This document shows, piece after piece, positions 1 to 64,000 of a DNA stretch of 64,000 nucleotides. Source of the stretch: Methylobacter sp. (GTDB lineage Bacteria > Pseudomonadota > Gammaproteobacteria > Methylococcales > Methylomonadaceae); the NCBI GenBank assembly GCA_026399025.1, contig JAPLRU010000038.1, positions 1 through 64,000 on the forward strand, given 5' to 3'. The position numbers were made by a program, and so were the translations under genes. The notes below the pieces were generated by a model that saw only the letters and a program-made list of their open reading frames with translations, was not told the origin of the DNA and ran no database searches. Each line of letters begins with the position of its first letter. Positions within the stretch are counted from its first letter, which is position 1.

Positions 1-332
1 GCGAGGAGTTCAATCTACGAAACAGGCTTTATGCCTAAGGTCGGGCACGACTTCCTCGCCATTCGCCCGATGATCAATCGGGGATTCTGGCCTTTTGAGA
101 GGTCAGAATCAAGATATAAGGTCGGGTTAGCTTATTGAGCGTAGCGAGATAACGTAACCCGACCTACCTATCTGTTTCAATTTCAAGGCGGTATTGCCGA
201 CTCGGATACAAACAAAATTATTTCTGAGTTGCAAAAACGCAAGCAATTAAAATTGAAGCGCATAAAGTCGTTTATTTGCGGCGTGTTAAAATCAGTTATC
301 AAGCCTAACCACAGATAGGGGATTTAAATAGT
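1..332. repeat. Gene-free repeat region with palindromes
   Basis: No gene is visible here. A hairpin with perfect 11-bp arms (119-129 and 155-165, reading AGGTCGGGTTA and its complement) resembles the REP-like palindromes scattered through many proteobacterial genomes. A second short inverted repeat links the first 7 bases (GCGAGGA) with 53-59. The window edge cuts the region, so its left extent is unknown. The last part (about 300-332) holds an AGGGGA ribosome binding sequence for the following hicB. Confidence 0.6.
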
Positions 333-551
333 ATGACGAAACAATTCGATGTAATTATTGAGAAAGATTCCGAGGGATATTTTGTAGCTTCCGTTCCTGC
401 CCTGAAAGGTTGTCATACACAAGCCAAGTCGCTGGATGTGCTTATGGAGCGTATTAGAGAAGCTATTGAGCTTTGTTTGGAAGTTCAAGGCGAGTTGTTG
501 CTCGAACCATTGGATTTTGTTGGCATTCAACGGATTTCTGTTGCGGCATGA
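333..551 (+). CDS. hicB: HicB-family antitoxin (short form)
   Basis: Predicted antitoxin of a type II HicBA module; it would bind and block the HicA mRNA interferase. The 72 residues match the N-terminal HicB fold (partly degraded RNase H-like): a beta strand at 4-10, an E-G-Y-F-V-A-S-V-P segment near 14-22, a G-C-H/T turn near 26-29 and a helix from about 33 on. There is no C-terminal DNA-binding domain, so self-repression is uncertain. The ATG at 333 follows AGGGGA at 317-322. The stop overlaps the hicA start as ATGA, implying translational coupling in antitoxin-first order. Family assignment is by recognition; function is inferred. Confidence 0.8.
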   Translation: MTKQFDVIIEKDSEGYFVASVPALKGCHTQAKSLDVLMERIREAIELCLEVQGELLLEPLDFVGIQRISVAA

Positions 552-769
552 CATCTTTTCCAAGCTTAACGGGTAAAGATTTATTGCTTGCGTTGAAAAA
601 AACGGGTTTTTCGATAGTTCGAGTTAGAGGAAGTCATTATTTTGTACAACATCCAGATGGACAAGGAACGAACCGCACGGGATACGTGCCTATGTTTGGG
701 TATGCCCAAGGTGCGGTTCGCTATGCTCACCACACCCTACGTCTGGAAATACAAACCTCGACCGCTTAG
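548..769 (+). pseudogene. hicA: HicA-family toxin, C-terminal part lost
   Basis: Starts at an ATG overlapping the hicB stop. Residues 1-38 are a good HicA N-terminus: an L-T-G-K-D helix start, K-K-T-G-F and the R-G-S-H segment with the candidate catalytic His30, then H-P-D-G. After residue 39 the expected strand and helix (V-P-x-H then a G-x-L-x-x-I-L-R type helix) are missing. The frame instead runs through a palindromic repeat and ends after 73 codons with an unrelated tail. The double-stranded RNA-binding-like fold is probably incomplete and the toxin inactive, although the catalytic His is kept. An alternative is that the chimeric protein still folds. Confidence 0.7.
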
Positions 770-815
770 CGCGCAGTCCGACGTAGCTTACGCTGAGACA
801 CGAAACATCGGGATT
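669..815. repeat. REP-like palindromic repeat at the break in hicA
   Basis: Perfect 10-bp arms CGAACCGCAC (669-678) and GTGCGGTTCG (711-720) form a hairpin. They continue into CTATGCTCACCACACCCTACG, a common form of proteobacterial intergenic repeat, and then another GC-rich stretch with CGTAGCTTACGCTGAGACACG. The repeat begins just where hicA similarity ends. The remaining bases to 1021 hold no gene. Confidence 0.6.
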
Positions 816-949
816 ACCTCCTGTATTGCCTTTATCCAAAACTAAAGCTTGATTGTTTTTAAAGACTTACTCCTCCATTTGTGCAACCGTTCCCTCACAC
901 AATACCAACAGGCTTGGCAACGAAAAACACTCGCCCGCCCCGCCGATGA

Positions 950-980
950 TTGGGAATCTAGCTGCGACTGCATTTATAAT
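950..980 (+). promoter_or_regulatory. Candidate sigma-70 promoter for the 1022 methyltransferase
   Basis: A consensus -10 box TATAAT lies at 975-980. A poor -35 (TTGGGA, 950-955) sits 19 bases upstream. The gene starts 42 bases downstream. The -10 is clear, the -35 is weak. Confidence 0.35.
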
Positions 981-1021
981 GAAAGCCTTATTTCTTTCAT
1001 ACACAACAAGCGAGCAAATCA

Positions 1022-2557
1022 ATGACTGACTGGACTTCAGGGTATATAGCCGATATCGACTACACCTATGGCTATTATCAAGAACTTAATCCGCTACGGG
1101 TAAAACTTGCCTTTCTCAATGCCGGCCTAATCTCGCCTGAAATGGGCAGCGCTTGCGAGCTGGGTTTTGGTCAGGGGATAAGCGCCAATTTCCATGCCGC
1201 CGCTTCGGTGACCCAATGGCACGGTACCGATTTCAACCCTTCCCAAGCCGGTTTCGGGCAAGAGCTGGCCGCTATTTCCGGTTCCGGCGCCAAACTGTAC
1301 GACGAGGCCTTCGCCGACTTCGCCAACCGTCCTGAGCCGGCCGATTTCGACTACATCGGCCTGCACGGCATCTGGAGCTGGATTAGCGATGAAAACCGGG
1401 CCGTGATAGTGGATTTCATCCGCCGCAAACTGAAAGTGGGCGGGGTGCTCTATATCAGCTACAACACCCTGCCCGGCTGGGCCGCTTTCGCCCCGATGCG
1501 CCACCTGATGACCCAGCACGCGGAAGTGATAGGCGCCGAAGGCCACGGTATTGTCAGTCGCGTCGGCGGCGCTCTTGATTTTACCGAAAAGCTGCTGGCG
1601 ACCAATCCCGCCTATATCCGCGCCAATGCCCAAATTACCGAACGCCTGAAGAATATCTCGGAACAGAACCGTCATTACCTCGCCCACGAATACTTCAACC
1701 GCGATTGGCACCCGATGCACTTTGCAACGATGGCGGAATGGCTTGCGCCGGCCAAAGTAAGCTATGCCTGTTCCGCCTATTATCCGGATCATATCGATGC
1801 GCTGAACCTCACCGTCGAACAGCAGGCTTTCCTGAAAGAAATTCCGGATTCCATGTTCCGCGAGTCGGTGCGTGACTTCATGGTCAACCAGCAGTTTCGT
1901 CGCGACTACTGGGTTAAGGGAGCGCGAAAGCTTTCCGCGCTCAGCCAAACCGAAATGCTACGTGTGCAGCGCGTAATGTTGATAACAAATCGCCAAGACA
2001 TTTCCCTTAAAGCCACTGGAGCTCTCGGCGAGGCCGACATGAGCGAGGCCATATACAGCCCTATTATTGACTTGCTGGCGGATTACAAGCCAAGGACATT
2101 AGGCTGGATCGAGCAGTCCGTCAGAGATAAAGGCGTCACTTTCGCACAATTGACTCAAGCCGTCATGATCCTGGCGGGAACCGGACATCTGGCCGCCGTG
2201 CAGGATGACGCGTTGATTACCAAAGCGAAAAAACACACCGACAAACTGAACGCCCATCTGATCGACAAGGCGCGCGGTAACGGCGAAATCAGCTATCTGG
2301 TAAGTCCTGTCACAGGTGGCGGTGTGACGGTAGGCCGCTTTCAGCAACTGTTCTTACTGACGCTGAGTCAAGGCAAGAAACAGCCTGCCGATCTTGCCGC
2401 ACAGGTATGGCAGGTTCTGAATGTTCAAGGACAAAAACTGGTTAAGGAAGGTAAAACCTTGGAGACCGACGAACAAAACCTTGCGGAATTAACAGAACGG
2501 GCCCAGATTTTCATTGAAAAAAGTCTGCCGCTGCTGAAGGCGCTACAGATAGCCTAG
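1022..2557 (+). CDS. SAM-dependent methyltransferase with regulatory domain
   Basis: A 511-residue class I methyltransferase. Motif I is A-C-E-L-G-F-G-Q-G at 44-52, followed by the acidic G-T-D-F at 69-72 that would contact the SAM ribose. A motif IV-V region (H-G-I-W-S-W, then K-V-G-G-V-L-Y-I-S-Y-N) lies near 116-145. The middle third resembles the methyltransferase regulatory domain (MethyTransf_Reg family), and the C-terminal third is the less conserved part usual in these roughly 500-residue proteins. It appears cytoplasmic, with no signal peptide or membrane segment. It stands alone in its orientation, facing the convergent PepSY gene. The substrate is unknown; members may methylate proteins, but nothing here proves it. 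Confidence 0.8.
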   Translation: MTDWTSGYIADIDYTYGYYQELNPLRVKLAFLNAGLISPEMGSACELGFGQGISANFHAAASVTQWHGTDFNPSQAGFGQELAAISGSGAKLYDEAFADFANRPEPADFDYIGLHGIWSWISDENRAVIVDFIRRKLKVGGVLYISYNTLPGWAAFAPMRHLMTQHAEVIGAEGHGIVSRVGGALDFTEKLLATNPAYIRANAQITERLKNISEQNRHYLAHEYFNRDWHPMHFATMAEWLAPAKVSYACSAYYPDHIDALNLTVEQQAFLKEIPDSMFRESVRDFMVNQQFRRDYWVKGARKLSALSQTEMLRVQRVMLITNRQDISLKATGALGEADMSEAIYSPIIDLLADYKPRTLGWIEQSVRDKGVTFAQLTQAVMILAGTGHLAAVQDDALITKAKKHTDKLNAHLIDKARGNGEISYLVSPVTGGGVTVGRFQQLFLLTLSQGKKQPADLAAQVWQVLNVQGQKLVKEGKTLETDEQNLAELTERAQIFIEKSLPLLKALQIA

Positions 2558-2603
2558 GGTGTCGCCGTCTCCTCGGATAGGAACGACGTTGTGTATAAAA
2601 ATA

Positions 2604-2650
2604 AGCCCCGGAGCGTGGAAACGATGTCGCTTGATTCGCTTCGGACGCTA
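2604..2650. repeat. Copy of the CCGGAGCGTGG-AACGAT repeat
   Basis: Bases about 2610-2645 read CCCCGGAGCGTGGAAACGAT followed by GTCGCTT-ATTC. They match, with few changes, the segment at 53704-53740 and, more distantly, the inverted arms at 6062-6100 and 6283-6321. This is a half copy with no partner arm next to it. Confidence 0.6.
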
Positions 2651-2653
2651 TAA

Positions 2654-4009
2654 CTACCGCTTTTGTCGATTTGTTACCACGGAACGCAGCCATTGCGATC
2701 GCGTTGCCCAGCCTTTGACAAGATGCGGCGCATAAATCTTTGCCCTTTTAAGCAGCAAAATACCCAGCCGAAACAGCATTAAGCCGCTTCGGTAGAGCTT
2801 ATCTCGGCAGCGGTAAAACAGCGGGCGTAGCGCCGCCAAATTCACCTCTCTATCTTCGACCTTGCCGTGCCGATGCAGCCAGCGCAACAGACCACTGACA
2901 TAGAGCGCAAACAGGCCGATGCCGGAAACAAACCAGAGCAAACGGCCGGTGTCGCCCAAAGCTTCGCCGGTATGCAGCGGCCACATCCAGGAAGTGAAAG
3001 CCTCGCCGGCGGTAAAACCGGACGGATCGCGCACTTCTTTGATCTGGCCGCTCCAGCGATCGACCCAAACCGTGGTGTAAGGATGCCGCCGGTTGATTTC
3101 GCCGCTTAAGCGCAAATTAATGCGATAAATGCCGCTGTCGCCGGCAGGCGTGGTAACCCGCCTGAGTTCGGCGCGGGGAAACGGGCCGCGCGCGACGAAT
3201 TCGGCCGATTCCAAACCGACCGGGTGATTGTTCGGAGTCGCTGTGCTGACAATGTTCCGCCCGGTTTCGCCGTGTTCCATGCCGGATGAACCCGCCAGCG
3301 TTTCCAATACCGCCGGATAGCTCAACTGAAAACCGGTGAACGCCAGCAACACTAAGGCCAATGCGCTAAGCAGTCCCATCAAGCGGTGCAGGTCGAACGC
3401 AAGCTGCATCATACCGATAGGGCGATGAATCGTTGGTCTATATGCCGCAAGCTTGATAAATGCATCCCGGATGCCCCGCCACCCCGGCCACCACAAATAA
3501 ACGCCGGTGCCGACGGACACCATCAGCAATAAGCCCAAAATACCCACCGCCCTCCAGCCGAAGCGCCCCAGATGAAGCTGGGTGTGTAAATCAAGCAACC
3601 AAGTTGTCGCCGTTTGTCCCCAAAACCGGCTGGCAACGACTTCGGCGGTGTAGGGGTTTACCGACACCATCAACGGCGCATAAAGTTCGAAAAAGGTTTC
3701 CGTCGGCTTGTCGTACCAGACGGTTATCATGCTGTGCGGAGACCGGGGCATTTCCAAAGTCCATGAACCGAGGCGCTTGGGATGCGCACTGTGCACGGCG
3801 GACATGATTTTATCCAACGACTGGCGCTTGCCTGCCGGTTGCTCGATAACCAGCCGCGGATTTAACAATTCGTCCAGTTCTTCGCGGTAAACGCTGATAC
3901 TGCCGGTCAGTCCCATCAGCGCAAAAAAGAATCCGGCAATTAAAGCCAGATAAAGATGGATTTTGAGCCAAGTTGCCCGGCTAAGCAGGCGTTGGAGGGG
4001 AATTTGCAT
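2654..4009 (-). CDS. PepSY-associated membrane protein (PiuB-like)
   Basis: A 451-residue inner-membrane protein of the PepSY_TM family, often iron-regulated and found near siderophore uptake genes. TM1 spans about 17-38 (K-I-H-L-Y with conserved His18, ending L-M-G-L-T-G-S). A large periplasmic region follows. Further membrane segments lie near 155-178 (ending Y-L-W-W-P-G-W, typical of the family), 208-232 and 365-388. The C-terminal tail of about 60 residues is basic. No TonB receptor or Fur box is visible beside it, so an iron role is inferred only from the family. Some relatives act in electron transfer to periplasmic or siderophore substrates. Confidence 0.8.
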   Translation of the reverse strand: MQIPLQRLLSRATWLKIHLYLALIAGFFFALMGLTGSISVYREELDELLNPRLVIEQPAGKRQSLDKIMSAVHSAHPKRLGSWTLEMPRSPHSMITVWYDKPTETFFELYAPLMVSVNPYTAEVVASRFWGQTATTWLLDLHTQLHLGRFGWRAVGILGLLLMVSVGTGVYLWWPGWRGIRDAFIKLAAYRPTIHRPIGMMQLAFDLHRLMGLLSALALVLLAFTGFQLSYPAVLETLAGSSGMEHGETGRNIVSTATPNNHPVGLESAEFVARGPFPRAELRRVTTPAGDSGIYRINLRLSGEINRRHPYTTVWVDRWSGQIKEVRDPSGFTAGEAFTSWMWPLHTGEALGDTGRLLWFVSGIGLFALYVSGLLRWLHRHGKVEDREVNLAALRPLFYRCRDKLYRSGLMLFRLGILLLKRAKIYAPHLVKGWATRSQWLRSVVTNRQKR

Positions 4010-4067
4010 GACGGCGGTTATTATTCGATACCGGATTAAGTCGGTTAAAAAATCTTAAAGAGATCAG

Positions 4068-4124
4068 CACGAAGACACGAAGAGCACCAAGCTTATGAAA
4101 CTTCGTGCTCTTCGTGTCTTCGTG
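4068..4124. repeat. CACGAAG-family hairpin
   Basis: Two 24-base arms (4068-4091 and 4101-4124) are reverse complements with one mismatch, built from the unit CACGAAG repeated. The same family recurs at 6021-6049, 6326-6354, 53573-53602 and 53636-53665. It sits between the divergent-to-downstream ends of the PepSY gene start and nadA stop; as RNA it could form a strong hairpin downstream of nadA. Confidence 0.8.
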
Positions 4125-4192
4125 GTGAATAAGATAACAAGTGGTTTTTTTAATTTTGTAAAAAAACTTTTGCTTAGCTACTTAGCGCTTTT

Positions 4193-5290
4193 TTAAGCAA
4201 CGCCCAGCATGTTATCCAGCGCCTTCTTGGCGTATTTTGCGTCTTCCGCGGGCACTGAAATTCGGTTCACCACATGGCCCGACGCCAGATTTTCCAAGAC
4301 CCAAGCCAAATGCTGCGGGTCGGTTCTAAACATGGTTGAACACATGCACAGCGTAGGCGACATGAAGTGTACGTTTTTGCCTTGCGCCTTACATTCTTCG
4401 TGCAGACGATTAACCAAGTTCAATTCCGTCGCCACCAACCAGCGGGTGTTGGGCTCGGCTTCGCGCACGGTTTTTAAAATATATTCGGTCGAACCGATGT
4501 ATTCCGATTTTTGGCAAACTTCAAACGAGGCTTCCGGGTGCGAAATGACCTTGGTTTCCGGGAAGCGTTTAACAAAGTCATCGATATGCTCGGGCTTGAA
4601 CACTTGATGCACCGAACAATAGCCGTTCCAAAGAATGATTTTGGCGTTACGGATTTGCTGCTCGGTCAAACCGCCCATCGGCCGGGTGAAATCCCAGGTG
4701 ACCATGCCTTCCAACGGGATGCCCATCCGGTAACCGGTATTGCGCCCCAGATGCTGGTCAGGAAAAAACAGCACTTTCGGCTTTTTGGCAAAACTCCATT
4801 CCAATATCTTTTGCGCATTGGACGAGGTGCAGACGATGCCGTCATGCCGGCCGCAAAATGATTTAAGATCGGCGGCCGAGTTGATGTAGGTAATCGGCGT
4901 GACTTCAGCTTCCACGTCAATCACTTGCGCCAATTCATCCCAACATTTTTGCACCTTGATCAAGTTGGCCATATCGGCCATCGAACAGCCTGCGGCCATG
5001 TCCGGCAGGATCGCGATTTGCTCGGGCCGGGACAAAATATCGGCGACTTCGGCCATAAAATGCACGCCGCAAAATACGATGTATTCGGCATCGGATTCGG
5101 CCGCATCTCGGGACAGCTTTAACGAATCGCCGGAAAAATCGGCGTGTTTGAATACTTCATCGCGCTGATAATGGTGGCCGAGCACCACGCAACGGCGGCC
5201 AAGTTGGGCTTTGGCGGCGATAATTTTGGCGTCGCATTCCTCATCGCTGAGTAAGGCGTAATCTTGAATAGGAAATGGGCTATGGGTCAT
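4193..5290 (-). CDS. nadA: Quinolinate synthase A
   Basis: Condenses iminoaspartate with dihydroxyacetone phosphate to quinolinate in de novo NAD synthesis, using a [4Fe-4S] cluster. At 365 residues it has family length. Visible motifs are G-H-H-Y-Q at 38-42, D-F-S-G-D-S-L-K-L-S at 51-60, G-C-S-M-A-D around Cys102, W-N-G-Y-C-S-V-H around Cys225 and T-L-C-M-C around Cys315/317. These cysteines are the likely cluster ligands. It is a single gene with about 100 bases to the next gene; nadB and nadC are not in the window. Confidence 0.96.
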   Translation of the reverse strand: MTHSPFPIQDYALLSDEECDAKIIAAKAQLGRRCVVLGHHYQRDEVFKHADFSGDSLKLSRDAAESDAEYIVFCGVHFMAEVADILSRPEQIAILPDMAAGCSMADMANLIKVQKCWDELAQVIDVEAEVTPITYINSAADLKSFCGRHDGIVCTSSNAQKILEWSFAKKPKVLFFPDQHLGRNTGYRMGIPLEGMVTWDFTRPMGGLTEQQIRNAKIILWNGYCSVHQVFKPEHIDDFVKRFPETKVISHPEASFEVCQKSEYIGSTEYILKTVREAEPNTRWLVATELNLVNRLHEECKAQGKNVHFMSPTLCMCSTMFRTDPQHLAWVLENLASGHVVNRISVPAEDAKYAKKALDNMLGVA

Positions 5291-5394
5291 AAATAATACT
5301 CCTCAGCGGAGGATTTTGAGGTTAGTTTGCTGCTCAACACGGGCAGAATACGGCAATTTGCTCTCTGGGGAGAAAGAGAGCTTGAAAACAATAG

Positions 5395-5946
5395 TTAGCT
5401 TAAAACAGGCATATCCGCATCAATATTTTGACCTGCATAGGTATGAATAATATTCATGTATTCTTTACCGGTTTTGCTTAATCTTTTCACCACAGCATGA
5501 AGAATACTCAAAACTTTCACTAATACCAGCTCATCAACACCGATTACATCTTTGCTTATCACCGCATCGACAAAATCGAATCCGGCTAATAAAAATGGGT
5601 TATCGCAGTTTATTTGAGTGTCTTTAAAATGATATTTATCAATCAGCAACTCAAGGATTTTGATCGCATCGGCATCATTTAGCGTCTTGTTATTTTCCAT
5701 ATCATAAGCGCAAAAAGCGCCTTCAACGGCGTTGCTGTAACCCGTCAATTCAGCACTTTCGTGTATTTGCTGGGTGGTAAAAGACGGTACTTCGTTGTAT
5801 TTCCGTTTCGGCTTTTGATAGTACGAGCAATCCAAACATAAGTCTTCTTTACGCGTAGTTCCGCAGCACTGGCTACAGACTAATCCGTTCGCGATGACGC
5901 ACTGTCTTTTGCCTTTTCTTGAATTACATACGGGGCATTTAGCCAT
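5395..5946 (-). CDS. Zinc-ribbon protein of unknown function
   Basis: A 183-residue protein that I do not recognise beyond its N-terminus. Cysteines at 4, 7, 16, 24, 27, 28, 37 and 40 in C-x2-C pairs suggest one or two zinc-binding ribbons, like the short metal-binding heads of SEC-C or FmdB-type proteins. The rest (about 50-183) is probably helical with no signal peptide or membrane segment. The frame stays open to 6072, but the codons upstream of the ATG at 5946 run into the CACGAAG repeat and give a Cys/Phe-rich unrelated stretch, so 5946 is preferred. No operon partner is seen. Confidence 0.65.
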   Translation of the reverse strand: MAKCPVCNSRKGKRQCVIANGLVCSQCCGTTRKEDLCLDCSYYQKPKRKYNEVPSFTTQQIHESAELTGYSNAVEGAFCAYDMENNKTLNDADAIKILELLIDKYHFKDTQINCDNPFLLAGFDFVDAVISKDVIGVDELVLVKVLSILHAVVKRLSKTGKEYMNIIHTYAGQNIDADMPVLS

Positions 5947-6020
5947 ATCTGCTTTCTCTGTAAATAGGTGTTCCTGCCAAGCCGGACAACATGCCGGAGG
6001 ACAGTCTATATAAAAGCATC

Positions 6021-6354
6021 TCACCACGAAGGCACGAAGAACACGAAGGAAAAACTTGATGATCGTTCCCACGCTCCGGCGTCACTGCCATTAAGTTAAG
6101 AAAAAAAGCTCCCTCTCCTGCTGGAGAGGGTTGGGGTGAGGAGAATAAAAATAAGGAAAAAAGCTTTATTTGATCCCCTCATCCTAACCTAATCATGCTG
6201 GACTATCCTGTCCAGCACCCTACGGGCGAGTGCAAATCCGCTCCCGGCGGATTTGTCCCGGAGGGAGAAGGGACTGTCCATCCTTAACTTAATGGCAGTG
6301 ACGCTCCGGCGTGGGAACGATAAAACCTTCGTGTCCTTCGTGCCTTCGTGGTGA
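6021..6354. repeat. Nested palindromic element, CACGAAG repeat outside
   Basis: This gene-free 334-bp block is built as shells. The outer arms 6021-6049 and 6326-6354 are CACGAAG-family and are reverse complements with one mismatch over 29 bases. Inside them, arms 6062-6100 and 6283-6321 share the GTTCCCACGCTCCGGCGTCACTG / CCATTAAGTTAAG sequence in inverted orientation. The core (about 6110-6280) has a third pair-like set rich in CCCTCTCC/GGAGGGAG and a short hairpin around 6200-6225. No protein frame of note lies inside. It resembles a MITE-like or composite repeat; no terminal duplication was confirmed. Confidence 0.8.
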
Positions 6355-6364
6355 ATAAATGCGT

Positions 6365-8155
6365 TTAATCCTTAACTTTCTCTTTTCCCGCCGGCTTAAT
6401 CAAGCGAATGCCCAGCTCTTTCAACTGCTCATCGGTGACCACCGCCGGTGCGCTGACCAAAGGACAAGCCGCCGATTGGGTTTTAGGAAAAGCGATTACA
6501 TCACGAATAGAGGTTGACCCGGTCATCAGCATGACCAAACGATCAAGGCCGAAGGCCAAACCGCCATGCGGAGGCGCGCCGTATTTCAACGCATCCAACA
6601 GGAAGCCGAATTTTTCCCTGGCTTCGTCTTCGCCTATGCCTAAAATTTCAAACACGGTTTGTTGCATCGACGTGCGGTTGATACGGATTGAACCGCCGCC
6701 GACTTCAGTGCCGTTTAGAACTAAATCGTAAGCGCGCGATAATGCCGCGCCCGGATTGGCGACCAACTCTTCAACCGAGCAGCTGGGCGCGGTGAAGGGG
6801 TGATGGATGGCGTTGTAACGGCCGCTTTTTTCGTCCCAATCGAACATCGGGAAATCGACGACCCACACTGGCTTCCAATCGCCTTGCAGCAGGTTAAGGT
6901 CATGGCCCAGTTTGACTCGCAATGCGCCCATCGCTTCATTAACGATGCCGGCTTTATCCGCGCCGAAGAAAATTAAATCGCCGTTTTGCGCGCCGGTTTT
7001 GGCTAACACGCTGTCCCAAACTTCAGCCGGGGCGAATTTAACGATAGGCGACTGCAAGCCGTCGACGCCTGCGGACAAGTCGTTGACTTTAATATAAGCC
7101 AAGCCTCTGGCGCCGTATATGCTGACATATTTGGTCAACGCATCAATGTCTTTGCGGCTTAAATCGCCCGCATTCGGTACACGCATCGCCACGACGCGGC
7201 CTTTCGGATCATTCGCCGGGGCCGAGAAAACCTTGAAATCAACGTCTTTCATGTCGTCGGCAATATCGACCAATTCCAGCGGAATGCGCAAATCCGGCCT
7301 ATCGACACCGTAGCGCGACACCGCTTCCTGATGGGTCATGCGCGGGAATTTGTCGCCAAGATTCACGCCTATGACTTTAATAAACAGCTGGCGGATCATT
7401 TCCTCCATCACATGCATGATTTCGTTTTCATCCATGAACGAGGTTTCAATATCCAACTGGGTAAATTCAGGCTGACGGTCGGCGCGCAAATCTTCATCGC
7501 GGAAACAACGCACGACTTGATAATAGCGGTCCATGCCCGCCACCATCAGCATTTGTTTGTACAATTGCGGCGATTGCGGCAGCGCGAAAAACGCATTTTC
7601 GTGGGTGCGGCTCGGTACGATGTAATCGCGCGCGCCCTCGGGTGTGGCTTTAGTTAAATACGGCGTTTCGATTTCGAAAAACTCGTGGTCGTCGAGAAAG
7701 TTTCTTAACACCCGCGTCACATCGCGGCGCACTTTCATTTTTTCCTGCATCACAGTGCGGCGCAAATCGATATAACGATAACGCAAACGCAGTTCTTCGT
7801 TGACTTCGATTTCGCTTTCGACCGGGAACGGCGGCGTTTCCGATTCATTCAGCACGACGATGTTTTTAGCCAGGATTTCAATCGCACCGGAATGCATATT
7901 GGCGTTAACCGTGCCTTCGGGACGATTGCGAACCAGGCCGGTAATTTGTAATACATATTCACTGCGGACGCTTTCAGCAGTGGCGAAGGTGTCGGCTACG
8001 TCGGGATCGACCACGACTTGCACCAAGCCGGCGCGGTCTCTCAGGTCGATAAAAATAACGCCGCCGTGATCCCGGCGTCTATGCACCCAACCGCAGATTG
8101 AAACCGTTTCGCCTAGCTGATGTGTGTTTAATTCTCCGCACTTGTGAGTACGCAT
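6365..8155 (-). CDS. aspS: Aspartyl-tRNA synthetase
   Basis: Charges tRNA-Asp in the cytoplasm. The 596 residues carry the N-terminal OB-fold anticodon-binding domain (about 1-105; [11 protein letters not shown] near 22-32). A class II catalytic core follows with motif 2 ([18 protein letters not shown]) and motif 3 ([10 protein letters not shown] near the end). The bacterial GAD insertion domain lies between them. Length matches the bacterial type. The enzyme could be discriminating or non-discriminating; amidotransferase genes are not in the window. It follows fmdB on the same strand, an arrangement common in gammaproteobacteria. Confidence 0.97.
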
Positions 8156-8193
8156 AAATTTTCCCTGTTGATTGAGTTAAAGTAAAAGGCAAA

Positions 8194-8251
8194 AGGCGAA
8201 AGGCTCAAGGCAAAAACGTGTCTTTTCGCCTTTGCCTTGAACCTTTCGCCT
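8194..8251. repeat. GGCGAAAGG/AAGGCAAA hairpin between fmdB and aspS
   Basis: Arms 8194-8218 and 8227-8251 are inverted copies of AGGCGAAAGGCTCAAGGCAAA with three mismatches over 25 bases. The hairpin lies between two co-oriented genes and could act as a processing or stabilising structure in a shared mRNA, or simply be another dispersed repeat. Confidence 0.65.
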
Positions 8252-8258
8252 GTTTTAA

Positions 8259-8528
8259 TTATTGGCTCTTGCAGCCGCCGGCCGGACAACTGCCGGAAGG
8301 TGACGGAGACGGGCAGCTTGCCTCGCCCGCTACATTTTTCTTGGCGCCGCTTTTAAAATCGGTTTCGTACCAGCCGCTGCCTTTTAATCTGAATCCCGCC
8401 GCGGAAATCTTTTTCATTAATTCCGGCTTGCTACAGGCAGGACAGGTAATTAAGGGCTCAGCGCTGAGTTTTTGTAAAGCTTCATGCTCATGGCCGCATG
8501 ATTGACATTGGTACTCGTATATTGGCAT
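8259..8528 (-). CDS. FmdB-type zinc ribbon protein
   Basis: An 89-residue protein starting M-P-I-Y-E-Y-x-C, the hallmark of the FmdB/CxxC_CXXC_SSSS regulatory-like family. Cys8/Cys11 and Cys29/Cys32 form a zinc ribbon. The G-F-R-L-K-G-S-G-W-Y-x-T-D segment (about 45-57) is also typical. The C-terminal tail is rich in Ser, Pro, Gly and Cys. The function is unknown despite the family name. It lies just upstream of aspS, as in many gammaproteobacteria, and diverges from pyrC across about 107 bases that should hold both promoters. Confidence 0.88.
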   Translation of the reverse strand: MPIYEYQCQSCGHEHEALQKLSAEPLITCPACSKPELMKKISAAGFRLKGSGWYETDFKSGAKKNVAGEASCPSPSPSGSCPAGGCKSQ

Positions 8529-8635
8529 TTACCGCTCCGATAACAAAAAATAATAACCACGATAAGTGCTGCGTTTAATTTTTCAAGGCACTTACTATAA
8601 AATAACCGCCTATTTTACAGAATTTACCTTCGATA

Positions 8636-9667
8636 ATGAAAACATTAACCATCACAAGACCGGATGACCTGCATTTACATGTCAGAAACGGCGCGGTTTT
8701 AACAACCGTTATAGCGCATACCGCCCGGCAATTTGCCCGCGCCGTTATTATGCCCAATCTCAAACCGCCGGTGACGACGGTGGCTCAAGCCTTGGCTTAC
8801 CGGGATGAAATTCTGCAAGCGGTTCCCGTCGGTCTGGATTTTACGCCGCTGATGACGCTTTACCTGACCGCTTCGACGACGCTTGCTGAAATCCAAAAAG
8901 CCGCCGAATGCGAATATGTTCATGCTTTTAAGCTGTATCCGGCCGGTGCGACCACCAATTCCGATGCCGGCGTGGCCGACATTAAGGCGATTTATCCGTT
9001 ATTGGAGGCGATGCAACAACATGATTTACCGTTGTTGATTCATGGCGAAGTCACCGATGACGCTTGCGATATTTTCGACCGGGAACGGGTATTTATCGAT
9101 ACGTCGCTGACTGACATCAGCCGCAACTTCCCCGACTTACGCATCGTGGTCGAGCATGTAACTACCACTGAGGCCGTGCAATTTGTGCAAGATGCCGGTG
9201 ATAACATTGCGGCAACCATCACCCCGCAGCATTTATTGTTTAACCGCAATGCACTTCTGGCGGGCGGTATCAGGCCGCATCATTATTGTTTGCCGATTAT
9301 TAAGCGCGAGTCTCATCGTTTAGCCTTAGTTAAAGCCGCTACCGGCGGCAATCCGAAATTCTTTTTAGGCACCGACAGCGCTCCGCATCTGACTTCGTTA
9401 AAAGAAACCGCTTGCGGCTGCGCCGGTTGCTACAGCGCTCATGCGGCTTTGGAACTTTATGCGGAAGCCTTCGAACGGGCCGATGCTTTAGATAAACTGG
9501 AAGCTTTCGCCAGTTTTTACGGCGCCGACTTTTACCGATTGCCTAGAAATTCCGGTACCGTTACGCTGCAAAAAAACGTTTGGAAAGTGCCGGCTGCTTA
9601 TGGAGAAGACAGCGTATCCATCACACCGTTGAAGGCGAATGAAGAATTAGGCTGGAAATCGCTCTAA
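8636..9667 (+). CDS. pyrC: Dihydroorotase (PyrC type)
   Basis: Cyclises carbamoyl-aspartate to dihydroorotate in pyrimidine synthesis. All expected active-site residues are visible: the metal ligands His13 and His15 (D-L-H-L-H-V-R), Lys99 (A-F-K-L-Y-P-A-G-A-T-T), the site of carbamylation, His136 (L-I-H-G-E), His174 (V-E-H-V-T-T) and Asp247 (G-T-D-S-A-P-H). The 343 residues match the E. coli-like class II enzyme. It is monocistronic, with a terminator about 145 bases downstream. Confidence 0.97.
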   Translation: MKTLTITRPDDLHLHVRNGAVLTTVIAHTARQFARAVIMPNLKPPVTTVAQALAYRDEILQAVPVGLDFTPLMTLYLTASTTLAEIQKAAECEYVHAFKLYPAGATTNSDAGVADIKAIYPLLEAMQQHDLPLLIHGEVTDDACDIFDRERVFIDTSLTDISRNFPDLRIVVEHVTTTEAVQFVQDAGDNIAATITPQHLLFNRNALLAGGIRPHHYCLPIIKRESHRLALVKAATGGNPKFFLGTDSAPHLTSLKETACGCAGCYSAHAALELYAEAFERADALDKLEAFASFYGADFYRLPRNSGTVTLQKNVWKVPAAYGEDSVSITPLKANEELGWKSL

Positions 9668-9810
9668 GCCGGTAACTTGTTTATAAAGGTAGCGACATAT
9701 CCTTATATCCCAGTGCTGTAGGGACATCTCATTTTTTAAAAATCCTCGGTCTCTTTAAGATTATAATAACCAACGCTTGTTAAATACCGAATTTAACAAG
9801 TACGGTTACG

Positions 9811-9856
9811 GCGCGGTAAGTCATCGTTTCAAACTAACGATGCACCGCGCTTTTTT
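9811..9856 (+). terminator. Rho-independent terminator downstream of pyrC
   Basis: GCGCGGT (9811-9817) pairs with ACCGCGC (9844-9850) and CATCGTT with AACGATG inside it. A run of six T follows at 9851-9856. The rest of the 9668-9902 gap shows nothing else. Confidence 0.85.
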
Positions 9857-9902
9857 ATGGCGTTTATTATGACAACTTGTGATGCTAAAAGCGGCAAAGA
9901 CA

Positions 9903-10958
9903 ATGGCTAACCCAAAAACTACACACGCAACCTCCGGTTTTACGTTAAAAAACCGCTACACCTTCTGCCTGTTTTTAGCCATGCTGACCGGCTGCTCCGA
10001 ACCGACCATGCAAAAACTGGAAGGCCCGGCTCAAGGCACGACTTACCATATCAGTTATTGGTCCGAAGCGCCGGTGGACGCTAAAGCCATTAAAGCCGAT
10101 GTCGAAAACGAGTTCGCCGTCATTGATAAACTGCTGTCCAATTACCGACCCGATTCGACCATCGAAACCTTCAACAGCGTCGAGAACACGGACAGCCAGG
10201 ACGTCGGCGGCGAAATCGTGTCTTTGGTCAAAATCGCGCAAGTGGTACATCAGGCCAGCCAAGGTTGCTACGATTTGACCATTAAGCCGTTGTTCGATTT
10301 ATGGGGCTTTCGCGGCGATGCGCTGACGATTCCCAGCGATTCGGCCATTGTTACCACGTTAAAACAAATCGGCATGGAAAAATTGGAAATCGTCGATGAC
10401 TCGCATCTGCGTAAAAAACAGGCCGATCTGAAAGTCGATTTGTCGTCCATCGCCCAAGGCTATAGTGTGGAGCGGATCAGCAAGGTTTTGGCGCAAAAAG
10501 GCATCAGTCATTATCTGGTCGAAATCGGCGGCGAACTGAAAACCAACGGTTATAAACCGGGGCTTCAGCCTTGGCGTATCGCGGTGGAAAGGCCGCTGCC
10601 CGACGAACGGACAATGCATAAAATCGTTACGATGCCCAAAGATGAACCGATTGCGGTGATGACGTCCGGCACTTACCGGCATTATTTCGATGATCACGGA
10701 CAACGTTACAGCCATATCCTGGATGCCCGCAGCGGCAGACCGGTAAACCATAACCTGGTTTCCGTCACCGTCCTGCTCGGCGATCCGTCGGTTGCCGATG
10801 CCTGGTCTACCGCGCTGCTGTGCCTGGGCCAAAAAGACGGCATGGCGGCTGCAAATGCCGCAAAAATCCCCGCTCTGTTCATCGAACTGCAAGACAACGA
10901 ACTGATCGAATCCCGAAGTGACGCGCTGAACGCTTTAAATACTCTCACTCTTCATTAA
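9903..10958 (+). CDS. apbE: FAD:protein FMN transferase (ApbE), lipoprotein
   Basis: Transfers FMN from FAD to Thr/Ser of flavoproteins such as NqrB/NqrC or RnfG/RnfD subunits on the periplasmic side. From the ATG at 9903 the protein has about 351 residues. It starts with a signal peptide and a lipobox L-T-G-C (Cys31), so it should be a membrane lipoprotein. The S-N-Y-R-P-D segment, the D-L-S-S-I-A-Q-G-Y region, V-E-I-G-G-E and the metal-binding S-G-T-Y-R-H-Y-F then H-I-L-D-A-R-S-G-R-P region are typical. A GTG at 9879 is an alternative start. The stop is one base before the hpnN-like start, so the two are coupled. No flavoprotein target gene is nearby. Confidence 0.93.
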   Translation: MANPKTTHATSGFTLKNRYTFCLFLAMLTGCSEPTMQKLEGPAQGTTYHISYWSEAPVDAKAIKADVENEFAVIDKLLSNYRPDSTIETFNSVENTDSQDVGGEIVSLVKIAQVVHQASQGCYDLTIKPLFDLWGFRGDALTIPSDSAIVTTLKQIGMEKLEIVDDSHLRKKQADLKVDLSSIAQGYSVERISKVLAQKGISHYLVEIGGELKTNGYKPGLQPWRIAVERPLPDERTMHKIVTMPKDEPIAVMTSGTYRHYFDDHGQRYSHILDARSGRPVNHNLVSVTVLLGDPSVADAWSTALLCLGQKDGMAAANAAKIPALFIELQDNELIESRSDALNALNTLTLH

Positions 10959-10959
10959 T

Positions 10960-13608
10960 ATGTCATTTAAAACCCGAAGCAACACTATTTTTTCCCGTTG
11001 GGGAGACTGGACCTTAAGCAAACCGTTTGTGGTGTTAGCCATCATGGTTGTGCTCGGTATTTTGGGCTTGCAATACACCGCCAAGCATTTGAGCATTAAC
11101 ACCGATACCGCCGAATTGATTGCTCCCGATGCGCCTTTCCAGCAAAACCGGCGCAACTTTGAGAAAGCCTTTTCGCAGGACATGCATACGCTGTTGCTGG
11201 TGGTTGAATCGGATACGCCTGAACTGACCCAATCGGCGACTAAAAGATTATGGCGTTTGCTCAGCGCCAACAAAGATCAGATTAATTCGGCCTATATTCC
11301 CAACGACAATGCCTTTTTCCGGCAGAACGGCTTGCTTTATCTGGATACCGACGCATTACAGAGCCTGTCCAACAACTTGTCGCAGGCCCAGCCGTTTATC
11401 GGCAGAATCGCCCAGGAACCGAACCTGACCGGCTTTTTCTCGATTTTTGAAGATGCGCTGACTTCCACCGACAAGACTCAGGTTGTGCCTATCGACCTGA
11501 CTTCGCTGGTTGACAAGGTCGCATCGGCTTTGCATAAAACGCTAAACGGCGACAACGCTTTGCTGTCCTGGGAGTCATTGATTAGCGACAACAAAACCCA
11601 TTCCGCCAACGGCTTTATTATCGTCGCGCCCAAGTTCGATTTTTCGCAAATTCGTCCTGCCGAAGCGGCTATTGAGTCTATCCGCAAAGCCGTCGATCAC
11701 ATTCAGGACCCTAATTTGCCCGCGGTTAAAGTGTGGGTGACCGGCGAAGTCGGTCTTGAAGATGACGAATTGTCAGGCATGAGCACCGGCACTTTTACCG
11801 CCAGTATTTTTTCGATTGTTCTGGTGTTGTTTATTCTATTGATTGCCTACCGCTCCGTTTTGCTGACCGTCGCCACGCTGATTACGCTGGCTTTGGGTAT
11901 GCTTTTTTGCGGGGCGTTCGCGGCGTTTTCGGTCAAAGAGTTAAATCTGATTTCCGTGGCGTTCGCGGTCTCCAATATCGGCTTGGGCGTCGAATACGCG
12001 ATCCATTTTTGTTTACGCTACCGGGACAATCTGAGCCATCATATTCATAAAGAGCCGGCCTTGCGCAGCACTTTAATGCACACCGCCCCCTCGCTGTTAT
12101 TATGCGCGGGCACCACCTCCATCGGGCTGTATGCGTTTATCCCGACCGATTACAAAGGCGTTTCCGAACTCGGTTTGTTGGCCGGCACCAGTCTGTTTAT
12201 CTGTTTATTGATTACGCTGATTGCATTACCGGCCTTATTAAGGATTATTCCGGCTCCGTCAAAATTTCCGGAGGAAAAAGACAGCCACAAGGGATTTTTA
12301 AAGCTATCGGAAAAACTGGCGGCTTGTCCGTTGCATTATGCCAAGCCGATTGCGATAGCCACCTTTGTGCTTGCCGCGGTCTCCGTCGCACTGACGTTCA
12401 AGGTAAAAACCGATTTTAATCCGATTAACCTTCGCGACCCCAATACCGAATCGGTTATCGCGTTTAAAAACTTGATGAAAGACAAGGAAACCACGCCGTT
12501 AACCTTGACCGTTCTAGCCAAAGACGAAAACAGCGCTAAAGCCTTGGAGCAAAAGTTGTCGACATTAGCTTCGGTTGATAAAACCGTCAGTCTTTTTGAC
12601 TTTCTGCCCACCGATCAGAACGACAAACTCGCTTTAATCGAGGAAATGGGCCTGATGCTGGGTGCGCAGACACAGAGTTTCCCCGCGCTAAAAACCGATG
12701 CCGATCCGGTTCCGGCTATTAACCGCTTGATAAGCGCCGTCGACACGATGCTGCCGCAAAAAACCGACGCTCATGAAATCGCTGCATTAACCTCTTTTAA
12801 AAAAGAATTACAGGATATTTTGATCGAGCTTGATACCCGGCAACAACCCAGTCGGAGCCAGTTTATAGAAAAAATCCAAACCACGCTGCTCGGTACCTTG
12901 CCGATTGTGATGAACGAATTAGCCACCGGCTTTAATGCCCAAGAAGTCACTTTGGCCGATTTGCCCGCCGACGTTAAGGATAAATGGCTGAGCAAGACCG
13001 GGCTGTATCGCATCCAGATCTTTCCTAAAAAAGACCTGAACGATTTAACCAGTTTGGAGGAATTTATTACCGAAGTGCAGTCCGTCGCGCCAGAAACTAC
13101 CGATTTACCGGTTATGTATTGGGAATCGATGAAAGAAGTTATTTCGGCTTTTCAGGAAGCCATTATGATTGCTTTGATTACTATCGCACTGCTGCTGTTT
13201 GCTATCCGGCGCAGTATCGCCGATACCGTGCTGGTTATGACACCGTTGATACTGGCTGGCTTGTTTACGATGGCGAGTACGGTTATTACCAATACGCCGA
13301 TTAATTTCGCCAATATTATCGCTCTGCCGCTGTTGTTGGGCTTGGGTGTCGATAACGGCATCCACATGGTTGAAAAGCTGCACCATTCGCTGTCCGAAAC
13401 ACAGAATATCTATCAATCCAGCACCGCCAGAGCCATGTTTTACGGTGCGCTGACCACGGCTTCCAGCTTTGCCGGGTTGGCGTTTTCGCCGCATGAAGGC
13501 ATCGCCAGCATGGGTTTGATTATCACTATGGGCATTTTTTGGATTATGGTCTGTACCTTTATTATTCTTCCGGCGCTCAGTAAATTGGTGTTGAAAGAGG
13601 CAAGATAA
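10960..13608 (+). CDS. hpnN: MMPL/RND transporter, HpnN-like
   Basis: An 882-residue export protein of the RND superfamily with two MMPL halves. TM1 is at about 20-38, followed by a large periplasmic loop and a block of membrane helices at about 270-425. A second single helix near 457-475, a second loop and a second block at about 730-880 complete the usual 12-helix plan. The first loop has the N-x-F-F-R-Q-N-G-L-L-Y-L and S-Q-A-Q-P-F-I-G-R-I-A segments I associate with HpnN, the hopanoid transporter moving hopanoids to the outer membrane. The D-N-G-I-H-M motif lies in the second half. No other hopanoid gene is in the window, so the substrate is inferred. It is coupled to apbE. Confidence 0.8.
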   Translation: MSFKTRSNTIFSRWGDWTLSKPFVVLAIMVVLGILGLQYTAKHLSINTDTAELIAPDAPFQQNRRNFEKAFSQDMHTLLLVVESDTPELTQSATKRLWRLLSANKDQINSAYIPNDNAFFRQNGLLYLDTDALQSLSNNLSQAQPFIGRIAQEPNLTGFFSIFEDALTSTDKTQVVPIDLTSLVDKVASALHKTLNGDNALLSWESLISDNKTHSANGFIIVAPKFDFSQIRPAEAAIESIRKAVDHIQDPNLPAVKVWVTGEVGLEDDELSGMSTGTFTASIFSIVLVLFILLIAYRSVLLTVATLITLALGMLFCGAFAAFSVKELNLISVAFAVSNIGLGVEYAIHFCLRYRDNLSHHIHKEPALRSTLMHTAPSLLLCAGTTSIGLYAFIPTDYKGVSELGLLAGTSLFICLLITLIALPALLRIIPAPSKFPEEKDSHKGFLKLSEKLAACPLHYAKPIAIATFVLAAVSVALTFKVKTDFNPINLRDPNTESVIAFKNLMKDKETTPLTLTVLAKDENSAKALEQKLSTLASVDKTVSLFDFLPTDQNDKLALIEEMGLMLGAQTQSFPALKTDADPVPAINRLISAVDTMLPQKTDAHEIAALTSFKKELQDILIELDTRQQPSRSQFIEKIQTTLLGTLPIVMNELATGFNAQEVTLADLPADVKDKWLSKTGLYRIQIFPKKDLNDLTSLEEFITEVQSVAPETTDLPVMYWESMKEVISAFQEAIMIALITIALLLFAIRRSIADTVLVMTPLILAGLFTMASTVITNTPINFANIIALPLLLGLGVDNGIHMVEKLHHSLSETQNIYQSSTARAMFYGALTTASSFAGLAFSPHEGIASMGLIITMGIFWIMVCTFIILPALSKLVLKEAR

Positions 13609-13859
13609 GCAAGGCTGTAAACCTGGACAAGACATGTTGTTGCACCCTTAAGCCGGAATAATCCGGTGCGAACGATAGATGCCCATGTCAACATTTTGGA
13701 GTTACAGGCGTCGGCTTTTGCCCGGCATAAGCGCCTGGCAACCGGCTTAATGATCACGAGGCCTTGTTGAAATTGTATTTGTACGGGTATTTGCAAGGCA
13801 TCCGTAACTACTGCGGGTTTTACAATAATGGCTAGTGATGACTTAGACGATGCCTGATA

Positions 13860-13893
13860 AATAGCAGAACCCTGTCTATTCGGTTCCGCTATT
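13860..13893. terminator. Hairpin between convergent genes
   Basis: A 12-base stem with one mismatch (AATAGCAGAACC, 13860-13871, against GGTTCCGCTATT, 13882-13893) lies in the 344-bp gap between the ends of the convergent hpnN-like and glycosyltransferase genes. It lacks a T run, so a terminator role is only suggested. The rest of 13609-13952 shows no gene. Confidence 0.4.
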
Positions 13894-13952
13894 GCCGGGT
13901 ATGAAGCAGGGGAAGCTCGCAACACCTTTGTTACGGTTTCCCCATGCCGAGC

Positions 13953-16900
13953 TTAATTACTTTTTGAGATACGCCAATGAGACAAGTCCGCTGAACTTTC
14001 ATAACAGACCGACAGACTTTGATCGCCAAATCCGCCTTTACTTTCGGCTAATATCTCGGCATATCGGCGATATTCCTTAGCATCGTCGAAATGCTGACCA
14101 CGAAGAATTTCGGTTTCTACTTTAAGCTTGAAGCCGGCGTGATATTTAAAATGAGCAAACCAGGCACGCTGTGCAGCAACCTTGACGCCGGCCGCCCCGT
14201 GTATCCCTTGCGACAGACGCATCCAGGGTTTGTACCGCAATAACCCGTATTTTTGCGCCGTAAATGTATTGGGCTCTGAAGACGAGATAATGCGATGACG
14301 CAAGCTGCTTAACAAACTGGAGGTGTTCGAAAAATGTCCGCAGCTCAAGCGCCATTCGATAAAGGGTGAAGTATCAAACCATTTTGCCACGGCAAAAGGA
14401 GACTCTACGGTCAAGTCCGCATCATCCAAATCGGCGAACGGATACATGTCTATCATATCGGTACGGATGCAATCGACGCCCTCTTCCCGCTCAATGCTTT
14501 CGATGAATTCAGCTAGCGCTACAGTCTCACAATTAGGGTAGACCAGTAGCTCGTCGGCATCGGCGATTAACACCCATTTGTTTAAACAGAAATTACTTAA
14601 CAAGGCCTGTTGCCAAGCCACGCCATAGTGGGATCTTTGATATTCGGTTTCGGCGGAAAAAAGCCCGACGTCGGGTTGTTCAAGCAAATATTCGCGAGTG
14701 CCGTCATCGGAAAGATTATCAACTATTAAAAAACACTGCACGCCCAACTGCCGGTAATGCGCCAAAAAGTGAGGCAGCATAATCATCTCGTTGCGCACTA
14801 CGGCCACGACAGTTACAGGACTGTTCAGCAACTCATTTAGCCGCTCCGGAGTACTCAATAATTCAAGCTGATTATCCTGAATTAATGGCGAGGTACAGGT
14901 CGGCCAAATTTTCTTCGGCCAAAGTTCTGCAACTGAACGTCGTTTATGCACAATCTCCGTATCATGTTCCGTATCAAGATGAGTCATGACTGTGGGCGTA
15001 TTGGGAGAGGGAAAAAAGATGTTGTCCCACATCCCTACCGGTACGGCTCCGGCAAAGGTACGGCGGCGCTGATAAGACTCGTAATCCTCATTATTTGGGG
15101 CTATGCCGCTGATGGCTAGCAAATCACCCACCAACTTGTCCTCCATTAACGACACAGCAATAAGGTGTTGACCTGCCTCCGTTTGTAAAGCTTGCTGAAG
15201 TTTCAGCATAGCAAAACGGGAAAGCACATAGCCGCCACCGCCATCGGCATAAATCGCAGGCTCAGGAGATTTATCGAGCACTTTTTGCGCATGGAGGGTT
15301 TGTGACTTGGATTGATGCCAAGCGCGATCCATGCTGCCGGCCACACGCTTAATGACGCGACCGTAATAAGGATGCTTGCGGTAAGTCAGCGTATCGAAGA
15401 AACGGGAGACATCCAGATAGCAATCATCGTCAATCTTGTACACATAGTGGAATGCGGTATTTTCTAGCACCCAATCGAAGAGTTTTAGCGTTTTCTTCGG
15501 CAGGTCTTCGTATTTATCCGATATATTAAGCGCCAGTATATCGCCATCAATGCTATCGTCACCATCGCCCACCAGAATCAAGTAAGGGATATTACGAGCG
15601 ATCAGATCTTGTACCCAAGTGTTCCTAATCGCGGCAATGCGGGTATCAAGGTATTTGCGGCAAGAATAGATAACCACCAGAGTGTCGTTTGGAAAAACGC
15701 TCCCGCCAGTCGTCAACGCCTGTTGTTTAGGAGTTTCGAATAAGAAATCGAAAGTATCGTCGAATTTCTGTTCAATCAGTTGCTGCATGTCCGCGACAAG
15801 GGCGCGAATCATTGCATTGTCCGTATGCCGACTCAATCTGGCAAGTGCGGCTTGAAACGGTGCGGGCAGATGCAAATCCTGCTTTGTTTCAGCAATGACT
15901 CTACGCATGCTTCTCGCAATAGCATAAAGCTCGCTGTCTTTGGCAAAACCGGCTTGGTAGCCAAGCTCGTAGGCCAATACCTGCATATCCAGCGATAAAA
16001 ATTGAGAGTGCCAATTATTCAAAATGGCGGCATAACGGCGTATCTCTTTCAGTTGATCCGCCAACACTTGATGATCATTATCGGCACTGGTTTGCAGCAC
16101 TCGTAGGATAAGCCGGCCCGCTTCGCTTTGTGCTTGATAGTAAATACTTCTGGAGCGAGGCATGAGTCCGCGCAGTATTTGTAATAAACGACTGCTGCTC
16201 TCAGGAAAGTGCGCTTGCAAATTATTGGCGTTCTCTACAGGAAAGGCGGCAAGGCGCAAGCCCTCAGGCGCATCAGTGAACAACATTGTGATAAGAAGCC
16301 GCCCTGCGGAGGTAAAGTTATCGCTAAGTAGCGGCAGGGTATTCATCAGCACTTCGCGCAGAAAAATGATTGTTTCCGGATTGCCTTGGGCGCGGAAGTA
16401 AGTCAAAGGCGGCAACAAAAGCTCCAGTTGCTCAGACAAGGCCTGAGGACTTTCCAAGACGTCGCGGAGAATTTGCCAGTGCGCGTAGGCACAGTCGAGC
16501 TCCTCCTCATGAAAGTCAGGGTACGCATCGGCCAAGGTTTGCCAGAATTCAGGCACCAAACCATAATGACGAATTAATGCTTTAATGATGTCTTTACGGC
16601 AATAGTCCGTATGACAGTCGAATACCTCAAGCAGCGCTACGGCTGCTTGAATGAGATCCCGGTCATGAAGCCGGGAAAATCTCTCTCCTCGAAACGCATC
16701 GAGTATGCCGATGCAAGCATAAATGAATTTTTCGGCCTGGACGGCTTCCACTTGACCGGAGAGAATTAATCGATTGAGTTCTTTAACGGAAAAATGAATG
16801 CATTCGAAATTGATCCAGCCGACATTTAAATGCTGACTTAATCTCCATAGCACATCGACAGACTGTGGAATCATCCGATCGGCTACCAGTGCAGCGAGTG

Positions 16901-18245
16901 TTATCGTCAATTCCGGAGCATTATAAAGATGGTCGTATCGATGCCAGTGAGTCAGATCGACTAATTCGCGTAACCGAAAGAAAACATCATGCCGGCAAAG
17001 CATAGGAACTACCGAACAAAGATAAAGCTCCTTAACATCGCCACTTAGGTCAAGCTCGTGCATGACCTCCGCCACAGTAGTAAAGACTGCGTCTGGCGAG
17101 TTTACCATGTTCAAGCGTTCGTTGAGCAATCGCAACGCTTTCCAATGCAATAATTGCGTAAAAGAGTTAGCCGGTTGCCGTGTTACGTTTTTTTCTTCAC
17201 CTAAAGAAACAAAATTCGCCAAGTTCATCTTCGCGGCAAATTTCTGCATGACACGCAGTGTACCGGGCGTAAGCAGCGTGGACAAATTACCGTATCGAAG
17301 ATGTTCCAGCGCGAGAAGGACGAGATATTGTTCCTCACTATTTTCGAATAGTTCGACAGTCTCGCTATTATCTAATCGCTTTTGATCTTTTCTGCCATGT
17401 GCAGTCTCGACCAAGTTTTCAATCCATTCGGCAACACTCTTACGGGTGAAAGTCACATTAGCTAAAGGTAAACCGTCTGCCAGAAATTGAACTTGGGGGT
17501 TTTCATCTGCCGGAATTTCTTCCCAAAGATATCCGGGTATAATAAGCTGGAAACCTAAATCAACGGCTTCGACACCCAGTGCGGCGGCCGCATCCTTACG
17601 GTTTCTTCTTATAACTTCACATTCAATGATACGGTCGTTGGCCTTGATCGCGATATTTTGAGCCGAGCGCTTACCCACTACCAGCCAACCATGTAAACAA
17701 GGCCCGTCTACTTTGTCAAAATGGTACCTGACTTCAGCAGGGCTGATTTTCTGCGAATCATCGCCAGATCGATCCAAACACTTCTCACGTAGAACAATCT
17801 CGCCCGACTCGGTGCCTACCGACCAATAAAGTGTCAGCTTAGCTCCGGGAAGATTAACGAAAGGCGGAATACCAACCAACTGAAAGCCTAAGCCGGCTGC
17901 GGGCTCGTTAATGCCAAGCGCTTGAGCGACATCCGGTCTGGCTCCTTTGGAAAATGTAGCGTTTATGCTTTCTCCATTTATCCGCAACTCGACTTTATCA
18001 AGCGCCCCAATCACCCAACCGGAGGTACGAATATCGTTCTCATCACAGATAGCTTGATCGACTTTTAAGCCGAAAAACACCCTTCCTTCTGTGTTGCGTA
18101 ACCAAATCGGTGTTTCCAGGCCGAGCGCGGGAGCTTTTTGTTCTTCTGCTTTGACGGGTTCGGGGGAGGATTTTTTATTAACGGGGCTTTTTCTTTTAAC
18201 GGCGGGTTTAGCGGGTGTTTTAGCGGTGTTTTCAGTATTTTTCAT
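13953..18245 (-). CDS. Large double glycosyltransferase (GT31-like plus GT2-like)
   Basis: About 1430 residues. After a Lys/Pro/Ala-rich low-complexity head (1-40), two related modules of about 90 residues each carry G-W-[VL], R-x-D-[VA]-A-x-A-L-G and G-[LF]-G-F-Q-L, an internal duplication. A long helical middle (about 300-830) has no recognised domain. Around 850-1050 lies a galactosyltransferase/Fringe-like (GT31) domain with I-R-N-T-W and the metal-binding D-D-D at about 938 (Y-K-I-D-D-D-C-Y). From about 1145 a GT2-like domain begins (V-R-N-E, then D-N-L-S-D-D-G-T and A-D-A-D-E-L-L near 1230). The frame is open to 18329, but that start would overlap galE by 28 bases, so the ATG at 18245 is preferred. 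It probably builds a surface glycan; the acceptor is unknown. galE upstream fits UDP-Gal use. Confidence 0.8.
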   Translation of the reverse strand: MKNTENTAKTPAKPAVKRKSPVNKKSSPEPVKAEEQKAPALGLETPIWLRNTEGRVFFGLKVDQAICDENDIRTSGWVIGALDKVELRINGESINATFSKGARPDVAQALGINEPAAGLGFQLVGIPPFVNLPGAKLTLYWSVGTESGEIVLREKCLDRSGDDSQKISPAEVRYHFDKVDGPCLHGWLVVGKRSAQNIAIKANDRIIECEVIRRNRKDAAAALGVEAVDLGFQLIIPGYLWEEIPADENPQVQFLADGLPLANVTFTRKSVAEWIENLVETAHGRKDQKRLDNSETVELFENSEEQYLVLLALEHLRYGNLSTLLTPGTLRVMQKFAAKMNLANFVSLGEEKNVTRQPANSFTQLLHWKALRLLNERLNMVNSPDAVFTTVAEVMHELDLSGDVKELYLCSVVPMLCRHDVFFRLRELVDLTHWHRYDHLYNAPELTITLAALVADRMIPQSVDVLWRLSQHLNVGWINFECIHFSVKELNRLILSGQVEAVQAEKFIYACIGILDAFRGERFSRLHDRDLIQAAVALLEVFDCHTDYCRKDIIKALIRHYGLVPEFWQTLADAYPDFHEEELDCAYAHWQILRDVLESPQALSEQLELLLPPLTYFRAQGNPETIIFLREVLMNTLPLLSDNFTSAGRLLITMLFTDAPEGLRLAAFPVENANNLQAHFPESSSRLLQILRGLMPRSRSIYYQAQSEAGRLILRVLQTSADNDHQVLADQLKEIRRYAAILNNWHSQFLSLDMQVLAYELGYQAGFAKDSELYAIARSMRRVIAETKQDLHLPAPFQAALARLSRHTDNAMIRALVADMQQLIEQKFDDTFDFLFETPKQQALTTGGSVFPNDTLVVIYSCRKYLDTRIAAIRNTWVQDLIARNIPYLILVGDGDDSIDGDILALNISDKYEDLPKKTLKLFDWVLENTAFHYVYKIDDDCYLDVSRFFDTLTYRKHPYYGRVIKRVAGSMDRAWHQSKSQTLHAQKVLDKSPEPAIYADGGGGYVLSRFAMLKLQQALQTEAGQHLIAVSLMEDKLVGDLLAISGIAPNNEDYESYQRRRTFAGAVPVGMWDNIFFPSPNTPTVMTHLDTEHDTEIVHKRRSVAELWPKKIWPTCTSPLIQDNQLELLSTPERLNELLNSPVTVVAVVRNEMIMLPHFLAHYRQLGVQCFLIVDNLSDDGTREYLLEQPDVGLFSAETEYQRSHYGVAWQQALLSNFCLNKWVLIADADELLVYPNCETVALAEFIESIEREEGVDCIRTDMIDMYPFADLDDADLTVESPFAVAKWFDTSPFIEWRLSCGHFSNTSSLLSSLRHRIISSSEPNTFTAQKYGLLRYKPWMRLSQGIHGAAGVKVAAQRAWFAHFKYHAGFKLKVETEILRGQHFDDAKEYRRYAEILAESKGGFGDQSLSVCYESSADLSHWRISKSN

Positions 18246-18301
18246 AAAATTTTTAATAATCAATAACTCAAGGCGTTGGCGGTCAAGCTGATACGCCGGC
18301 G

Positions 18302-19285
18302 TTAGGAATTTAACGCTTCCCAATGCCAAACATGTTTAACGATGGTATTTAAGTCTGCATAGATAGGTTGCCAACCTAGTTCTTGCTGTATTTTACCGGC
18401 ATCCGCCACTAACCGGGCCGGATCGCCTTCGCGGCGTTGCCCTTCCTGAACAGGAATAGCACGTCCGGTAATACGGCGAGCAGTCTCGATCACTTCGTTA
18501 ACCGAGTAGCCGTTTCCGTTACCTAAGTTGTAGGCCCTGGTTTCCCCTCCCGATTGCAGATGTTGCAAGGCCAGCCAATGGGCTTCAGCCAAATCGAGAA
18601 TATGAATGTAGTCCCGGATACAGGTGCCGTCGGGGGTGTCGTAATCGCGCCCGAACACGGTGATATGAGGGCGTTGCCCGGAGGCGGCCTGTAGCACTAA
18701 AGGGATCAGGTGGGTTTCGGGGTCGTGGCGTTCGCCCAGCAAACCGTCGGGATGAGCACCGGCAGCATTGAAGTAACGTAAGCAGACGGATTTAAGATTA
18801 TAGGCGCGATCATAATCGGCCAACACCTGCTCGACCATACGCTTGCTCCAACCATAAGGGTTAATCGGAGATTGCGGGTGAGCTTCGCCAATAGGAACGT
18901 ATTCCGGTTCGCCAAAAATGGCGGCGGTCGATGAAAAAATAAATTTATCAACACCATGAGCGCGCATCGCGTTGAGTAGGTTAAGGGTGTTGACGACATT
19001 GTTTTGGTAATATTTCGCCGGGTCCAGCACCGATTCGCCGACCTGAATAAAAGAAGCGAAGTGCATGACCGCATCGAACTTATGCTCGCCGAATACTTTA
19101 TCGAGTATCAGCCGGTCGGCTATATCGCCCAGTACGAATTGTCCATGCAATACGGCATCGCGGTGACCGCTGGAAAGATTATCGAGGGTAACGACGTCAA
19201 CGCCTTTTTGGCCTAAAAGCCAGACCATGTGAGAGCCGATGTAGCCGGCGCCACCGACGACAAGGATGCATTTCGGTGATTTCAT
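18302..19285 (-). CDS. galE: UDP-glucose 4-epimerase
   Basis: Interconverts UDP-glucose and UDP-galactose with bound NAD. From the ATG at 19285 it has 327 residues, the usual length. The NAD-binding G-G-A-G-Y-I-G is at 11-17, the catalytic S-S-T is in the F-S-S-T-A-A segment and the Y-x-x-x-K motif is N-P-Y-G-W-S-K. The frame extends upstream to 19435 through 50 residues with no similarity to the family, so the internal start is chosen. It lies 56 bases upstream of the double glycosyltransferase on the same strand and probably supplies it with UDP-galactose. Confidence 0.95.
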   Translation of the reverse strand: MKSPKCILVVGGAGYIGSHMVWLLGQKGVDVVTLDNLSSGHRDAVLHGQFVLGDIADRLILDKVFGEHKFDAVMHFASFIQVGESVLDPAKYYQNNVVNTLNLLNAMRAHGVDKFIFSSTAAIFGEPEYVPIGEAHPQSPINPYGWSKRMVEQVLADYDRAYNLKSVCLRYFNAAGAHPDGLLGERHDPETHLIPLVLQAASGQRPHITVFGRDYDTPDGTCIRDYIHILDLAEAHWLALQHLQSGGETRAYNLGNGNGYSVNEVIETARRITGRAIPVQEGQRREGDPARLVADAGKIQQELGWQPIYADLNTIVKHVWHWEALNS

Positions 19286-19448
19286 AAAGTTTAGGTTTCC
19301 CGAATGTTGTGTCAGCAAGATTGAGGTCAAGAAATGGTTCATCCGTGTTTGGCTTTTCATAATACCTTGGGTGAGTACGGCTTTGCAAGCAGCCTTGATT
19401 TTCCGCCAATCGTTTTGTTGAGCTAACCTTTGCAAAAAAAATCACCCC

Positions 19449-19541
19449 AAAATAGAACCCGGACGCCACTGTTCAGTACCGATAAGTGATGAAAAACTTG
19501 CGTTAATCATAACTATCCGCGCGCTCTGCGTTTTATAGATT
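19449..19541. repeat. AAAATAGAACGCAGATG-family repeat, degenerate copy
   Basis: Begins AAAATAGAACCCGGACG and ends ATCATAACTATCCGCGCGCTCTGCG, matching the start and end of the clearer copy at 25348-25438. It lies in the 529-bp gap between galE and the DUF1097 gene. Apart from this and the leader hairpins at 19724-19772 the gap shows no gene. Confidence 0.6.
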
Positions 19542-19723
19542 TAGTACGGCTACTTTGAAGAACACCCTGCGGCTTGTAGTTATCCGAAGTTGACAAAAAA
19601 CTTTTGCACCGTCGGTTGCTCATTAATATAAAGAGCACGTTTACCCTGTGGTTTTATATGCCGGTGTTTATTGTAAAAATAATATCTGTTAATATTCAAA
19701 ACCGAACTGGTTTAAGTTTGGTT

Positions 19724-19772
19724 GCTTGGTTAAGCCAAGCGTTAAGTTCCGTAGAACCACCTCAATGCGGAA
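19724..19772 (+). promoter_or_regulatory. Tandem hairpins in the leader of the DUF1097 gene
   Basis: A first stem-loop GCTTGG-TTAAG-CCAAGC (19724-19740) is followed 6 bases later by TTCCG (19747-19751) pairing with CGGAA (19768-19772). The pair ends about 40 bases before the ATG. No known riboswitch consensus was recognised, so a regulatory role is speculative. Confidence 0.3.
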
Positions 19773-19814
19773 TCTAACTAAACAATAAGTGAGGTGACTT
19801 TATGGAAATCTACT

Positions 19815-20333
19815 ATGAACAATCTTACAGCGCTTTCATTGAGCATTGCCGGTCTGGCTGGATTAGCAACATTTTTGGCAGTCGGACCTCTTAGCGGTCT
19901 TTTTCTTATCTGGGCCGCAACTATCGCATGGGCCGCTTACTTTTTCTTGGGCGCCAATCAGGACGCTTTAAAAAATACCATCGTCTGCGGCATTTTCGGC
20001 GTTTTTATGGCTTGGTTAGCCGCCATTGAATTGACCAATATCCCATCTACAGCAATTCTGGGTTTCCCCTTCTGGGCCGCTATTACTGTCACTTGCTCTG
20101 TATTGGCTATGTGCCTTGCCGCTAATATTCCAGCGCTGGGAGCCATACCTGCGAGCGTTTTGGGTTATTCCTCTACATTTGCTTATTTGCTGCAAACGCC
20201 TGCTAAATTAACTAAAGAAATACTGTTGAGCGCTTCTTTGGATAATCCCCTGATTTTGATCTCCATTTCTATCGTAGTCGGTACCTTTTTCGGTCAATGG
20301 TCAGGCCAACTGAGCGCCAAACTGACTAAATAA
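19815..20333 (+). CDS. DUF1097 family membrane protein
   Basis: About 172 residues, nearly all hydrophobic, with five to six predicted membrane segments. The pattern of a Trp-rich second helix (F-L-I-W-A-A-T-I-A-W-A-A-Y-F-F-L-G), a middle L-G-F-P-F-W-A-A-I-T-V-T turn and a C-terminal F-F-G-Q-W-S-G resembles the YcdZ/DUF1097 family of inner-membrane proteins of unknown function. The ATG at 19815 matches where family members begin; an in-frame GTG at 19794 is an alternative. It is monocistronic, preceded by two leader hairpins. Confidence 0.75.
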   Translation: MNNLTALSLSIAGLAGLATFLAVGPLSGLFLIWAATIAWAAYFFLGANQDALKNTIVCGIFGVFMAWLAAIELTNIPSTAILGFPFWAAITVTCSVLAMCLAANIPALGAIPASVLGYSSTFAYLLQTPAKLTKEILLSASLDNPLILISISIVVGTFFGQWSGQLSAKLTK

Positions 20334-20512
20334 TTTACCTCAACGGCAAGTCGGCAATGATGTTTCAACTGCCTGTTGTTTCAATAAGATAGCGATAAAG
20401 TGGTTATCCTTAATTTTTCGGACTCATACCATTAAAAGAGTCCCTTTTTAAGGTAGCCACTATCATTAAATGATAGGTGAATAATCCATCCGACCGAATC
20501 GGCCAATTCATT

Positions 20513-21172
20513 TCAGCCTATCTGCCCGTCAACAATGCGGATTTTCCGCCGCGCCCTGTCGCCCAAGCTCTGATCATGGGTGATAATCACCAAAGTTACG
20601 CCCTGCCGGTTGAGCCCTTCCAGCAACTCGATAATTTCTTTGCCGGATTTGCTGTCCAGATTGCCGGTCGGTTCGTCGGCCAATACAATCTCCGGGCGCA
20701 TAATCATCGCCCTGGCAATCGCAACGCGCTGTAGCTGACCGCCGGAAAGCTGGTCCGGCCTATGATCGGCTCGATCTTGCAGACTGACCGAGGCCAGCGC
20801 TTCCAGCACCCGTTGTTTGCGCTCCTTAACCGCGATACCTGCCAGAATCATCGGCATCTCAATGTTTTCAGCCGCCGACAAGCGCGGAATTAAATGAAAA
20901 AACTGGAACACAAAACCGATATTTTCCCGGCGAACTTTGGCGAGTTCATCATCGTCAAGCTGGGTAACCGGCTGACCGTTTAACAGATACCGGCCCGAAC
21001 TCGGTTGATCCAGTAAGGCGATAACATTTAACAAAGTCGATTTACCGGAACCCGACGGCCCCATGACCGACACATATTCGCCTTTTTCAATAGTCATGTT
21101 GATGTCATTCAAAGCATGAACGATTTGCTCGCCGACTTGAAAATAGCGATGGATATGTTCCAGCCTTATCAT
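20513..21172 (-). CDS. ABC exporter ATPase (MacB/LolD type)
   Basis: The 219-residue nucleotide-binding subunit of the four-gene exporter. Visible are Walker A G-P-S-G-S-G-K-S-T (about 37-45), the Q-loop F-V-F-Q-F-F, the signature L-S-G-G-Q-L-Q-R-V-A-I-A-R-A, Walker B I-V-L-A-D-E-P-T-G-N-L-D and the switch His in I-I-T-H-D-Q. The Q-F-F-H-L-I-P segment is typical of the MacB/LolD/FtsE group. Its start overlaps the stop of the adaptor gene as ATGA, so it is the last cistron of the operon. It acts at the cytoplasmic face with the two permeases. Confidence 0.93.
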   Translation of the reverse strand: MIRLEHIHRYFQVGEQIVHALNDINMTIEKGEYVSVMGPSGSGKSTLLNVIALLDQPSSGRYLLNGQPVTQLDDDELAKVRRENIGFVFQFFHLIPRLSAAENIEMPMILAGIAVKERKQRVLEALASVSLQDRADHRPDQLSGGQLQRVAIARAMIMRPEIVLADEPTGNLDSKSGKEIIELLEGLNRQGVTLVIITHDQSLGDRARRKIRIVDGQIG

Positions 21173-22314
21173 TTTTGTACGCGGGCATAAGCGCCGGCGA
21201 CCACGCCTTCCCGGCCTACCGACAACACGACTTTATCGCCGACATTCAAGCCCGACAGCACTTCGACGGTATTCCAATTGACCAGGCCCGGTTTAAAACT
21301 GCGCTCTTCCAGCAAACCGTCCGCCCGCATCAGTAAGACCCGGTTATTTTCCAATACCGCCTCGGCAGGCACTCTAAGCGCCTGAGCCTTACCGGCCAAC
21401 AAGATTTCAATATCCGCGCTGTAGCCGGGCAGCAAGCCTTTAAGATCTTTCGGGTCGGTTAATTTAACTTCAACTTCGACGGTGCGCGCCTGCTTTTCTT
21501 TTTCCAGTACATAAGGAGCGATACGGCTTACCGTACCGGAGCAGCGTTTTTCAGGAAATGCATCCAGCGATACGCAGGCGCTCATGCCGGTTTTAATCTG
21601 CGGCGCATCGACTTCATCAATCGGCGCGGATACATACAAACAACTGACATCCAACAAATCGATAGCGGGTAAAGTCGGAATGCCGGGCGGCGACGGCGTG
21701 ATGAACTCGCCCAGTTCGGCATTGATTTCAGCCACGGTGCCATCGAAAGGCGCGACAATCAAAGTGCGCTCAACAGCGGCTTGAACCGCGTCGCGATTGG
21801 CTTGACTAACCGCAATAGCCTCGGCGGCGGCATGGCAAGAAGCGCGCTGGGCTCGGGCGCCGGTTGCTTTAATATCGACTTGTTCTTCAGAAACGAGATG
21901 ATCGAATTTTTGCAAGCGCAACAAGCGATCGGCTTCGCGCTCAGCCCCGGCGCCAAGTTGACAGGCTTGCTCGGCCGATGCCCGGTTAGCCCTGATTTGA
22001 GCATCCTGCAAGACGACCTGCGCTTTCAGATCCTTATTCCATATCTCCAGCAGCAACTGATTTTGTTTAACGACGTCGCCTTCCTTGACATGCAAAGTAG
22101 CCACTTGCCCGCCTGTCGCCGGGGCAAGATAAGCGCGTCGGCAGGCTTTAACCGTGCCGACGCGGGTATTCGATACCGTCGCCCTCACATCGCCTTGTTC
22201 AAGGCTGACGATTTCAACCTCAACGAATTTCGGCTGTTGAGTAAAAAAATAAGCCGCAACGATCAGCGCAAAGCCGATGACGGTAATGAGTGTTTTTTTG
22301 CCGGGTAAAGTCAT
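21169..22314 (-). CDS. MacA/HlyD-type periplasmic adaptor
   Basis: The 381-residue membrane fusion protein of the exporter. A signal-anchor helix lies at 8-24. A first lipoyl half (G-G-Q-V-A-T-L-H-V-K-E-G-D-V-V near 80-95), an alpha-helical hairpin (about 95-195), the second lipoyl half (V-A-P-F-D-G-T-V-A-E-I) and beta-barrel and membrane-proximal domains follow. It should bridge the permeases to an outer-membrane channel; no TolC gene is in the window. Unusually, several cysteines are scattered through the periplasmic part. It lies between the second permease (gap 62 bases) and the ATPase (overlap). Confidence 0.88.
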   Translation of the reverse strand: MTLPGKKTLITVIGFALIVAAYFFTQQPKFVEVEIVSLEQGDVRATVSNTRVGTVKACRRAYLAPATGGQVATLHVKEGDVVKQNQLLLEIWNKDLKAQVVLQDAQIRANRASAEQACQLGAGAEREADRLLRLQKFDHLVSEEQVDIKATGARAQRASCHAAAEAIAVSQANRDAVQAAVERTLIVAPFDGTVAEINAELGEFITPSPPGIPTLPAIDLLDVSCLYVSAPIDEVDAPQIKTGMSACVSLDAFPEKRCSGTVSRIAPYVLEKEKQARTVEVEVKLTDPKDLKGLLPGYSADIEILLAGKAQALRVPAEAVLENNRVLLMRADGLLEERSFKPGLVNWNTVEVLSGLNVGDKVVLSVGREGVVAGAYARVQK

Positions 22315-22376
22315 ATTAAATTTAAGTGACCGAAAATCGTTGATGTTGACGCGCTGTTAAGATAACTCACAATAAA

Positions 22377-23576
22377 TCATTCCGCCCGCAACGCTTCGAG
22401 CGGTTCCAACCGGGCGGCTTTGATCGCCGGAGCGACTCCGGCCGCTACGCCGATCAACAATGAGACCATAAAAGCCGCGGCGATATAGGCCCAAGCCAAT
22501 TCTACCGGTAAGGCGGGCAACGCCGCATCCAATATCCAAACGAGTGTTACGCCCAATAACACGCCGCAAAGTCCGCCCGCGCCGCTTAGCGCCAAGGCCT
22601 CGCATAAAAACAACTGGAAAATGCTTCTGCGTTCCGCGCCTATCGCGCGTAACAAGCCGATTTCCGAGATGCGTTCGGACACGGCAATGGTCATGATGGT
22701 TAATATGCCGACCGAACCGACCAATAAGGAAATACTGCCCAACGCCGCTACCGCCAAGGTCAAAATATTCAAAATGGAATCCATGCTTTTCAGCATCTGG
22801 TTTTGGGTGATAATCGTAAAATCTTCCCTGCCGTGCCGGGCTATCAACTTGCGCTTGATGGCGTTTTGTAGGTTTTCAACCGAAGTATTGTTTTTATAAA
22901 GCAGATCTATTTCCATCAGGCTTTCCCGGTTAAACAATTCCAATGCTTTCACAGCCGGAATGTAAATCGTGTCGTCCATGTCGAAACCGACCATCTGGCC
23001 TTTTTTTTCCATGACCCCGATAACCCGAAAACGGTCACTGCCGATTCTGACCCGCTGCCCCAACGGGCTGGCAGCGCCGAACAATTCGCTCGCCAATTTA
23101 TGGCCTAAGACCGCAAAGGCGCGTGGATTGCTTTGTTCGCCTTCCGGCAAAAAACGCCCATTGATAACCTTGATTCTCCAAATTGTCGGCACAGCGGAAC
23201 CGACGCCCAGTACATTGCTGCGCCGCTGCTTTGCCTCGGCTTCAACACGCGCATTGCCTTGCACCAACGGCGATACGGCAACAATATTTTCCAGTTTGCT
23301 TAAACTGAGCGCATCGGCGATAACCAAAGGCCGGACCGTACTTATCGTTGCGCCCGACAAGCCGAAAGTGGTGGTTTTACCGGGATGAATGCCCACCAGA
23401 TTAGTGCCGAATTGGGTAAACTCCGCCAGCACAAAGGTATGAATACCGCGGCCTATGGAAGTTAACACGACGACTGCGGCGATGCCGATAATCAGCCCCA
23501 ACGCGGTCAGCGACGAACGCAGTTTGTGACTGATAAGCGTCCGGTAGGATAATAAAATAAGATCGGAATAGCGCAT
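22377..23576 (-). CDS. MacB-type ABC permease (second)
   Basis: A 399-residue permease with the four-helix FtsX/MacB plan. TM1 is at about 20-40 (G-L-I-I-G-I-A-A-V-V-V), a periplasmic MacB_PCD domain spans about 45-265 and three C-terminal helices lie near 275-300, 325-355 and 365-385. The S-E-R-I-S-E-I-G-L-L-R-A-I-G-A loop after TM2 is the ATPase-contacting motif of this family. It starts three bases after the stop of the first permease. The two are clearly related but differ in sequence, so the exporter core is probably a heterodimer. The substrate is unknown. Confidence 0.9.
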   Translation of the reverse strand: MRYSDLILLSYRTLISHKLRSSLTALGLIIGIAAVVVLTSIGRGIHTFVLAEFTQFGTNLVGIHPGKTTTFGLSGATISTVRPLVIADALSLSKLENIVAVSPLVQGNARVEAEAKQRRSNVLGVGSAVPTIWRIKVINGRFLPEGEQSNPRAFAVLGHKLASELFGAASPLGQRVRIGSDRFRVIGVMEKKGQMVGFDMDDTIYIPAVKALELFNRESLMEIDLLYKNNTSVENLQNAIKRKLIARHGREDFTIITQNQMLKSMDSILNILTLAVAALGSISLLVGSVGILTIMTIAVSERISEIGLLRAIGAERRSIFQLFLCEALALSGAGGLCGVLLGVTLVWILDAALPALPVELAWAYIAAAFMVSLLIGVAAGVAPAIKAARLEPLEALRAE

Positions 23577-23579
23577 ATT

Positions 23580-24785
23580 TTAACGTTTCGCCAATGCTTT
23601 CACGGGATCGAGAGCGGCCGCTTTTCGAGCCGGTAACACGCCGAACAGCAGGCCGGTAAATAACGACACGGTCAACGCGGCAAGTAATGCCCAAGCCGGC
23701 AATTGCAACGGAAAATCCGGGTACAAAACCTGCAAAACCCCAAGCGTTATATAACCCAGCATCACCCCCAACACAGCTCCGGCCAGCGACAACATCGCCG
23801 CTTCGGTTAGAAACAGCCACAACAGCTGCCGTTTGGTCGCGCCCAATGCTTTCAGCAAGCCGACCTCGGCGCTGCGTTGGGTCACGCTGACCAGCATCAC
23901 ATTCATCACCAACACGCCCGCCACCGCCAGGCTGATTCCGGCGATGCCGGCTACGGTCAGGGTCAACGCGGTCAATATTTTATCGAAGGTGCTGACTACG
24001 CTGTCCTGGGTAATCAAGGTCACATCGTCTTCGCCTTCATGGCGCGCTTTAATGATGCTTTTGATTTCATCGACGGCTTTGTACATGTCCGGCTTGGATT
24101 TGGCTTCAACCAGAACCCGAAATAAGGAGTGGGTATCAAACAAAGCTTGCGCGGAAGCCACCGGAATAATCACGATTTCGTCAAAATCGATGCCGACCGA
24201 TTGCCCTTCCGATGCCAACACGCCGATCACCCTAAAGCGCCGGTCATTAATGCGTAACCATTGCCCCAGTGCCGGTTGATTGGCGAACAATTGTTCTCGT
24301 ATGGTTTGGCCGATCACGCACACCGACATCGTTTTGTTAACTTCGGCTTGAGGCAGAAAACGGCCCTGCGCCACGGTCAAGCGGCGCACCCGCCGTAAAG
24401 CGGCGGTTGAACCGACGATATTGGTTTCGCGCTCCAGCCCTTGCGAAGAAGCCGGCGCGGAACCGATAGTCAACGGTGCGATAGCGGCAATGTGATGACT
24501 GCGAAATAATGCTTCGGCATCATCCAAAGTTAAATCCCTGGGTGTTTCGCCGAATATCGGCGGCGCACCGCCTGTCGTTTCGGTGCGCCCCGGCAATACG
24601 ATAACCAGATGCGTACCTAAAGCTTCAAACTCATTTACCACATAACGGCGGGCGCTTTCGCCCAAGGCCGTCAACACCGACACCGAGGCGATGCCGATGC
24701 TCATTGCCAATATAATCAGCGTCGCGCGTAAACGCTGGGTGCTGATTGCGGCCAAAGATTGAGTTAATGCGTCTATAATTAACAT
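23580..24785 (-). CDS. MacB-type ABC permease (first)
   Basis: A 401-residue paralogue of the following permease and the first gene of the operon. TM1 is at about 20-42 (I-L-A-M-S-I-G-I-A-S-V). A MacB_PCD periplasmic domain (about 45-265) precedes three C-terminal helices. The coupling loop reads T-Q-R-S-A-E-V-G-L-L-K-A-L-G-A. Two permease genes in one operon replace the single MacB homodimer that carries its own ATPase domain; here ATPase and permeases are separate genes. A promoter should lie upstream of 24785, in a gap to 25085 that otherwise holds only a short hairpin at 24919-24938. Confidence 0.9.
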   Translation of the reverse strand: MLIIDALTQSLAAISTQRLRATLIILAMSIGIASVSVLTALGESARRYVVNEFEALGTHLVIVLPGRTETTGGAPPIFGETPRDLTLDDAEALFRSHHIAAIAPLTIGSAPASSQGLERETNIVGSTAALRRVRRLTVAQGRFLPQAEVNKTMSVCVIGQTIREQLFANQPALGQWLRINDRRFRVIGVLASEGQSVGIDFDEIVIIPVASAQALFDTHSLFRVLVEAKSKPDMYKAVDEIKSIIKARHEGEDDVTLITQDSVVSTFDKILTALTLTVAGIAGISLAVAGVLVMNVMLVSVTQRSAEVGLLKALGATKRQLLWLFLTEAAMLSLAGAVLGVMLGYITLGVLQVLYPDFPLQLPAWALLAALTVSLFTGLLFGVLPARKAAALDPVKALAKR

Positions 24786-25085
24786 CGTTTATCGGACTCG
24801 GTTGTTATCCATTTACTGATTTTTTAGGGTGAGATCTTGTGGCGGATAAACATGTGCGGCATGGACTGGCTTTTGATCGGAACCACCTTATACCTTAAGT
24901 TGATGCGCATGTGTACCGATGATCGGAAAACCGATCATTATTGTTACTTTGATTGCCCTCCCCTTGTCCGATTTTCCGGGGTTTTAATAGAGCGATAAGC
25001 GATAAAAAGCGCTGATAGTTGATACTTGTCCTTTATTTGGCAAAATGAAAAAATATGATTTTTACTATTAATTGTGGTGCTAAAA

Positions 25086-25304
25086 ATGAATAAAAACGGC
25101 TGCGTTAATAATCTCAACGAAGATGAACTAGAACTAAAACGTTTTGTTGAGAAAGGAAATAAACTTAAATGGACCTGGATAATCGGAACCTTGGTGATCA
25201 TTATCTGCGTCATCTATGGCGATGCAGCCCAATGGCTATTAGCCGTTTTTGTAGCGGGTTATATCGTCATTACAACCGTGAATTATTTTAAGCCGGTTTC
25301 TTGA
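25086..25304 (+). CDS. Small membrane protein of unknown function
   Basis: 72 residues from the ATG at 25086 (a GTG at 25074 is an alternative). The first 30 residues are polar and mixed-charge, a likely cytoplasmic helix (N-E-D-E-L-E-L-K-R-F-V-E-K-G-N-K). Two membrane segments follow at about 31-48 (T-W-I-I-G-T-L-V-I-I-I) and 52-68 (W-L-L-A-V-F-V-A-G-Y-I-V-I-T). A GGTG sequence 10 bases upstream could serve as ribosome binding site. I do not recognise a family. It is flanked by non-coding DNA on both sides. Confidence 0.55.
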   Translation: MNKNGCVNNLNEDELELKRFVEKGNKLKWTWIIGTLVIIICVIYGDAAQWLLAVFVAGYIVITTVNYFKPVS

Positions 25305-25347
25305 ACGGTGCTTGGCAACTTCCAACTTCTTAATGAATGTCTTAACC

Positions 25348-25438
25348 AAAAATAGAACGCAGATGGCTCTGATAGTTAATACAGAGGAATGAACGGGGTC
25401 ATCATAACCATCCGCGTCCTCTGCGTTCGATTTATTTT
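25348..25438. repeat. AAAATAGAACGCAGATG-family repeat
   Basis: Starts AAAATAGAACGCAGATGG and ends ATCCGCGTCCTCTGCGTTC with an A/T-rich flank. Its two ends are partial inverted copies of each other (GAACGCAGA against TCTGCGTTC). Related copies or fragments occur at 19449-19541, 34513-34530, 35716-35795, about 53301 and 59094. The 25305-25684 gap otherwise holds only the sia upstream region. Confidence 0.7.
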
Positions 25439-25684
25439 TACAGCTTACTTTATCCGATGCACTAACGCTTTAAATGCAGTTTAAATGCCCGCATACCAAC
25501 ACACTTTTCTGACATTTTGCACATTGTATTTAAGCTTCCAGCTAAAGCATATGACATAATAAATAAGTTAAAAATGTGAAATATTCAGCACTTTTTATCG
25601 AAAAAACAATCGCAATGCGCTGATTCATCACTTTGTAATGAATGTCATCTACTCTTGCCGCATTTTAAACATGCAGGCAAATCA

Positions 25685-26956
25685 ATGTTAGATCAATCCT
25701 TATTAAATAAATCGAGAGCGGGACTTTCCGAAATTGAAGCGGAATACATTGCCGGTAGTCTATTAAAAATCTGTCCTTCGGTTTCGCCGGGGCAAACCAA
25801 TCATGAAGTCAGCAAGCTGTTGGAAGGACATGCCGACCTGATTTCTATCGCGGTCATAGAAGATAACAAACCGATTGGCTTGATTAGCCGTAATTTTTTT
25901 ATGGAAGGCATGGCCAAACCTTTCCATCATGATTTATTCGACCGAAAAAGCTGCATTGCCTTCATGGACAAAGAGCCGCTTGTTGTCGATCAAAACATGA
26001 GTATTCAAGCGCTCAGTTTTAAGGTGTTGGGCGCCGGTCGTAAGACGCTGAACGACGGATTTATTATTACCGATGAAAACGGCGATTATCTGGGGCTGGG
26101 TAGCGGTGAAGACTTGGTCAAGGTGGTTTCTTTCTTACAAGCGGAAAAAAATAGGTTAGTAACGGAAAGCATTAATTATGCAAGCGTTATCCAACAATCC
26201 TTTCTGCGTTCGTCAAAAGAAAGCATGAGTAGCGTCTTGCAGGACTATTTCATGCACTGGGAACCGCGGGACAAAGTGGGCGGCGATTATTATTTTTGTA
26301 AAAAATTCGAAGACGGCTTCTTTCTCGCCTTGATCGACTGCACCGGACATGGCGTTCCCGGCGCTTTTATGACATTGATCATGGCTTCTTTTCTGGATCA
26401 TATTCTGCTCGAAGATAATCGTTACGACCCTGCCGGTGCGCTGGCGATCATGAATAAAAAAGTCAAGCTGGCGCTGGGCCAGATAACTGAAACCGGCGTT
26501 GAGACCGATAAATTTTCTCCGGCACAGGGCGGACAATCCGACGACGGAATGGACACGGCTTTCTGTTGGGTCAATACGCAAAACAACACGCTCGTTTATG
26601 CGGGCGCTAAAACACCGTTATTTTATATAGACAATGCCTCAACCGATGTTAATTTATTGGAACCGGATCGCAAGGGCGTAGGCTATGTCGATACACCGAT
26701 GGATTATCAATGGACCAATCAACAGCTGAGTTTAAGCAAAGCGATGTGTCTTTATCTGACCACTGACGGTCTCATCGATCAGATCGGCGGCTTGAAAAAA
26801 ATCGCTTTCGGTAAAAAACGTTTTTCGGCTCTGCTTAAGGACATTTATCTCAAACCCATGCTTGAGCAGGAATCTATCATTATGCAAACTTATTATGACT
26901 ATCAGGGCAAGCAACGGCGGCGCGACGATGTCTGCTTGATGGGATTCAGATTTTAA
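25685..26956 (+). CDS. siaA: SpoIIE-type serine phosphatase with CBS-like head (SiaA-like)
   Basis: A 423-residue PP2C/SpoIIE phosphatase, the presumed counter-enzyme of the SiaB kinase. The N-terminal half (about 40-165) looks like a CBS-type pair (I-S-I-A-V-I-E-D-N-K-P-I-G-L-I-S-R and G-F-I-I-T-D-E-N-G-D-Y-L-G-L-G). The phosphatase half has K-V-G-G-D-Y-Y, D-C-T-G-H-G-V-P-G-A-F-M, T-T-D-G-L-I-D-Q-I-G-G and R-R-D-D-V at the end, so the metal-binding residues are kept. Unlike the membrane-bound HAMP-containing SiaA of Pseudomonas aeruginosa it has no membrane segment. The ATG at 25685 (with AGG upstream) is preferred over a TTG at 25655. It is followed 16 bases later by siaB. Confidence 0.82.
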   Translation: MLDQSLLNKSRAGLSEIEAEYIAGSLLKICPSVSPGQTNHEVSKLLEGHADLISIAVIEDNKPIGLISRNFFMEGMAKPFHHDLFDRKSCIAFMDKEPLVVDQNMSIQALSFKVLGAGRKTLNDGFIITDENGDYLGLGSGEDLVKVVSFLQAEKNRLVTESINYASVIQQSFLRSSKESMSSVLQDYFMHWEPRDKVGGDYYFCKKFEDGFFLALIDCTGHGVPGAFMTLIMASFLDHILLEDNRYDPAGALAIMNKKVKLALGQITETGVETDKFSPAQGGQSDDGMDTAFCWVNTQNNTLVYAGAKTPLFYIDNASTDVNLLEPDRKGVGYVDTPMDYQWTNQQLSLSKAMCLYLTTDGLIDQIGGLKKIAFGKKRFSALLKDIYLKPMLEQESIIMQTYYDYQGKQRRRDDVCLMGFRF

Positions 26957-26972
26957 TTAACCGGAAAATTTT

Positions 26973-27527
26973 ATGCTTATCGATTTATTTACCGTTTTTC
27001 GCGAAGAAGCCGATGCGAACGGAATTGTTTTTTATTACAGCGGTATTCTTTCACAAAACGTCATCACCACGATGAGTGAGTCTTTGAAACAAAAACTGCA
27101 AATTCAGGACGAAAAAGGCGCCAGATCCCGTAAGGTCTTCTCTACGTTTATTGAAATGGTCCAAAATGCGATGCATTACTCGCCGAGCATGCATGAGTCT
27201 ATCGATACTAAGGAAGGCTCGATTATTGTCAGCAAGAAAGAAGATAAATATTTTCTTATTTGCGCCAACTTTATTCAAAAACAGCATGAAAACCGTATAC
27301 GCGACAAAATTGAGCCGATCCTGAAAATGAGCATTGAAGAAATCAAACAAGCTTACCGGGCGCAATTGAAAAACGATCAGCACAGTGACGATACCATTAG
27401 CAAAGGTGCGGGTCTTGGATTCTTAACACTGGCAAGAGATTCAATCGAACCTATCGAATACGCTTTTAGAGATGTTATAGGTTATGAAAATGAACTTTCT
27501 TGCTTTTACCTCAAAGCTACTATTTAA
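26973..27527 (+). CDS. siaB: SiaB-family protein kinase
   Basis: 184 residues with a divergent HATPase-type fold. An N-box-like segment E-M-V-Q-N-A-M-H-Y-S lies near 62-71 and a glycine-rich loop G-A-G-L-G-F-L near 146-152. By analogy with P. aeruginosa SiaB it phosphorylates the small target SiaC on Thr/Ser. No sensor domain is present, so the signal would enter through the CBS-like phosphatase. It sits between siaA and siaC in a tight operon (16 and 9 bases). Confidence 0.85.
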   Translation: MLIDLFTVFREEADANGIVFYYSGILSQNVITTMSESLKQKLQIQDEKGARSRKVFSTFIEMVQNAMHYSPSMHESIDTKEGSIIVSKKEDKYFLICANFIQKQHENRIRDKIEPILKMSIEEIKQAYRAQLKNDQHSDDTISKGAGLGFLTLARDSIEPIEYAFRDVIGYENELSCFYLKATI

Positions 27528-27536
27528 GGAGCGATT

Positions 27537-27929
27537 ATGACTGACTTATATATTCCAGCCACTAGCGATACACCTGAAATCAACTTTAAATTTTCACGCA
27601 ATACCTTGAGCATGTCCGGTGAAGCGTACCCTGAAAACGGTGTTGAATTTTTCCGTCCTATCCTTCGGCAATTGCAAAGCCATTTGAAATCACTCAGCGG
27701 CGATACGATTGAATTCAATTTTCAACTCACTTATTTCAACAGCGTCAGCACTAAAATTTTTTACAGTATGTTCGAATTATTGAACGAATACGCTAAAAAT
27801 CATCCAAATAGTGTTTTATTGAACTGGCATCATGATGAAGAAGATGACATGATTTTAGATTTTGGCCTTGATATTCAAGAAGACTTTACCTGGATCGACT
27901 TCAACGCAATAACCTTAGCATCAGCGTAA
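27537..27929 (+). CDS. siaC: SiaC-family regulatory phosphoprotein
   Basis: 130 residues of the DUF1987/SiaC family. The conserved L-T-Y-F-N-S-x-S-x-K segment at 64-73 includes Thr65 and Ser/Thr residues, the region where SiaC carries its phospho-acceptor. The acidic C-terminus (H-H-D-E-E-D-D-M) is also typical. In P. aeruginosa unphosphorylated SiaC binds and activates the diguanylate cyclase SiaD. No siaD follows here: a terminator closes the operon after 42 bases, so the partner must be elsewhere or different. AAGGAG precedes the start. Confidence 0.88.
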   Translation: MTDLYIPATSDTPEINFKFSRNTLSMSGEAYPENGVEFFRPILRQLQSHLKSLSGDTIEFNFQLTYFNSVSTKIFYSMFELLNEYAKNHPNSVLLNWHHDEEDDMILDFGLDIQEDFTWIDFNAITLASA

Positions 27930-27970
27930 ATTTCTGACGCGCATCGTCTAAGCCTCGTTTTCAGCCTTAC

Positions 27971-28010
27971 ACGCTTAATAACCACTGTCTTTAGTTGGTG
28001 GTTATTAAGC
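27971..28010 (+). terminator. Terminator-like hairpin after siaC
   Basis: Perfect 14-base arms CGCTTAATAACCAC (27971-27984) and GTGGTTATTAAGCG (27997-28010) close the sia operon. No T run follows. From here to 28322 no gene or repeat is visible. Confidence 0.6.
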
Positions 28011-28322
28011 GATCTCCAGCAAAAGTTCTTTTAAATATTAACGCTCTTAGCTTTTATTTTCTGCCAATCAACCTGTTCAGGTTAGACTTCGTAAAAAGAT
28101 TAAAGTTCAAAATCTCGGTTGTATAACATTCTTGGATGCTTTCGACATGCTAATATTTAAGAGTCAGAGCACATACCATTGACTGTTATGGGATATAGCT
28201 TAGCCTGAAAAATGAGCAGAGTGGGTACCCATTATTACGATTCAATACTTGGTATTGATCGAACAAAAACAGGAAAGTGAAAGGGGATAAAAGGAGGGAG
28301 GGGGACCGCTTTTTAAAGCATC

Positions 28323-28353
28323 GAAGCTCTGCAACTGGATTTTGCAGAGCTTC
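28323..28353 (-). terminator. Terminator downstream of ihfB
   Basis: 12-base perfect arms GAAGCTCTGCAA (28323-28334) and TTGCAGAGCTTC (28342-28353) lie 10 bases after the ihfB stop. On the minus strand a short T/A-rich stretch follows (CGATGCTTTAAAAAG). Confidence 0.65.
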
Positions 28354-28362
28354 AGCTAACAA

Positions 28363-28668
28363 TTAATCGACTATCTTACATTTTTCCCGTGAAGCATCCA
28401 CTCGATCGCGAAGCTCCTTGCCCGGCTTAAAATGCGGTACATGTTTTTTTGACAATGCTACAGATTCACCTGTTTTAGGGTTGCGCCCCATACGAGGAGG
28501 ACGCAAATGTAGCGAAAAACTACCAAAACCTCTAATCTCGATTCTCTCACCGGAAGATAACGCCTGATTCATTTGTTCAATGATGCATTTTACCGCTATC
28601 TCTACATCTTTCTGCGCCAAATGCGGTTGATGCTTGGCAAGTGCTTCAATTAATTCTGATTTTGTCAC
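28363..28668 (-). CDS. ihfB: Integration host factor subunit beta
   Basis: A 101-residue nucleoid protein that bends DNA as a heterodimer with IhfA. It starts M-T-K-S-E-L-I-E, has the [14 protein letters not shown] core (about 40-53) and the DNA-contacting arm [12 protein letters not shown] at 56-67 with the intercalating Pro. It is the last gene of the gyrA-rpsA cluster, directly after rpsA as in most gammaproteobacteria. IhfA is not in the window. Confidence 0.96.
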
Positions 28669-28696
28669 ATTCTATCCTGCGAAAACAAATAAAATT

Positions 28697-28726
28697 AAAA
28701 GGACATGCAACTTATGCATGCCCTTT
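28697..28726 (-). terminator. Hairpin between rpsA and ihfB
   Basis: AAAGGGCATGCA and TGCATGTCCTTTT pair around a four-base loop on the minus strand, followed by TTAATTTTATTTG. It looks like an intrinsic terminator or attenuator that would let part of the rpsA transcripts stop before ihfB. Confidence 0.6.
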
Positions 28727-28734
28727 CATGATTT

Positions 28735-30402
28735 TTATTTTTCCATTTGCTTAAAGATATCGGCAAAAGTAGGTGTAGCTGCGCCAACTGATTGCTGAGA
28801 ATGATCTTTAATAGAATGAGACTCATCGTCAGTATCTTTAGCTTTAATAGATAGAGAAATTGATTTACTTTTCTTGTCGACGCCAATGAACTTGGCCTCA
28901 AGCTTGTCGCCTTCTTTTAACAAAGTTCTGGCGTCTTCAACACGGTCGCGTTGAATTTCAGAAGCACGTAAGTAGCCTTCAACATGGTCCGCTAAAGTGA
29001 CAACCGCACCTTTAGCATCAACTTCTTTAACGGTTCCTTTTACCAAACTGCCTTTTTCATGAGTAGCCAGGAAGTTTTGGAATGGATCTTGTTCAAGTTG
29101 TTTAATACCTAAAGAGATGCGTTCACGCTCGGAATCAACCGCTAAAATAACAGTCTCCAGTTCATCGCCTTTCTTGAAGTCTCGAACCGAAGCTTCACCT
29201 TCATCCGCCCAAGAAATATCGGACATATGAACCAAACCGTCAATACCGCCATCCAGGCCGATGAAAATACCAAAATCGGTGATTGACTTGATTTTTCCTG
29301 AGATTTTGTCGCCTTTGTTATGTGTTGCGGCAAACTCATCCCAAGGATTGGTTTTACATTGCTTCATGCCTAAAGAAATACGACGACGATCTTCGTCGAT
29401 TTCCAGAACCATCACTTCAACTTCATCGCCCAATTGAACGAGCTTGGAAGGATTAACGTTTTTGTTGGTCCAATCCATTTCGGAAACGTGAACCAAACCT
29501 TCTACGCCTTCTTCGATTTCAACAAAGCAACCGTAATCGGTCAGGTTATTGACTTTACCGAATACGCGGGTGCCGGCCGGGTAACGACGGGCGATGTTTT
29601 GCCATGGATCTTCACCCATTTGCTTCATACCTAATGAAACACGGTTTTTGTCTTTGTCGTATTTCAGGACTTTAACTTTAATTTCTTGACCGATTTCTAC
29701 ACACTCGGACGGATGACGCACACGTCTCCAGGCCATATCGGTGATGTGTAACAGACCGTCAATACCGCCAAGATCGATAAATGCGCCGTAATCGGTCAGG
29801 TTTTTAACCACACCGGTAACCACTGCGCCTTCTTCCAGCGTTTTCAGCAATTCTTCTCTTTCTGCACTGTATTCTTTTTCGACAACAGCACGACGAGACA
29901 GAACCACGTTGTTACGTTTTTGATCGATTTTTATAACTTTGAATTCCAGATCACGATTTTCCAGGAAAGTCGTGTCTCTGATTGGGCGAACATCAACCAA
30001 CGAGCCCGGCAAGAAAGCACGTAAAGCGCCAACAGCCACAGTAAAACCGCCGCGAACTTTACCGGTAATACGACCGACAATAGTGGCTTCTTTTTCAAAA
30101 GCATGCTCAAGTTCGGACCAAGCTTTGTTTTTCTTCGCTTTATCACGAGAAAGAAGTGTAGCACCTAAGCCGTCTTCAAATAAATCAAGGGCAACCTCGA
30201 CTTCGTCGCCAATGGCAACTTCTAATTCGCCATCGTTATTTAGAAACTGCCATTTTGGAATGACACCTTCCGATTTTGAATGGGTGCTGACGATGATCAT
30301 ATCGTTTTCGATATCAACAACCGTACCCATTAACATGGCACCAGGACGCATTTCTGTCTTGATTAAACTTTCTTCAAATAATTCAGCAAAGCTTTCGCTC
30401 AT
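28735..30402 (-). CDS. rpsA: 30S ribosomal protein S1
   Basis: 555 residues from the ATG at 30402, the usual gammaproteobacterial length. Six S1 RNA-binding domains are visible as repeats of G-x-V-x-x-x-x-x-x-G-x-x-V/F, with strongest matches such as [18 protein letters not shown] (domain 3) and T-D-Y-G-C-F-V-E-I (domain 4). It recruits mRNA to the 30S subunit. The frame is open to 30435, but [12 protein letters not shown] is the family start and has GGAATGGAAA upstream. It follows cmk after about 100 bases. Confidence 0.97.
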
Positions 30403-30506
30403 TTTCCATTCCCAAGCCTGTCGAAACACGAACAAGCCTTTTCTTTATCAAAGTTAAAATAAAAAACCACACTCAAACCATTTTGAGGTGGCCACGTAAG
30501 AAATCC

Positions 30507-31163
30507 TCAGCGGATTAAATTCAGTACTTCTTCAATAACAGATGCTAAGGTCATATCCGAAGAATCGATATAAAGCGCATCGTTCGCCATAGTCAGCGGC
30601 GCGGTTTGACGCTCCATATCCCGACGATCACGCTCTTCTATCTCATTTATTATCTGCACTAGGTTAGCATCAATCCCTTTTTCTATCAACTGTTTATATC
30701 GCCTATTGGCTCTTTCGGCCGCGCTGGCGGTTAAGAACACTTTGTTTTCAGCTTCAGGAAAAACCACCGTTCCCATATCTCGACCGTCTGCAACGAGACC
30801 GGGGAAGCGTTTAAAATCTTTCTGTTTTTGCAATAAAACACGTCTGACTTCAGGTAGCGCTGCAACAATAGAAGCCGCATTGCCGGTGCTTTCAAGAGCT
30901 AACTGGGAAGTAATATCCTCGCCGTCCAGCCTGACTACCAATTCATCGTTGCAATCAAACTCAAGTGCAATCGATTGAGCTATATCGACAATGAGGGCTT
31001 CGTTTTCCAAATCGGCATGTTTTTTTAACGCAGCAATTGCCAATGACCGATAGATAGAGCCGCTATCCAAATAATGCCAGCCCAGCTTTTTCGCTACTGC
31101 CCGGCTAACCGTGCCCTTTCCGGCACCGCTAGGACCATCGATAGCCAATACCGGAACACTCAT
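30507..31163 (-). CDS. cmk: Cytidylate kinase
   Basis: Phosphorylates CMP and dCMP. 218 residues from the ATG at 31163, with Walker A G-P-S-G-A-G-K-G-T at 9-17 and the D-G-R-D-M-G-T-V-V-F-P and R-D-x-R-D-x-x-R segments of the bacterial enzyme. The ATG overlaps the aroA stop by one base (TAATG), so translation is coupled. Standard neighbour of aroA and rpsA. Confidence 0.96.
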   Translation of the reverse strand: MSVPVLAIDGPSGAGKGTVSRAVAKKLGWHYLDSGSIYRSLAIAALKKHADLENEALIVDIAQSIALEFDCNDELVVRLDGEDITSQLALESTGNAASIVAALPEVRRVLLQKQKDFKRFPGLVADGRDMGTVVFPEAENKVFLTASAAERANRRYKQLIEKGIDANLVQIINEIEERDRRDMERQTAPLTMANDALYIDSSDMTLASVIEEVLNLIR

Positions 31164-32482
31164 TAACTTTCCCTGCAAACCAGATCAAGACCCAAGCGCT
31201 TGGCCAAGTCTCTAAATTCAGGGAACGAGGTATTCACGTTTTCGCAATCATGAATAATAATAGGCGCGGTAGCGCGTAATCCGGCGATTGAAAACGACAT
31301 CGCAATGCGGTGATCGCCATGCGATATAACTTCGCCACCGCCTATCGAGCCGCCTTGAATAATCATGCCGTCTTCGGTTGATTGAGCATCGACGCCCAAG
31401 ATTTGCAAACCGTCCGCCATCACTTGAATGCGATCCGATTCTTTGACTCTAAGTTCTTCCGCACCGGTTAACCGGGTTTGGCCGTCTGCGCAAGCCGCAG
31501 CGACAAACAGCACCGGAAACTCGTCAATAGCCAGCGGCACCAGATGCTCTGGAATATCTATGCCTTTAAGAGGACTGTAAACAACATGCAAATCGGCTAC
31601 CGGCTCGCCGCCGACAGTGCGCTCGTTAAGCACTTCGATGTTGGCGCCCATCAACCTGAGAATGTCGATGACTCCGGTCCGGGTAGGATTAATACCAACG
31701 TGTTTCAACAGCAGATCTGAACCCGGCGCAATCGACGCGCCAACCAAGAAAAATGCCGCCGATGAAATATCGCTGGGCACATCAATATCGGCCGCTGTTA
31801 AGCTGCCTTCGGCGGTAATACTGACTTTATTGCCGTCTTGCTTCACCGGATAATTAAAACCGGTCAACATGCGTTCGGTATGGTCGCGGGTAGGCGCCGG
31901 TTCGGTAACTCGGGTTACGCCTTGCGCGTACATGCCCGCCAATAACAAACAGGATTTAACCTGAGCGCTGGCTATCGGCATCGCGTAATCAATACCGGTC
32001 AATTGCCCTGCCCTGCCGGTGATATGCAGCGGCGCTGTGCCGCGTTCCGTCGTTTTTATGTCGGCGCCCATTGTTGCCAGCGGATCGGTGACTCGCTTCA
32101 TCGGTCTGCCGGATAGTGATTTATCGCCGGTTAGAACCGAGTTGAACGCCTGTCCCGCCAATAAACCGCTCAGCAAGCGCATGGAGGTACCTGAATTGCC
32201 CAGATACAAATCGTTTTTAGGCGCTTTTAAGCCGTGCTTGCCGACGCCGTGTATGGTTAATTCGCCATTGACCGGACCTTCGATTTCAACCCCCATATCG
32301 CGAAAAGCCTGCAAAGTCGCCAAAGCATCCTCCGCTTCCAAAAAGCCTTTTACATGAGTCACGCCTTCGGCCAGTGAACCCAGCATGATTGATCGGTGCG
32401 ACATGGATTTATCGCCGGGCACACGTGCCTCGCCTTGTAATTTACCGCCGGGTTGAACCTGAAATGTGATTGATTTTGACAT
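31163..32482 (-). CDS. aroA: 3-phosphoshikimate 1-carboxyvinyltransferase (EPSP synthase)
   Basis: Adds the enolpyruvyl group to shikimate 3-phosphate in aromatic amino acid synthesis. 439 residues. Visible are G-D-K-S-M-S-H-R-S (about 23-31), L-G-N-S-G-T-S-M-R-L-L, S-A-Q-V-K-S and D-E-F-P-V-L-F near the expected positions. The pattern, with E-A-E-D-A-L-A-T after the first motif, looks closer to class II enzymes than to E. coli AroA (inference). The start is one base after the tyrA stop; 22 extra in-frame residues upstream would lie inside tyrA and are rejected. Confidence 0.95.
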   Translation of the reverse strand: MSKSITFQVQPGGKLQGEARVPGDKSMSHRSIMLGSLAEGVTHVKGFLEAEDALATLQAFRDMGVEIEGPVNGELTIHGVGKHGLKAPKNDLYLGNSGTSMRLLSGLLAGQAFNSVLTGDKSLSGRPMKRVTDPLATMGADIKTTERGTAPLHITGRAGQLTGIDYAMPIASAQVKSCLLLAGMYAQGVTRVTEPAPTRDHTERMLTGFNYPVKQDGNKVSITAEGSLTAADIDVPSDISSAAFFLVGASIAPGSDLLLKHVGINPTRTGVIDILRLMGANIEVLNERTVGGEPVADLHVVYSPLKGIDIPEHLVPLAIDEFPVLFVAAACADGQTRLTGAEELRVKESDRIQVMADGLQILGVDAQSTEDGMIIQGGSIGGGEVISHGDHRIAMSFSIAGLRATAPIIIHDCENVNTSFPEFRDLAKRLGLDLVCRES

Positions 32483-32483
32483 A

Positions 32484-33362
32484 TTAATTATTATTGAACT
32501 GGTCAAGAAAGCGTTGCCGTGCGTTTCTGGCATACGTAAAGGTTTCAAAAAGCTGTTGACTATCGTTAGTTTCCAGCAAACATTGTATTTTATCCAATTC
32601 TCCCTTTAACTGCTCAATTAAAGGGATGATTTCATCTTTATTGGCCGAACAAATATCCCGCCACATAACGGGGTCGCTCGAAGCAATCCGGGTAAAATCC
32701 TTAAAGCCGCCGGCTGCGTATTTAAAAATCTCACTCTGCTCGTCTTTATGACCGAGCATATCGACCAAAGCAAAAGCCAGAATATGCGGCAAATGACTGG
32801 TTGCCGCCAACACGCCGTCATGATGACTGACCTCCATCACTGAAACCAGCGATCCCAACTGCTCCCAAAACTCCTGAATTCTTTGCACGGCTTCCGGCCG
32901 GGTATTGTCGAGCGGAGTGATAATCAAGCGTTTATTCACGAACAAATTATCGACCGATGCCGTCACGCCGCTTTGTTCCGCACCGGCAATAGGATGAGCG
33001 GGAACCAGATTATCCGGCACCACACCGAATACCCGCTCCGCTGCGGCAATAACGCTGCCCTTGGTGCTACCGACATCGGTATAAACCGCGCTATCCGACC
33101 ACAACGGCTTAAGCAGGGCAAAAATGCTTTCGATACTCGCAACCGGCGTGGCAATCACCACGCAATCGGAACCTTGAACGGCTTCCGCCAGCTCCAAGGA
33201 ATAATCGTCAATAACGCCTAGGCCTTTAGCCGTTTGCAGATTTTGTTCATCCAGTTGGCGGCCATATCCGACGATGTTATCGCATAAACCATGCAACCTG
33301 GTTGCGCGGGCAATGGAGCCGCCAATTAAACCGACGCCGATAATACAAAGCCGGTTAAACAT
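32484..33362 (-). CDS. tyrA: Prephenate dehydrogenase
   Basis: NAD(P)-dependent oxidative decarboxylation of prephenate in tyrosine synthesis. 292 residues with the Rossmann motif I-I-G-V-G-L-I-G-G-S at 7-16, the V-P-A-H-P-I-A-G-A-E-Q-S-G active-site segment and S-H-L-P-H near the middle. It is a free-standing dehydrogenase, not fused to AroA as in pseudomonads nor to chorismate mutase as in E. coli. It overlaps hisC by 8 bases. Some relatives also accept arogenate. Confidence 0.93.
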   Translation of the reverse strand: MFNRLCIIGVGLIGGSIARATRLHGLCDNIVGYGRQLDEQNLQTAKGLGVIDDYSLELAEAVQGSDCVVIATPVASIESIFALLKPLWSDSAVYTDVGSTKGSVIAAAERVFGVVPDNLVPAHPIAGAEQSGVTASVDNLFVNKRLIITPLDNTRPEAVQRIQEFWEQLGSLVSVMEVSHHDGVLAATSHLPHILAFALVDMLGHKDEQSEIFKYAAGGFKDFTRIASSDPVMWRDICSANKDEIIPLIEQLKGELDKIQCLLETNDSQQLFETFTYARNARQRFLDQFNNN

Positions 33363-34470
33363 TGCCAGATAAAACCTCGGTTAAGGCCTGCAGAAACAGC
33401 TGATTTTCCGCCTGCGTCCCGATGGTAATGCGTAAATGGTTAGGTAATTCATAGACGCCCACCGGTCTGACGATAACGCCTTTGCGCAATAATGCCTCAT
33501 AAACCGGCATAGCAGGTTGCTTTAGATCGACCAATACGAAATTACCTGCCGATGGAATCCATTCCAGCCCCAGATTTTTAAAGCCCTCGGTTATAAATTT
33601 CATGCCTTGGGCATTAACCTCAATCGTGTTTTGCAAATGCTCCGTATCCGACAATGCCGCTTCTGCGGCGGCTAACGCCAGCATATTATTATTAAAAGGC
33701 TGACGCACCCGATTCAGGATGTCGGCCAACTGAGGACCGGACAAGCCGTATCCGACACGTAAACCGGCCAGACCGTAGGCTTTGGAAAAGGTGCGGGTAA
33801 TTAATAAATTCGGGTATAAGTTCAGCCAAGCAATCGATTTATCGGCACTACCGTCGCCGACGAACTCGCAATAAGCCTCATCCAGCACACACACGCAAGT
33901 GTCCGGCAACGCCTGAATAAAGGCTTCCAAATCGGCAGGAGACAACAAGGTGCCGGTAGGATTATTGGGGTTCGCTATAAAAACCAGCCGTGTGTTGTCG
34001 GTAACCCGTTCCAGCATGGCGTCCAGATCGTGCCCGTAATTTAAAGCAGGCGCAACAACTGCCGTTGCGCCAACCGCTTGAGTCACTATCGGATATACGG
34101 CAAACGCATGCTGCGAAAAAACAACCTCAAGACCCGGTGTCAAAAACGCCCTAGCCACCAGTTCCAGAATTTCATTGGAACCATTGCCCAAGGTAATTTG
34201 GCTCATATCGACAGCGTATTTATTAGCTAACGCGAGCTTTAGATTAAAACCATTGCCGTCAGGATACAAAGCCAAATCCTTCAAAGCTGTTTCTATAGCG
34301 GCCAATGCTTTTTTTCCGGGCCCTAAAGGATTTTCATTGGAGGCAAGCTTGATGATGTGAGACAGCCCCAGTTCACGTTCAAGTTCTTCAATCGGTTTGC
34401 CAGGTGTATAGGGAATAAGCTTTTGCACGCCGGGCACGGCAAGGGTGTAAATATTATCGCTGTTATTCAT
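33355..34470 (-). CDS. hisC: Histidinol-phosphate/aromatic aminotransferase
   Basis: PLP-dependent class I/II aminotransferase of about 371 residues. The Schiff-base lysine is in R-T-F-S-K-A-Y-G-L-A-G-L-R. N-P-N-N-P-T-G and the D-E-A-Y segment are also present. It matches HisC, but its place between pheA and tyrA is the HisC2 position of pseudomonads, where it can act on phenylpyruvate and hydroxyphenylpyruvate. Both roles are possible. The ATG at 34479 is an alternative start three codons earlier. Confidence 0.92.
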   Translation of the reverse strand: MNNSDNIYTLAVPGVQKLIPYTPGKPIEELERELGLSHIIKLASNENPLGPGKKALAAIETALKDLALYPDGNGFNLKLALANKYAVDMSQITLGNGSNEILELVARAFLTPGLEVVFSQHAFAVYPIVTQAVGATAVVAPALNYGHDLDAMLERVTDNTRLVFIANPNNPTGTLLSPADLEAFIQALPDTCVCVLDEAYCEFVGDGSADKSIAWLNLYPNLLITRTFSKAYGLAGLRVGYGLSGPQLADILNRVRQPFNNNMLALAAAEAALSDTEHLQNTIEVNAQGMKFITEGFKNLGLEWIPSAGNFVLVDLKQPAMPVYEALLRKGVIVRPVGVYELPNHLRITIGTQAENQLFLQALTEVLSGNV

Positions 34471-34512
34471 GGGTGGCATTTAGGCGAAAGTGGTAGCTAC
34501 TCAGGAGCCGGA

Positions 34513-34530
34513 AAAATAGAACGCAAAGAC
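34513..34530. repeat. Fragment of the AAAATAGAACGC repeat in the hisC-pheA gap
   Basis: AAAAATAGAACGCAAAGAC matches the first part of the 25348 repeat. It lies in the 111-base gap between pheA and hisC, where genes in this cluster otherwise touch or overlap. Confidence 0.5.
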
Positions 34531-34581
34531 AATAATCGCAGCTAAAAAAGCCCGGTTTAACCCCGTCTTCACTTATAAAAA

Positions 34582-35667
34582 TTAAAGCACGGCTTTAGGA
34601 TAAGACCCTAAAAGCTTAAGCATGTTAACGTTGCCATCTAATATAGCCAGCGCCTTAGCGACATCTTCATTTTCGCTATGACCTTCAATATCGATAAAAA
34701 ACACATAATCCCATAAGCCCTGGCGGGACGGTCTGGATTCAATATGCACCATATCGATATTAAACCTTGCGAACGGCTCAAGTATTCTGTGCAACGCACC
34801 GGGCTGATTACCCGTAGAGACAACCAGCGAGGTTTTATCGTTACCTGTGGAAGCGGAACTTTGCCGGCCGATAATGATAAAGCGAGTGGTATTATTGGGC
34901 TCGTCTTCGATATTTTTTTCAATGACATTGAGCCGGTAAATTTCAGCGGCAACAATACCCGCTATCGCAACGGTCTGTTTATTGGCGGATGCCAACTTTG
35001 CAGCTTCGGTGTTGCTATTGACCGCAGTCCGCTTCGCATTCGGCAAATGGTTATCCAACCATTGCCGACACTGCGCCAGCGATTGCTGATGAGAGAAAAC
35101 TTCGGTCACTTCATCCAGGCTATCCACCAATCCCAACAAGTTTTGATGCACCCTGATTTCAACTTCGCCGCATATTTTTAGCGGCGAATTCAAAAATCGG
35201 TCCAGCGTATGACTGATGACACCCTCGGTGGAGTTTTCGACCGGCACAACACCAAACTGGCAACTGCCGTTTTCCACCCGGTTAAAAATATCGTTAATCG
35301 TAGCGGCCGGTACTGTTTTGACCGCAGAGCCGAAATGCTTGATCGCGGCTTGCTGAGTGAAAGTCCCTTCAGGTCCCAAAAAAGCCACATCCAGCGGCTT
35401 TTCCAAGGCCAAACACGCCGACATCAATTCTCTAAAAAAATGAGCCGCGGTATCGTCGGATAAAGGCCCTTCATTCAAGTCTTTAATGCGCCGCAATACC
35501 AATGACTCGCGATCCGGCCGGTAAAATGTGCCTTGTTCACCCTGCGCAATCTTAGTCTTGGCAACTTCCATCGCATAAGACGCACGCTGATTCATCAATT
35601 GCAGAATCTGCTTATCGATTGCATCGATTTTTTCTCTTAATTCAGAAAGGGGAATGATGGATGACAT
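34582..35667 (-). CDS. pheA: Chorismate mutase/prephenate dehydratase (P-protein)
   Basis: Bifunctional enzyme for phenylalanine synthesis, 361 residues from the ATG at 35667. A chorismate mutase helix bundle (1-85; L-R-E-K-I-D-A-I-D) precedes the prephenate dehydratase domain (about 92-270; G-P-E-G-T-F-T-Q-Q-A-A and N-T-T-R-F) and an ACT domain (about 280-355; G-A-L-H-R-I-L-E-P-F and E-S-R-P-S), which should give feedback inhibition by phenylalanine. The frame is open to 35712, but the extra residues look unlike the family. Confidence 0.96.
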   Translation of the reverse strand: MSSIIPLSELREKIDAIDKQILQLMNQRASYAMEVAKTKIAQGEQGTFYRPDRESLVLRRIKDLNEGPLSDDTAAHFFRELMSACLALEKPLDVAFLGPEGTFTQQAAIKHFGSAVKTVPAATINDIFNRVENGSCQFGVVPVENSTEGVISHTLDRFLNSPLKICGEVEIRVHQNLLGLVDSLDEVTEVFSHQQSLAQCRQWLDNHLPNAKRTAVNSNTEAAKLASANKQTVAIAGIVAAEIYRLNVIEKNIEDEPNNTTRFIIIGRQSSASTGNDKTSLVVSTGNQPGALHRILEPFARFNIDMVHIESRPSRQGLWDYVFFIDIEGHSENEDVAKALAILDGNVNMLKLLGSYPKAVL

Positions 35668-35715
35668 GGCGGCCTGACTCAAAATATTAGGTTTTCGGTA
35701 GCGACTCAACAACCA

Positions 35716-35795
35716 GAAAAATGGAACGCCGATAATTAAGATAAAACAAGATTTTTCTCAAATTATCTGCGCTTATCCTATGCATCAGCGTTCCC
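35716..35795. repeat. AAAATAGAACGC-family repeat in the pheA-serC gap
   Basis: Begins AAAAATGGAACGCCGAT and ends ATCTGCGCTTATCC...ATCAGCGTTCC, so the ends are inverted (GGAACGC against GCGTTCC). It fills half of the 171-base gap between serC and pheA. Confidence 0.5.
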
Positions 35796-35838
35796 TTGTA
35801 TTTCTTGTATTTAATGACTGAGTAATTACGGTTTTCGA

Positions 35839-36918
35839 TTAATGGCTACGTTCGAATTCAGCCATAAAATCAATCAAGGCCTGTACACCGGCCTCCGGCA
35901 TTGCGTTATAAATACTTGCCCGCATGCCGCCGACCGAACGATGACCTTTCAGTTCAAACAAACCATTGGCCTCCGCAGCCGCCAAAAACGGCTTATCCAG
36001 GCTTTCGTCAGCTAAAATAAACGGTACGTTCATCCGCGAACGGGAAGCGATTTCCACCGGATTGGAATACAACGCCGACTGATCGATAGCCTGATACAGT
36101 TTCGCCGCTTTAGCGATATTGCGTTGTTCAATGCCTTCAACACCGCCTTGCGCTTTTAACCATTTCAGCACCAAGCCGCATAAATACCAGCTATAAGTCG
36201 CCGGTGTATTCAACATGGATTGATTTTTTGCCTGCTCGGCATAATTAAAAACCGGTGGCACCGTTTTAGGCGCATGTCCGACTAAATCGTCCCGCACTAT
36301 GACCACAGTAACACCGGCAGGCCCCATATTTTTTTGAGTTCCGGCATAGATTAGACCGTACTGACTGACATCGATCTTGCGCGATAAAATATTCGACGAC
36401 ATATCCGACACCAGCGGCAAGCCCTTGCTATCCGGGCAAGACTGGAATTCCACGCCGTGGATAGTTTCATTCGAGGTATAGTGCAAATAAGCCGCGTCAC
36501 TATCGATTGCCCAGCCTGAAGCATCGGGAATCGTAGTAAATTTGGTATTCTCCGAACTGGCGCTGACCACTACATCGCAATAAGCCCCGGCATCCTTGAT
36601 GGCTTTTTCCGACCAAGCGCCGGTATTCAAGTAACAAGCTTTGGTTTTGCCGTTCAGGATATTTTGCGGTATCAACGAAAACTGTCCCGATGCGCCGCCT
36701 TGCAGAAACAAAACCTTATAGTTATCGGGAACCGCCAATAGCGCCCTCAAATCGCTTTCCAGCTCTTCGGCAATCAATGAGAAATGCTTGCCGCGATGGC
36801 TCATTTCCATGACCGACATACCACTATCGCGCCATTCCAACATTTCTTGCTGCGCTTGCAGCAATACCGATTCCGGGAATGCGGACGGACCTGCGCTAAA
36901 ATTATAAACTCTGGACAT
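35839..36918 (-). CDS. serC: Phosphoserine aminotransferase
   Basis: Makes phosphoserine from phosphohydroxypyruvate, and also acts in pyridoxal phosphate synthesis. 359 residues starting [11 protein letters not shown], with Q-G-G-A-S-G-Q-F (73-80) and PLP Lys196 in A-G-T-Q-K-N-M-G-P-A-G. Its ATG overlaps the gyrA stop by one base, so it is the second gene of the gyrA cluster, as in pseudomonads. Confidence 0.97.
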   Translation of the reverse strand: MSRVYNFSAGPSAFPESVLLQAQQEMLEWRDSGMSVMEMSHRGKHFSLIAEELESDLRALLAVPDNYKVLFLQGGASGQFSLIPQNILNGKTKACYLNTGAWSEKAIKDAGAYCDVVVSASSENTKFTTIPDASGWAIDSDAAYLHYTSNETIHGVEFQSCPDSKGLPLVSDMSSNILSRKIDVSQYGLIYAGTQKNMGPAGVTVVIVRDDLVGHAPKTVPPVFNYAEQAKNQSMLNTPATYSWYLCGLVLKWLKAQGGVEGIEQRNIAKAAKLYQAIDQSALYSNPVEIASRSRMNVPFILADESLDKPFLAAAEANGLFELKGHRSVGGMRASIYNAMPEAGVQALIDFMAEFERSH

Positions 36919-39548
36919 TACGATTCTTCTCCTGATTCACTATCGTCATTTGTTGTTTGTTCCGATGCGCTCTGCTCTAATTCGGCATCCTCTAAAAGTT
37001 CATCATCGGCATCGTCCACCCCCACCAAGCCTTCGATCCGATCAACGCCAATCACTTTTTCTTTCTTATCCAGGCGGATAATCGTTACGCCCTGGGTATT
37101 TCTGCCGACCACTGAAATGCCGTCAACTCGGGTGCGAACCAAAGTGCCGCCATCGGTAATCAGCATGATTTCATCATGATCGTTGACCAGCACCGCGCCA
37201 ACCACCGCTCCGTTACGCGCGGATGTTTGTATCGCAATCAGGCCCTGTCCGCCGCGTTTATGACAAGTAAACTCTTCCAGCTTGGTACGCTTGCCGTAGC
37301 CGTTTTCTGTGATATTCAGTACCGTGCCTTCGCTTGCGATAATCAGCGAAATCACTTTTTGTCCTTCCTGTAAACGAATTCCACGCACGCCGGACGCCGT
37401 CCTGCCCATCGAGCGCACATCTTCTTCATTAAAGCAGACTGCCTTACCGGTACTGCTAAACAACAGTACATTTTGATGACCGTCAGTCACCGCAACGCCG
37501 ACCAGCGTATCGTCTTCTCTTAAATCAATGGCGATTTTGCCGTTGGTGCGTTGACGCTCGAATTCTTTTAACGGCGTTTTTTTAACGGTACCCGCCGATG
37601 TCGCCATAAAAATGAATTTAGTGTCGCTGAATTCGCGTATCGGCAACATCGCATTAATTTTTTCGCCTTGCTCCAGCGGCAATAAATTAACGAAAGGCTT
37701 GCCTCGGGCCGCACGACTGGCAACCGGCAATTGATAGACTTTAAGCCAGTAAACCTTGCCCAATGAAGAAAAGCATAAAATAATATCGTGGGTATTAGCC
37801 ACAATCAGCTTATCGACATAGTCCAGTTCTTTCGTGGCTGTCGCCGATTTACCGCGTCCGCCGCGCCTTTGTGCTTTGTAATCGCTGAGCGGCTGAGATT
37901 TGACATAACCTTCATGCGACATGGTCACGACCATATCTTCTTCGGTAATCAGGTCTTCATCGGACAAATCCGAATGATTTTGTAAAATTTCGGTGCGCCG
38001 CTCGTCGGAATACTGCTCCTTGATGACCACCAACTCTTCCCTGATAATTTCCATCAACCGCACATCGCTGCCCAGAATAAACAGGTATTCGTCAATCTGC
38101 TCCAGCAATTGCTTGTATTCATTAACGATCTTGTCCTGCTCCAGACCGGTTAAACGATGCAGGCGCAACTCAAGGATGGCCTGAGCCTGGGTTTCGGATA
38201 AACGGTAAATTCCGCCATGAATGCCGAACTCTACCGGCAAATCATCCGGTCTTGAACGATCCGCGTCGGCGCGGTCCAACAAGGCTGAAACCAATCCGGC
38301 ATCCCAGCTTTTCTCCAACAAGCCGACTTTAGCATCTGCCGGTGTAGCAGCCGCTTTAATCAACGCAATCATTTCATCGATATTGGCTAAAGCGACCGCA
38401 AGTCCTTCTAGGATGTGCGCCCTTTCCCTGGCTTTGCGCAAATTATAAATCGTTCTGCGGGTAACAATTTCACGCCGGTGATTAATAAAAGCGCTAATGA
38501 TTTCCCGAAGATTCATGCAATGTGGACGCCCATCCAACAAAGCCACCATATTGATACCGAACACGGTCTGGAATTGGGTTTGCTTATACAGGTTGTTTAA
38601 CACCACTTCAGGCATTTCACCGCGACGCAACTCAATCACCATACGCATGCCGTCTTTATCCGATTCGTCACGCAAGCCGGAAATACCTTCAAGCTTACCT
38701 TCCTTAACCAACTCGGCAATTTTCTCCAGCAATCTGGCTTTATTGACCTGATACGGTAATTCGGTCGTGATAATCGCTTGCCGACTGCTGTCGCCGATGT
38801 CTTCAAAATGACAACGCGCGCGTAAATAAATTTTGCCGCGCCCGGTGGTATAAGCGTTGTAAATACCGGAAGCGCCGTTAATAATCGCCGCCGTAGGGAA
38901 ATCAGGGCCGGGAACATGAGCCATCAGCTCATGAACGGTTAAATCAGGTTGGTCAATCATCGCCAGACAGGCGCTAATCACTTCGGATAAGTTGTGCGGC
39001 GGAATATTGGTCGCCATACCGACGGCAATACCGGACGAGCCGTTAATCAGCAAAGTCGGCACCCGTGTCGGCAATACTGTAGGCTCGGACTCCGACTCGT
39101 CATAGTTGGGTGCAAAATCAACTGTTTCCTTGTCCAGATCGGCCATCAATTCATGAGCGATTTTAGACATACGCACTTCGGTATAACGCATCGCAGCGGG
39201 CGAATCGCCATCAACCGAACCGAAATTGCCCTGCCCGTCGATCAGCATATAGCGCATCGAAAAATTCTGCGCCATCCGTACCATGGTGTCGTAAACCGCG
39301 GTATCGCCATGAGGATGATATTTACCGATTACGTCACCGACCACACGGGCCGATTTTTTATAAGGTTTATTCCAATCATTGCCCAACTCGCCCATTGCGT
39401 ATAACACACGGCGATGCACAGGTTTTAGACCGTCTCTGACATCCGGAAGGGCTCGACCGACGATAACGCTCATGGCGTAATCGAGATAGGACTGCTTCAT
39501 CTCGTCTTCGAGATTGACAGGTATTATTTCTTTAGCGAAGTTTGACAT
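36918..39548 (-). CDS. gyrA: DNA gyrase subunit A
   Basis: 876 residues. Catalytic Tyr122 lies in A-A-M-R-Y-T-E. The quinolone-resistance region [16 protein letters not shown] has Thr83 and Asp87; Thr at 83 is also the wild-type state in Pseudomonas. The C-terminal beta-pinwheel has the GyrA box Q-R-R-G-G-R-G (about 558-564), and the last 30 residues are acidic ([10 protein letters not shown]). All domains of an intact gyrase A are present. It leads the long operon; the 275-base gap upstream should contain its promoter. Confidence 0.98.
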
Positions 39549-39823
39549 TGATCCCTATATAGACTGTGTGTCGTTAATGCGTAACGACAGGGTTTCCTGA
39601 CTCTGTGCGAATATATTTTTTGCCGGCTTTAAAGCATCGACATAACAAGAAATTAAGCGCGAAAGTATAACAAATTGTGCCAATAGTGTCGAAGCTGATA
39701 ACACCGTAAATTTGTTCCCTTCCGCAATGCCGATATTCGCAAGGGATTAATTGACGATTCCGTGCATCCGGCCGCGTTGTTGAGAAAACCTATTTTGACC
39801 CTTTACCGGGTAAATACGCGCCT

Positions 39824-41086
39824 TCAATTTTCTTCAATCTCAACCGATTTCAACAAACCTAAATACTTGGTATCGATCTCGACAACTAATTCACAGCCAC
39901 CGAAATCATCGGTTTTCTCGCTGATTATTTGGGCGCAAGCGAATAATTTCGCCCTGATATCGCCTTGATCGGGTTGCAGATGAAGTTTTCTTTTGATTTT
40001 GGTATTCGAAAAAATTTCGGTCAGAGCCTGATAAAGCAGATCCAGTCCGGCTCCGGTTTCAGCGGACAACCAGACCCGAACCGGATTGCCGACATCATCC
40101 CGTTCAATCCGGGGTTGAATGTCAACCAGCAAATCTATTTTATTAAAAACTTCAAGTTGCCTGACTTCATTAGCTTTAATATCTTCAAGCACCTGGTTGA
40201 CCTGATAAATCGTATCAGCCCTGTCCTCGCTGCTGGCGTCAATCACATGCAACAATAAATCCGCTTCGCTGGCTTCCTGCAAGGTAGATTTAAACGCCGC
40301 CACCAGTTCATGCGGCAAATGCCGGATAAATCCGACGGTATCGGCCAAAACAATATCGCTGCTGTTGGGCAACTTACAATTGCGCAAGGTCGGGTCCAGC
40401 GTAGCAAACAACTGGTCAGCTACGTAAATATCGGCGCCGGTCAGCTTATTAAACAAAGTCGATTTGCCGGCATTGGTGTAGCCCACCAGCGAAACCGAGG
40501 GAACTTCGGCCTTTTTTCTTTTGCTGCGCCCTTGATGTCGTTGTTTATCGACTTTATCCAGCCGCTGTTGTATTTGCTTGATGCGTAAACCCAACAATCG
40601 CCGGTCGGTTTCCAGCTGGGTCTCACCGGGTCCGCGCAGACCGATACCGCCTTTTTGGCGTTCCAAATGCGTCCAACCGCGAACCAGCCGGGTTGATAAA
40701 TGTTGCAGTTGCGCCAACTCAACCTGTAATTTGCCTTCAAAGGTTTGCGCACGCTGGGCGAAAATATCGAGGATCAATCCATTTCTATCAACCACGCGAA
40801 CGCCCAAAAATCCTTCAAGATTTCTTTCTTGGCTGGGTGAAAGCGGATGATTAAACAGAACAATGTCGGCGGCATAGGTTTCGATAATGCCTTTAAGCTC
40901 TTCAAGCTTCCCTTTACCGACAAAATATTTTGGATCAGGCTTTTTGCGAGTGCCTGTAACGACATAGACAGGATCGGTTCCTGCCGACTTGGCTAATTCT
41001 TTTAATTCTAAAAGGTCTTCATCCATGGAACGAAGCGCCAGATGAACGAGGACGGCTCGTTCACCTGATTCGGGACGATCAAACAA
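39824..41086 (-). CDS. hflX: Ribosome-associated GTPase HflX
   Basis: About 420 residues. The N-terminal HflX domain has K-Y-F-V-G-K-G-K and L-S-P-S-Q-E-R-N-L-E, followed by the G-I-G-L-R-G-P-G-E-T-Q-L-E-T-D-R linker. The G domain has G1 G-Y-T-N-A-G-K-S-T, G3 D-T-V-G-F and G4 N-K-I-D. It splits or rescues stalled ribosomes. No ATG exists in frame before residue 26 (an in-frame stop lies at 41108-41110). A TTG at 41086 with GGGG 7 bases upstream gives the family start L-F-D-R; a TTG at 41101 is the alternative. It lies 80 bases downstream of hfq on the same strand, the common hfq-hflX order. Confidence 0.93.
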   Translation of the reverse strand: MFDRPESGERAVLVHLALRSMDEDLLELKELAKSAGTDPVYVVTGTRKKPDPKYFVGKGKLEELKGIIETYAADIVLFNHPLSPSQERNLEGFLGVRVVDRNGLILDIFAQRAQTFEGKLQVELAQLQHLSTRLVRGWTHLERQKGGIGLRGPGETQLETDRRLLGLRIKQIQQRLDKVDKQRHQGRSKRKKAEVPSVSLVGYTNAGKSTLFNKLTGADIYVADQLFATLDPTLRNCKLPNSSDIVLADTVGFIRHLPHELVAAFKSTLQEASEADLLLHVIDASSEDRADTIYQVNQVLEDIKANEVRQLEVFNKIDLLVDIQPRIERDDVGNPVRVWLSAETGAGLDLLYQALTEIFSNTKIKRKLHLQPDQGDIRAKLFACAQIISEKTDDFGGCELVVEIDTKYLGLLKSVEIEEN

Positions 41087-41164
41087 TTCAATACCCCACA
41101 AATGTGATTATGAAAAAATACTTATCTACCTCGCTGATGCAACTCTCCATCGGCGAACAATGAA

Positions 41165-41404
41165 TCACTCTTCGACGCCTTCATTCTCAAGAGGCATCTT
41201 TACCGCTTTACTCGGTACGATGGTGGATATGGCATGTTTATAAACCATCTGGCTTGAGGTATTTTTCAGCATAACCACGTACTGGTCGAACGAGTCCACT
41301 TTGCCCTGCAACTTTATTCCGTTAACCAGAAAAATAGAAACGGGGGTGTGCTCTTTTCTAAGTGCATTTAAAAAATTATCCTGCAAATTTTGACCTTTCG
41401 ACAT
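41165..41404 (-). CDS. hfq: RNA chaperone Hfq
   Basis: 79 residues. Sm1 spans Q-D-N-F-L-N-A-L-R to [15 protein letters not shown], and Sm2 has [13 protein letters not shown], with the K-H motif near 56-57. The short C-terminal tail is normal for the family outside enterobacteria. It pairs small RNAs with mRNAs. A promoter and AAGGAG ribosome binding site (41412-41417) are visible upstream. Confidence 0.98.
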
Positions 41405-41434
41405 CCGCTTTCTCCTTATTATTTAATAACATTT

Positions 41435-41463
41435 TATGTAAGATAACTGCAATTACGCGTCAA
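41435..41463 (-). promoter_or_regulatory. Sigma-70-type promoter of hfq
   Basis: On the minus strand TTGACG (41458-41463) and TACATA (41435-41440) are separated by 17 bases. The start codon is 31 bases below the -10. The -35 is 5/6 to consensus, the -10 weaker. Confidence 0.5.
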
Positions 41464-41627
41464 CACAAATCAATATGCTCCGGTTTCAGAATATTTTTCA
41501 GCTGAAACCGCGCACTTATTTTAATTGCACTTGGTAACTACAAAATACAGTGGGGTACATTTTTATAAATTCAAGCATTATTATCCAATCTCGTGCAATC
41601 AAAATAGTCTTTGTGATCCATTACGGC

Positions 41628-43154
41628 CTAATTTTCAAGCGCAACAGGAATCTTGCCGATCTTGGCCTGCCAGATCTTGGGGGCGGTTTGATGCACGGAG
41701 TGACCTTCGCTATCGACAGCGACCGTAACCGGCATATCTTCCACAACAAATTCGTGAATCGCTTCCATGCCGAGGTCTTCAAAAGCGACGACGCGTGACT
41801 GACGAATCGCCTTTGACACCAGATAAGCCGCACCGCCGACCGCCATTAAATAAACGGCTTTATGCTTTTTAATCGCGGCAATTGCTTCCGGCCCACGCTC
41901 GGACTTACCGATCATGCCAAGTAAGCCGGTTTTTTCCAGCATGATTTCGGTAAATTTATCCATGCGCGTTGCTGTAGTCGGACCGGCAGGCCCGACCACC
42001 TCATCGCGAACCGGATCGACCGGTCCTACGTAATAAATGAACTTGCCTGTAAAATCCACGCTTTCAGGCAAGACTTCGCCCCGTTCAAAAAATTCAGCCA
42101 TGCGTTTATGCGCCGCATCTCTGCCGGTTAGCAAAGTACCGCTTAACAATAAAGTTTCTCCCGGCTCCCAGCTTGCCACATCCTGCCCGGTCACGGTATC
42201 CAAATTGACTCGACGGGCGGTAGCGCCGGCTTCCCAAGTAATTTCCGGCCAATCTTCCAAACGCGGCGGCTTAAATTCAGCGGCGCCGCTGCCATCCAAC
42301 ACAAAATGCAAATGCCGGGTCGCCGCACAATTAGGAATAATCGCCACCGGCTTGTTCGCGGCATGAGTTGGATAGTCATTGATTTTAATATCCAGCACCG
42401 TCGTCAGGCCGCCCAAACCTTGAGCGCCGATACCCAACGCGTTGACTTTTTCGTAAAGCTCCAGACGTAATTCTTCAACCGTATTGCCGGGGCCGCGTGC
42501 GATTAAGTCATGAATATCTATCGATTCCATGCAGGCTTGTTTGGCTAAAAGCATGGCTTTTTCAGCAGTACCACCGATACCGATGCCTAAAATACCGGGC
42601 GGACACCAGCCCGCGCCCATGGTAGGAACGACTTTTAAAACCCAGTCAACGATGCTGTCCGAAGGGTTGAGCATCGCAAACTTGGCCTTGGCTTCGGAAC
42701 CGCCGCCTTTCGCCGCTATTTCAATATCGAGTTTATCGCCGGGTACGACTTCCATGTGAATCACCGCCGGGGTGTTGTCTTGGGTATTGCTGCGTGTGCC
42801 TGCCGGGTCGGCCAGTATCGAAGCGCGCAGCACATTATCGGGATGCCGGTAAGCGCGTCGAACGCCCTCATTGATTATATCGGCGACACTCATATCCGCA
42901 TCCCATTGGACCTCCATGCCGATTTTTAAAAATACCGTAACAATGCCGGTATCCTGACAAATCGGGCGATGGCCTTCCGCACACATCCGGGAATTGATCA
43001 AAATTTGCGCGATTGCATCCTTAGCCGCCGGATTTTCTTCGTTTTGATAAGCCTCATGCATGGCCTTGATAAAGTCCAGCGGATGATAATACGAAATATA
43101 TTGCAAAGAATCGGCAATGCTTTGAATCAGATCGTTTTGACGAATAATACTCAT
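41628..43154 (-). CDS. fumA: Class I fumarate hydratase
   Basis: Reversible hydration of fumarate to malate with an oxygen-sensitive [4Fe-4S] cluster. 508 residues from the ATG at 43154. The N-terminal alpha part has I-C-Q-D-T-G-I (cysteine ligand), G-W-C-P-P-G-I-L-G-I-G-I-G-G and P-N-C-A-A-T-R-H. The C-terminal beta part has G-R-D-A-A-H-K-R, V-G-P-A-G-P-T-T-A-T-R-M-D and A-F-E-D-L-G-M-E-A-I. Both halves are fused as in the FumA/FumB type. It is a single gene, ending 223 bases upstream of hfq. Confidence 0.95.
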   Translation of the reverse strand: MSIIRQNDLIQSIADSLQYISYYHPLDFIKAMHEAYQNEENPAAKDAIAQILINSRMCAEGHRPICQDTGIVTVFLKIGMEVQWDADMSVADIINEGVRRAYRHPDNVLRASILADPAGTRSNTQDNTPAVIHMEVVPGDKLDIEIAAKGGGSEAKAKFAMLNPSDSIVDWVLKVVPTMGAGWCPPGILGIGIGGTAEKAMLLAKQACMESIDIHDLIARGPGNTVEELRLELYEKVNALGIGAQGLGGLTTVLDIKINDYPTHAANKPVAIIPNCAATRHLHFVLDGSGAAEFKPPRLEDWPEITWEAGATARRVNLDTVTGQDVASWEPGETLLLSGTLLTGRDAAHKRMAEFFERGEVLPESVDFTGKFIYYVGPVDPVRDEVVGPAGPTTATRMDKFTEIMLEKTGLLGMIGKSERGPEAIAAIKKHKAVYLMAVGGAAYLVSKAIRQSRVVAFEDLGMEAIHEFVVEDMPVTVAVDSEGHSVHQTAPKIWQAKIGKIPVALEN

Positions 43155-43174
43155 CGGAAATTTCCTGTTGTTTA

Positions 43175-43227
43175 CCCTGAGCGTAGCCAAAGGGTGTGGT
43201 TACTGTGCCCTTCGACCATGCTCAGGG
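43175..43227. repeat. CCCTGAGC...GCTCAGGG palindromic repeat
   Basis: Arms CCCTGAGCGTAGCCAAAGGG (43175-43194) and CCCTTCGACCATGCTCAGGG (43208-43227) pair at about 16 of 20 positions. It resembles a widespread proteobacterial intergenic repeat built on CCTTCGACAAGCTCAGG. Confidence 0.7.
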
Positions 43228-43285
43228 AAAAGCACAGCATACCGGGCTATCCAACGCGGCGGATTGACTATTTACTGCACAAACC

Positions 43286-44122
43286 CTATAAAAACGGATT
43301 ATTGTCCAAGCTAAAACCGGCGGCATTCCTGTGCCCTCCCCCACCAAAATCCAAGGCTAAATGACCCACATCGTAATCGCCGATCGAACGGAGCGAGAAA
43401 GTCCAGCGCCGTTTTTTGCCGTCGTACTGGTAAGTCATGCCAAAAGTACCCGACTTTTCGGCCAGTATATGACCAAGATCGCTCGAAAATAAAGACGGAG
43501 CATTAACGGCAAGACCTACCCGACCCGACACTGAAACACTATGGGCGTATTTGGCGAGTCTTTTCACCATTCCTGCAAATTGCTCAACCTGTATGCGCCC
43601 GATTGCCAGCAACTCCGCCAAATCAAGCGAGCCTATCTCGGCCAAAGTGCCGGGCATTCTTTCATACAGCGCTGTCGTTATTTCACGGGTACCGTCCAGC
43701 TTAAAACGCCAAAGATCACGGTCTTCGATATGCAGTAAGATTTTAGGCGGTTTTAGGTCATGAAAAAAATACTGCCAAGTTAGGATGCAACCGCTCCGAG
43801 ACATATCGAAATTGATCGACAGGTTTTCAGGAAGGGGCTGTAGCTTAAAAAAAGCCTCATATTGTTCCACAGCGGTCATATGATGATCAATCAGGATAAT
43901 CCGGCCGGCTTTCGCCGAGGCCTCGACCAATAACTGCGGTGAATAAGAAAAATCCAATATATAAAGTATAGCGCCGGATTCGAAGTCGGGAATATCATCA
44001 CCATATCGAGCCGGAATGTAACGGCTGTGATTGCCCAGCTTGCAAAACGCGCTCCATGCCGCACCTAAACCATCCAGGCAATCGGCATGATAAATAACTA
44101 AAGCTTTATTGGTTTCTGACAT
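43286..44122 (-). CDS. DHH-family phosphoesterase
   Basis: 278 residues. Starts with the first DHH motif (Y-H-A-D-C-L-D-G-L-G), has the namesake I-D-H-H-M at about 77-81 and the DHHA1 C-terminal motif G-G-G-G-H-R-N-A-A-G near the end. It is therefore a metal-dependent phosphoesterase of the RecJ/NrnA superfamily. It is shorter than RecJ and lacks its OB fold, and more like the oligoribonuclease or pNppA-phosphatase group. The precise substrate cannot be told from the sequence. It is cytoplasmic with no operon partner. Confidence 0.82.
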   Translation of the reverse strand: MSETNKALVIYHADCLDGLGAAWSAFCKLGNHSRYIPARYGDDIPDFESGAILYILDFSYSPQLLVEASAKAGRIILIDHHMTAVEQYEAFFKLQPLPENLSINFDMSRSGCILTWQYFFHDLKPPKILLHIEDRDLWRFKLDGTREITTALYERMPGTLAEIGSLDLAELLAIGRIQVEQFAGMVKRLAKYAHSVSVSGRVGLAVNAPSLFSSDLGHILAEKSGTFGMTYQYDGKKRRWTFSLRSIGDYDVGHLALDFGGGGHRNAAGFSLDNNPFL

Positions 44123-44507
44123 GCTTTTAAAAATCCCTGTGGCTGAATGGATCGGGGGTTGTTACCGTGCAATTTAATTGCATTTTACACGACCCTAAGC
44201 CTAATCATGCCAAAAACAGCACAGTCAATCCTACAGAAATTTGCAATACCGTGAATCCGCGTTGACATACGCCTCAAGAAATTTGCTTTGGATGCCGCGA
44301 CTGACGGGCATTGGACTGAACCAAGAGAATTGTTGACCGTCGACCACCCAAGCTAGTTCGACACAAAAAATAGAAAAGTTTTATCTACACTCTACAACAG
44401 GCACAGATTACGATTTTTCTCCCCGGTCTTCGGAGAGTATTTTAAAAAGCGCAATCAACAACCGCTCTCAGAAAATAGATAAAACTTGTGAAGACGGCTA
44501 AACAGCA
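44123..44507. other. Gene-free region with one inverted repeat
   Basis: The 385 bases between the DHH gene and the rlpA-like gene show no convincing reading frame. A perfect 12-base inverted repeat (44376-44387, AAGTTTTATCTA, and 44476-44487) spans about 90 bases and could be structural DNA or a remnant of a mobile element. Confidence 0.4.
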
Positions 44508-44978
44508 TTAACCGCGTTTGTTTGTTTTACCGCCTAAGGCCTCATTATTGCTCAGCGGTTTAATTTCTACCGTTCCTAACCCTCGGATATCGAGTTGTTT
44601 AGCCGCAGCATAGGATAAATCCATGTCTCTGTTGCCATGAAAAGAACCTCGGTCATTGATGCGAACAATAACGCTACGGTGATTTTTCAGGTTGGTCACT
44701 TTTGCATAAGATAACAACGGTAAGGTTTTATGGGCGGCAGTCATTGCATACATGTCGAATTTTTGGCCGCTGGCCGTTTTTTTGCCATGAAATTCAGAGC
44801 CATACCAGGAAACCTTGCTTTGATGATTATCCGCATGAGACTTGGCTTTATGGTTTTTTGCTACGGAGTGCTTGGAAGCCTTGCGGCCTGAATGATGCCC
44901 GGACGCTTCAGCTGTTGCAGGAACAACAAGATGACTGCATATAAAAAAAACAGGAACTGCTAGCATGATTTTATTCAT
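44508..44978 (-). CDS. RlpA-like double-psi beta-barrel protein
   Basis: 156 residues with a signal peptide (M-N-K-I-M-L-A-V-P... ending T-A-E-A near 25) and a His/Lys-rich linker (about 28-55). A double-psi beta-barrel domain follows from S-W-Y-G-S-E-F-H-G-K-K-T-A-S-G at about 58-72 to D-R-G-S-F-H-G-N-R-D-M-D-L-S. The Y-G, T-A-x-G and N-D-R-G-P/S-F motifs are those of RlpA, a septal lytic transglycosylase of denuded peptidoglycan. It has no SPOR domain, so septal targeting is uncertain. It would be periplasmic. Confidence 0.85.
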   Translation of the reverse strand: MNKIMLAVPVFFICSHLVVPATAEASGHHSGRKASKHSVAKNHKAKSHADNHQSKVSWYGSEFHGKKTASGQKFDMYAMTAAHKTLPLLSYAKVTNLKNHRSVIVRINDRGSFHGNRDMDLSYAAAKQLDIRGLGTVEIKPLSNNEALGGKTNKRG

Positions 44979-45145
44979 AGGGTAGAGCCTTTTTTATTTT
45001 AATTGGCTCAATTTTAGCTTAACAAGCCTTAAGCTCAGCTTAACTCGTCAGGTGGCTATTGAAGCTAGACTACCGCAAAGCTTTCATTCATCGGTTTAAC
45101 AAATATTGTATTATTTCGGCTTTTTTAAGATTTCAGGAATCGATT

Positions 45146-45295
45146 ATGAATAATTATGAACAAGGCAAAACAGCCAGACGCATTGTTTCGGTGGTGTATA
45201 TTTTAATAATGGCGGTCGTTATGGGCGGGACTTATCTATCGCAACAACAAAAAGAAGCAGATAAGGCGTCGCAAAACTTAGCCGACCGCAATTAA
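45146..45295 (+). CDS. Small single-pass membrane protein
   Basis: 49 residues from the ATG at 45146, which has CAGGA 8-12 bases upstream. A polar basic N-terminus (N-Y-E-Q-G-K-T-A-R-R) leads into one membrane helix (I-V-S-V-V-Y-I-L-I-M-A-V-V-M-G-G, about 13-30). A polar tail (Q-Q-Q-K-E-A-D-K-A-S-Q-N) follows, so an N-in orientation is likely. The frame is open to 45059 but the upstream part shows no RBS. No family recognised. Confidence 0.55.
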   Translation: MNNYEQGKTARRIVSVVYILIMAVVMGGTYLSQQQKEADKASQNLADRN

Positions 45296-45358
45296 ACAGA
45301 CTTAGTACGAATACTAAAAGCAGCGGACGGACTTAAATAAATCGGGACGATACCGCTA

Positions 45359-45389
45359 CAGCTTAACGCTCCGCCGGAGCGCTAAGCTG
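45359..45389. terminator. Hairpin between convergent small gene and PSD-like gene
   Basis: CAGCTTAACGCTCCG pairs with CGGAGCGCTAAGCTG (one mismatch over 15 bases) with almost no loop. There is no T run. It lies between two convergent genes and may end both transcripts. Confidence 0.5.
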
Positions 45390-45424
45390 AGTTACTTACC
45401 GCGTTGGCCTTCGCCTTCCGCAAT

Positions 45425-46927
45425 CTACTTGTTGATATTCGAAATTGCGTATTGGCTGCGAATCGGATAATGCACATTTACCTTAGCGCTTACGTCGACA
45501 TTCGCTTTACGTTCGAACACCACCACGCAGTCCGAGCCGCCGAACTGAAAAAACGAGAACATTTCACCTTTACTCAACTGCTTACCCACCAGCGCTTGTT
45601 CTATCTTTTTATTCAATAGCTCCACTTGTTGGTAATAATCGAGACCTTCTTTTTCTTCCGGAGTCAGTACGATCGGTTGTTGCCCTTCCGCCTCGGGGGT
45701 CACAAAAACTACGGATGAAACCTGCGCCATGCCCATCGGCAGAACGGCGACTTTTCCGATGGCGGTTTCCAGCACGAGAAGGCCGCGGCATTGCACAAAT
45801 TGATACCCCGTCGGATCTTCGGCATCCAAGTATCGTTGAGGAATAACCGCCTGCGCCAAGTCTCCGTTTTCATCCTCTTCTTCCTGCTTGCTTAACTTTT
45901 GCAGATTGACTTCCAGATAAACTTGTCCCGGAATAAACTTGGCTTCCAGCACCTTACCGGCAACCGGGGTATGCTGCCTATGGTAATCGTAAGTGTTTAA
46001 AAAGCTGTGACAAAAAACCCCACCGGCGAAATCGTCTTTGTATTGGGTGTCTTGCAGCAATTCTTCAATCGGCCACTCGATATGTTTAACAACAATCGAC
46101 GGCGGTGCCGGTAGCGGATCGCCGACGCCCGTACTGATTGTCCATTGTCCGACAAACGTAGACTCGGCAGGAAACACGATCACTCGGTCGTCATCGGCCT
46201 GTGCAACCGGTCGTTGCACTTCGATGTCCTTGAACTTGCGACCAAAATAGGCATTGAAGGTTTCGTATTGCTGCGGCTCTTTTTCATAGTCCTGCCAAGC
46301 ATACTCGGGGGCATATTTAAAACTTTCCAGGTATTCGCTCGAAGCGGGCGTATCCAAAAATGCTCCCCACTCTACAGCGAAGTCACGCAGCCACAATGAA
46401 ACAGGCGAAAGAATCGCTCCTTTCAGCGGCGCAACCGGGCTTTGCAATGCTTCCAGTTCCGGCTGGTTAAAATAGTAATAAAACTGGGTGATTCTTAAAT
46501 AACATGTGCGTTCATGCAAGATCTCGCCGTTCCAATCCCAAACCCGTATTTCCGGAATCCAGGTCACCAACTCATCAACGTAATAATAATACTGGTCCAG
46601 CGTTTTAATTCGATCCAATTCGGGTATTCTTTGTGCGCTCACGGTTTTAATCGCACTTTCGAAAGAAGCGGAGTAGTAATTCTCTTCAATGATTTTCTTC
46701 AGCTTTTTCGTAGCCGGTTGTTTGGGCTCGTAGACCGTACCTACCGGCGGAATATCGCCCAGAAACATCGGCGCCTGAGGCGGAAGCGATGTCGCATCGG
46801 GCGAGGCGAGAGATTTTACTTTAGGTTTTAGAAAAGCGTCGGCGCGTTTCAAAACTTGCATTAGATCCTGGGCTGTTGCTACGCGACGCCGTGCGGAGAC
46901 GGCACTATTTCGAGATTTACTGCTCAT
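45425..46927 (-). CDS. Phosphatidylserine decarboxylase-like protein, long form
   Basis: 500 residues. The last half matches the PSD family: H-S-F-L-N-T-Y-D-Y-H-R-Q-H-T-P-V-A-G (near 310) with the catalytic His, and F-Q-F-G-G-S-D-C-V-V-V-F with the autocleavage G-G-S at 463-465, whose Ser becomes the pyruvoyl group. The first 250 residues form an extra domain, like the PSD-associated domain of fungal and some bacterial enzymes, and are rich in Tyr and Trp. No membrane segment is clear. Classical Psd is about 290 residues, so this may be a second, soluble enzyme with a different substrate, possibly in secondary metabolism. Confidence 0.78.
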   Translation of the reverse strand: MSSKSRNSAVSARRRVATAQDLMQVLKRADAFLKPKVKSLASPDATSLPPQAPMFLGDIPPVGTVYEPKQPATKKLKKIIEENYYSASFESAIKTVSAQRIPELDRIKTLDQYYYYVDELVTWIPEIRVWDWNGEILHERTCYLRITQFYYYFNQPELEALQSPVAPLKGAILSPVSLWLRDFAVEWGAFLDTPASSEYLESFKYAPEYAWQDYEKEPQQYETFNAYFGRKFKDIEVQRPVAQADDDRVIVFPAESTFVGQWTISTGVGDPLPAPPSIVVKHIEWPIEELLQDTQYKDDFAGGVFCHSFLNTYDYHRQHTPVAGKVLEAKFIPGQVYLEVNLQKLSKQEEEDENGDLAQAVIPQRYLDAEDPTGYQFVQCRGLLVLETAIGKVAVLPMGMAQVSSVVFVTPEAEGQQPIVLTPEEKEGLDYYQQVELLNKKIEQALVGKQLSKGEMFSFFQFGGSDCVVVFERKANVDVSAKVNVHYPIRSQYAISNINK

Positions 46928-47330
46928 ATTTATTCACCTTTTATTCGATCATGAAAAATAAATTGCTTAACGCCTATTAGACAGCCGAGTAGGCGTAAAA
47001 CATTGCGAGACTGGTTGGCGTAAATTTAGTGCGTCCTCAATAAACTCAGCTGACGTTACTTAAAAATACGGCTGGATTTAACCATAAAGATCAGCCGCTA
47101 ACAAGAAATAATAAACATAAGCGCTAGACAAAAATCTTTTAGCCGTGTTAATAGCTTCCATGAACCTGCCTGATCCGGTTAATTTAGTGTTAATGACGAA
47201 TAAATACGGTTAAAAATTTCAAGAATACACTGCAAAAGCTCGCTTATAGCCGCCCTACCTAATTGTTTAGTTGGGACAGAGCAATGCATATTATAAAGAT
47301 CGAAAAGTGAAAGATTGCTTGCCGAAAAAC
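46928..47330. other. Gene-free region upstream of the PSD-like gene
   Basis: About 400 bases, AT-rich, with no convincing reading frame and no repeat of the families seen elsewhere. It presumably holds the promoter of the PSD-like gene on the minus strand, but no clear boxes stand out. Confidence 0.4.
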
Positions 47331-47379
47331 AAAAAAACCGCAGTTAAAGCGTGCCGAAAAAGGCTCAACTGCGGTTTTT
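47331..47379. terminator. Bidirectional terminator downstream of btuM
   Basis: AAAAACCGCAGTT (47333-47345) and AACTGCGGTTTTT (47367-47379) are perfect 13-base arms with an A run on one side and a T run on the other. It works on either strand and closes the btuB-btuM operon, whose stop is 46 bases away. Confidence 0.85.
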
Positions 47380-47424
47380 AGATTATAGCGTGGAGTCAGG
47401 CATAAACGTCATGCCCGAGCGGAA

Positions 47425-47997
47425 CTACAAAACTTCTTCGTGCTTAGCGACTAACGCAGGTAATGACTTGACCAGCTTCATAATGCCATAACCCAATAGC
47501 GCATAGACCAGCGCGGAGCCGACATAAAGCGGGTAATACTGAGCCACCCGCGCCAGATATTGTCCCCAGGACAGATCCGTATAGCGGCCCGAAAGCACAT
47601 AAAAGCTGCCGTTGGAAATAGCAAATGCAACCGATGTCGCCAGCGTTACTATACCGAACTGCATTGCTAATTCAGTGATGTTTAATGATTTAAATGCCGA
47701 GCAATAACGCCCTGCAAACCACATCACCGCGTAAGTAGGAATCAAAAAAACATAAGCGGGCGACACGCACCAGCTGCTGGTGCCGTTGGCAATAGCAAGG
47801 TAGTCAATCAAGCCCGCCATAACCAGCAAAAAACCGAACAACGCTTTTTTACGGTAAAAACCGGCAAAGAAAAAAACCGCAAGCGAAGCATCCGGCAAAT
47901 GCAACACATCGCCGAAATGATGAAAGCGCGTCAACACCATTGCCGCTATCAAAGGAATCGGTAAATACTCGACTTGCAACCATTGTTTTATATTCAT
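47425..47997 (-). CDS. btuM: BtuM-type cobalamin transporter
   Basis: 190 residues with about six membrane helices. The family signature L-P-D-A-S-L-A-V-F-F-F-A-G-F-Y is at 34-48 and the cysteine in S-S-W-C-V-S-P is Cys77. In BtuM of Thiobacillus denitrificans a cysteine in this place (Cys80) binds and decyanates cobalamin. These proteins are solitary relatives of ECF transporter S-components that move B12 over the inner membrane. The gene follows btuB by 24 bases under the same B12 riboswitch, which supports the role strongly. BtuCDF is absent here. Confidence 0.85.
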   Translation of the reverse strand: MNIKQWLQVEYLPIPLIAAMVLTRFHHFGDVLHLPDASLAVFFFAGFYRKKALFGFLLVMAGLIDYLAIANGTSSWCVSPAYVFLIPTYAVMWFAGRYCSAFKSLNITELAMQFGIVTLATSVAFAISNGSFYVLSGRYTDLSWGQYLARVAQYYPLYVGSALVYALLGYGIMKLVKSLPALVAKHEEVL

Positions 47998-48021
47998 AGT
48001 GTCATCTCCAAAAAGTAAGAA

Positions 48022-49854
48022 TTAATTATTATAGTGGATGGAAACAAAGAAATTCCTATCCGCTGTGTTGTAGGTATTAACGGTTTGATAATTTTTATCT
48101 AACAGATTATTTAATTGTGCGCTCAGCGCCCAGTTTTTACTTAAATGATACGTTGAACGTAAATCGACGGTTACGTAACCGGCAACCTTGATTTGGTTCA
48201 GTGTATCATCAAAACGCCCGGCTTGAGCCAGCACTTTAGCGCCTAAATCCAACGACCCGAACGAGCGCGATAAATCGTAAGATAAGGTTTTGTCGGAGCG
48301 ACGCTGCAAGCGCATATTGGATTCCCGATTTTTGGGACTCATCAGATTCATGCTCAGCTTGTTGTTCCAAGCCATAATATGAGTTCCGATTTCAGCTTCA
48401 ATACCGTCAATTTGCGCTTTGCCGACGTTTTCCGCGTTAGATAGAAAAGTGGTCGGATTGGTGACGGCCACAATCAAATTGTCGATATTAGTGTGATAGC
48501 CGCGAAGCTCCCATTGCAGCCACTCATGATCTCCGGCCAGCCCCGCTTCGAAAGACGTGGATTGTTCGGGTTTTAGCGAGGGATTACCGAAGCCGGGAAA
48601 ATAAAGCTGATTAAAGGTCGGCGCTTTAAACGCATTGCCAAAATTGGCAAACGGGCTGATACCGTAGCTTCCGTTATAACGCCAGCCGAAATTACCGGTA
48701 ACCTGCTCGCCGAAAGCTTCGTTTTTATCGCCGCGCACCGATGCATTAAAAAAATGATTGTCCCATAGGCGGCTATGCAATTCGGTAAAAATACCCGCAT
48801 CGTAGCGGGAAGTTTCATTATAGAGCGTTGAGCTATCCACTTGGTCCAATCGATAATCGGAACCGATAACCAGCTTATGATCATCGGACAAAGCGACTTC
48901 GTTCAACCAACTGGCGTTCCAACGAGTGCTGTTAAAGCGGCTGGCAAACGTTCCGTTAGGCGCAAAGTTATCGGCATCATCGCGGCTTTGCCCGAAACGC
49001 AGTATTGAGCGCCAGTTATCGACAATATTCATACTGGCTGTGGCGCCGACGTTCTGTTCTACAAATTCGGTTTTATTTTGGAAATTACCGTCAAACTCGG
49101 TCTTTCCCTCGGCATGCATAAAAAACGCTTCGACTTCGGCATTATTGTCGAAACGATGACCGGCCCGGGCATTCAACGCGGTGTTCAGGTAACCGTCCTT
49201 ATCCGGCTGATTCACACCGAAGAGTCCGGGAGTGGGTTGCCGGGAATTAAAGCCTTGAGAGCCGAACTGCGATGAGCCCAAGCTATACCAATTGTTTTGC
49301 CATTTCCCGCTGACCGTGCCGGACGCCCGGTAACTGTCATAGCTGCCGCCGCCCGCATCCAAGGTGACGCTCGGCTTTTCATCTTGTCCGCCTTTGCGGG
49401 TAAAAATCTGGATAACCCCGCCTATCGCCTCAGAGCCGTATAAACTCGATTGGGGACCGCGAATGATTTCCACCCGTTCAACCTGATCGATAGGAATAAA
49501 TTGAAAAGGCGTGGTACCGGACGTCACGGAACCGACTTTAATACCGTCGATCAATACCAAGACGTGATCCGAATTCGTTCCGCGCATGTAGATATTGGTA
49601 TCTTTTCCGTAACCGCCGGTTTGCACTATATCGATGCCGGTGCTGCCGCTTAACAGCTCCGGCAAAGTTTTAGCCTGAAGGCGTTCAATATCCTGACGGG
49701 TATAAACGGTGGCGGCCGCAGCCAGCTGACTTTTAGCGGTTTCCGTTCGGGTTGCGGTAACCACTAGGTCGGGAAGATTTTGCACAGTTTCCTGCGCCTG
49801 TAACGAGGCATTAAAACCCGTGAGTAATAATGAGCCGAAAATAAGTTTTTGCAT
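48022..49854 (-). CDS. btuB: TonB-dependent cobalamin receptor BtuB
   Basis: 610 residues. Signal peptide ends near 20, the TonB box L-P-D-L-V-V-T-A-T is at 27-35 and the plug domain (about 40-150) has V-L-V-L-I-D-G-I-K-V and R-V-E-I-I-R-G-P-Q-S-S-L-Y-G-S-E-A-I-G-G-V-I. The rest is a 22-strand barrel ending in the C-terminal aromatic-rich strand (F-F-V-S-I-H-Y-N-N). It transports B12 over the outer membrane, driven by TonB. It is the first gene after the riboswitch. Confidence 0.93.
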   Translation of the reverse strand: MQKLIFGSLLLTGFNASLQAQETVQNLPDLVVTATRTETAKSQLAAAATVYTRQDIERLQAKTLPELLSGSTGIDIVQTGGYGKDTNIYMRGTNSDHVLVLIDGIKVGSVTSGTTPFQFIPIDQVERVEIIRGPQSSLYGSEAIGGVIQIFTRKGGQDEKPSVTLDAGGGSYDSYRASGTVSGKWQNNWYSLGSSQFGSQGFNSRQPTPGLFGVNQPDKDGYLNTALNARAGHRFDNNAEVEAFFMHAEGKTEFDGNFQNKTEFVEQNVGATASMNIVDNWRSILRFGQSRDDADNFAPNGTFASRFNSTRWNASWLNEVALSDDHKLVIGSDYRLDQVDSSTLYNETSRYDAGIFTELHSRLWDNHFFNASVRGDKNEAFGEQVTGNFGWRYNGSYGISPFANFGNAFKAPTFNQLYFPGFGNPSLKPEQSTSFEAGLAGDHEWLQWELRGYHTNIDNLIVAVTNPTTFLSNAENVGKAQIDGIEAEIGTHIMAWNNKLSMNLMSPKNRESNMRLQRRSDKTLSYDLSRSFGSLDLGAKVLAQAGRFDDTLNQIKVAGYVTVDLRSTYHLSKNWALSAQLNNLLDKNYQTVNTYNTADRNFFVSIHYNN

Positions 49855-49982
49855 GTATGTTCTCTTTGCGCCGCCCGCGCATCATAGTAGAGTTACACAG
49901 CAGAGGACGAAGAAAACGAGAGATGACGGGAGCTTGCACAGTCATTTTCGCAGACAGCCCTCCGCTGTTCCGAATTAAACTT

Positions 49983-50165
49983 TCGGGCCGGTCTCCGGGC
50001 TTATAAGTGGCGTTAACCTGAATCATCACCTTCCCATGCATAAACACAGTGGCGTCTCGATGAAACTTTTACTTATATACCGTTGCGGGGGCAGCGTCGG
50101 ATTTGATTTACACCTTACCGACTTCCCGTTTAACCATTAGGTCTGAAAAACCCTCTGGAACCTGA
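49983..50165 (-). ncRNA. Cobalamin riboswitch upstream of btuB
   Basis: On the minus strand the parts appear in order: GGGAAGTCGGTAAGGTG, then the highly conserved GACGCTGCCCCCGCAACGG core, GCCACTG, GGGAAGGTGATGATTCAGG, and the 3' AAGCCCGGAGACCGGCC. This is the B12-box architecture. The 3' end lies about 130 bases before the btuB start, so B12 binding should repress btuB-btuM. Boundaries are approximate. A 78-codon frame overlapping it is not coding. Confidence 0.93.
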
Positions 50166-50411
50166 AAGCAAGGCGCAATTATAGGGAGTTATAGCGATAA
50201 AGCAAATTCAGCGTCTATGCGGAATCTGTCAATTGACCAATGGAAGATATAAAGCTTGATTGCTAATGAAGGATACAGCGGAGGTGGATTTAAGCGGATG
50301 TTGCAGTAAACGATGCTCTGTTTGAAAATTTGATGCCTATGTTTTTTATATGCCAAGCCCGAATCGGCACTGGTTTAAAGTTAAGCAAACCGTGTAGCTA
50401 AAATAAAAAAA

Positions 50412-50437
50412 CTTCCAAGGCCGTTAAACCTTGGAAG
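50412..50437 (-). terminator. Terminator of the 57-codon gene
   Basis: Perfect 9-base arms CTTCCAAGG (50412-50420) and CCTTGGAAG (50429-50437). On the minus strand a T-rich run follows (complement of AAATAAAAAAA). It ends the transcript of the small gene at 50470. The gap 50186-50411 shows nothing else. Confidence 0.75.
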
Positions 50438-50469
50438 CTTTGTTGAATTAATTAATTCAGGAAAGTGTG

Positions 50470-50643
50470 TCACTCGCATGATAGTTGTCCAGCTTTGTCA
50501 CGTTTCCGATTCACGTTAACGTTGCTGGCGATGGCCGCTGATGCAAACAGCGTAGATGAAATAATGAATTCTCCCGAAATAAAGCCTATTAGGCCGGTTA
50601 TAAATACCGTTGCGGTTAAAATATCTTTGTAAAGATCACTCAT
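50470..50643 (-). CDS. Small membrane protein (57 residues)
   Basis: A short frame with all signs of a gene: GAGGAT 8 bases before the ATG at 50643, 57 codons and a terminator 33 bases after the stop. The protein begins M-S-D-L-Y-K-D-I-L-T, has one long hydrophobic stretch (about 11-41, with G-L-I-G-F-I-S-G-E-F) and ends in a charged tail (N-R-K-R-D-K). It is probably a single or re-entrant helix with the tail in the cytoplasm. No family recognised. Confidence 0.6.
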   Translation of the reverse strand: MSDLYKDILTATVFITGLIGFISGEFIISSTLFASAAIASNVNVNRKRDKAGQLSCE

Positions 50644-50820
50644 AAATAAATCCTCGTATCAAGTTGACTGGTTTTTTGTTTAAACTACGACTCAACTATA
50701 CGGAGCTTATCTATTGTTGACAATAACACTATGGATATATAGATTGTTTCTTAATGGGATACACCAAATTCATAAACCGTTCATATAAACTGAACAATAA
50801 ATATGCTTAGCTCACTCGCA

Positions 50821-51696
50821 TTAACTCATATTTTGTAAGGCTTCAATACGTTCTTCCAACGACGGATGGCTCATAAACAGCTTTTGCCCTCTGCTGCCGT
50901 TAATGCCAAAGACTTCCATTTGTCCCGGTAAGTCTTGGGCCTCGTACTCACGTTGCAAAGCCCGCAAAGCGCCGATCATTTTTCCTCTTCCGGCCAGCTT
51001 GGCGCCACCGGCATCGGCTTTAAATTCACGGTAACGGGAGAACCACATGACCAGTATGGAGGCCAAAAATCCCAACGCAATTTGCGCAATCATCTGAGTG
51101 ATAAAATAGCCCGCACCCTGCCCCCGTTCGTTTTGAAGCACCACACGATCGACCACATGACCGATAATACTGGCAAAAAAGTAAACAAAGGTGTTAAGCA
51201 CGCCCTGCATCAAAGCCATTGTCACCATATCGCCATTCGCAACATGGGTGATTTCATGACCGACGACAGCTTCGACTTCATCATTGCTCATGCGTTGCAG
51301 TAAACCGCTGCTGACAGCGACCAATGCATTGTTTCTGTTCATCCCGGTAGCAAACGCATTGGCTTCCGGAGCCTGAAAAACCCCGACTTCCGGCATTCCG
51401 ATGCCTGCTTTTTGAGCATGTTTAGCCACGATGGCAAGCAGCCATTGCTCAGTCTGATTCTGCGGCGGATCGATCACTTGAACGCCCATCGTTTGTTTTG
51501 CGGTCCACTTTGACAAGACCAGTGAAAGGGTTGAACCGGCCATACCGACAACGGCCGACAACACCAGCAGTGCGTTAAGGTCAAGATTGACGCCCTGCGC
51601 ATCTAAAGTGCCGCTAAAACCCAAAAGGCTAAAGACGATACTGACCATAACCATTACGGCGATGTTGGTCGCCAAAAAAAGAAAAATTCGCATCAT
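50821..51696 (-). CDS. htpX: Membrane zinc protease HtpX
   Basis: 291 residues, the E. coli length. Two N-terminal helices (about 6-26 and 40-62), the zinc motif H-E-I-T-H at 147-151 in V-V-G-H-E-I-T-H-V-A-N-G-D, two further helices (about 155-180 and 195-215) and the third zinc ligand in E-F-K-A-D-A. It cuts misfolded membrane proteins and belongs to the envelope stress response. Next gene on the same strand is the membrane-anchored Hsp20. Confidence 0.96.
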   Translation of the reverse strand: MMRIFLFLATNIAVMVMVSIVFSLLGFSGTLDAQGVNLDLNALLVLSAVVGMAGSTLSLVLSKWTAKQTMGVQVIDPPQNQTEQWLLAIVAKHAQKAGIGMPEVGVFQAPEANAFATGMNRNNALVAVSSGLLQRMSNDEVEAVVGHEITHVANGDMVTMALMQGVLNTFVYFFASIIGHVVDRVVLQNERGQGAGYFITQMIAQIALGFLASILVMWFSRYREFKADAGGAKLAGRGKMIGALRALQREYEAQDLPGQMEVFGINGSRGQKLFMSHPSLEERIEALQNMS

Positions 51697-51754
51697 TGTT
51701 GAGCCTGCTATAGCCGGTGAAGTTATTAGAAAACTAAAATAAAATAATTTGAAG

Positions 51755-52363
51755 CTAGGCCTTCGGAATCGTAATGACCACCACGCCGTTGCGATATTCG
51801 GTTTTCATGTTGGACGCATCGGCGGGTCCCGGTAAGGTTAACGCCCGCTGAAATTGGCCGAAGAAACGCTCTCGATAACGGTATTCACCGTTTTTATCAT
51901 CGCTTTCATCTTGTTCATGTTCGGTTTTAATTGAAATACGCACAACCTTATCCTCCAGTTTTACGTCTATCGACGCTTCATCGGCGCCGGGCGCGTTCAC
52001 CGTCACGATGTAGCGATCCGGTTTTTCCTGTAAATCCACATCGGGCTTTGCACTCAATCCGCCGACCGGCGTTTTCATATGGAAACGCGAAAATGAATCT
52101 TCAAACATTTTTTCCATTTCTTTTTGCATGTACTGCATTTCCGCATAAGGATTCCAAGTGCGCCCCCTAAAGAATTCGTCCGCACCCGATTGGGGAAAAT
52201 TGGGTTGAGGTAGATTGGGTGTTTGGGCTTGAAGATCACCGTTTTGACTGTAAAACCCGCTTAATTGATTGAGACGGTCGTTCAACCGAAACATCGTATA
52301 TGCCTGTATTCCCAGAATAATCACTAACACGGCCGCTATAGAGGCAATGGTTTCGTTTTTCAT
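51755..52363 (-). CDS. Membrane-anchored Hsp20-family protein
   Basis: 202 residues. A single N-terminal hydrophobic helix (5-24; A-S-I-A-A-V-L-V-I-I-L-G-I-Q-A-Y) precedes a Pro/Gln-rich linker and an alpha-crystallin domain from about 105 (V-D-L-Q-E-K-P-D-R-Y-I-V-T-V-N-A-P-G-A) to the end (N-G-V-V-V-I-T-I-P-K-A). The anchor or uncleaved signal would put the domain at the membrane or in the periplasm, unusual for a small heat-shock protein. It is 58 bases upstream of htpX and probably co-transcribed with it. Confidence 0.8.
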   Translation of the reverse strand: MKNETIASIAAVLVIILGIQAYTMFRLNDRLNQLSGFYSQNGDLQAQTPNLPQPNFPQSGADEFFRGRTWNPYAEMQYMQKEMEKMFEDSFSRFHMKTPVGGLSAKPDVDLQEKPDRYIVTVNAPGADEASIDVKLEDKVVRISIKTEHEQDESDDKNGEYRYRERFFGQFQRALTLPGPADASNMKTEYRNGVVVITIPKA

Positions 52364-52533
52364 TGATTGACTTCCTGAGCAAATTGTCGATTCGGCAAGT
52401 AAAGTTACTGTAACGATTAGCCACTCCTTAATAATAGATAGGGACTAGTTATGCACTGAATGAGCGTTTCCGGCTTGCCGAGTTGGAACACCGGAACACG
52501 CCCGCTTTTTAGATGCGCTCAGAGGCTACAGGA

Positions 52534-53025
52534 CTAATGAATTTCAATGGTTTTGCGTTTGCTTTGTTCGGCTTTAGGAATAGTCACTTTCAATATGCCG
52601 TCATGAAATGAAGCCTGCGCCTTATCGCCATCGACATCGACCGGTAAAGACAGCGTACGTTGGAACTCGCCACGCATGATTTCCTGACGGAAATACCGGC
52701 CTTTTTGTTCTTCCTGTTGTTCTTGCTTATTCGCACGGATGGTGATCATTTGGTTATTAATCGATACATCCAGCTCTTCTTTTTTAATGCCCGGTACCGC
52801 AACCTGCACTTCTATGTCATTGTCGTGATCGACCATATTGACTCTTGGCACACCGCTTTCCAATAAACCAGGCATATTCCAGTCCAACAATCGAGGCATT
52901 CTGCGCGATATAAAATCATCAAAAAAATCATCTAATTTATCGAATGACATTAAACCGCCGGCTGGGGCGTTGGGCATTAATTCCGAACTTCTTTGTTGGG
53001 TATTTTGCTGCTCAGTCGTTTTCAT
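52534..53025 (-). CDS. Hsp20-family small heat-shock protein
   Basis: 163 residues. The N-terminal arm has F-D-D-F-I-S-R-R-M-P-R-L-L-D-W. The alpha-crystallin domain spans about 55-150 (V-Q-V-A-V-P-G-I-K-K-E-E-L and G-E-F-Q-R-T-L-S-L-P), and the tail has I-P-K-A then T-I-E-I, the I-x-I motif for oligomer assembly. It holds unfolding proteins without ATP. A close paralogue lies at 60031. Confidence 0.9.
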   Translation of the reverse strand: MKTTEQQNTQQRSSELMPNAPAGGLMSFDKLDDFFDDFISRRMPRLLDWNMPGLLESGVPRVNMVDHDNDIEVQVAVPGIKKEELDVSINNQMITIRANKQEQQEEQKGRYFRQEIMRGEFQRTLSLPVDVDGDKAQASFHDGILKVTIPKAEQSKRKTIEIH

Positions 53026-53326
53026 AACATTCTCCGCAATACATTTAAATCAATTAAGCAAATTTACTAGGCAACGGAAACCGGTGGCTTTGATGTTCAA
53101 ACCTCCCCTTCCACTGCATAGCCCTCACCTTGCCTCACAGGAGCTGTCAAATTCATAAGCACCGCGTGGGGCAATGTCCGTTTAAATTTTCTTTATTTCT
53201 CAACTCGTTGTGACTACAGTTACTTTATTATTATGGGCCGAAGGGCCGAAGAAAAAATTCGTATGAATACTTAGGCCACTTGTAATAAATCACGAACACA
53301 CTGGAACGCAGATGACACAGATCGAT

Positions 53327-53445
53327 GTAGGCCGGAATAAGCCGGTCCGCGCTTTAGCGCGGATCGGCGGTTCCGGCATTCCGAAGCTTGGGAGTGCCGG
53401 AAACGCCCACCCTGGCTATCGCCGGGCGGGCTTATTCCGGCCTAC
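53327..53445. repeat. Palindromic element with 17-base perfect arms
   Basis: GTAGGCCGGAATAAGCC (53327-53343) and its exact complement (53429-53445) enclose a GC-rich core with further inner pairing. A fragment CCGGAATAA also occurs near 13655. Together with 53480-53745 it makes the 754-base gap downstream of the Hsp20 start almost all repeat. Confidence 0.75.
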
Positions 53446-53479
53446 GTTCTATCTTGAACAAACTTGTGTATAAAGACGA

Positions 53480-53745
53480 GCGCTCCGGCGTCCCATACCG
53501 CTAGAGCGGTACTTCGGCATTCCCACGCCGGAGAGGCTGTGAAAGTATTATCAAAATCAGTTTAAAAACCTATTCACCACGAAGACACGAAGTTCACGAA
53601 GAAAAAATAATTGATTAAACTCAACGCATTAAAAACTTCGTGTCCTTCGTGTCCTTCGTGGTGAAGGCTTTTGCTTTTGTTCTAAAACGAATACTTTCAC
53701 AGTCTCCGGAGCGTGGGAACGATGTCGCTTTATTCACTTTGGGCT
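53480..53745. repeat. Nested palindromic element, CACGAAG repeat inside
   Basis: Outer part: GCGCTCCGGCGTCCCA (53480 on) and CTCCGGAGCGTGGGAACGATGTCGC (53704 on). Next shell: CTGTGAAAGTAT (53537-53548) against ATACTTTCACAG (53691-53702), perfect. Innermost: the CACGAAG-family arms 53573-53602 and 53636-53665. The nesting order of the two shared families is the reverse of that at 6021-6354. Confidence 0.8.
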
Positions 53746-53779
53746 ACATATGAAAAATCCGCTAACCTTTTAAAACGGT

Positions 53780-56700
53780 TCAATTAGTATCGGTCTCATA
53801 ATTCAACTTGATTCTTTGAGAAGTACCGGTCTGGGTTTCAACATTCAAGCTTTTGCTCAATTTACGCTTTAATACCAACACCACCTGTTTATTGAACAGT
53901 CCGACTTTGGTTCCCACATAAAAATTCGGCGTCAGGTATTGGCCTACCGTCGCCATCGTATCCTGCAACGTTTTTCCTTGTTCGACTTCAAACTCGCTGA
54001 CGCCCAGCTTGTCGGCAAGCCATGACGCTTGGCCTGCACCGTAAGACAACGCGGCCGAGGCAACCATATTGCCTTCCGCTTGACTGACCTGATTTAACGG
54101 CCCGCCGGTTACTAAATAGGCCAGTACTTCTTCTTCCGGCAATGCCGGTTCTGAAGATAAACTGGTTTTCGGCGCATCCAGCGGGCCGGTCAGGTTCAAA
54201 ATAGCGGTCACATCCTTGCCTTTGGAAACGCGTATGGCTTCCACCTCCAGCCAAGGCTTATCGACCGGGCCGTTAAATTGAATCCGGCCTTTACGTACAG
54301 TCAAATCCTGCCCGTAACTTTTATAGCGCGCCTTGTCCATGTCGATATTGCCATACATCGCCAATGTTTCTCCGCTCTTGGTCAGCTTCAATTTGCCGCT
54401 GAGATCGGTCTTCAAGCCTTGCCCTGAAAAATTGACTTGTTTACCGAGTTCAATGTCTATATCAACGTCAATAGGAACGGCGACCGCCGTGTTTTGCACG
54501 GTTTTTTGTTCGCCGACAATCACTTCGTCAGGGCTGACTTTTACCGCATTTTCAGGCAGTTGCGGCAACTGTATAACGGCTTTGGGGATGATTAACTTAC
54601 CGCTCAGTTTTCTTTGTCGTTCGCTAAACAGTCCTTTTAATTGCGGCGAAACCGCGATTTGAGCTTCCGGCAATTTAGCCACTTCAAAATCCGTTCCGAT
54701 CAGCATGAACTCGCCGGTGCCTTGCAGCGTGGCAAAGCCGTCGAGCTGAATAAAACCTTGCCCCGATTTTGCCGATCCGCTGAGCTGAATGCGCCCGCCA
54801 TCCCCGACAGCAGAAAGCGCCTGAAGTTTGATGTCGCGGATTTCAAGCCCCAGCTCGTCGAAATCAACCGCTCCGCCGCTGAATGTTACCGTCCCGTTAA
54901 CGATGGGCTTGTCGCTGCGACCTTGCAAGGCTAAATTCGCTTTCAGCTCGCCTTTAATATTGGTTAGCTGCGGCACAAAAGGATTCAACAGCGCAAAGTT
55001 AAGCACCGATCCCGTTATCTGTCCGCCTAAGGTTTTAGCTGTGCCGGTGTCCAATTGCAGTTGTCCGCGCAGATAATCTTGGCCGGTCAGAGCCAAATCA
55101 AAATCCGCTGAAACCGTCTTCGCTTGCAGTTTTCCGGATACTCGCCACGGCCCCAACGTAAACTCAACCGGGCCGCCTTGTTGGTTCGGTAACACAATTT
55201 TTGAATGGGCCGGTACCGTCAGCCCGAAATTGCCGTTCAGCCGACCTTTTTGCTGTTGTATATCCGCATCGGCATTGATAACGCCGTTTATCTGCATGTT
55301 TTCCGGCAAATAAACTTTGATCAAGCTGATAGGCAACGCGGTGGCGTTCACTTTAAATTGAAAATCGCCGCTAGCCGGATAACGCCCTTGTAAGCAAAGA
55401 GCGGCGGCTTGTTGAACCAAACACGCTCTTGCCAAGGTGACATCGATACCGGCAGACGTTTTTGCGGCGCGAACGCTCAAATTATTGGTAAGCTGCCAGC
55501 GGCCTGAATCGCGGCTATTCAAATCCAGCCTGGAAAAATCGCCCTGCCAGATACCGCCCTTAAAACTGCCGGTCAGCGCACTGGATAAATCGCCGTAAGA
55601 AGAATTGATGTCGGCTTTAAATTGATGTTGCTCAAGCGTACCGAAGCCCTCAATCAACAATTTTGAAATTTCCGTGTTGCCGGTTTTGATCGCATTGACG
55701 GACAGTTGTAGTTTGGAGGTTTGTTCAGGTTGATAGTCGATATTAACGGCCAACTGCTCGGCGCTGTGCTCGGCAAAATGCAAATGCTTGCCGCTCGCCT
55801 GAAATTGCACCGACGGCTTAAGCCACGCTCCTTGCAAACGCCCGTCGCCTTTCAAGCTGCCGCCCAGATTCGGCCATAACGAGTCCAAAGCCGGGGCGTC
55901 GATAGCCACAACAAGAGCCGCTTGCTCCTGTCCCAAACTGCCGTTAACAGCAATTTTATTACGTCCGGAAGTCACCTGTAAGGCGTCGACCTTCAGTTGT
56001 TCGTTAGCCAAAGCCAGCTTGCCGCCCGCGCTAACCGGGTAGCCGCGTAACTTGCCTGACAGCTTGTTAATATCGACGTCCAGTTGTAACGCTTTACCGT
56101 CCAACTTGCCTTTGAGCAAGGTGCTAAAAGTCAGGCTGCCGGGAAGTTCGGGTAACAGGATGGCCGGATTAAAATGTTGCCCGCTTGCGCTCAGATCGAA
56201 AGCGGTAGCGCCTTTCCAAGAGACAGTGCCGTCAATCTGAAACGCCCCCTCCGCTGAGGTAAGCGCCAGTTCTTTAATCGTTAACGCTTCCGTGCTGCCT
56301 TGGCCTTTAAAAGTTAATCGCGATTTCGATAAATACGGCTGGGTTAACTCTGCGTTTAGCGCAATCCGGTAATCGCTGAGCAAACCATCCAGCTCAAGCG
56401 TTCCCCGCTCGCTGCTGAGTTGCGCTTTGCCGCCGCCGAGCGGCCAGTTCAGCTGTTGCCAATCGCCGTGTGCTGTGATGCGCGGCGCATCGGGCAAATT
56501 TTCCAGCTTACCTTTTAGCGTTGATTTGAATGGCGATGACAGCCGATTATCGAAATCCAGTCGATGCATATCGCCGCTGAGCGTCGACATCGCGTGCCAT
56601 ACACCATAATCCGCGCTGCTCACCTGCCAGTCGGCCGTCAAACTCAAGGGAAAGCCCTTGCCCAAGCCGACCTGCCCTGTTGCCGTTGCCGACACCGGTT

Positions 56701-57244
56701 GCGCATTAAGCTCCAAAGCCACCAGATTAACCCGACCCTGCCCGGTAAAGGCCGCCACATGCAGCTTTTGCAGGTGTTGCAGCTTATCGCCTTGTTGAAA
56801 CGTTACATCCGTCACTAACAGATTTTCAATCGCGACCTGCACCGGCAAGCGTAACTCGGCATTAAAATCGAAAGTGCTTTTTTCCGGGGGCGCCGTTTGA
56901 GTCACATTGATGTTGACCTCATTCAGCGTCACATCGACAATTTTTAAAACGCCCGAAAACAGTTCCACAGGCCGCCAAGCGAATACCAGATTTTTAACGG
57001 CGGCGGTTTTGCTATCGTCTTTATAAGACAACTCAGAAAGCACGATACGTTCGAGCAAGCGGCCTTCAATGGCTTTCGCTGAAACCTGTACCGGTAAATG
57101 CGAAAAAACCGTCTGTAACAGCCGGCGGCTGCCGGTTGCGCTGTTCATCAAACCGAACAAACCGACAGGAAGCATTAACAGCAGAATCAAGACAGTCAGA
57201 AAAATGCGTTTTATCATTTTAAAAAACAGCGCTTTTGCCAACAT
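53780..57244 (-). CDS. tamB: Translocation and assembly module protein TamB
   Basis: About 1154 residues. An N-terminal inner-membrane anchor (I-K-R-I-F-L-T-V-L-I-L-L-L-M-L near 10-28) leads into a long repetitive beta-rich periplasmic body and the C-terminal DUF490/TamB domain (about 830-1154; ending with A-A-L-S-Y-G-A-G-Q and E-V-E-Q-G-K). It forms a lipid-conducting or assembly bridge to TamA. The frame is open to 57346, but its extra residues overlap tamA; the ATG at 57244 overlaps the tamA stop by one base. Confidence 0.92.
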   Translation of the reverse strand: MLAKALFFKMIKRIFLTVLILLLMLPVGLFGLMNSATGSRRLLQTVFSHLPVQVSAKAIEGRLLERIVLSELSYKDDSKTAAVKNLVFAWRPVELFSGVLKIVDVTLNEVNINVTQTAPPEKSTFDFNAELRLPVQVAIENLLVTDVTFQQGDKLQHLQKLHVAAFTGQGRVNLVALELNAQPVSATATGQVGLGKGFPLSLTADWQVSSADYGVWHAMSTLSGDMHRLDFDNRLSSPFKSTLKGKLENLPDAPRITAHGDWQQLNWPLGGGKAQLSSERGTLELDGLLSDYRIALNAELTQPYLSKSRLTFKGQGSTEALTIKELALTSAEGAFQIDGTVSWKGATAFDLSASGQHFNPAILLPELPGSLTFSTLLKGKLDGKALQLDVDINKLSGKLRGYPVSAGGKLALANEQLKVDALQVTSGRNKIAVNGSLGQEQAALVVAIDAPALDSLWPNLGGSLKGDGRLQGAWLKPSVQFQASGKHLHFAEHSAEQLAVNIDYQPEQTSKLQLSVNAIKTGNTEISKLLIEGFGTLEQHQFKADINSSYGDLSSALTGSFKGGIWQGDFSRLDLNSRDSGRWQLTNNLSVRAAKTSAGIDVTLARACLVQQAAALCLQGRYPASGDFQFKVNATALPISLIKVYLPENMQINGVINADADIQQQKGRLNGNFGLTVPAHSKIVLPNQQGGPVEFTLGPWRVSGKLQAKTVSADFDLALTGQDYLRGQLQLDTGTAKTLGGQITGSVLNFALLNPFVPQLTNIKGELKANLALQGRSDKPIVNGTVTFSGGAVDFDELGLEIRDIKLQALSAVGDGGRIQLSGSAKSGQGFIQLDGFATLQGTGEFMLIGTDFEVAKLPEAQIAVSPQLKGLFSERQRKLSGKLIIPKAVIQLPQLPENAVKVSPDEVIVGEQKTVQNTAVAVPIDVDIDIELGKQVNFSGQGLKTDLSGKLKLTKSGETLAMYGNIDMDKARYKSYGQDLTVRKGRIQFNGPVDKPWLEVEAIRVSKGKDVTAILNLTGPLDAPKTSLSSEPALPEEEVLAYLVTGGPLNQVSQAEGNMVASAALSYGAGQASWLADKLGVSEFEVEQGKTLQDTMATVGQYLTPNFYVGTKVGLFNKQVVLVLKRKLSKSLNVETQTGTSQRIKLNYETDTN

Positions 57245-59082
57245 CACAGCCTGGTCCCCGCGGCAAAATGGATTTGAAACGAAGAATCCGATTGGCTCAA
57301 CGGCAAGCCGAAATCCACCCGGATTGGACCGATAGGCGAATACCACCTGAGACCTAAGCCGACACCGGTTTTGATTCTGATATTATCGGGATTATAAGCG
57401 TTACCGGCGTCAATAAAGGCCGCGACACCCCAGTTATCGAACAGGTAATGTTCATATTCCGCGCTGACTACGCTCAGAAATTTACCGCCTATGATATTGC
57501 CCAAATTATCCTTAGGGCCCAGATCTCTATAAGCATAACCGCGAACACTGTTCATGCCGCCGGCAAAAAACCGGTACGAGGTCGGCAGTTTGTTGAATTG
57601 GTCAACCAAGGTTGCGCCTTGTTCGGTTCGAGCGATAAATCGGCCGCGCCAAGGCAAGGAGTGGGTCCATACCGCCGATACCGAGCCTTGCGCAAAACTG
57701 ACTTCGGAAATAGGATTTTTATAACTGCCCGCCAAATTAAATTCCAGACGGTAACCTCGGGTGGGCCGCAAGGTGCTGTCGGCAACGGAACGTAGCCAGT
57801 TGCCGCCGGGAACTAACAAAAGCGTCTGCGTGGAAGTGGCGCCGATAGTAAAATCTTCGTAAACGGAATCGATAAACAGCATCTGCTTCCAGCCGCTATC
57901 GAAGGCGTGTTTTAAGCGCGTCGAAAGTTTGGCCGCCAGCGATTTGTAAGTGTCCGTATCCTCCCGTTTGAAGCCGCCGCCGAAGCTGAAAAAATCGTTG
58001 CTCGGATCGTCCAGCGGCACGTTGTATTCCGCATCGGCGGTTGACAGCACCGGAGCAATATCGAGATTAGCGGTAATAAAATGGCCCCGGCGATTTACCC
58101 GGCGGTCCTTATAAGTCGCGTTGACTAAAGGCCCAATGTCGGTGTCGAAGCCAACGCCGAAACCGTAATGATAGATTTTGTTAGGATGAAGTTTAATGCT
58201 GACGGGAACTTGGTTTTGCCGAGCGTTTCCGGTATCCGGATGTATATCGATCCTCTCGAAATAACCGCTTTTCGACAATGCTGTATGGGTTTTAGCCAAT
58301 TGCTCGCTGGAATAAAAATCGCCGCTTTTGATGGAAACGAATTTACCCACAAACTCGGGATTTAAAATATCCTGTTCAATCGTCACCTCACCGAACACCC
58401 TGCGTTTGCCGGTATTAAGCGCCAGTTTGATATGAGCCTGATTGTTGGCTTTATCGATTAACAGCTGTTTTTCCGAAAATGCGGCAGCCAAATAACCTTT
58501 TTCCATCGCCAACGATTGCAGCCGGCTTTTCATCTTTTCGTAGTGGTCGTGACGTAGCGGCTTGCCGCTTGACCTTAGCAGCTCATTGCGTAATTTCTGA
58601 AAGTCGGGATCATCGTCAGCGTCGCCGGTCAAAGTGATCGTAATATCCGCAACGATAGTCTGCGGGCCGGAGTCGATGGCAAAATCCGCCTGCCAACATT
58701 TCGCCTTGAAAGCCAATGATTTTTCGACCACAGCATGGTAATAACCGAAAGCCCTCAGAGCCTGGGATATTTCGTCATCGGCTTGCGCAAACGAAGCGCG
58801 TATTTTCCATTCCGGCGCTTGGCACTGTTCTTTTACCAGAGACAGTATTAACTCGACATTTTTTTTAGCTTCGCCGTCAAGCCCGGTCACCGATACGTCT
58901 GCGCTAACAAGCGGCGTTGCGAAGTACAGCCCTATGCAAGACACCAGACAAAGCACTGGTCGCAAGCCCGTTGCTAAATCGGCAGAGTGTGCTGTGCGCG
59001 CCTTGGCCGCCCAAGTATGACCGGATTGCCCAAAAATACGCACAGCGCAGTCTACAAGGTTTGTAATCATCGAAAATAACAA
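57244..59082 (-). CDS. tamA: Outer-membrane assembly protein TamA
   Basis: 612 residues, Omp85 superfamily. After an N-terminal hydrophobic segment (about 42-60, V-L-C-L-V-S-C-I-G-L-Y-F-A) come three POTRA domains (about 62-275) and a 16-strand barrel with the R-G-Y motif in M-N-S-V-R-G-Y and the last-strand V-D-F-G-L-P-L. The signal sequence sits unusually far from the annotated start, so the true start may be internal or the signal atypical. It is paired with tamB as in most proteobacteria. Confidence 0.9.
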   Translation of the reverse strand: MLFSMITNLVDCAVRIFGQSGHTWAAKARTAHSADLATGLRPVLCLVSCIGLYFATPLVSADVSVTGLDGEAKKNVELILSLVKEQCQAPEWKIRASFAQADDEISQALRAFGYYHAVVEKSLAFKAKCWQADFAIDSGPQTIVADITITLTGDADDDPDFQKLRNELLRSSGKPLRHDHYEKMKSRLQSLAMEKGYLAAAFSEKQLLIDKANNQAHIKLALNTGKRRVFGEVTIEQDILNPEFVGKFVSIKSGDFYSSEQLAKTHTALSKSGYFERIDIHPDTGNARQNQVPVSIKLHPNKIYHYGFGVGFDTDIGPLVNATYKDRRVNRRGHFITANLDIAPVLSTADAEYNVPLDDPSNDFFSFGGGFKREDTDTYKSLAAKLSTRLKHAFDSGWKQMLFIDSVYEDFTIGATSTQTLLLVPGGNWLRSVADSTLRPTRGYRLEFNLAGSYKNPISEVSFAQGSVSAVWTHSLPWRGRFIARTEQGATLVDQFNKLPTSYRFFAGGMNSVRGYAYRDLGPKDNLGNIIGGKFLSVVSAEYEHYLFDNWGVAAFIDAGNAYNPDNIRIKTGVGLGLRWYSPIGPIRVDFGLPLSQSDSSFQIHFAAGTRL

Positions 59083-59192
59083 CTCAATCGATAGAAAAAT
59101 AGCACGCAGATGACGTCGATTGAATAAGATTTTCTTTGAATGCTGAGGGAAAATCCGTTTATCGCTGTTTTAGACCTATTGTCGTTCATCAT

Positions 59193-59340
59193 AAATAAAA
59201 TACCCCAAAACGACATCGTTCCGGCATCACTGTCACTAAGTTAATGGTTGTAGGAGCGGGCCCTGCTCGCGATGATAACACTACAACTCAGCAGTTGCGG
59301 CCAAATGCCGCTTCTATGGGTATCATTATGCTTAGTGGGT
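59193..59340. repeat. Repeats upstream of tamA
   Basis: A degenerate copy of the CGTTCC-GGC-TCACTG-CACTAAGTTAA family lies at 59211-59244, next to the known type of REP palindrome GTAGGAGCGGGCCCTGCTCGCGA (59250 on), closed by CCGCTTCTA near 59310. A 12-base sequence at 59193-59204 is repeated inverted at 59963-59974, beyond the transposase remnant. Confidence 0.55.
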
Positions 59341-59396
59341 GTTTTAAAAGTAGCCGGTACCGGCGAAAACTTAGAAAACGGCAATTTTTTTGCCAT

Positions 59397-59990
59397 GTCC
59401 AAACGAAACGCTTTTAAACGCCCGTAAACGGAATGCAATCCGTGACCTGTTGCCGGCCGCCTGGTCGGCTGATCGACCGAGAAAAGTCAACCTACTGAAA
59501 ATACTCAACGCCATTTTCTATATCGCCCGGCGTGGTTGCGCCTGGCGTTTGTTGCCGACGGCCTACTTTCCTCCGTACCACACCGTCTATAGTTATTTTC
59601 GGCGGCGGCGCCTGGGAGAGAATTCACGATACGCTACGGGCCGATGTCAGGCGAAAAGCCGGGCGACATAAGCACCCGGCGGGAAGCATCGATAGTCAAA
59701 GCAAAACGACGGCTTTAGCGGGCCTCAAAGGTTATGATGCCGCCAAGTGTATCCAAGGACGCAAGCGCCATATCCTCGTCGATACCTTGGGGCTCATCCC
59801 GGTGATTGTGGTAACGGCTGCCGATATACCCGAGCGGGAAGAGGCGAAGCTTATTTTGTAAGCGCTGACAAGCAGCTGCAAAAAAATACGCCGGATTTGG
59901 GTAGACGGGGGTTACAACGGCAAGGCGTTCACCGCTTGGGTCGCTGAATGCTCCCCTGTTGAGGTATTTTATTTCTTGTTACGACCCTAG
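59397..59990 (+). pseudogene. IS5-family transposase remnant
   Basis: Three pieces of one transposase are found in different frames. The first (59397 to about 59610) has R-R-G-C-A-W-R-L-L-P and Y-F-P-P-Y-H-T-V-Y-S-Y-F-R. The second (about 59605-59861) has W-E-R-I-H-D, S-I-D-S-Q-S, K-T-T and G-R-K-R-H-I-L-V-D-T with the first catalytic Asp region. The third (about 59890-59985) has W-V-D-G-G-Y-N-G-K-A-F. The C-terminal catalytic Glu region is lost. At least two frameshifts and a 3' truncation make it inactive. A weak 12-base inverted repeat (59193-59204, 59963-59974) might mark the old element ends. Confidence 0.8.
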
Positions 59991-60030
59991 ACCGGACTAT
60001 TGATGAGACCGAATCGAATAAAAACCCGGA

Positions 60031-60519
60031 CTAATGGACCTCAATAGCTTTCCGTTTACTTTTTTCAGCTTTAGGTATAGTGACTTTTAATAAGCCATTT
60101 TTAAACGAAGCACTTGCCTTTTCAGCATCGATATTGTCAGGTAAATACAGGGTGCGCTGAAATTCGCCACGCATGATTTCGCGACGGAAATATTTGCCTT
60201 TTTCTCCTTCCTTTTTTTCTTCCCTGGCGGAAGTACGGATAGTAATCGCATGATCGGTAACCGACACCGCCACATCTTCTTTTTTTACGCCGGGCAATGC
60301 CGCTTGAACTTCTATATCGGTCTCGTGATCAAGAATGTCGACCTTCGGAAAGTCGGACTCCGGCGAATGAGCCCTATTCCAATCCAGCATACGCGGCCAT
60401 TTGCGTAAAAGAAAATCATCAAAAAAATTATCTAACTCATCAAACGATCTGAGTCCGCCCTGCGATGTTTTTGTTAACAGTCCGGACTCTCTTGTTGTTT
60501 CCATTTTTTTAGCTGTCAT
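60031..60519 (-). CDS. Hsp20-family small heat-shock protein (paralogue)
   Basis: 162 residues from the ATG at 60519, which has GGAG 8 bases upstream. The domain layout and several segments equal the 52534 protein: F-D-D-F-L-L-R-K-W-P-R-M-L-D-W, G-E-F-Q-R-T-L-Y-L-P and the end K-V-T-I-P-K-A-E-K-S-K-R-K. The last motif is A-I-E-V instead of T-I-E-I. It probably arose by duplication; the two copies now flank tamAB and the IS remnant. Confidence 0.9.
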   Translation of the reverse strand: MTAKKMETTRESGLLTKTSQGGLRSFDELDNFFDDFLLRKWPRMLDWNRAHSPESDFPKVDILDHETDIEVQAALPGVKKEDVAVSVTDHAITIRTSAREEKKEGEKGKYFRREIMRGEFQRTLYLPDNIDAEKASASFKNGLLKVTIPKAEKSKRKAIEVH

Positions 60520-60560
60520 ACATTTCTCCAGCAAATCAATTAAAAAATCAGCCCATAAAG

Positions 60561-60767
60561 CTAGTGCGGCTTATGCTGATACAGCAAAAATTCCTGCTCC
60601 GCATCCAGCCAATCTTCAAGTTCATGGTCTGGCGCGAAACCTCTACGCTCAGCCTTGTAATAAGCGCATTCGGCAATGACGGCATCCCGATCAGGAAGAT
60701 GTATCGTTGCACGATGTTGTTCCGGGCTTGAACTTTCTTGTTTAATACCTCTAACAGTTGTAGCCAT
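60561..60767 (-). CDS. DUF2934 protein
   Basis: 68 residues. After a polar head the DUF2934 core (I-A-E/A-E-C-A-Y-Y-K-A-E-R-R-G-F-A-P-D-H-E-L-E-D-W-L-D-A-E-Q-E-F) spans about 32-58. Function is unknown; such proteins are common beside stress genes. It lies 42 bases upstream of the Hsp20 start on the same strand and is probably co-transcribed. A paralogue is at 62048. Confidence 0.85.
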   Translation of the reverse strand: MATTVRGIKQESSSPEQHRATIHLPDRDAVIAECAYYKAERRGFAPDHELEDWLDAEQEFLLYQHKPH

Positions 60768-60975
60768 TCTTCACCTCATTCCGGTTAAATGTTTGAGTTA
60801 TTCATAAAAATATTTCGATGACAACAATGCCAAAACTTAGCGCTTAAAAATTGAAAAACCTGAACGATTGAAAATGAATTTAATGACTGACTAAGCCTTT
60901 AAGCTTCATTCTTAGATAGGGAGACAATTATCCGGTTTCTTATTGCTAAATTAGCTGAACAGGAACCCCTTGGAT

Positions 60976-61521
60976 TTATTTTGTATAAACAATGCCGGCT
61001 TGCGGGCCGAGGTCGTCATTCTCTTCGAGATAACGGATGTCATCTCCGATGCTTAAGGCATCGAACCCGGCCCCAGCCACACTGTTTCGGTGAAAATAAA
61101 CTTCATGCCCGTCCTCTGCCTCGATAAAACCGTGATCTTTTTCCGGCAACAGACGAATGACAGAACCGGTGCTCTGCAAGTCATGGCTTTTAACCTTGCC
61201 CTGCTGAACCCGTGCATAGTCTTCCAGCTGTCTTGCCGCCGCGTTAAAAGCATCGCGCAGGGCAATGTAAACATCTTCATAAGCTTTTCTATCATGATGC
61301 TCGCGGCTGATAACTAATTCTTTGCGCGGCGTGGTGATATCGATACGGATATGATACTGATTGCCTTGATGATGGCGGTGGTGTTCAGATTCCACCGCAA
61401 CCCTGCAACTTATAATATGCGAGTAAAATCTTTCCAGCTTGCCTGCTTTTTCACGAATCCGAGTTTCTACAGCATCGGAATGAGGTACCCCACGAAAAGT
61501 AATTTGTAATGGGATTTGCAT
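60976..61521 (-). CDS. Ribosome hibernation factor (HPF/RaiA type) with cold-shock-like domain
   Basis: 181 residues. The first about 105 are the HPF/YfiA fold (M-Q-I-P-L-Q-I-T-F-R-G-V-P-H-S-D-A-V and Y-H-I-R-I-D-I-T-T-P), which sits in the decoding site of resting ribosomes. Residues about 118-181 resemble a cold-shock domain (G-S-V-I-R-L-L-P-E-K-D-H-G-F-I-E-A and E-V-Y-F-H). This short fused form is distinct from the long HPF, whose tail is a dimerisation domain. The ATG at 61521 gives the family start; an upstream one adds 11 residues. Confidence 0.85.
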   Translation of the reverse strand: MQIPLQITFRGVPHSDAVETRIREKAGKLERFYSHIISCRVAVESEHHRHHQGNQYHIRIDITTPRKELVISREHHDRKAYEDVYIALRDAFNAAARQLEDYARVQQGKVKSHDLQSTGSVIRLLPEKDHGFIEAEDGHEVYFHRNSVAGAGFDALSIGDDIRYLEENDDLGPQAGIVYTK

Positions 61522-61543
61522 AGCCGTCACCCTAGGCAAAGTG

Positions 61544-61596
61544 TAATTATTCACCTCCCCCTTTGAAAAAGGGGATTGAGGGGGATTTATTTAAAT
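61544..61596. repeat. CACCTCCCCCTTTGAAAAAGGGG repeat, left copy
   Basis: TAATTATTCACCTCCCCCTTT followed by GAAAAAGGGGATTGAGG and an A/T end. The inverted copy at 62591-62643 differs by one base deletion. Together they bracket the cold-shock protein and DUF2934 genes. Confidence 0.8.
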
Positions 61597-61653
61597 AATC
61601 ACCCCTAACCCCTGATTTTTAAAGCCGGGGGAAAATCGAACAATGACCCCGCA

Positions 61654-61866
61654 TCAAAGAATGATTAAATCTTCAGCTTGTGGGCCTTTTTTTCCTTGCG
61701 TTACATTGAATTGCACTCTTTGCCCATCGTTCAAGGATTTAAACCCTGTGCTGCTGATATTGCTGTAATGAACGAAAACATCCGGGCCTTTTTCCTGCTC
61801 AATGAAGCCGAAGCCTTTGCTGGCGTTGAACCATTTAACAGTACCGGTATTTGTTTGCATAGCCAT
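61654..61866 (-). CDS. Cold-shock protein (CspA family)
   Basis: 70 residues, a single-stranded nucleic acid binding beta-barrel. RNP1 K-G-F-G-F-I-E is at 17-23 and RNP2 V-F-V-H-Y near 30-34. G-T-V-K-W-F-N at the start and P-Q-A-E-D-L at the end are typical. The about 180-base stretch between it and the DUF2934 gene upstream may be a long 5' leader, common for cold-induced csp genes. Confidence 0.95.
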
Positions 61867-62047
61867 AATAAAATCCTACGTAGTAAAAATTTGATTTGCA
61901 TTAAGTAATTAAAGGTTACTTAATATTGGTTTCTCGGTAAATGAAGCTTATTTATCCGACAGTTAATAAAGCAGCATAATATAGTTAGTTATTTCTCATA
62001 GCGTCTCCCATAATATATAAATAGATAAAAACACTTGCATGATAAAG

Positions 62048-62248
62048 TCAGTGGGGGACATTTTTAGTAATGACTTCGACAAACTCTCGCTCCGCCTCCA
62101 GCCAATCGTTAAGTTCATGACCGGGTTTAAAATCTCTTTTTTCTGCCTTATAAAAAGCAATCTCGGCAATTTTTGTGTAGCAATCCGGAAGACTTATCGG
62201 AGTCAATTCTTTAGCGTTCAAACTTACATCGCGAACGGCTACACTCAT
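62048..62248 (-). CDS. DUF2934 protein (second)
   Basis: 66 residues from the ATG at 62248, where GGG lies 7-9 bases upstream and the first residues (M-S-V-A-V-R-D) align with those of the first DUF2934 protein (M-A-T-T-V-R-G). The core is I-A-E-I-A-F-Y-K-A-E-K-R-D-F-K-P-G-H-E-L-N-D-W-L-E-A-E-R. An in-frame ATG at 62275 is an alternative. Function unknown. Confidence 0.82.
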   Translation of the reverse strand: MSVAVRDVSLNAKELTPISLPDCYTKIAEIAFYKAEKRDFKPGHELNDWLEAEREFVEVITKNVPH

Positions 62249-62547
62249 TTTTAACCCGTACATAACTTGTTTCATTTAAAAACGTTTTTTGACGATACAT
62301 AGAAAAATCTAACGGTATCTATTGAAACAAAAAATTAACGGCAAGCCTATTAGTGCAAATACTTAGCTCTACCTTATTTTTATAAAGCCATTGAAATTAC
62401 ACTATTTTATTAAAAAATAACTCTAACTTAGCCGGGATTGATCTGAAAAAAAACAGCTTGTCGAGTCGTTTGCGGGATAAGCGCTCGGCTTCGCTTTTGG
62501 CAACGTCAGGAACATAAAATAATCACTAAAGCTCCCGTTAATGTTGC

Positions 62548-62643
62548 TATTCAATCCCCCTCTTTGAAAAAGAGGGGTTAGGGGAGATTTTTTAAATAAA
62601 TCCCCCTCAATCCCCCTTTTTCAAAGGGGGAGGTGAATAATTA
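62548..62643. repeat. CCCCCTCAATCCCCC repeat, right copy
   Basis: Two C/G-rich palindromes side by side: CCCCCTCTTTGAAAAAGAGGGG (about 62552-62573) and CCCCCTTTTTCAAAGGGGG (about 62610-62629). The second half is the inverted partner of 61544-61596. The rest of the 62276-62903 gap shows no gene. Confidence 0.75.
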
Positions 62644-62903
62644 CCCGTTAATTAAGATGTTTTAGAAGCACATCGGCACTACCGCTATTAAGCCCCATAA
62701 TATTCTGGCAACGCATTAAAATAACAGTTACTATAAAAATATAAACTTATCCTCTCTCACGCCTTATTAATCTTCGGGCTTTAATAAAGTTACCCTTTAA
62801 AAATAATTGTATTAACTTCTACTATACAGAGCGCAACTTCTTGTCCGCGTATAACTTAGATTTGATACGATCCATTAATAATCTTTTCATGCAGGGTTTA
62901 CCT

Positions 62904-64000
62904 ATGAAAAATACGCCACTGGATCCGTCGCAACTTTATAAGCCGTGTAATGTTGAGCGATTAAAATTCAACTCCACCGACGAACTTGAAGACATCGATA
63001 TTGCCGTCGGTCAGCAACGCGCTGTGGAAGCCGTCAAATTGGGCATGCGCATGCACAAAAACGGTTACAACATTTTTGCCATGGCGCCTTCCGGCACCGG
63101 CAAACTGACCACCCTGCGGCAACTGACCGAACACGAAGCCGGCCGCCAAGATATTCCTTCGGACTGGTGTTATGTTAATAATTTCAGTCAACCGGCCAAA
63201 CCGACAGCCATTAAACTGCTGCCCGGACAGGGTAAAGCGTTTAAACACGATATGGCGCAATTGATTGACGAGCTGATTATCGCCATACCGGCGGCGTTCG
63301 ACGGCGACGAATACCGGTCCAGAACCGGCGAGCTTGAAAGCGAATCGCGGCAACGGGAAATCAACGAACTCAGCCGCTTACGCGAAGAAGCCGCCAATGT
63401 TCATATTATTCTTACCGAAACCGCAGCCGGTTACGCCTTCTCCCCGGCAGATGAAAACAACGAAATCATCAGTCCAGAGCAGTTTAATAAGCTTGATAAA
63501 GACAAACAGCATGAAATCCAAAAAACCATTTTCGACTTGCAGGAACGCTTGGCAAAGCCGCTGAAAAACTTCCCTATCTGGCGCAAAGAAACCAAGCGCA
63601 AACTGCAAGCGCTTAACCGCGAAGTTGCCGAACAGGCGGTCAATCATTCGATCGACGACCTGATCGAAAAATACGCCAAGCAGGACGCTGTTCTGAGCTA
63701 TCTGAATGAAGCTCAAAAAGACATCATCGAGCATGTGCTGGATTTTTTGCCGCGTAGCGAAAAAATCCAACCGTTTATGGACTTAGCGCAGGAAGCCAAT
63801 CCGCTTAAACGCTATAGCGTGAACCTGATGGTGGATTTTAGCGCTAAGCGATCGGCTCCGGTTATTTACGAAGATCATCCGAATTACAGCAATCTGGTGG
63901 GCCGCATCGACCATCAAGCCTACATGGGTTCGATGGTCACCGATTTCACGATGATCAAACCCGGCGCCTTGCATAAAGCCAATGGCGGCTATCTTTTTAT
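62904..64000 (+). CDS. Lon-like AAA protease, N-terminal part (runs off the window)
   Basis: At least 365 residues, open at the window edge. The start matches the AAA_32/Lon-like (YcbZ/LonB-type) family: a short N-terminal segment, then I-A-V-G-Q-Q-R-A-V-E-A and the nucleotide loop A-P-S-G-T-G-K-L-T at 61-69. The family inserts a large helical domain (about 150-330, charged, coiled-coil-like) before the second half of the AAA fold and the Lon protease domain, which lie beyond the window. The loop has Leu after the Lys where Ser or Thr is usual. Confidence 0.85.
   Translation, partial: MKNTPLDPSQLYKPCNVERLKFNSTDELEDIDIAVGQQRAVEAVKLGMRMHKNGYNIFAMAPSGTGKLTTLRQLTEHEAGRQDIPSDWCYVNNFSQPAKPTAIKLLPGQGKAFKHDMAQLIDELIIAIPAAFDGDEYRSRTGELESESRQREINELSRLREEAANVHIILTETAAGYAFSPADENNEIISPEQFNKLDKDKQHEIQKTIFDLQERLAKPLKNFPIWRKETKRKLQALNREVAEQAVNHSIDDLIEKYAKQDAVLSYLNEAQKDIIEHVLDFLPRSEKIQPFMDLAQEANPLKRYSVNLMVDFSAKRSAPVIYEDHPNYSNLVGRIDHQAYMGSMVTDFTMIKPGALHKANGGYLF

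Follow-up and report, generated by a model that had tools for sequence, protein, structure and literature searches.

The two nested palindromes considered here, from a Methylobacter genome, are in all likelihood stacks of non-autonomous mobile elements built up by successive insertions. An older REP-like hairpin (B) probably received a MITE (C) by way of an IS1182-type transposase, and a second MITE (D) came to lie on the same axis. The window, that is, the whole 64,000-nucleotide stretch of DNA analysed, is part of contig 110 of an assembly of 5.23 Mb in 138 contigs (the own genome in what follows), and its repeat families are labelled A, B, C, D, E, F, G and R. At locus 1 (6021-6354), which lies 3′ of a gene read as aspS (6365-8155; tRNA-synt_2 and GAD domains), a CACGAAG hairpin (E) encloses B and B encloses D, giving the linear order E-B-D-(G)-D-B-E. 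At locus 2 (53519-53720), flanked by genes for Hsp20 and TamB, B encloses C and C encloses E; the linear order is B-C-E-C-B, with an A arm outside (Table 1).

Two Nested Palindromes

Both nests are real, as judged from arm complementarity, shuffled sequences and motif counts. The outer arms of locus 1 are 29 nt long and 97% complementary and, as the original prediction held, these CACGAAG arms enclose a further pair of 39 nt (6062-6100 and 6283-6321; 90% complementary). Each 39-nt arm consists of two things, a B half-hairpin and the end of MITE D. At locus 2, hairpin arms at 53519-53528 and 53711-53720 surround the C ends (53533-53549 and 53690-53706), and C surrounds E. The innermost position predicted for CACGAAG at this locus stands, whereas the CTCCGG sequence near 53485 is not what pairs with the right arm; the true left partner is ATTCCCACGC-CGGA.

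An exact 12-nt inverted repeat appears in just 2 of 200 mononucleotide shuffles of each stretch (5900-6400 and 53200-53800). Across the own genome, CACCACGAAG occurs 250+237 times against 2+1 for its reversed-pattern control, while CGTTCCCACGCTCCGG (85+79), CTGTGAAAGTAT (108+84) and, at ≤1 mismatch, CACTGCCATTAAGTTAAG (46+42) each have a control count of 0. Places taken from the arm-motif and C-end pattern searches are the first ones among the matches listed. The own-genome samples cover 0.91 Mb (B-copy listing and empty B hairpins) and 0.97 Mb (nesting) of the 5.23 Mb and were partly picked around listed B, C, D and E places; occupancy fractions are therefore inflated, with comparisons between stem types less affected. 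Several contigs, among them C23, C27, C31, C33, C38, C59 and C68, end in or beside B or D copies, and longer nests may thus be absent from the assembly.

Table 1. Coordinates of the repeat features at the two loci, in positions of the window.
Feature	Position	Strand	Evidence
E hairpin, left arm (TCACCACGAAGGCACGAAGAACACGAAGG); outermost shell of locus 1	6021..6049	+	97% complementary to 6326-6354; plain E at the same place in G011 and G018
B REP-like hairpin (TTCCCACGC), left half, including 12-bp direct repeat ACGCTCCGGCGT (6071-6082)	6062..6082	+	Unoccupied B hairpins at other places in the genome
D MITE, 218 bp, ends CACTGCCATTAAGTTAAG / CTTAACTTAATGGCAGTG, at the B axis	6083..6300	.	12-bp duplication on both sides
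Insert G, ~64 nt, two hairpins, within D	6190..6255 (borders approximate)	.	Comparison of D copies; absent in 153-154-bp D copies
Second ACGCTCCGGCGT copy and B right half	6301..6321	+	Arm pairing, sequence
E hairpin, right arm, locus 1	6326..6354	+	Complementarity to left arm
B left half: ATTCCCACGC and CGGA (centre, first duplication copy)	53519..53532	+	Sequence
C MITE, IS1182-type ends GAGRCTGTGAAAGTATT / AATACTTTCACAGTCTC, composite with E inside	53533..53706	.	Autonomous IS (L285) with the same kind of ends
E hairpin within C	53573..53665	.	E in 35/38 paired C copies, own-genome sample
CGGA (second duplication copy) and GCGTGGGAAC, B right half	53707..53720	+	Sequence
A-family arm (GTCGCTTTATTCACTT...), flanking many B copies; outermost remnant of locus 2	53724..53750	-	Sequence, B-copy listing
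Neighbouring GTAG-type REP dimer R, outside the nest	53327..53445	.	Inverted-repeat and B-copy listings

The REP-Like Hairpin and Accompanying Repeats

B is a dispersed REP-like hairpin, TTCCCACGC-TCCG-GCGTGGGAA, with a CGGA centre on the other strand and the general form TTCCCA(C/A)GC-NNNN-GC(G/T)TGGGAA. It often forms an inverted doublet, mostly with 71-76 nt between the arms and with other small hairpins in between. Its copy number (85+79 exact 16-mers) and these doublets are those of a REP or REPIN, while the GTAG tag of such repeats is absent from the ends of the listed B copies. Empty B hairpins are plentiful, with 56 matches at ≤3 mismatches in 0.91 Mb, one of which is a C junction. The idea that B is the REP of the RAYT of this genome was rejected: of its four Y1-family loci, three are without a B hairpin (≤3 mismatches) and the fourth is without a B arm. 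In B doublets (e.g. G000:C11:92482 and C26:7637), side-by-side hairpins carry closely similar tips (e.g. GCTCCAGC) on differing stems, TTCCCAC, GGGAC, GCAAC and TACC.

Smaller repeats accompany the nests. The R dimer, GTAGGCCGGAATAAG...CTTATTCCGGCCTAC, has the classical layout of a GTAG REP pair; it adjoins locus 2 and is also present within some B copies. F is a 47-nt insert (CGACT...TTGCCGA) in the arms of E and D (e.g. G000:C34:16244, C73:12090, L136 and L146). The left flank of F is AA or GA in 12 of 13 listed copies, which show no clear duplication. Both F and the ~64-nt G look like two-hairpin inserts, and presumably resemble IS200/IS605-derived palindrome-associated mini-elements.

MITE C and Its Target

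C is a MITE with 17-bp ends, GAGACTGTGAAAGTATT, and its target is the 4-nt centre of B, which is duplicated. By length and copy number (108+84 exact core matches in the own genome) it is a short, multicopy and presumably non-coding element. Lengths on a first list of copies run from 90 to 359 bp, a doubtful 553-bp pairing (L050) set aside, with 169-172 and 117 bp among the commonest. That list held 84 sites made unique by 20-nt flanks, 66 of them TTCCCA-type at ≤6 mismatches over both arms; the set used below, made unique by 18-nt flanks, allowed ≤3 mismatches per arm and took C copies with both ends, leaving out those with a single end.

This set comprises 94 distinct C-type insertions, 34 in the own genome and 60 elsewhere, three of which are full-length ISs. 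TTCCCA-type hairpins are the site in 73 (32/34 in the own genome, 41/60 elsewhere), and at 66 of these 73 both arms are recognisable. An exact 4-bp duplication, as expected of a target-site duplication, is found at 59 of the 94 sites against 0.37 expected, and the hairpin centre is exactly duplicated at 46 of the 73. The duplicated 4-mers include TCCA, TCCG, TGGA, CGGA, AGGA and others, and in hairpins they are the hairpin centre. Since the 4-mer varies between sites and yet matches on both sides, it derives from the target. An earlier reading as a 6-bp duplication was replaced by that of 4 bp, with element ends GAGACTG...CAGTCTC, which is preferred because it also fits sites in relatives.

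These duplications bear on a reading in which nothing is mobile: slippage during replication, or template switching, would have produced the shells as quasi-palindromes, or chance and recombination would have brought REP clusters side by side. Palindromes do mutate by template switching, several contigs end in B or D repeats, and at 8 of the 73 hairpin sites the 4-mer is inverted, not direct; the last is also what would be expected if arms had been exchanged between oppositely oriented copies. Against this stand the exact target-derived duplications, the occurrence of exact C ends in 20 of 61 genomes (own included; 5 of 25 genera), and a full IS with C-type ends in the same target. An origin without mobility is accordingly highly improbable.

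Insertion of C is the better reading, and its targeting needs both symmetry and stem sequence. C occupies 25 of the 88 dyads that carry both TTCCCA half-sites and 9 of the 452 places with one half-site alone (odds ratio 19.5, p 1e-14). In this count, a dyad with >1 mismatch in its second arm falls among the 9 one-sided sites; for empty dyads the limit was 2 mismatches. Of the 111 C ends in an own-genome sample, 91 border TTCCCA-type stems and none lies at GCAAC, GGGAC or TACC stems, among which 49 perfect hairpins with GC-NNNN-GC tips are all empty. With ends divided by 2 as an estimate of sites and set against perfect empty hairpins, TTCCCA hairpins hold ~45 insertions with 51 empty, other stems 0 with 49 empty (Fisher p 5e-11). 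The stem-type comparison and the dyad and half-site occupancy together reject hairpin tips in general as the target, which the original prediction had offered as one explanation. The 21 sites outside TTCCCA hairpins, 13 of them still with an exact 4-bp duplication, are hardly palindromic (means 3.3-3.5 of 9 arm pairs, against 2.5 for a swap control and 2.3 at random, both on the earlier set). Because symmetry and sequence both count, a two-fold symmetric transposase acting on duplex DNA fits better than a reader of any hairpin.

The latter enzyme would be an IS1182-type transposase that recognises an extruded cruciform or single-stranded hairpin of any sequence and duplicates its loop, a branch of the model of Wan et al. 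(2017). Hairpin targets free of a consensus are described for IS1272/TnSha1 in the available portions of PMC5678879 and PMC4923244, and stem length is slightly greater at occupied than at empty sites (9.2 vs 8.1, p 0.011) in sets picked with different mismatch limits. Such guidance by structure is nevertheless rather unlikely, given the 49 perfect hairpins left empty on other stems and the 13 exact duplications outside TTCCCA hairpins.

An IS1182-Family Partner

Among the matches listed for eight relatives searched, two C ends lie ~1.7 kb apart in Methylobacter tundripaludum SV96 (G019). They bound an IS of 1.7 kb (L285) that sits within a GTTCCCAAGC hairpin and has ends GAGACTGTGAAAGTATT / AATATTTTCACAGTCTC around a 500-aa transposase ORF. 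The transposase matches NF033551 (IS1182 family transposase; E 1.6e-121) and Pfam PF13751, PF05598 and PF01609, and C has its terminal inverted repeats in common with this autonomous IS1182-family element. All 9 IS ends read, at 8 Methylococcaceae loci, stand at TTCCCA-type arms; one copy is intact and the rest are partial or at contig edges.

C was also considered as a cassette moved by site-specific recombination of the tyrosine recombinase type, with the arms around a short core as the core site and the direct repeats as crossover cores. Arms with a 4-6-nt core do resemble attL/attR pairs. The full-length element with the same ends, however, encodes an IS1182-family DDE transposase, and the duplicated 4-mer tracks the target with no fixed core; the recombinase gene and fixed core that would mark such a system were not found. 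The cassette was given up once the IS1182 partner was found, and recombination of this type is scarcely credible.

Copies of the partner IS and of its relatives differ in their flanks. The intact SV96 copy has unlike flanks, with TCAA to its left and CGGA to its right. The reverse, CGGA left and TCAA right, is seen at two contig-end fragments of that genome (L339 and L338); if they belong to one copy, a reciprocal exchange between two IS copies would restore the TCAA and CGGA pairs. A 64%-identical IS in the MAG SZUA-142 is arranged as CTTTTGC-GTTC-IS-GTTC-GCAAAAG, that is, in a different palindrome with a 4-nt centre, which favours recognition of hairpins irrespective of sequence. A copy in SZUA-146 has unlike flanks, ATTC/GTAT. 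Among ten loci with IS1182-like matches, clear end repeats are found at three (L307, L308 and L331), with a clean palindromic target in L331 and not in L307 or L308. The L331 element (G003:C26) has a 29%-identical IS1182-like transposase and lies between perfect 10-bp arms, GACTAGGAGG / CCTCCTAGTC, without duplication, as in an IS1272-type replacement; its perfect arms count on the side of structure-guided targeting as well.

An IS1182-type partner transposase was not found in the own genome, nor was an IS5/IS1182 transposase with DUF772 at E 0.001. C is therefore probably an orphan there, or else the gene was lost or was not captured by the assembly.

A Second MITE on the Same Axis

D is a MITE whose ends, CACTGCCATTAAGTTAAG, differ from those of C. 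Copies were made unique by 15-nt flanks, leaving 15 in the own genome and 1 in a relative, with identical B-type sites merged and the window's own among them. An exact duplication of 10-12 bp accompanies 9 of these 16 distinct paired copies, within the 10-13 bp of IS4-type duplications, and includes ACGCTCCGGCGT, ACGCAGCGCGT, GGCCCTAGGCC and GGCCTAAAGGCT. The B-type duplication, ACGC-TCCG-GCGT, which is also that of locus 1 (12 bp), has the same axis centre as the TCCG of C. The single group of elements first suggested is not supported: at least two MITEs with different ends and duplication lengths share one axis.

The D ends resemble the IS4 end. Together with the 10-12-bp duplications this likens D to the IS4 group, as a resemblance only, and the best match to an IS4 model in the own genome, at 25 bits, falls far below the 115-bit cut-off. 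A partner transposase for D was not found in the own genome, and no partner came to light for B or E either. One locus (L134) was tried as an autonomous D element and rejected, as its long downstream ORF looks by eye like a membrane transporter. Comparison of D copies (L138, L147, L149, L150, L160 and the window's own) shows the G insert to be present in copies of 217-218 bp and in L138 (194 bp), and missing from those of 153-154 bp.

Nesting Order and Order of Events

In the 0.97-Mb sample, where arms were paired by a bracket rule with fuzzy arms and single entries are approximate, the paired elements are B (100), E (84), C (38), D (15), R (8) and A (7). Immediate containments are led by E within C (35) and C within B (26), followed by E within B (8), B within A (7), D within B (4) and R within B (3); E contains B, C and R once each. 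The commonest order is that of locus 2, in which B encloses C and C encloses E; there are 25 such chains, and A surrounds two of these. B between two paired E arms is found at locus 1 alone among the 84 E pairs. At other places in the own-genome sample, a single E arm lies beside B. The opposite orders described in the original prediction therefore both exist, although not as two equal kinds: C carries E as a composite in 35 of 38 copies, and B lies inside E just once. In two relatives, a C end has B hairpins just inside it (L165 in G022 and L169 in G015), the other C end not being seen; the order B inside C may thus be present in relatives as well.

The frequent union of C and E, and an A-B junction common to many listed copies, could also mean that only composites move, a B-C-E unit having spread as one block whose shells record one ancient nesting. 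This is very unlikely, given that C occupies now one, now the other hairpin of the B doublet, that its sites have varied stems and centres with matching duplications, and that many B copies are empty.

Stepwise insertion is better in accord with the comparison of relatives. An aspS query has matches in 22 of the 23 genomes of the genus, own included. Two congeners (G011 and G018) have a plain E hairpin 3′ of aspS, orthologous to locus 1, and three more (G019, G021 and G005) have E-like arms with other inserts inside. The remaining genomes have other hairpins or none there by motif scan, with G002 not comparable at this place. The plain E of the two congeners makes E the older shell at locus 1, to which the others were added stepwise, though no duplication is visible around B within the E loop. 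At locus 2, the tamB side has matches in 12 other genomes, in which no C or E arm was found beside tamB (≤620 bases viewed; 175 and 280 in two); the corresponding place in SV96 holds an R dimer and B-like arms, with no C or E. Insertion into the centres of older palindromes, the other explanation first put forward, is borne out by the axis-centred duplications (4 bp for C, 10-12 bp for D), the many empty hairpins and the two congeners with the outer shell only.

Proposed Mechanism and Its Implications

These loci could have been formed in the following manner. B would be an older, dispersed REP-like palindrome. An IS1182-family DDE transposase, with its gene in a congener and presumably once active in this lineage too, is proposed to recognise the 17-bp ends of its own IS and of C, and to join the C ends to B by a 4-bp staggered cut that spans its two-fold axis. 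Such a stagger would duplicate the 4-nt centre and leave the palindrome symmetric. C may first have acquired the E hairpin and then spread as a composite, whose insertion in B would yield the three shells of locus 2, with B outermost and E innermost. At locus 1, with the E hairpin already 3′ of aspS, a B copy would have entered the E loop, after which MITE D, with its 10-12-bp stagger, would have struck the same B axis to give D inside B inside E. Since each insertion would fall on a dyad and bring inverted ends of its own, nested shells would arise automatically, in an order set only by the sequence of arrival.

It is doubtful, though conceivable, that a branch of IS1182 reads the two-fold axis of a REP, possibly as a cruciform, and copies its 4-nt loop with the stem left in place. 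Every jump would then enlarge a palindrome without loss of symmetry and leave it open to further hits, and the repeats would renew themselves, one shell after another, as a landing platform shared by the unrelated transposases of C (IS1182-type) and D (IS4-like). Even the simpler steps above would account for nested repeats, a puzzling class, in ordinary terms. They would also provide an IS1182 system with loop duplication in place of hairpin deletion, a branch drawn as a possibility for IS1272 (PMC5678879). As C and D share one axis and differ in stagger, these REP palindromes are well suited to testing whether DDE transposases recognise symmetric duplex or extruded hairpins.

Relation to Known Systems

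A description of this kind of nesting was not found in the open-access literature on nested palindromes, MITEs and small dispersed repeats. The available text on Thiomargarita MITEs (PMC4853749) makes no mention of it, and the words 'nested' and 'IS1182' are absent from the main text of a 2024 review of prokaryotic MITEs (PMC10969869). For the repeat sequences themselves, no open-access paper is recognisable by title among the matches listed; one on toxin-antitoxin chaperones (PMC5105189) contains GTTCCCACGCT four times. The original prediction knew of no named element with this behaviour, and yet relatives do exist, namely IS1182/IS1272 and the REP-targeting ISs.

Like REPs, BIMEs and REPINs (PMC3733652, as far as its text is available; PMC3116915), B is a high-copy palindrome, often in an inverted doublet. 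Unlike them, it is without a GTAG tag at its ends in the listed copies, and the four Y1-family loci are without a B hairpin. The motifs GTTCCC and GGGAAC are absent from the main text of PMC3733652, which deals with GTAG/CGTC repeats.

The REP-targeting ISs ISRm22, ISPsy8 and ISPpu9/10 have a fixed insertion point in a dispersed palindrome, according to the portions of PMC1525189 at hand. In the same portions, ISRm22 (6-bp repeats) and ISPsy8 (3-bp repeats) lie on the REP symmetry axis, and the unlike repeats of ISRm22 are explained by Tobes and Pareja through recombination between copies. C likewise inserts at a fixed point of a dispersed palindrome, and unlike repeats are seen here too. It differs from these ISs, as they appear there, in being mostly a MITE that carries another repeat, in its IS1182 partner and in the second MITE on the same axis.

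The staphylococcal IS1272/TnSha1, as presented in the accessible parts of PMC5678879 and PMC4923244, likewise has an IS1182-family transposase and targets inverted repeats or potential stem-loops. IS1272, a member of the IS1182 family, is described there as replacing or partly deleting stem-loops, with no duplication and no sequence consensus; its model includes a branch with loop duplication (Wan et al., 2017, PMC5678879, same parts). C, in contrast, mostly retains the stem, with both arms at 66/73 sites and the centre duplicated at 46/73, and prefers TTCCCA stems (91/111 ends, 0 at the other three). A MITE family of IS1182 origin that leaves the stem of one particular REP in place while duplicating its centre, joined by a second MITE on the same axis, is a variant of these known systems.
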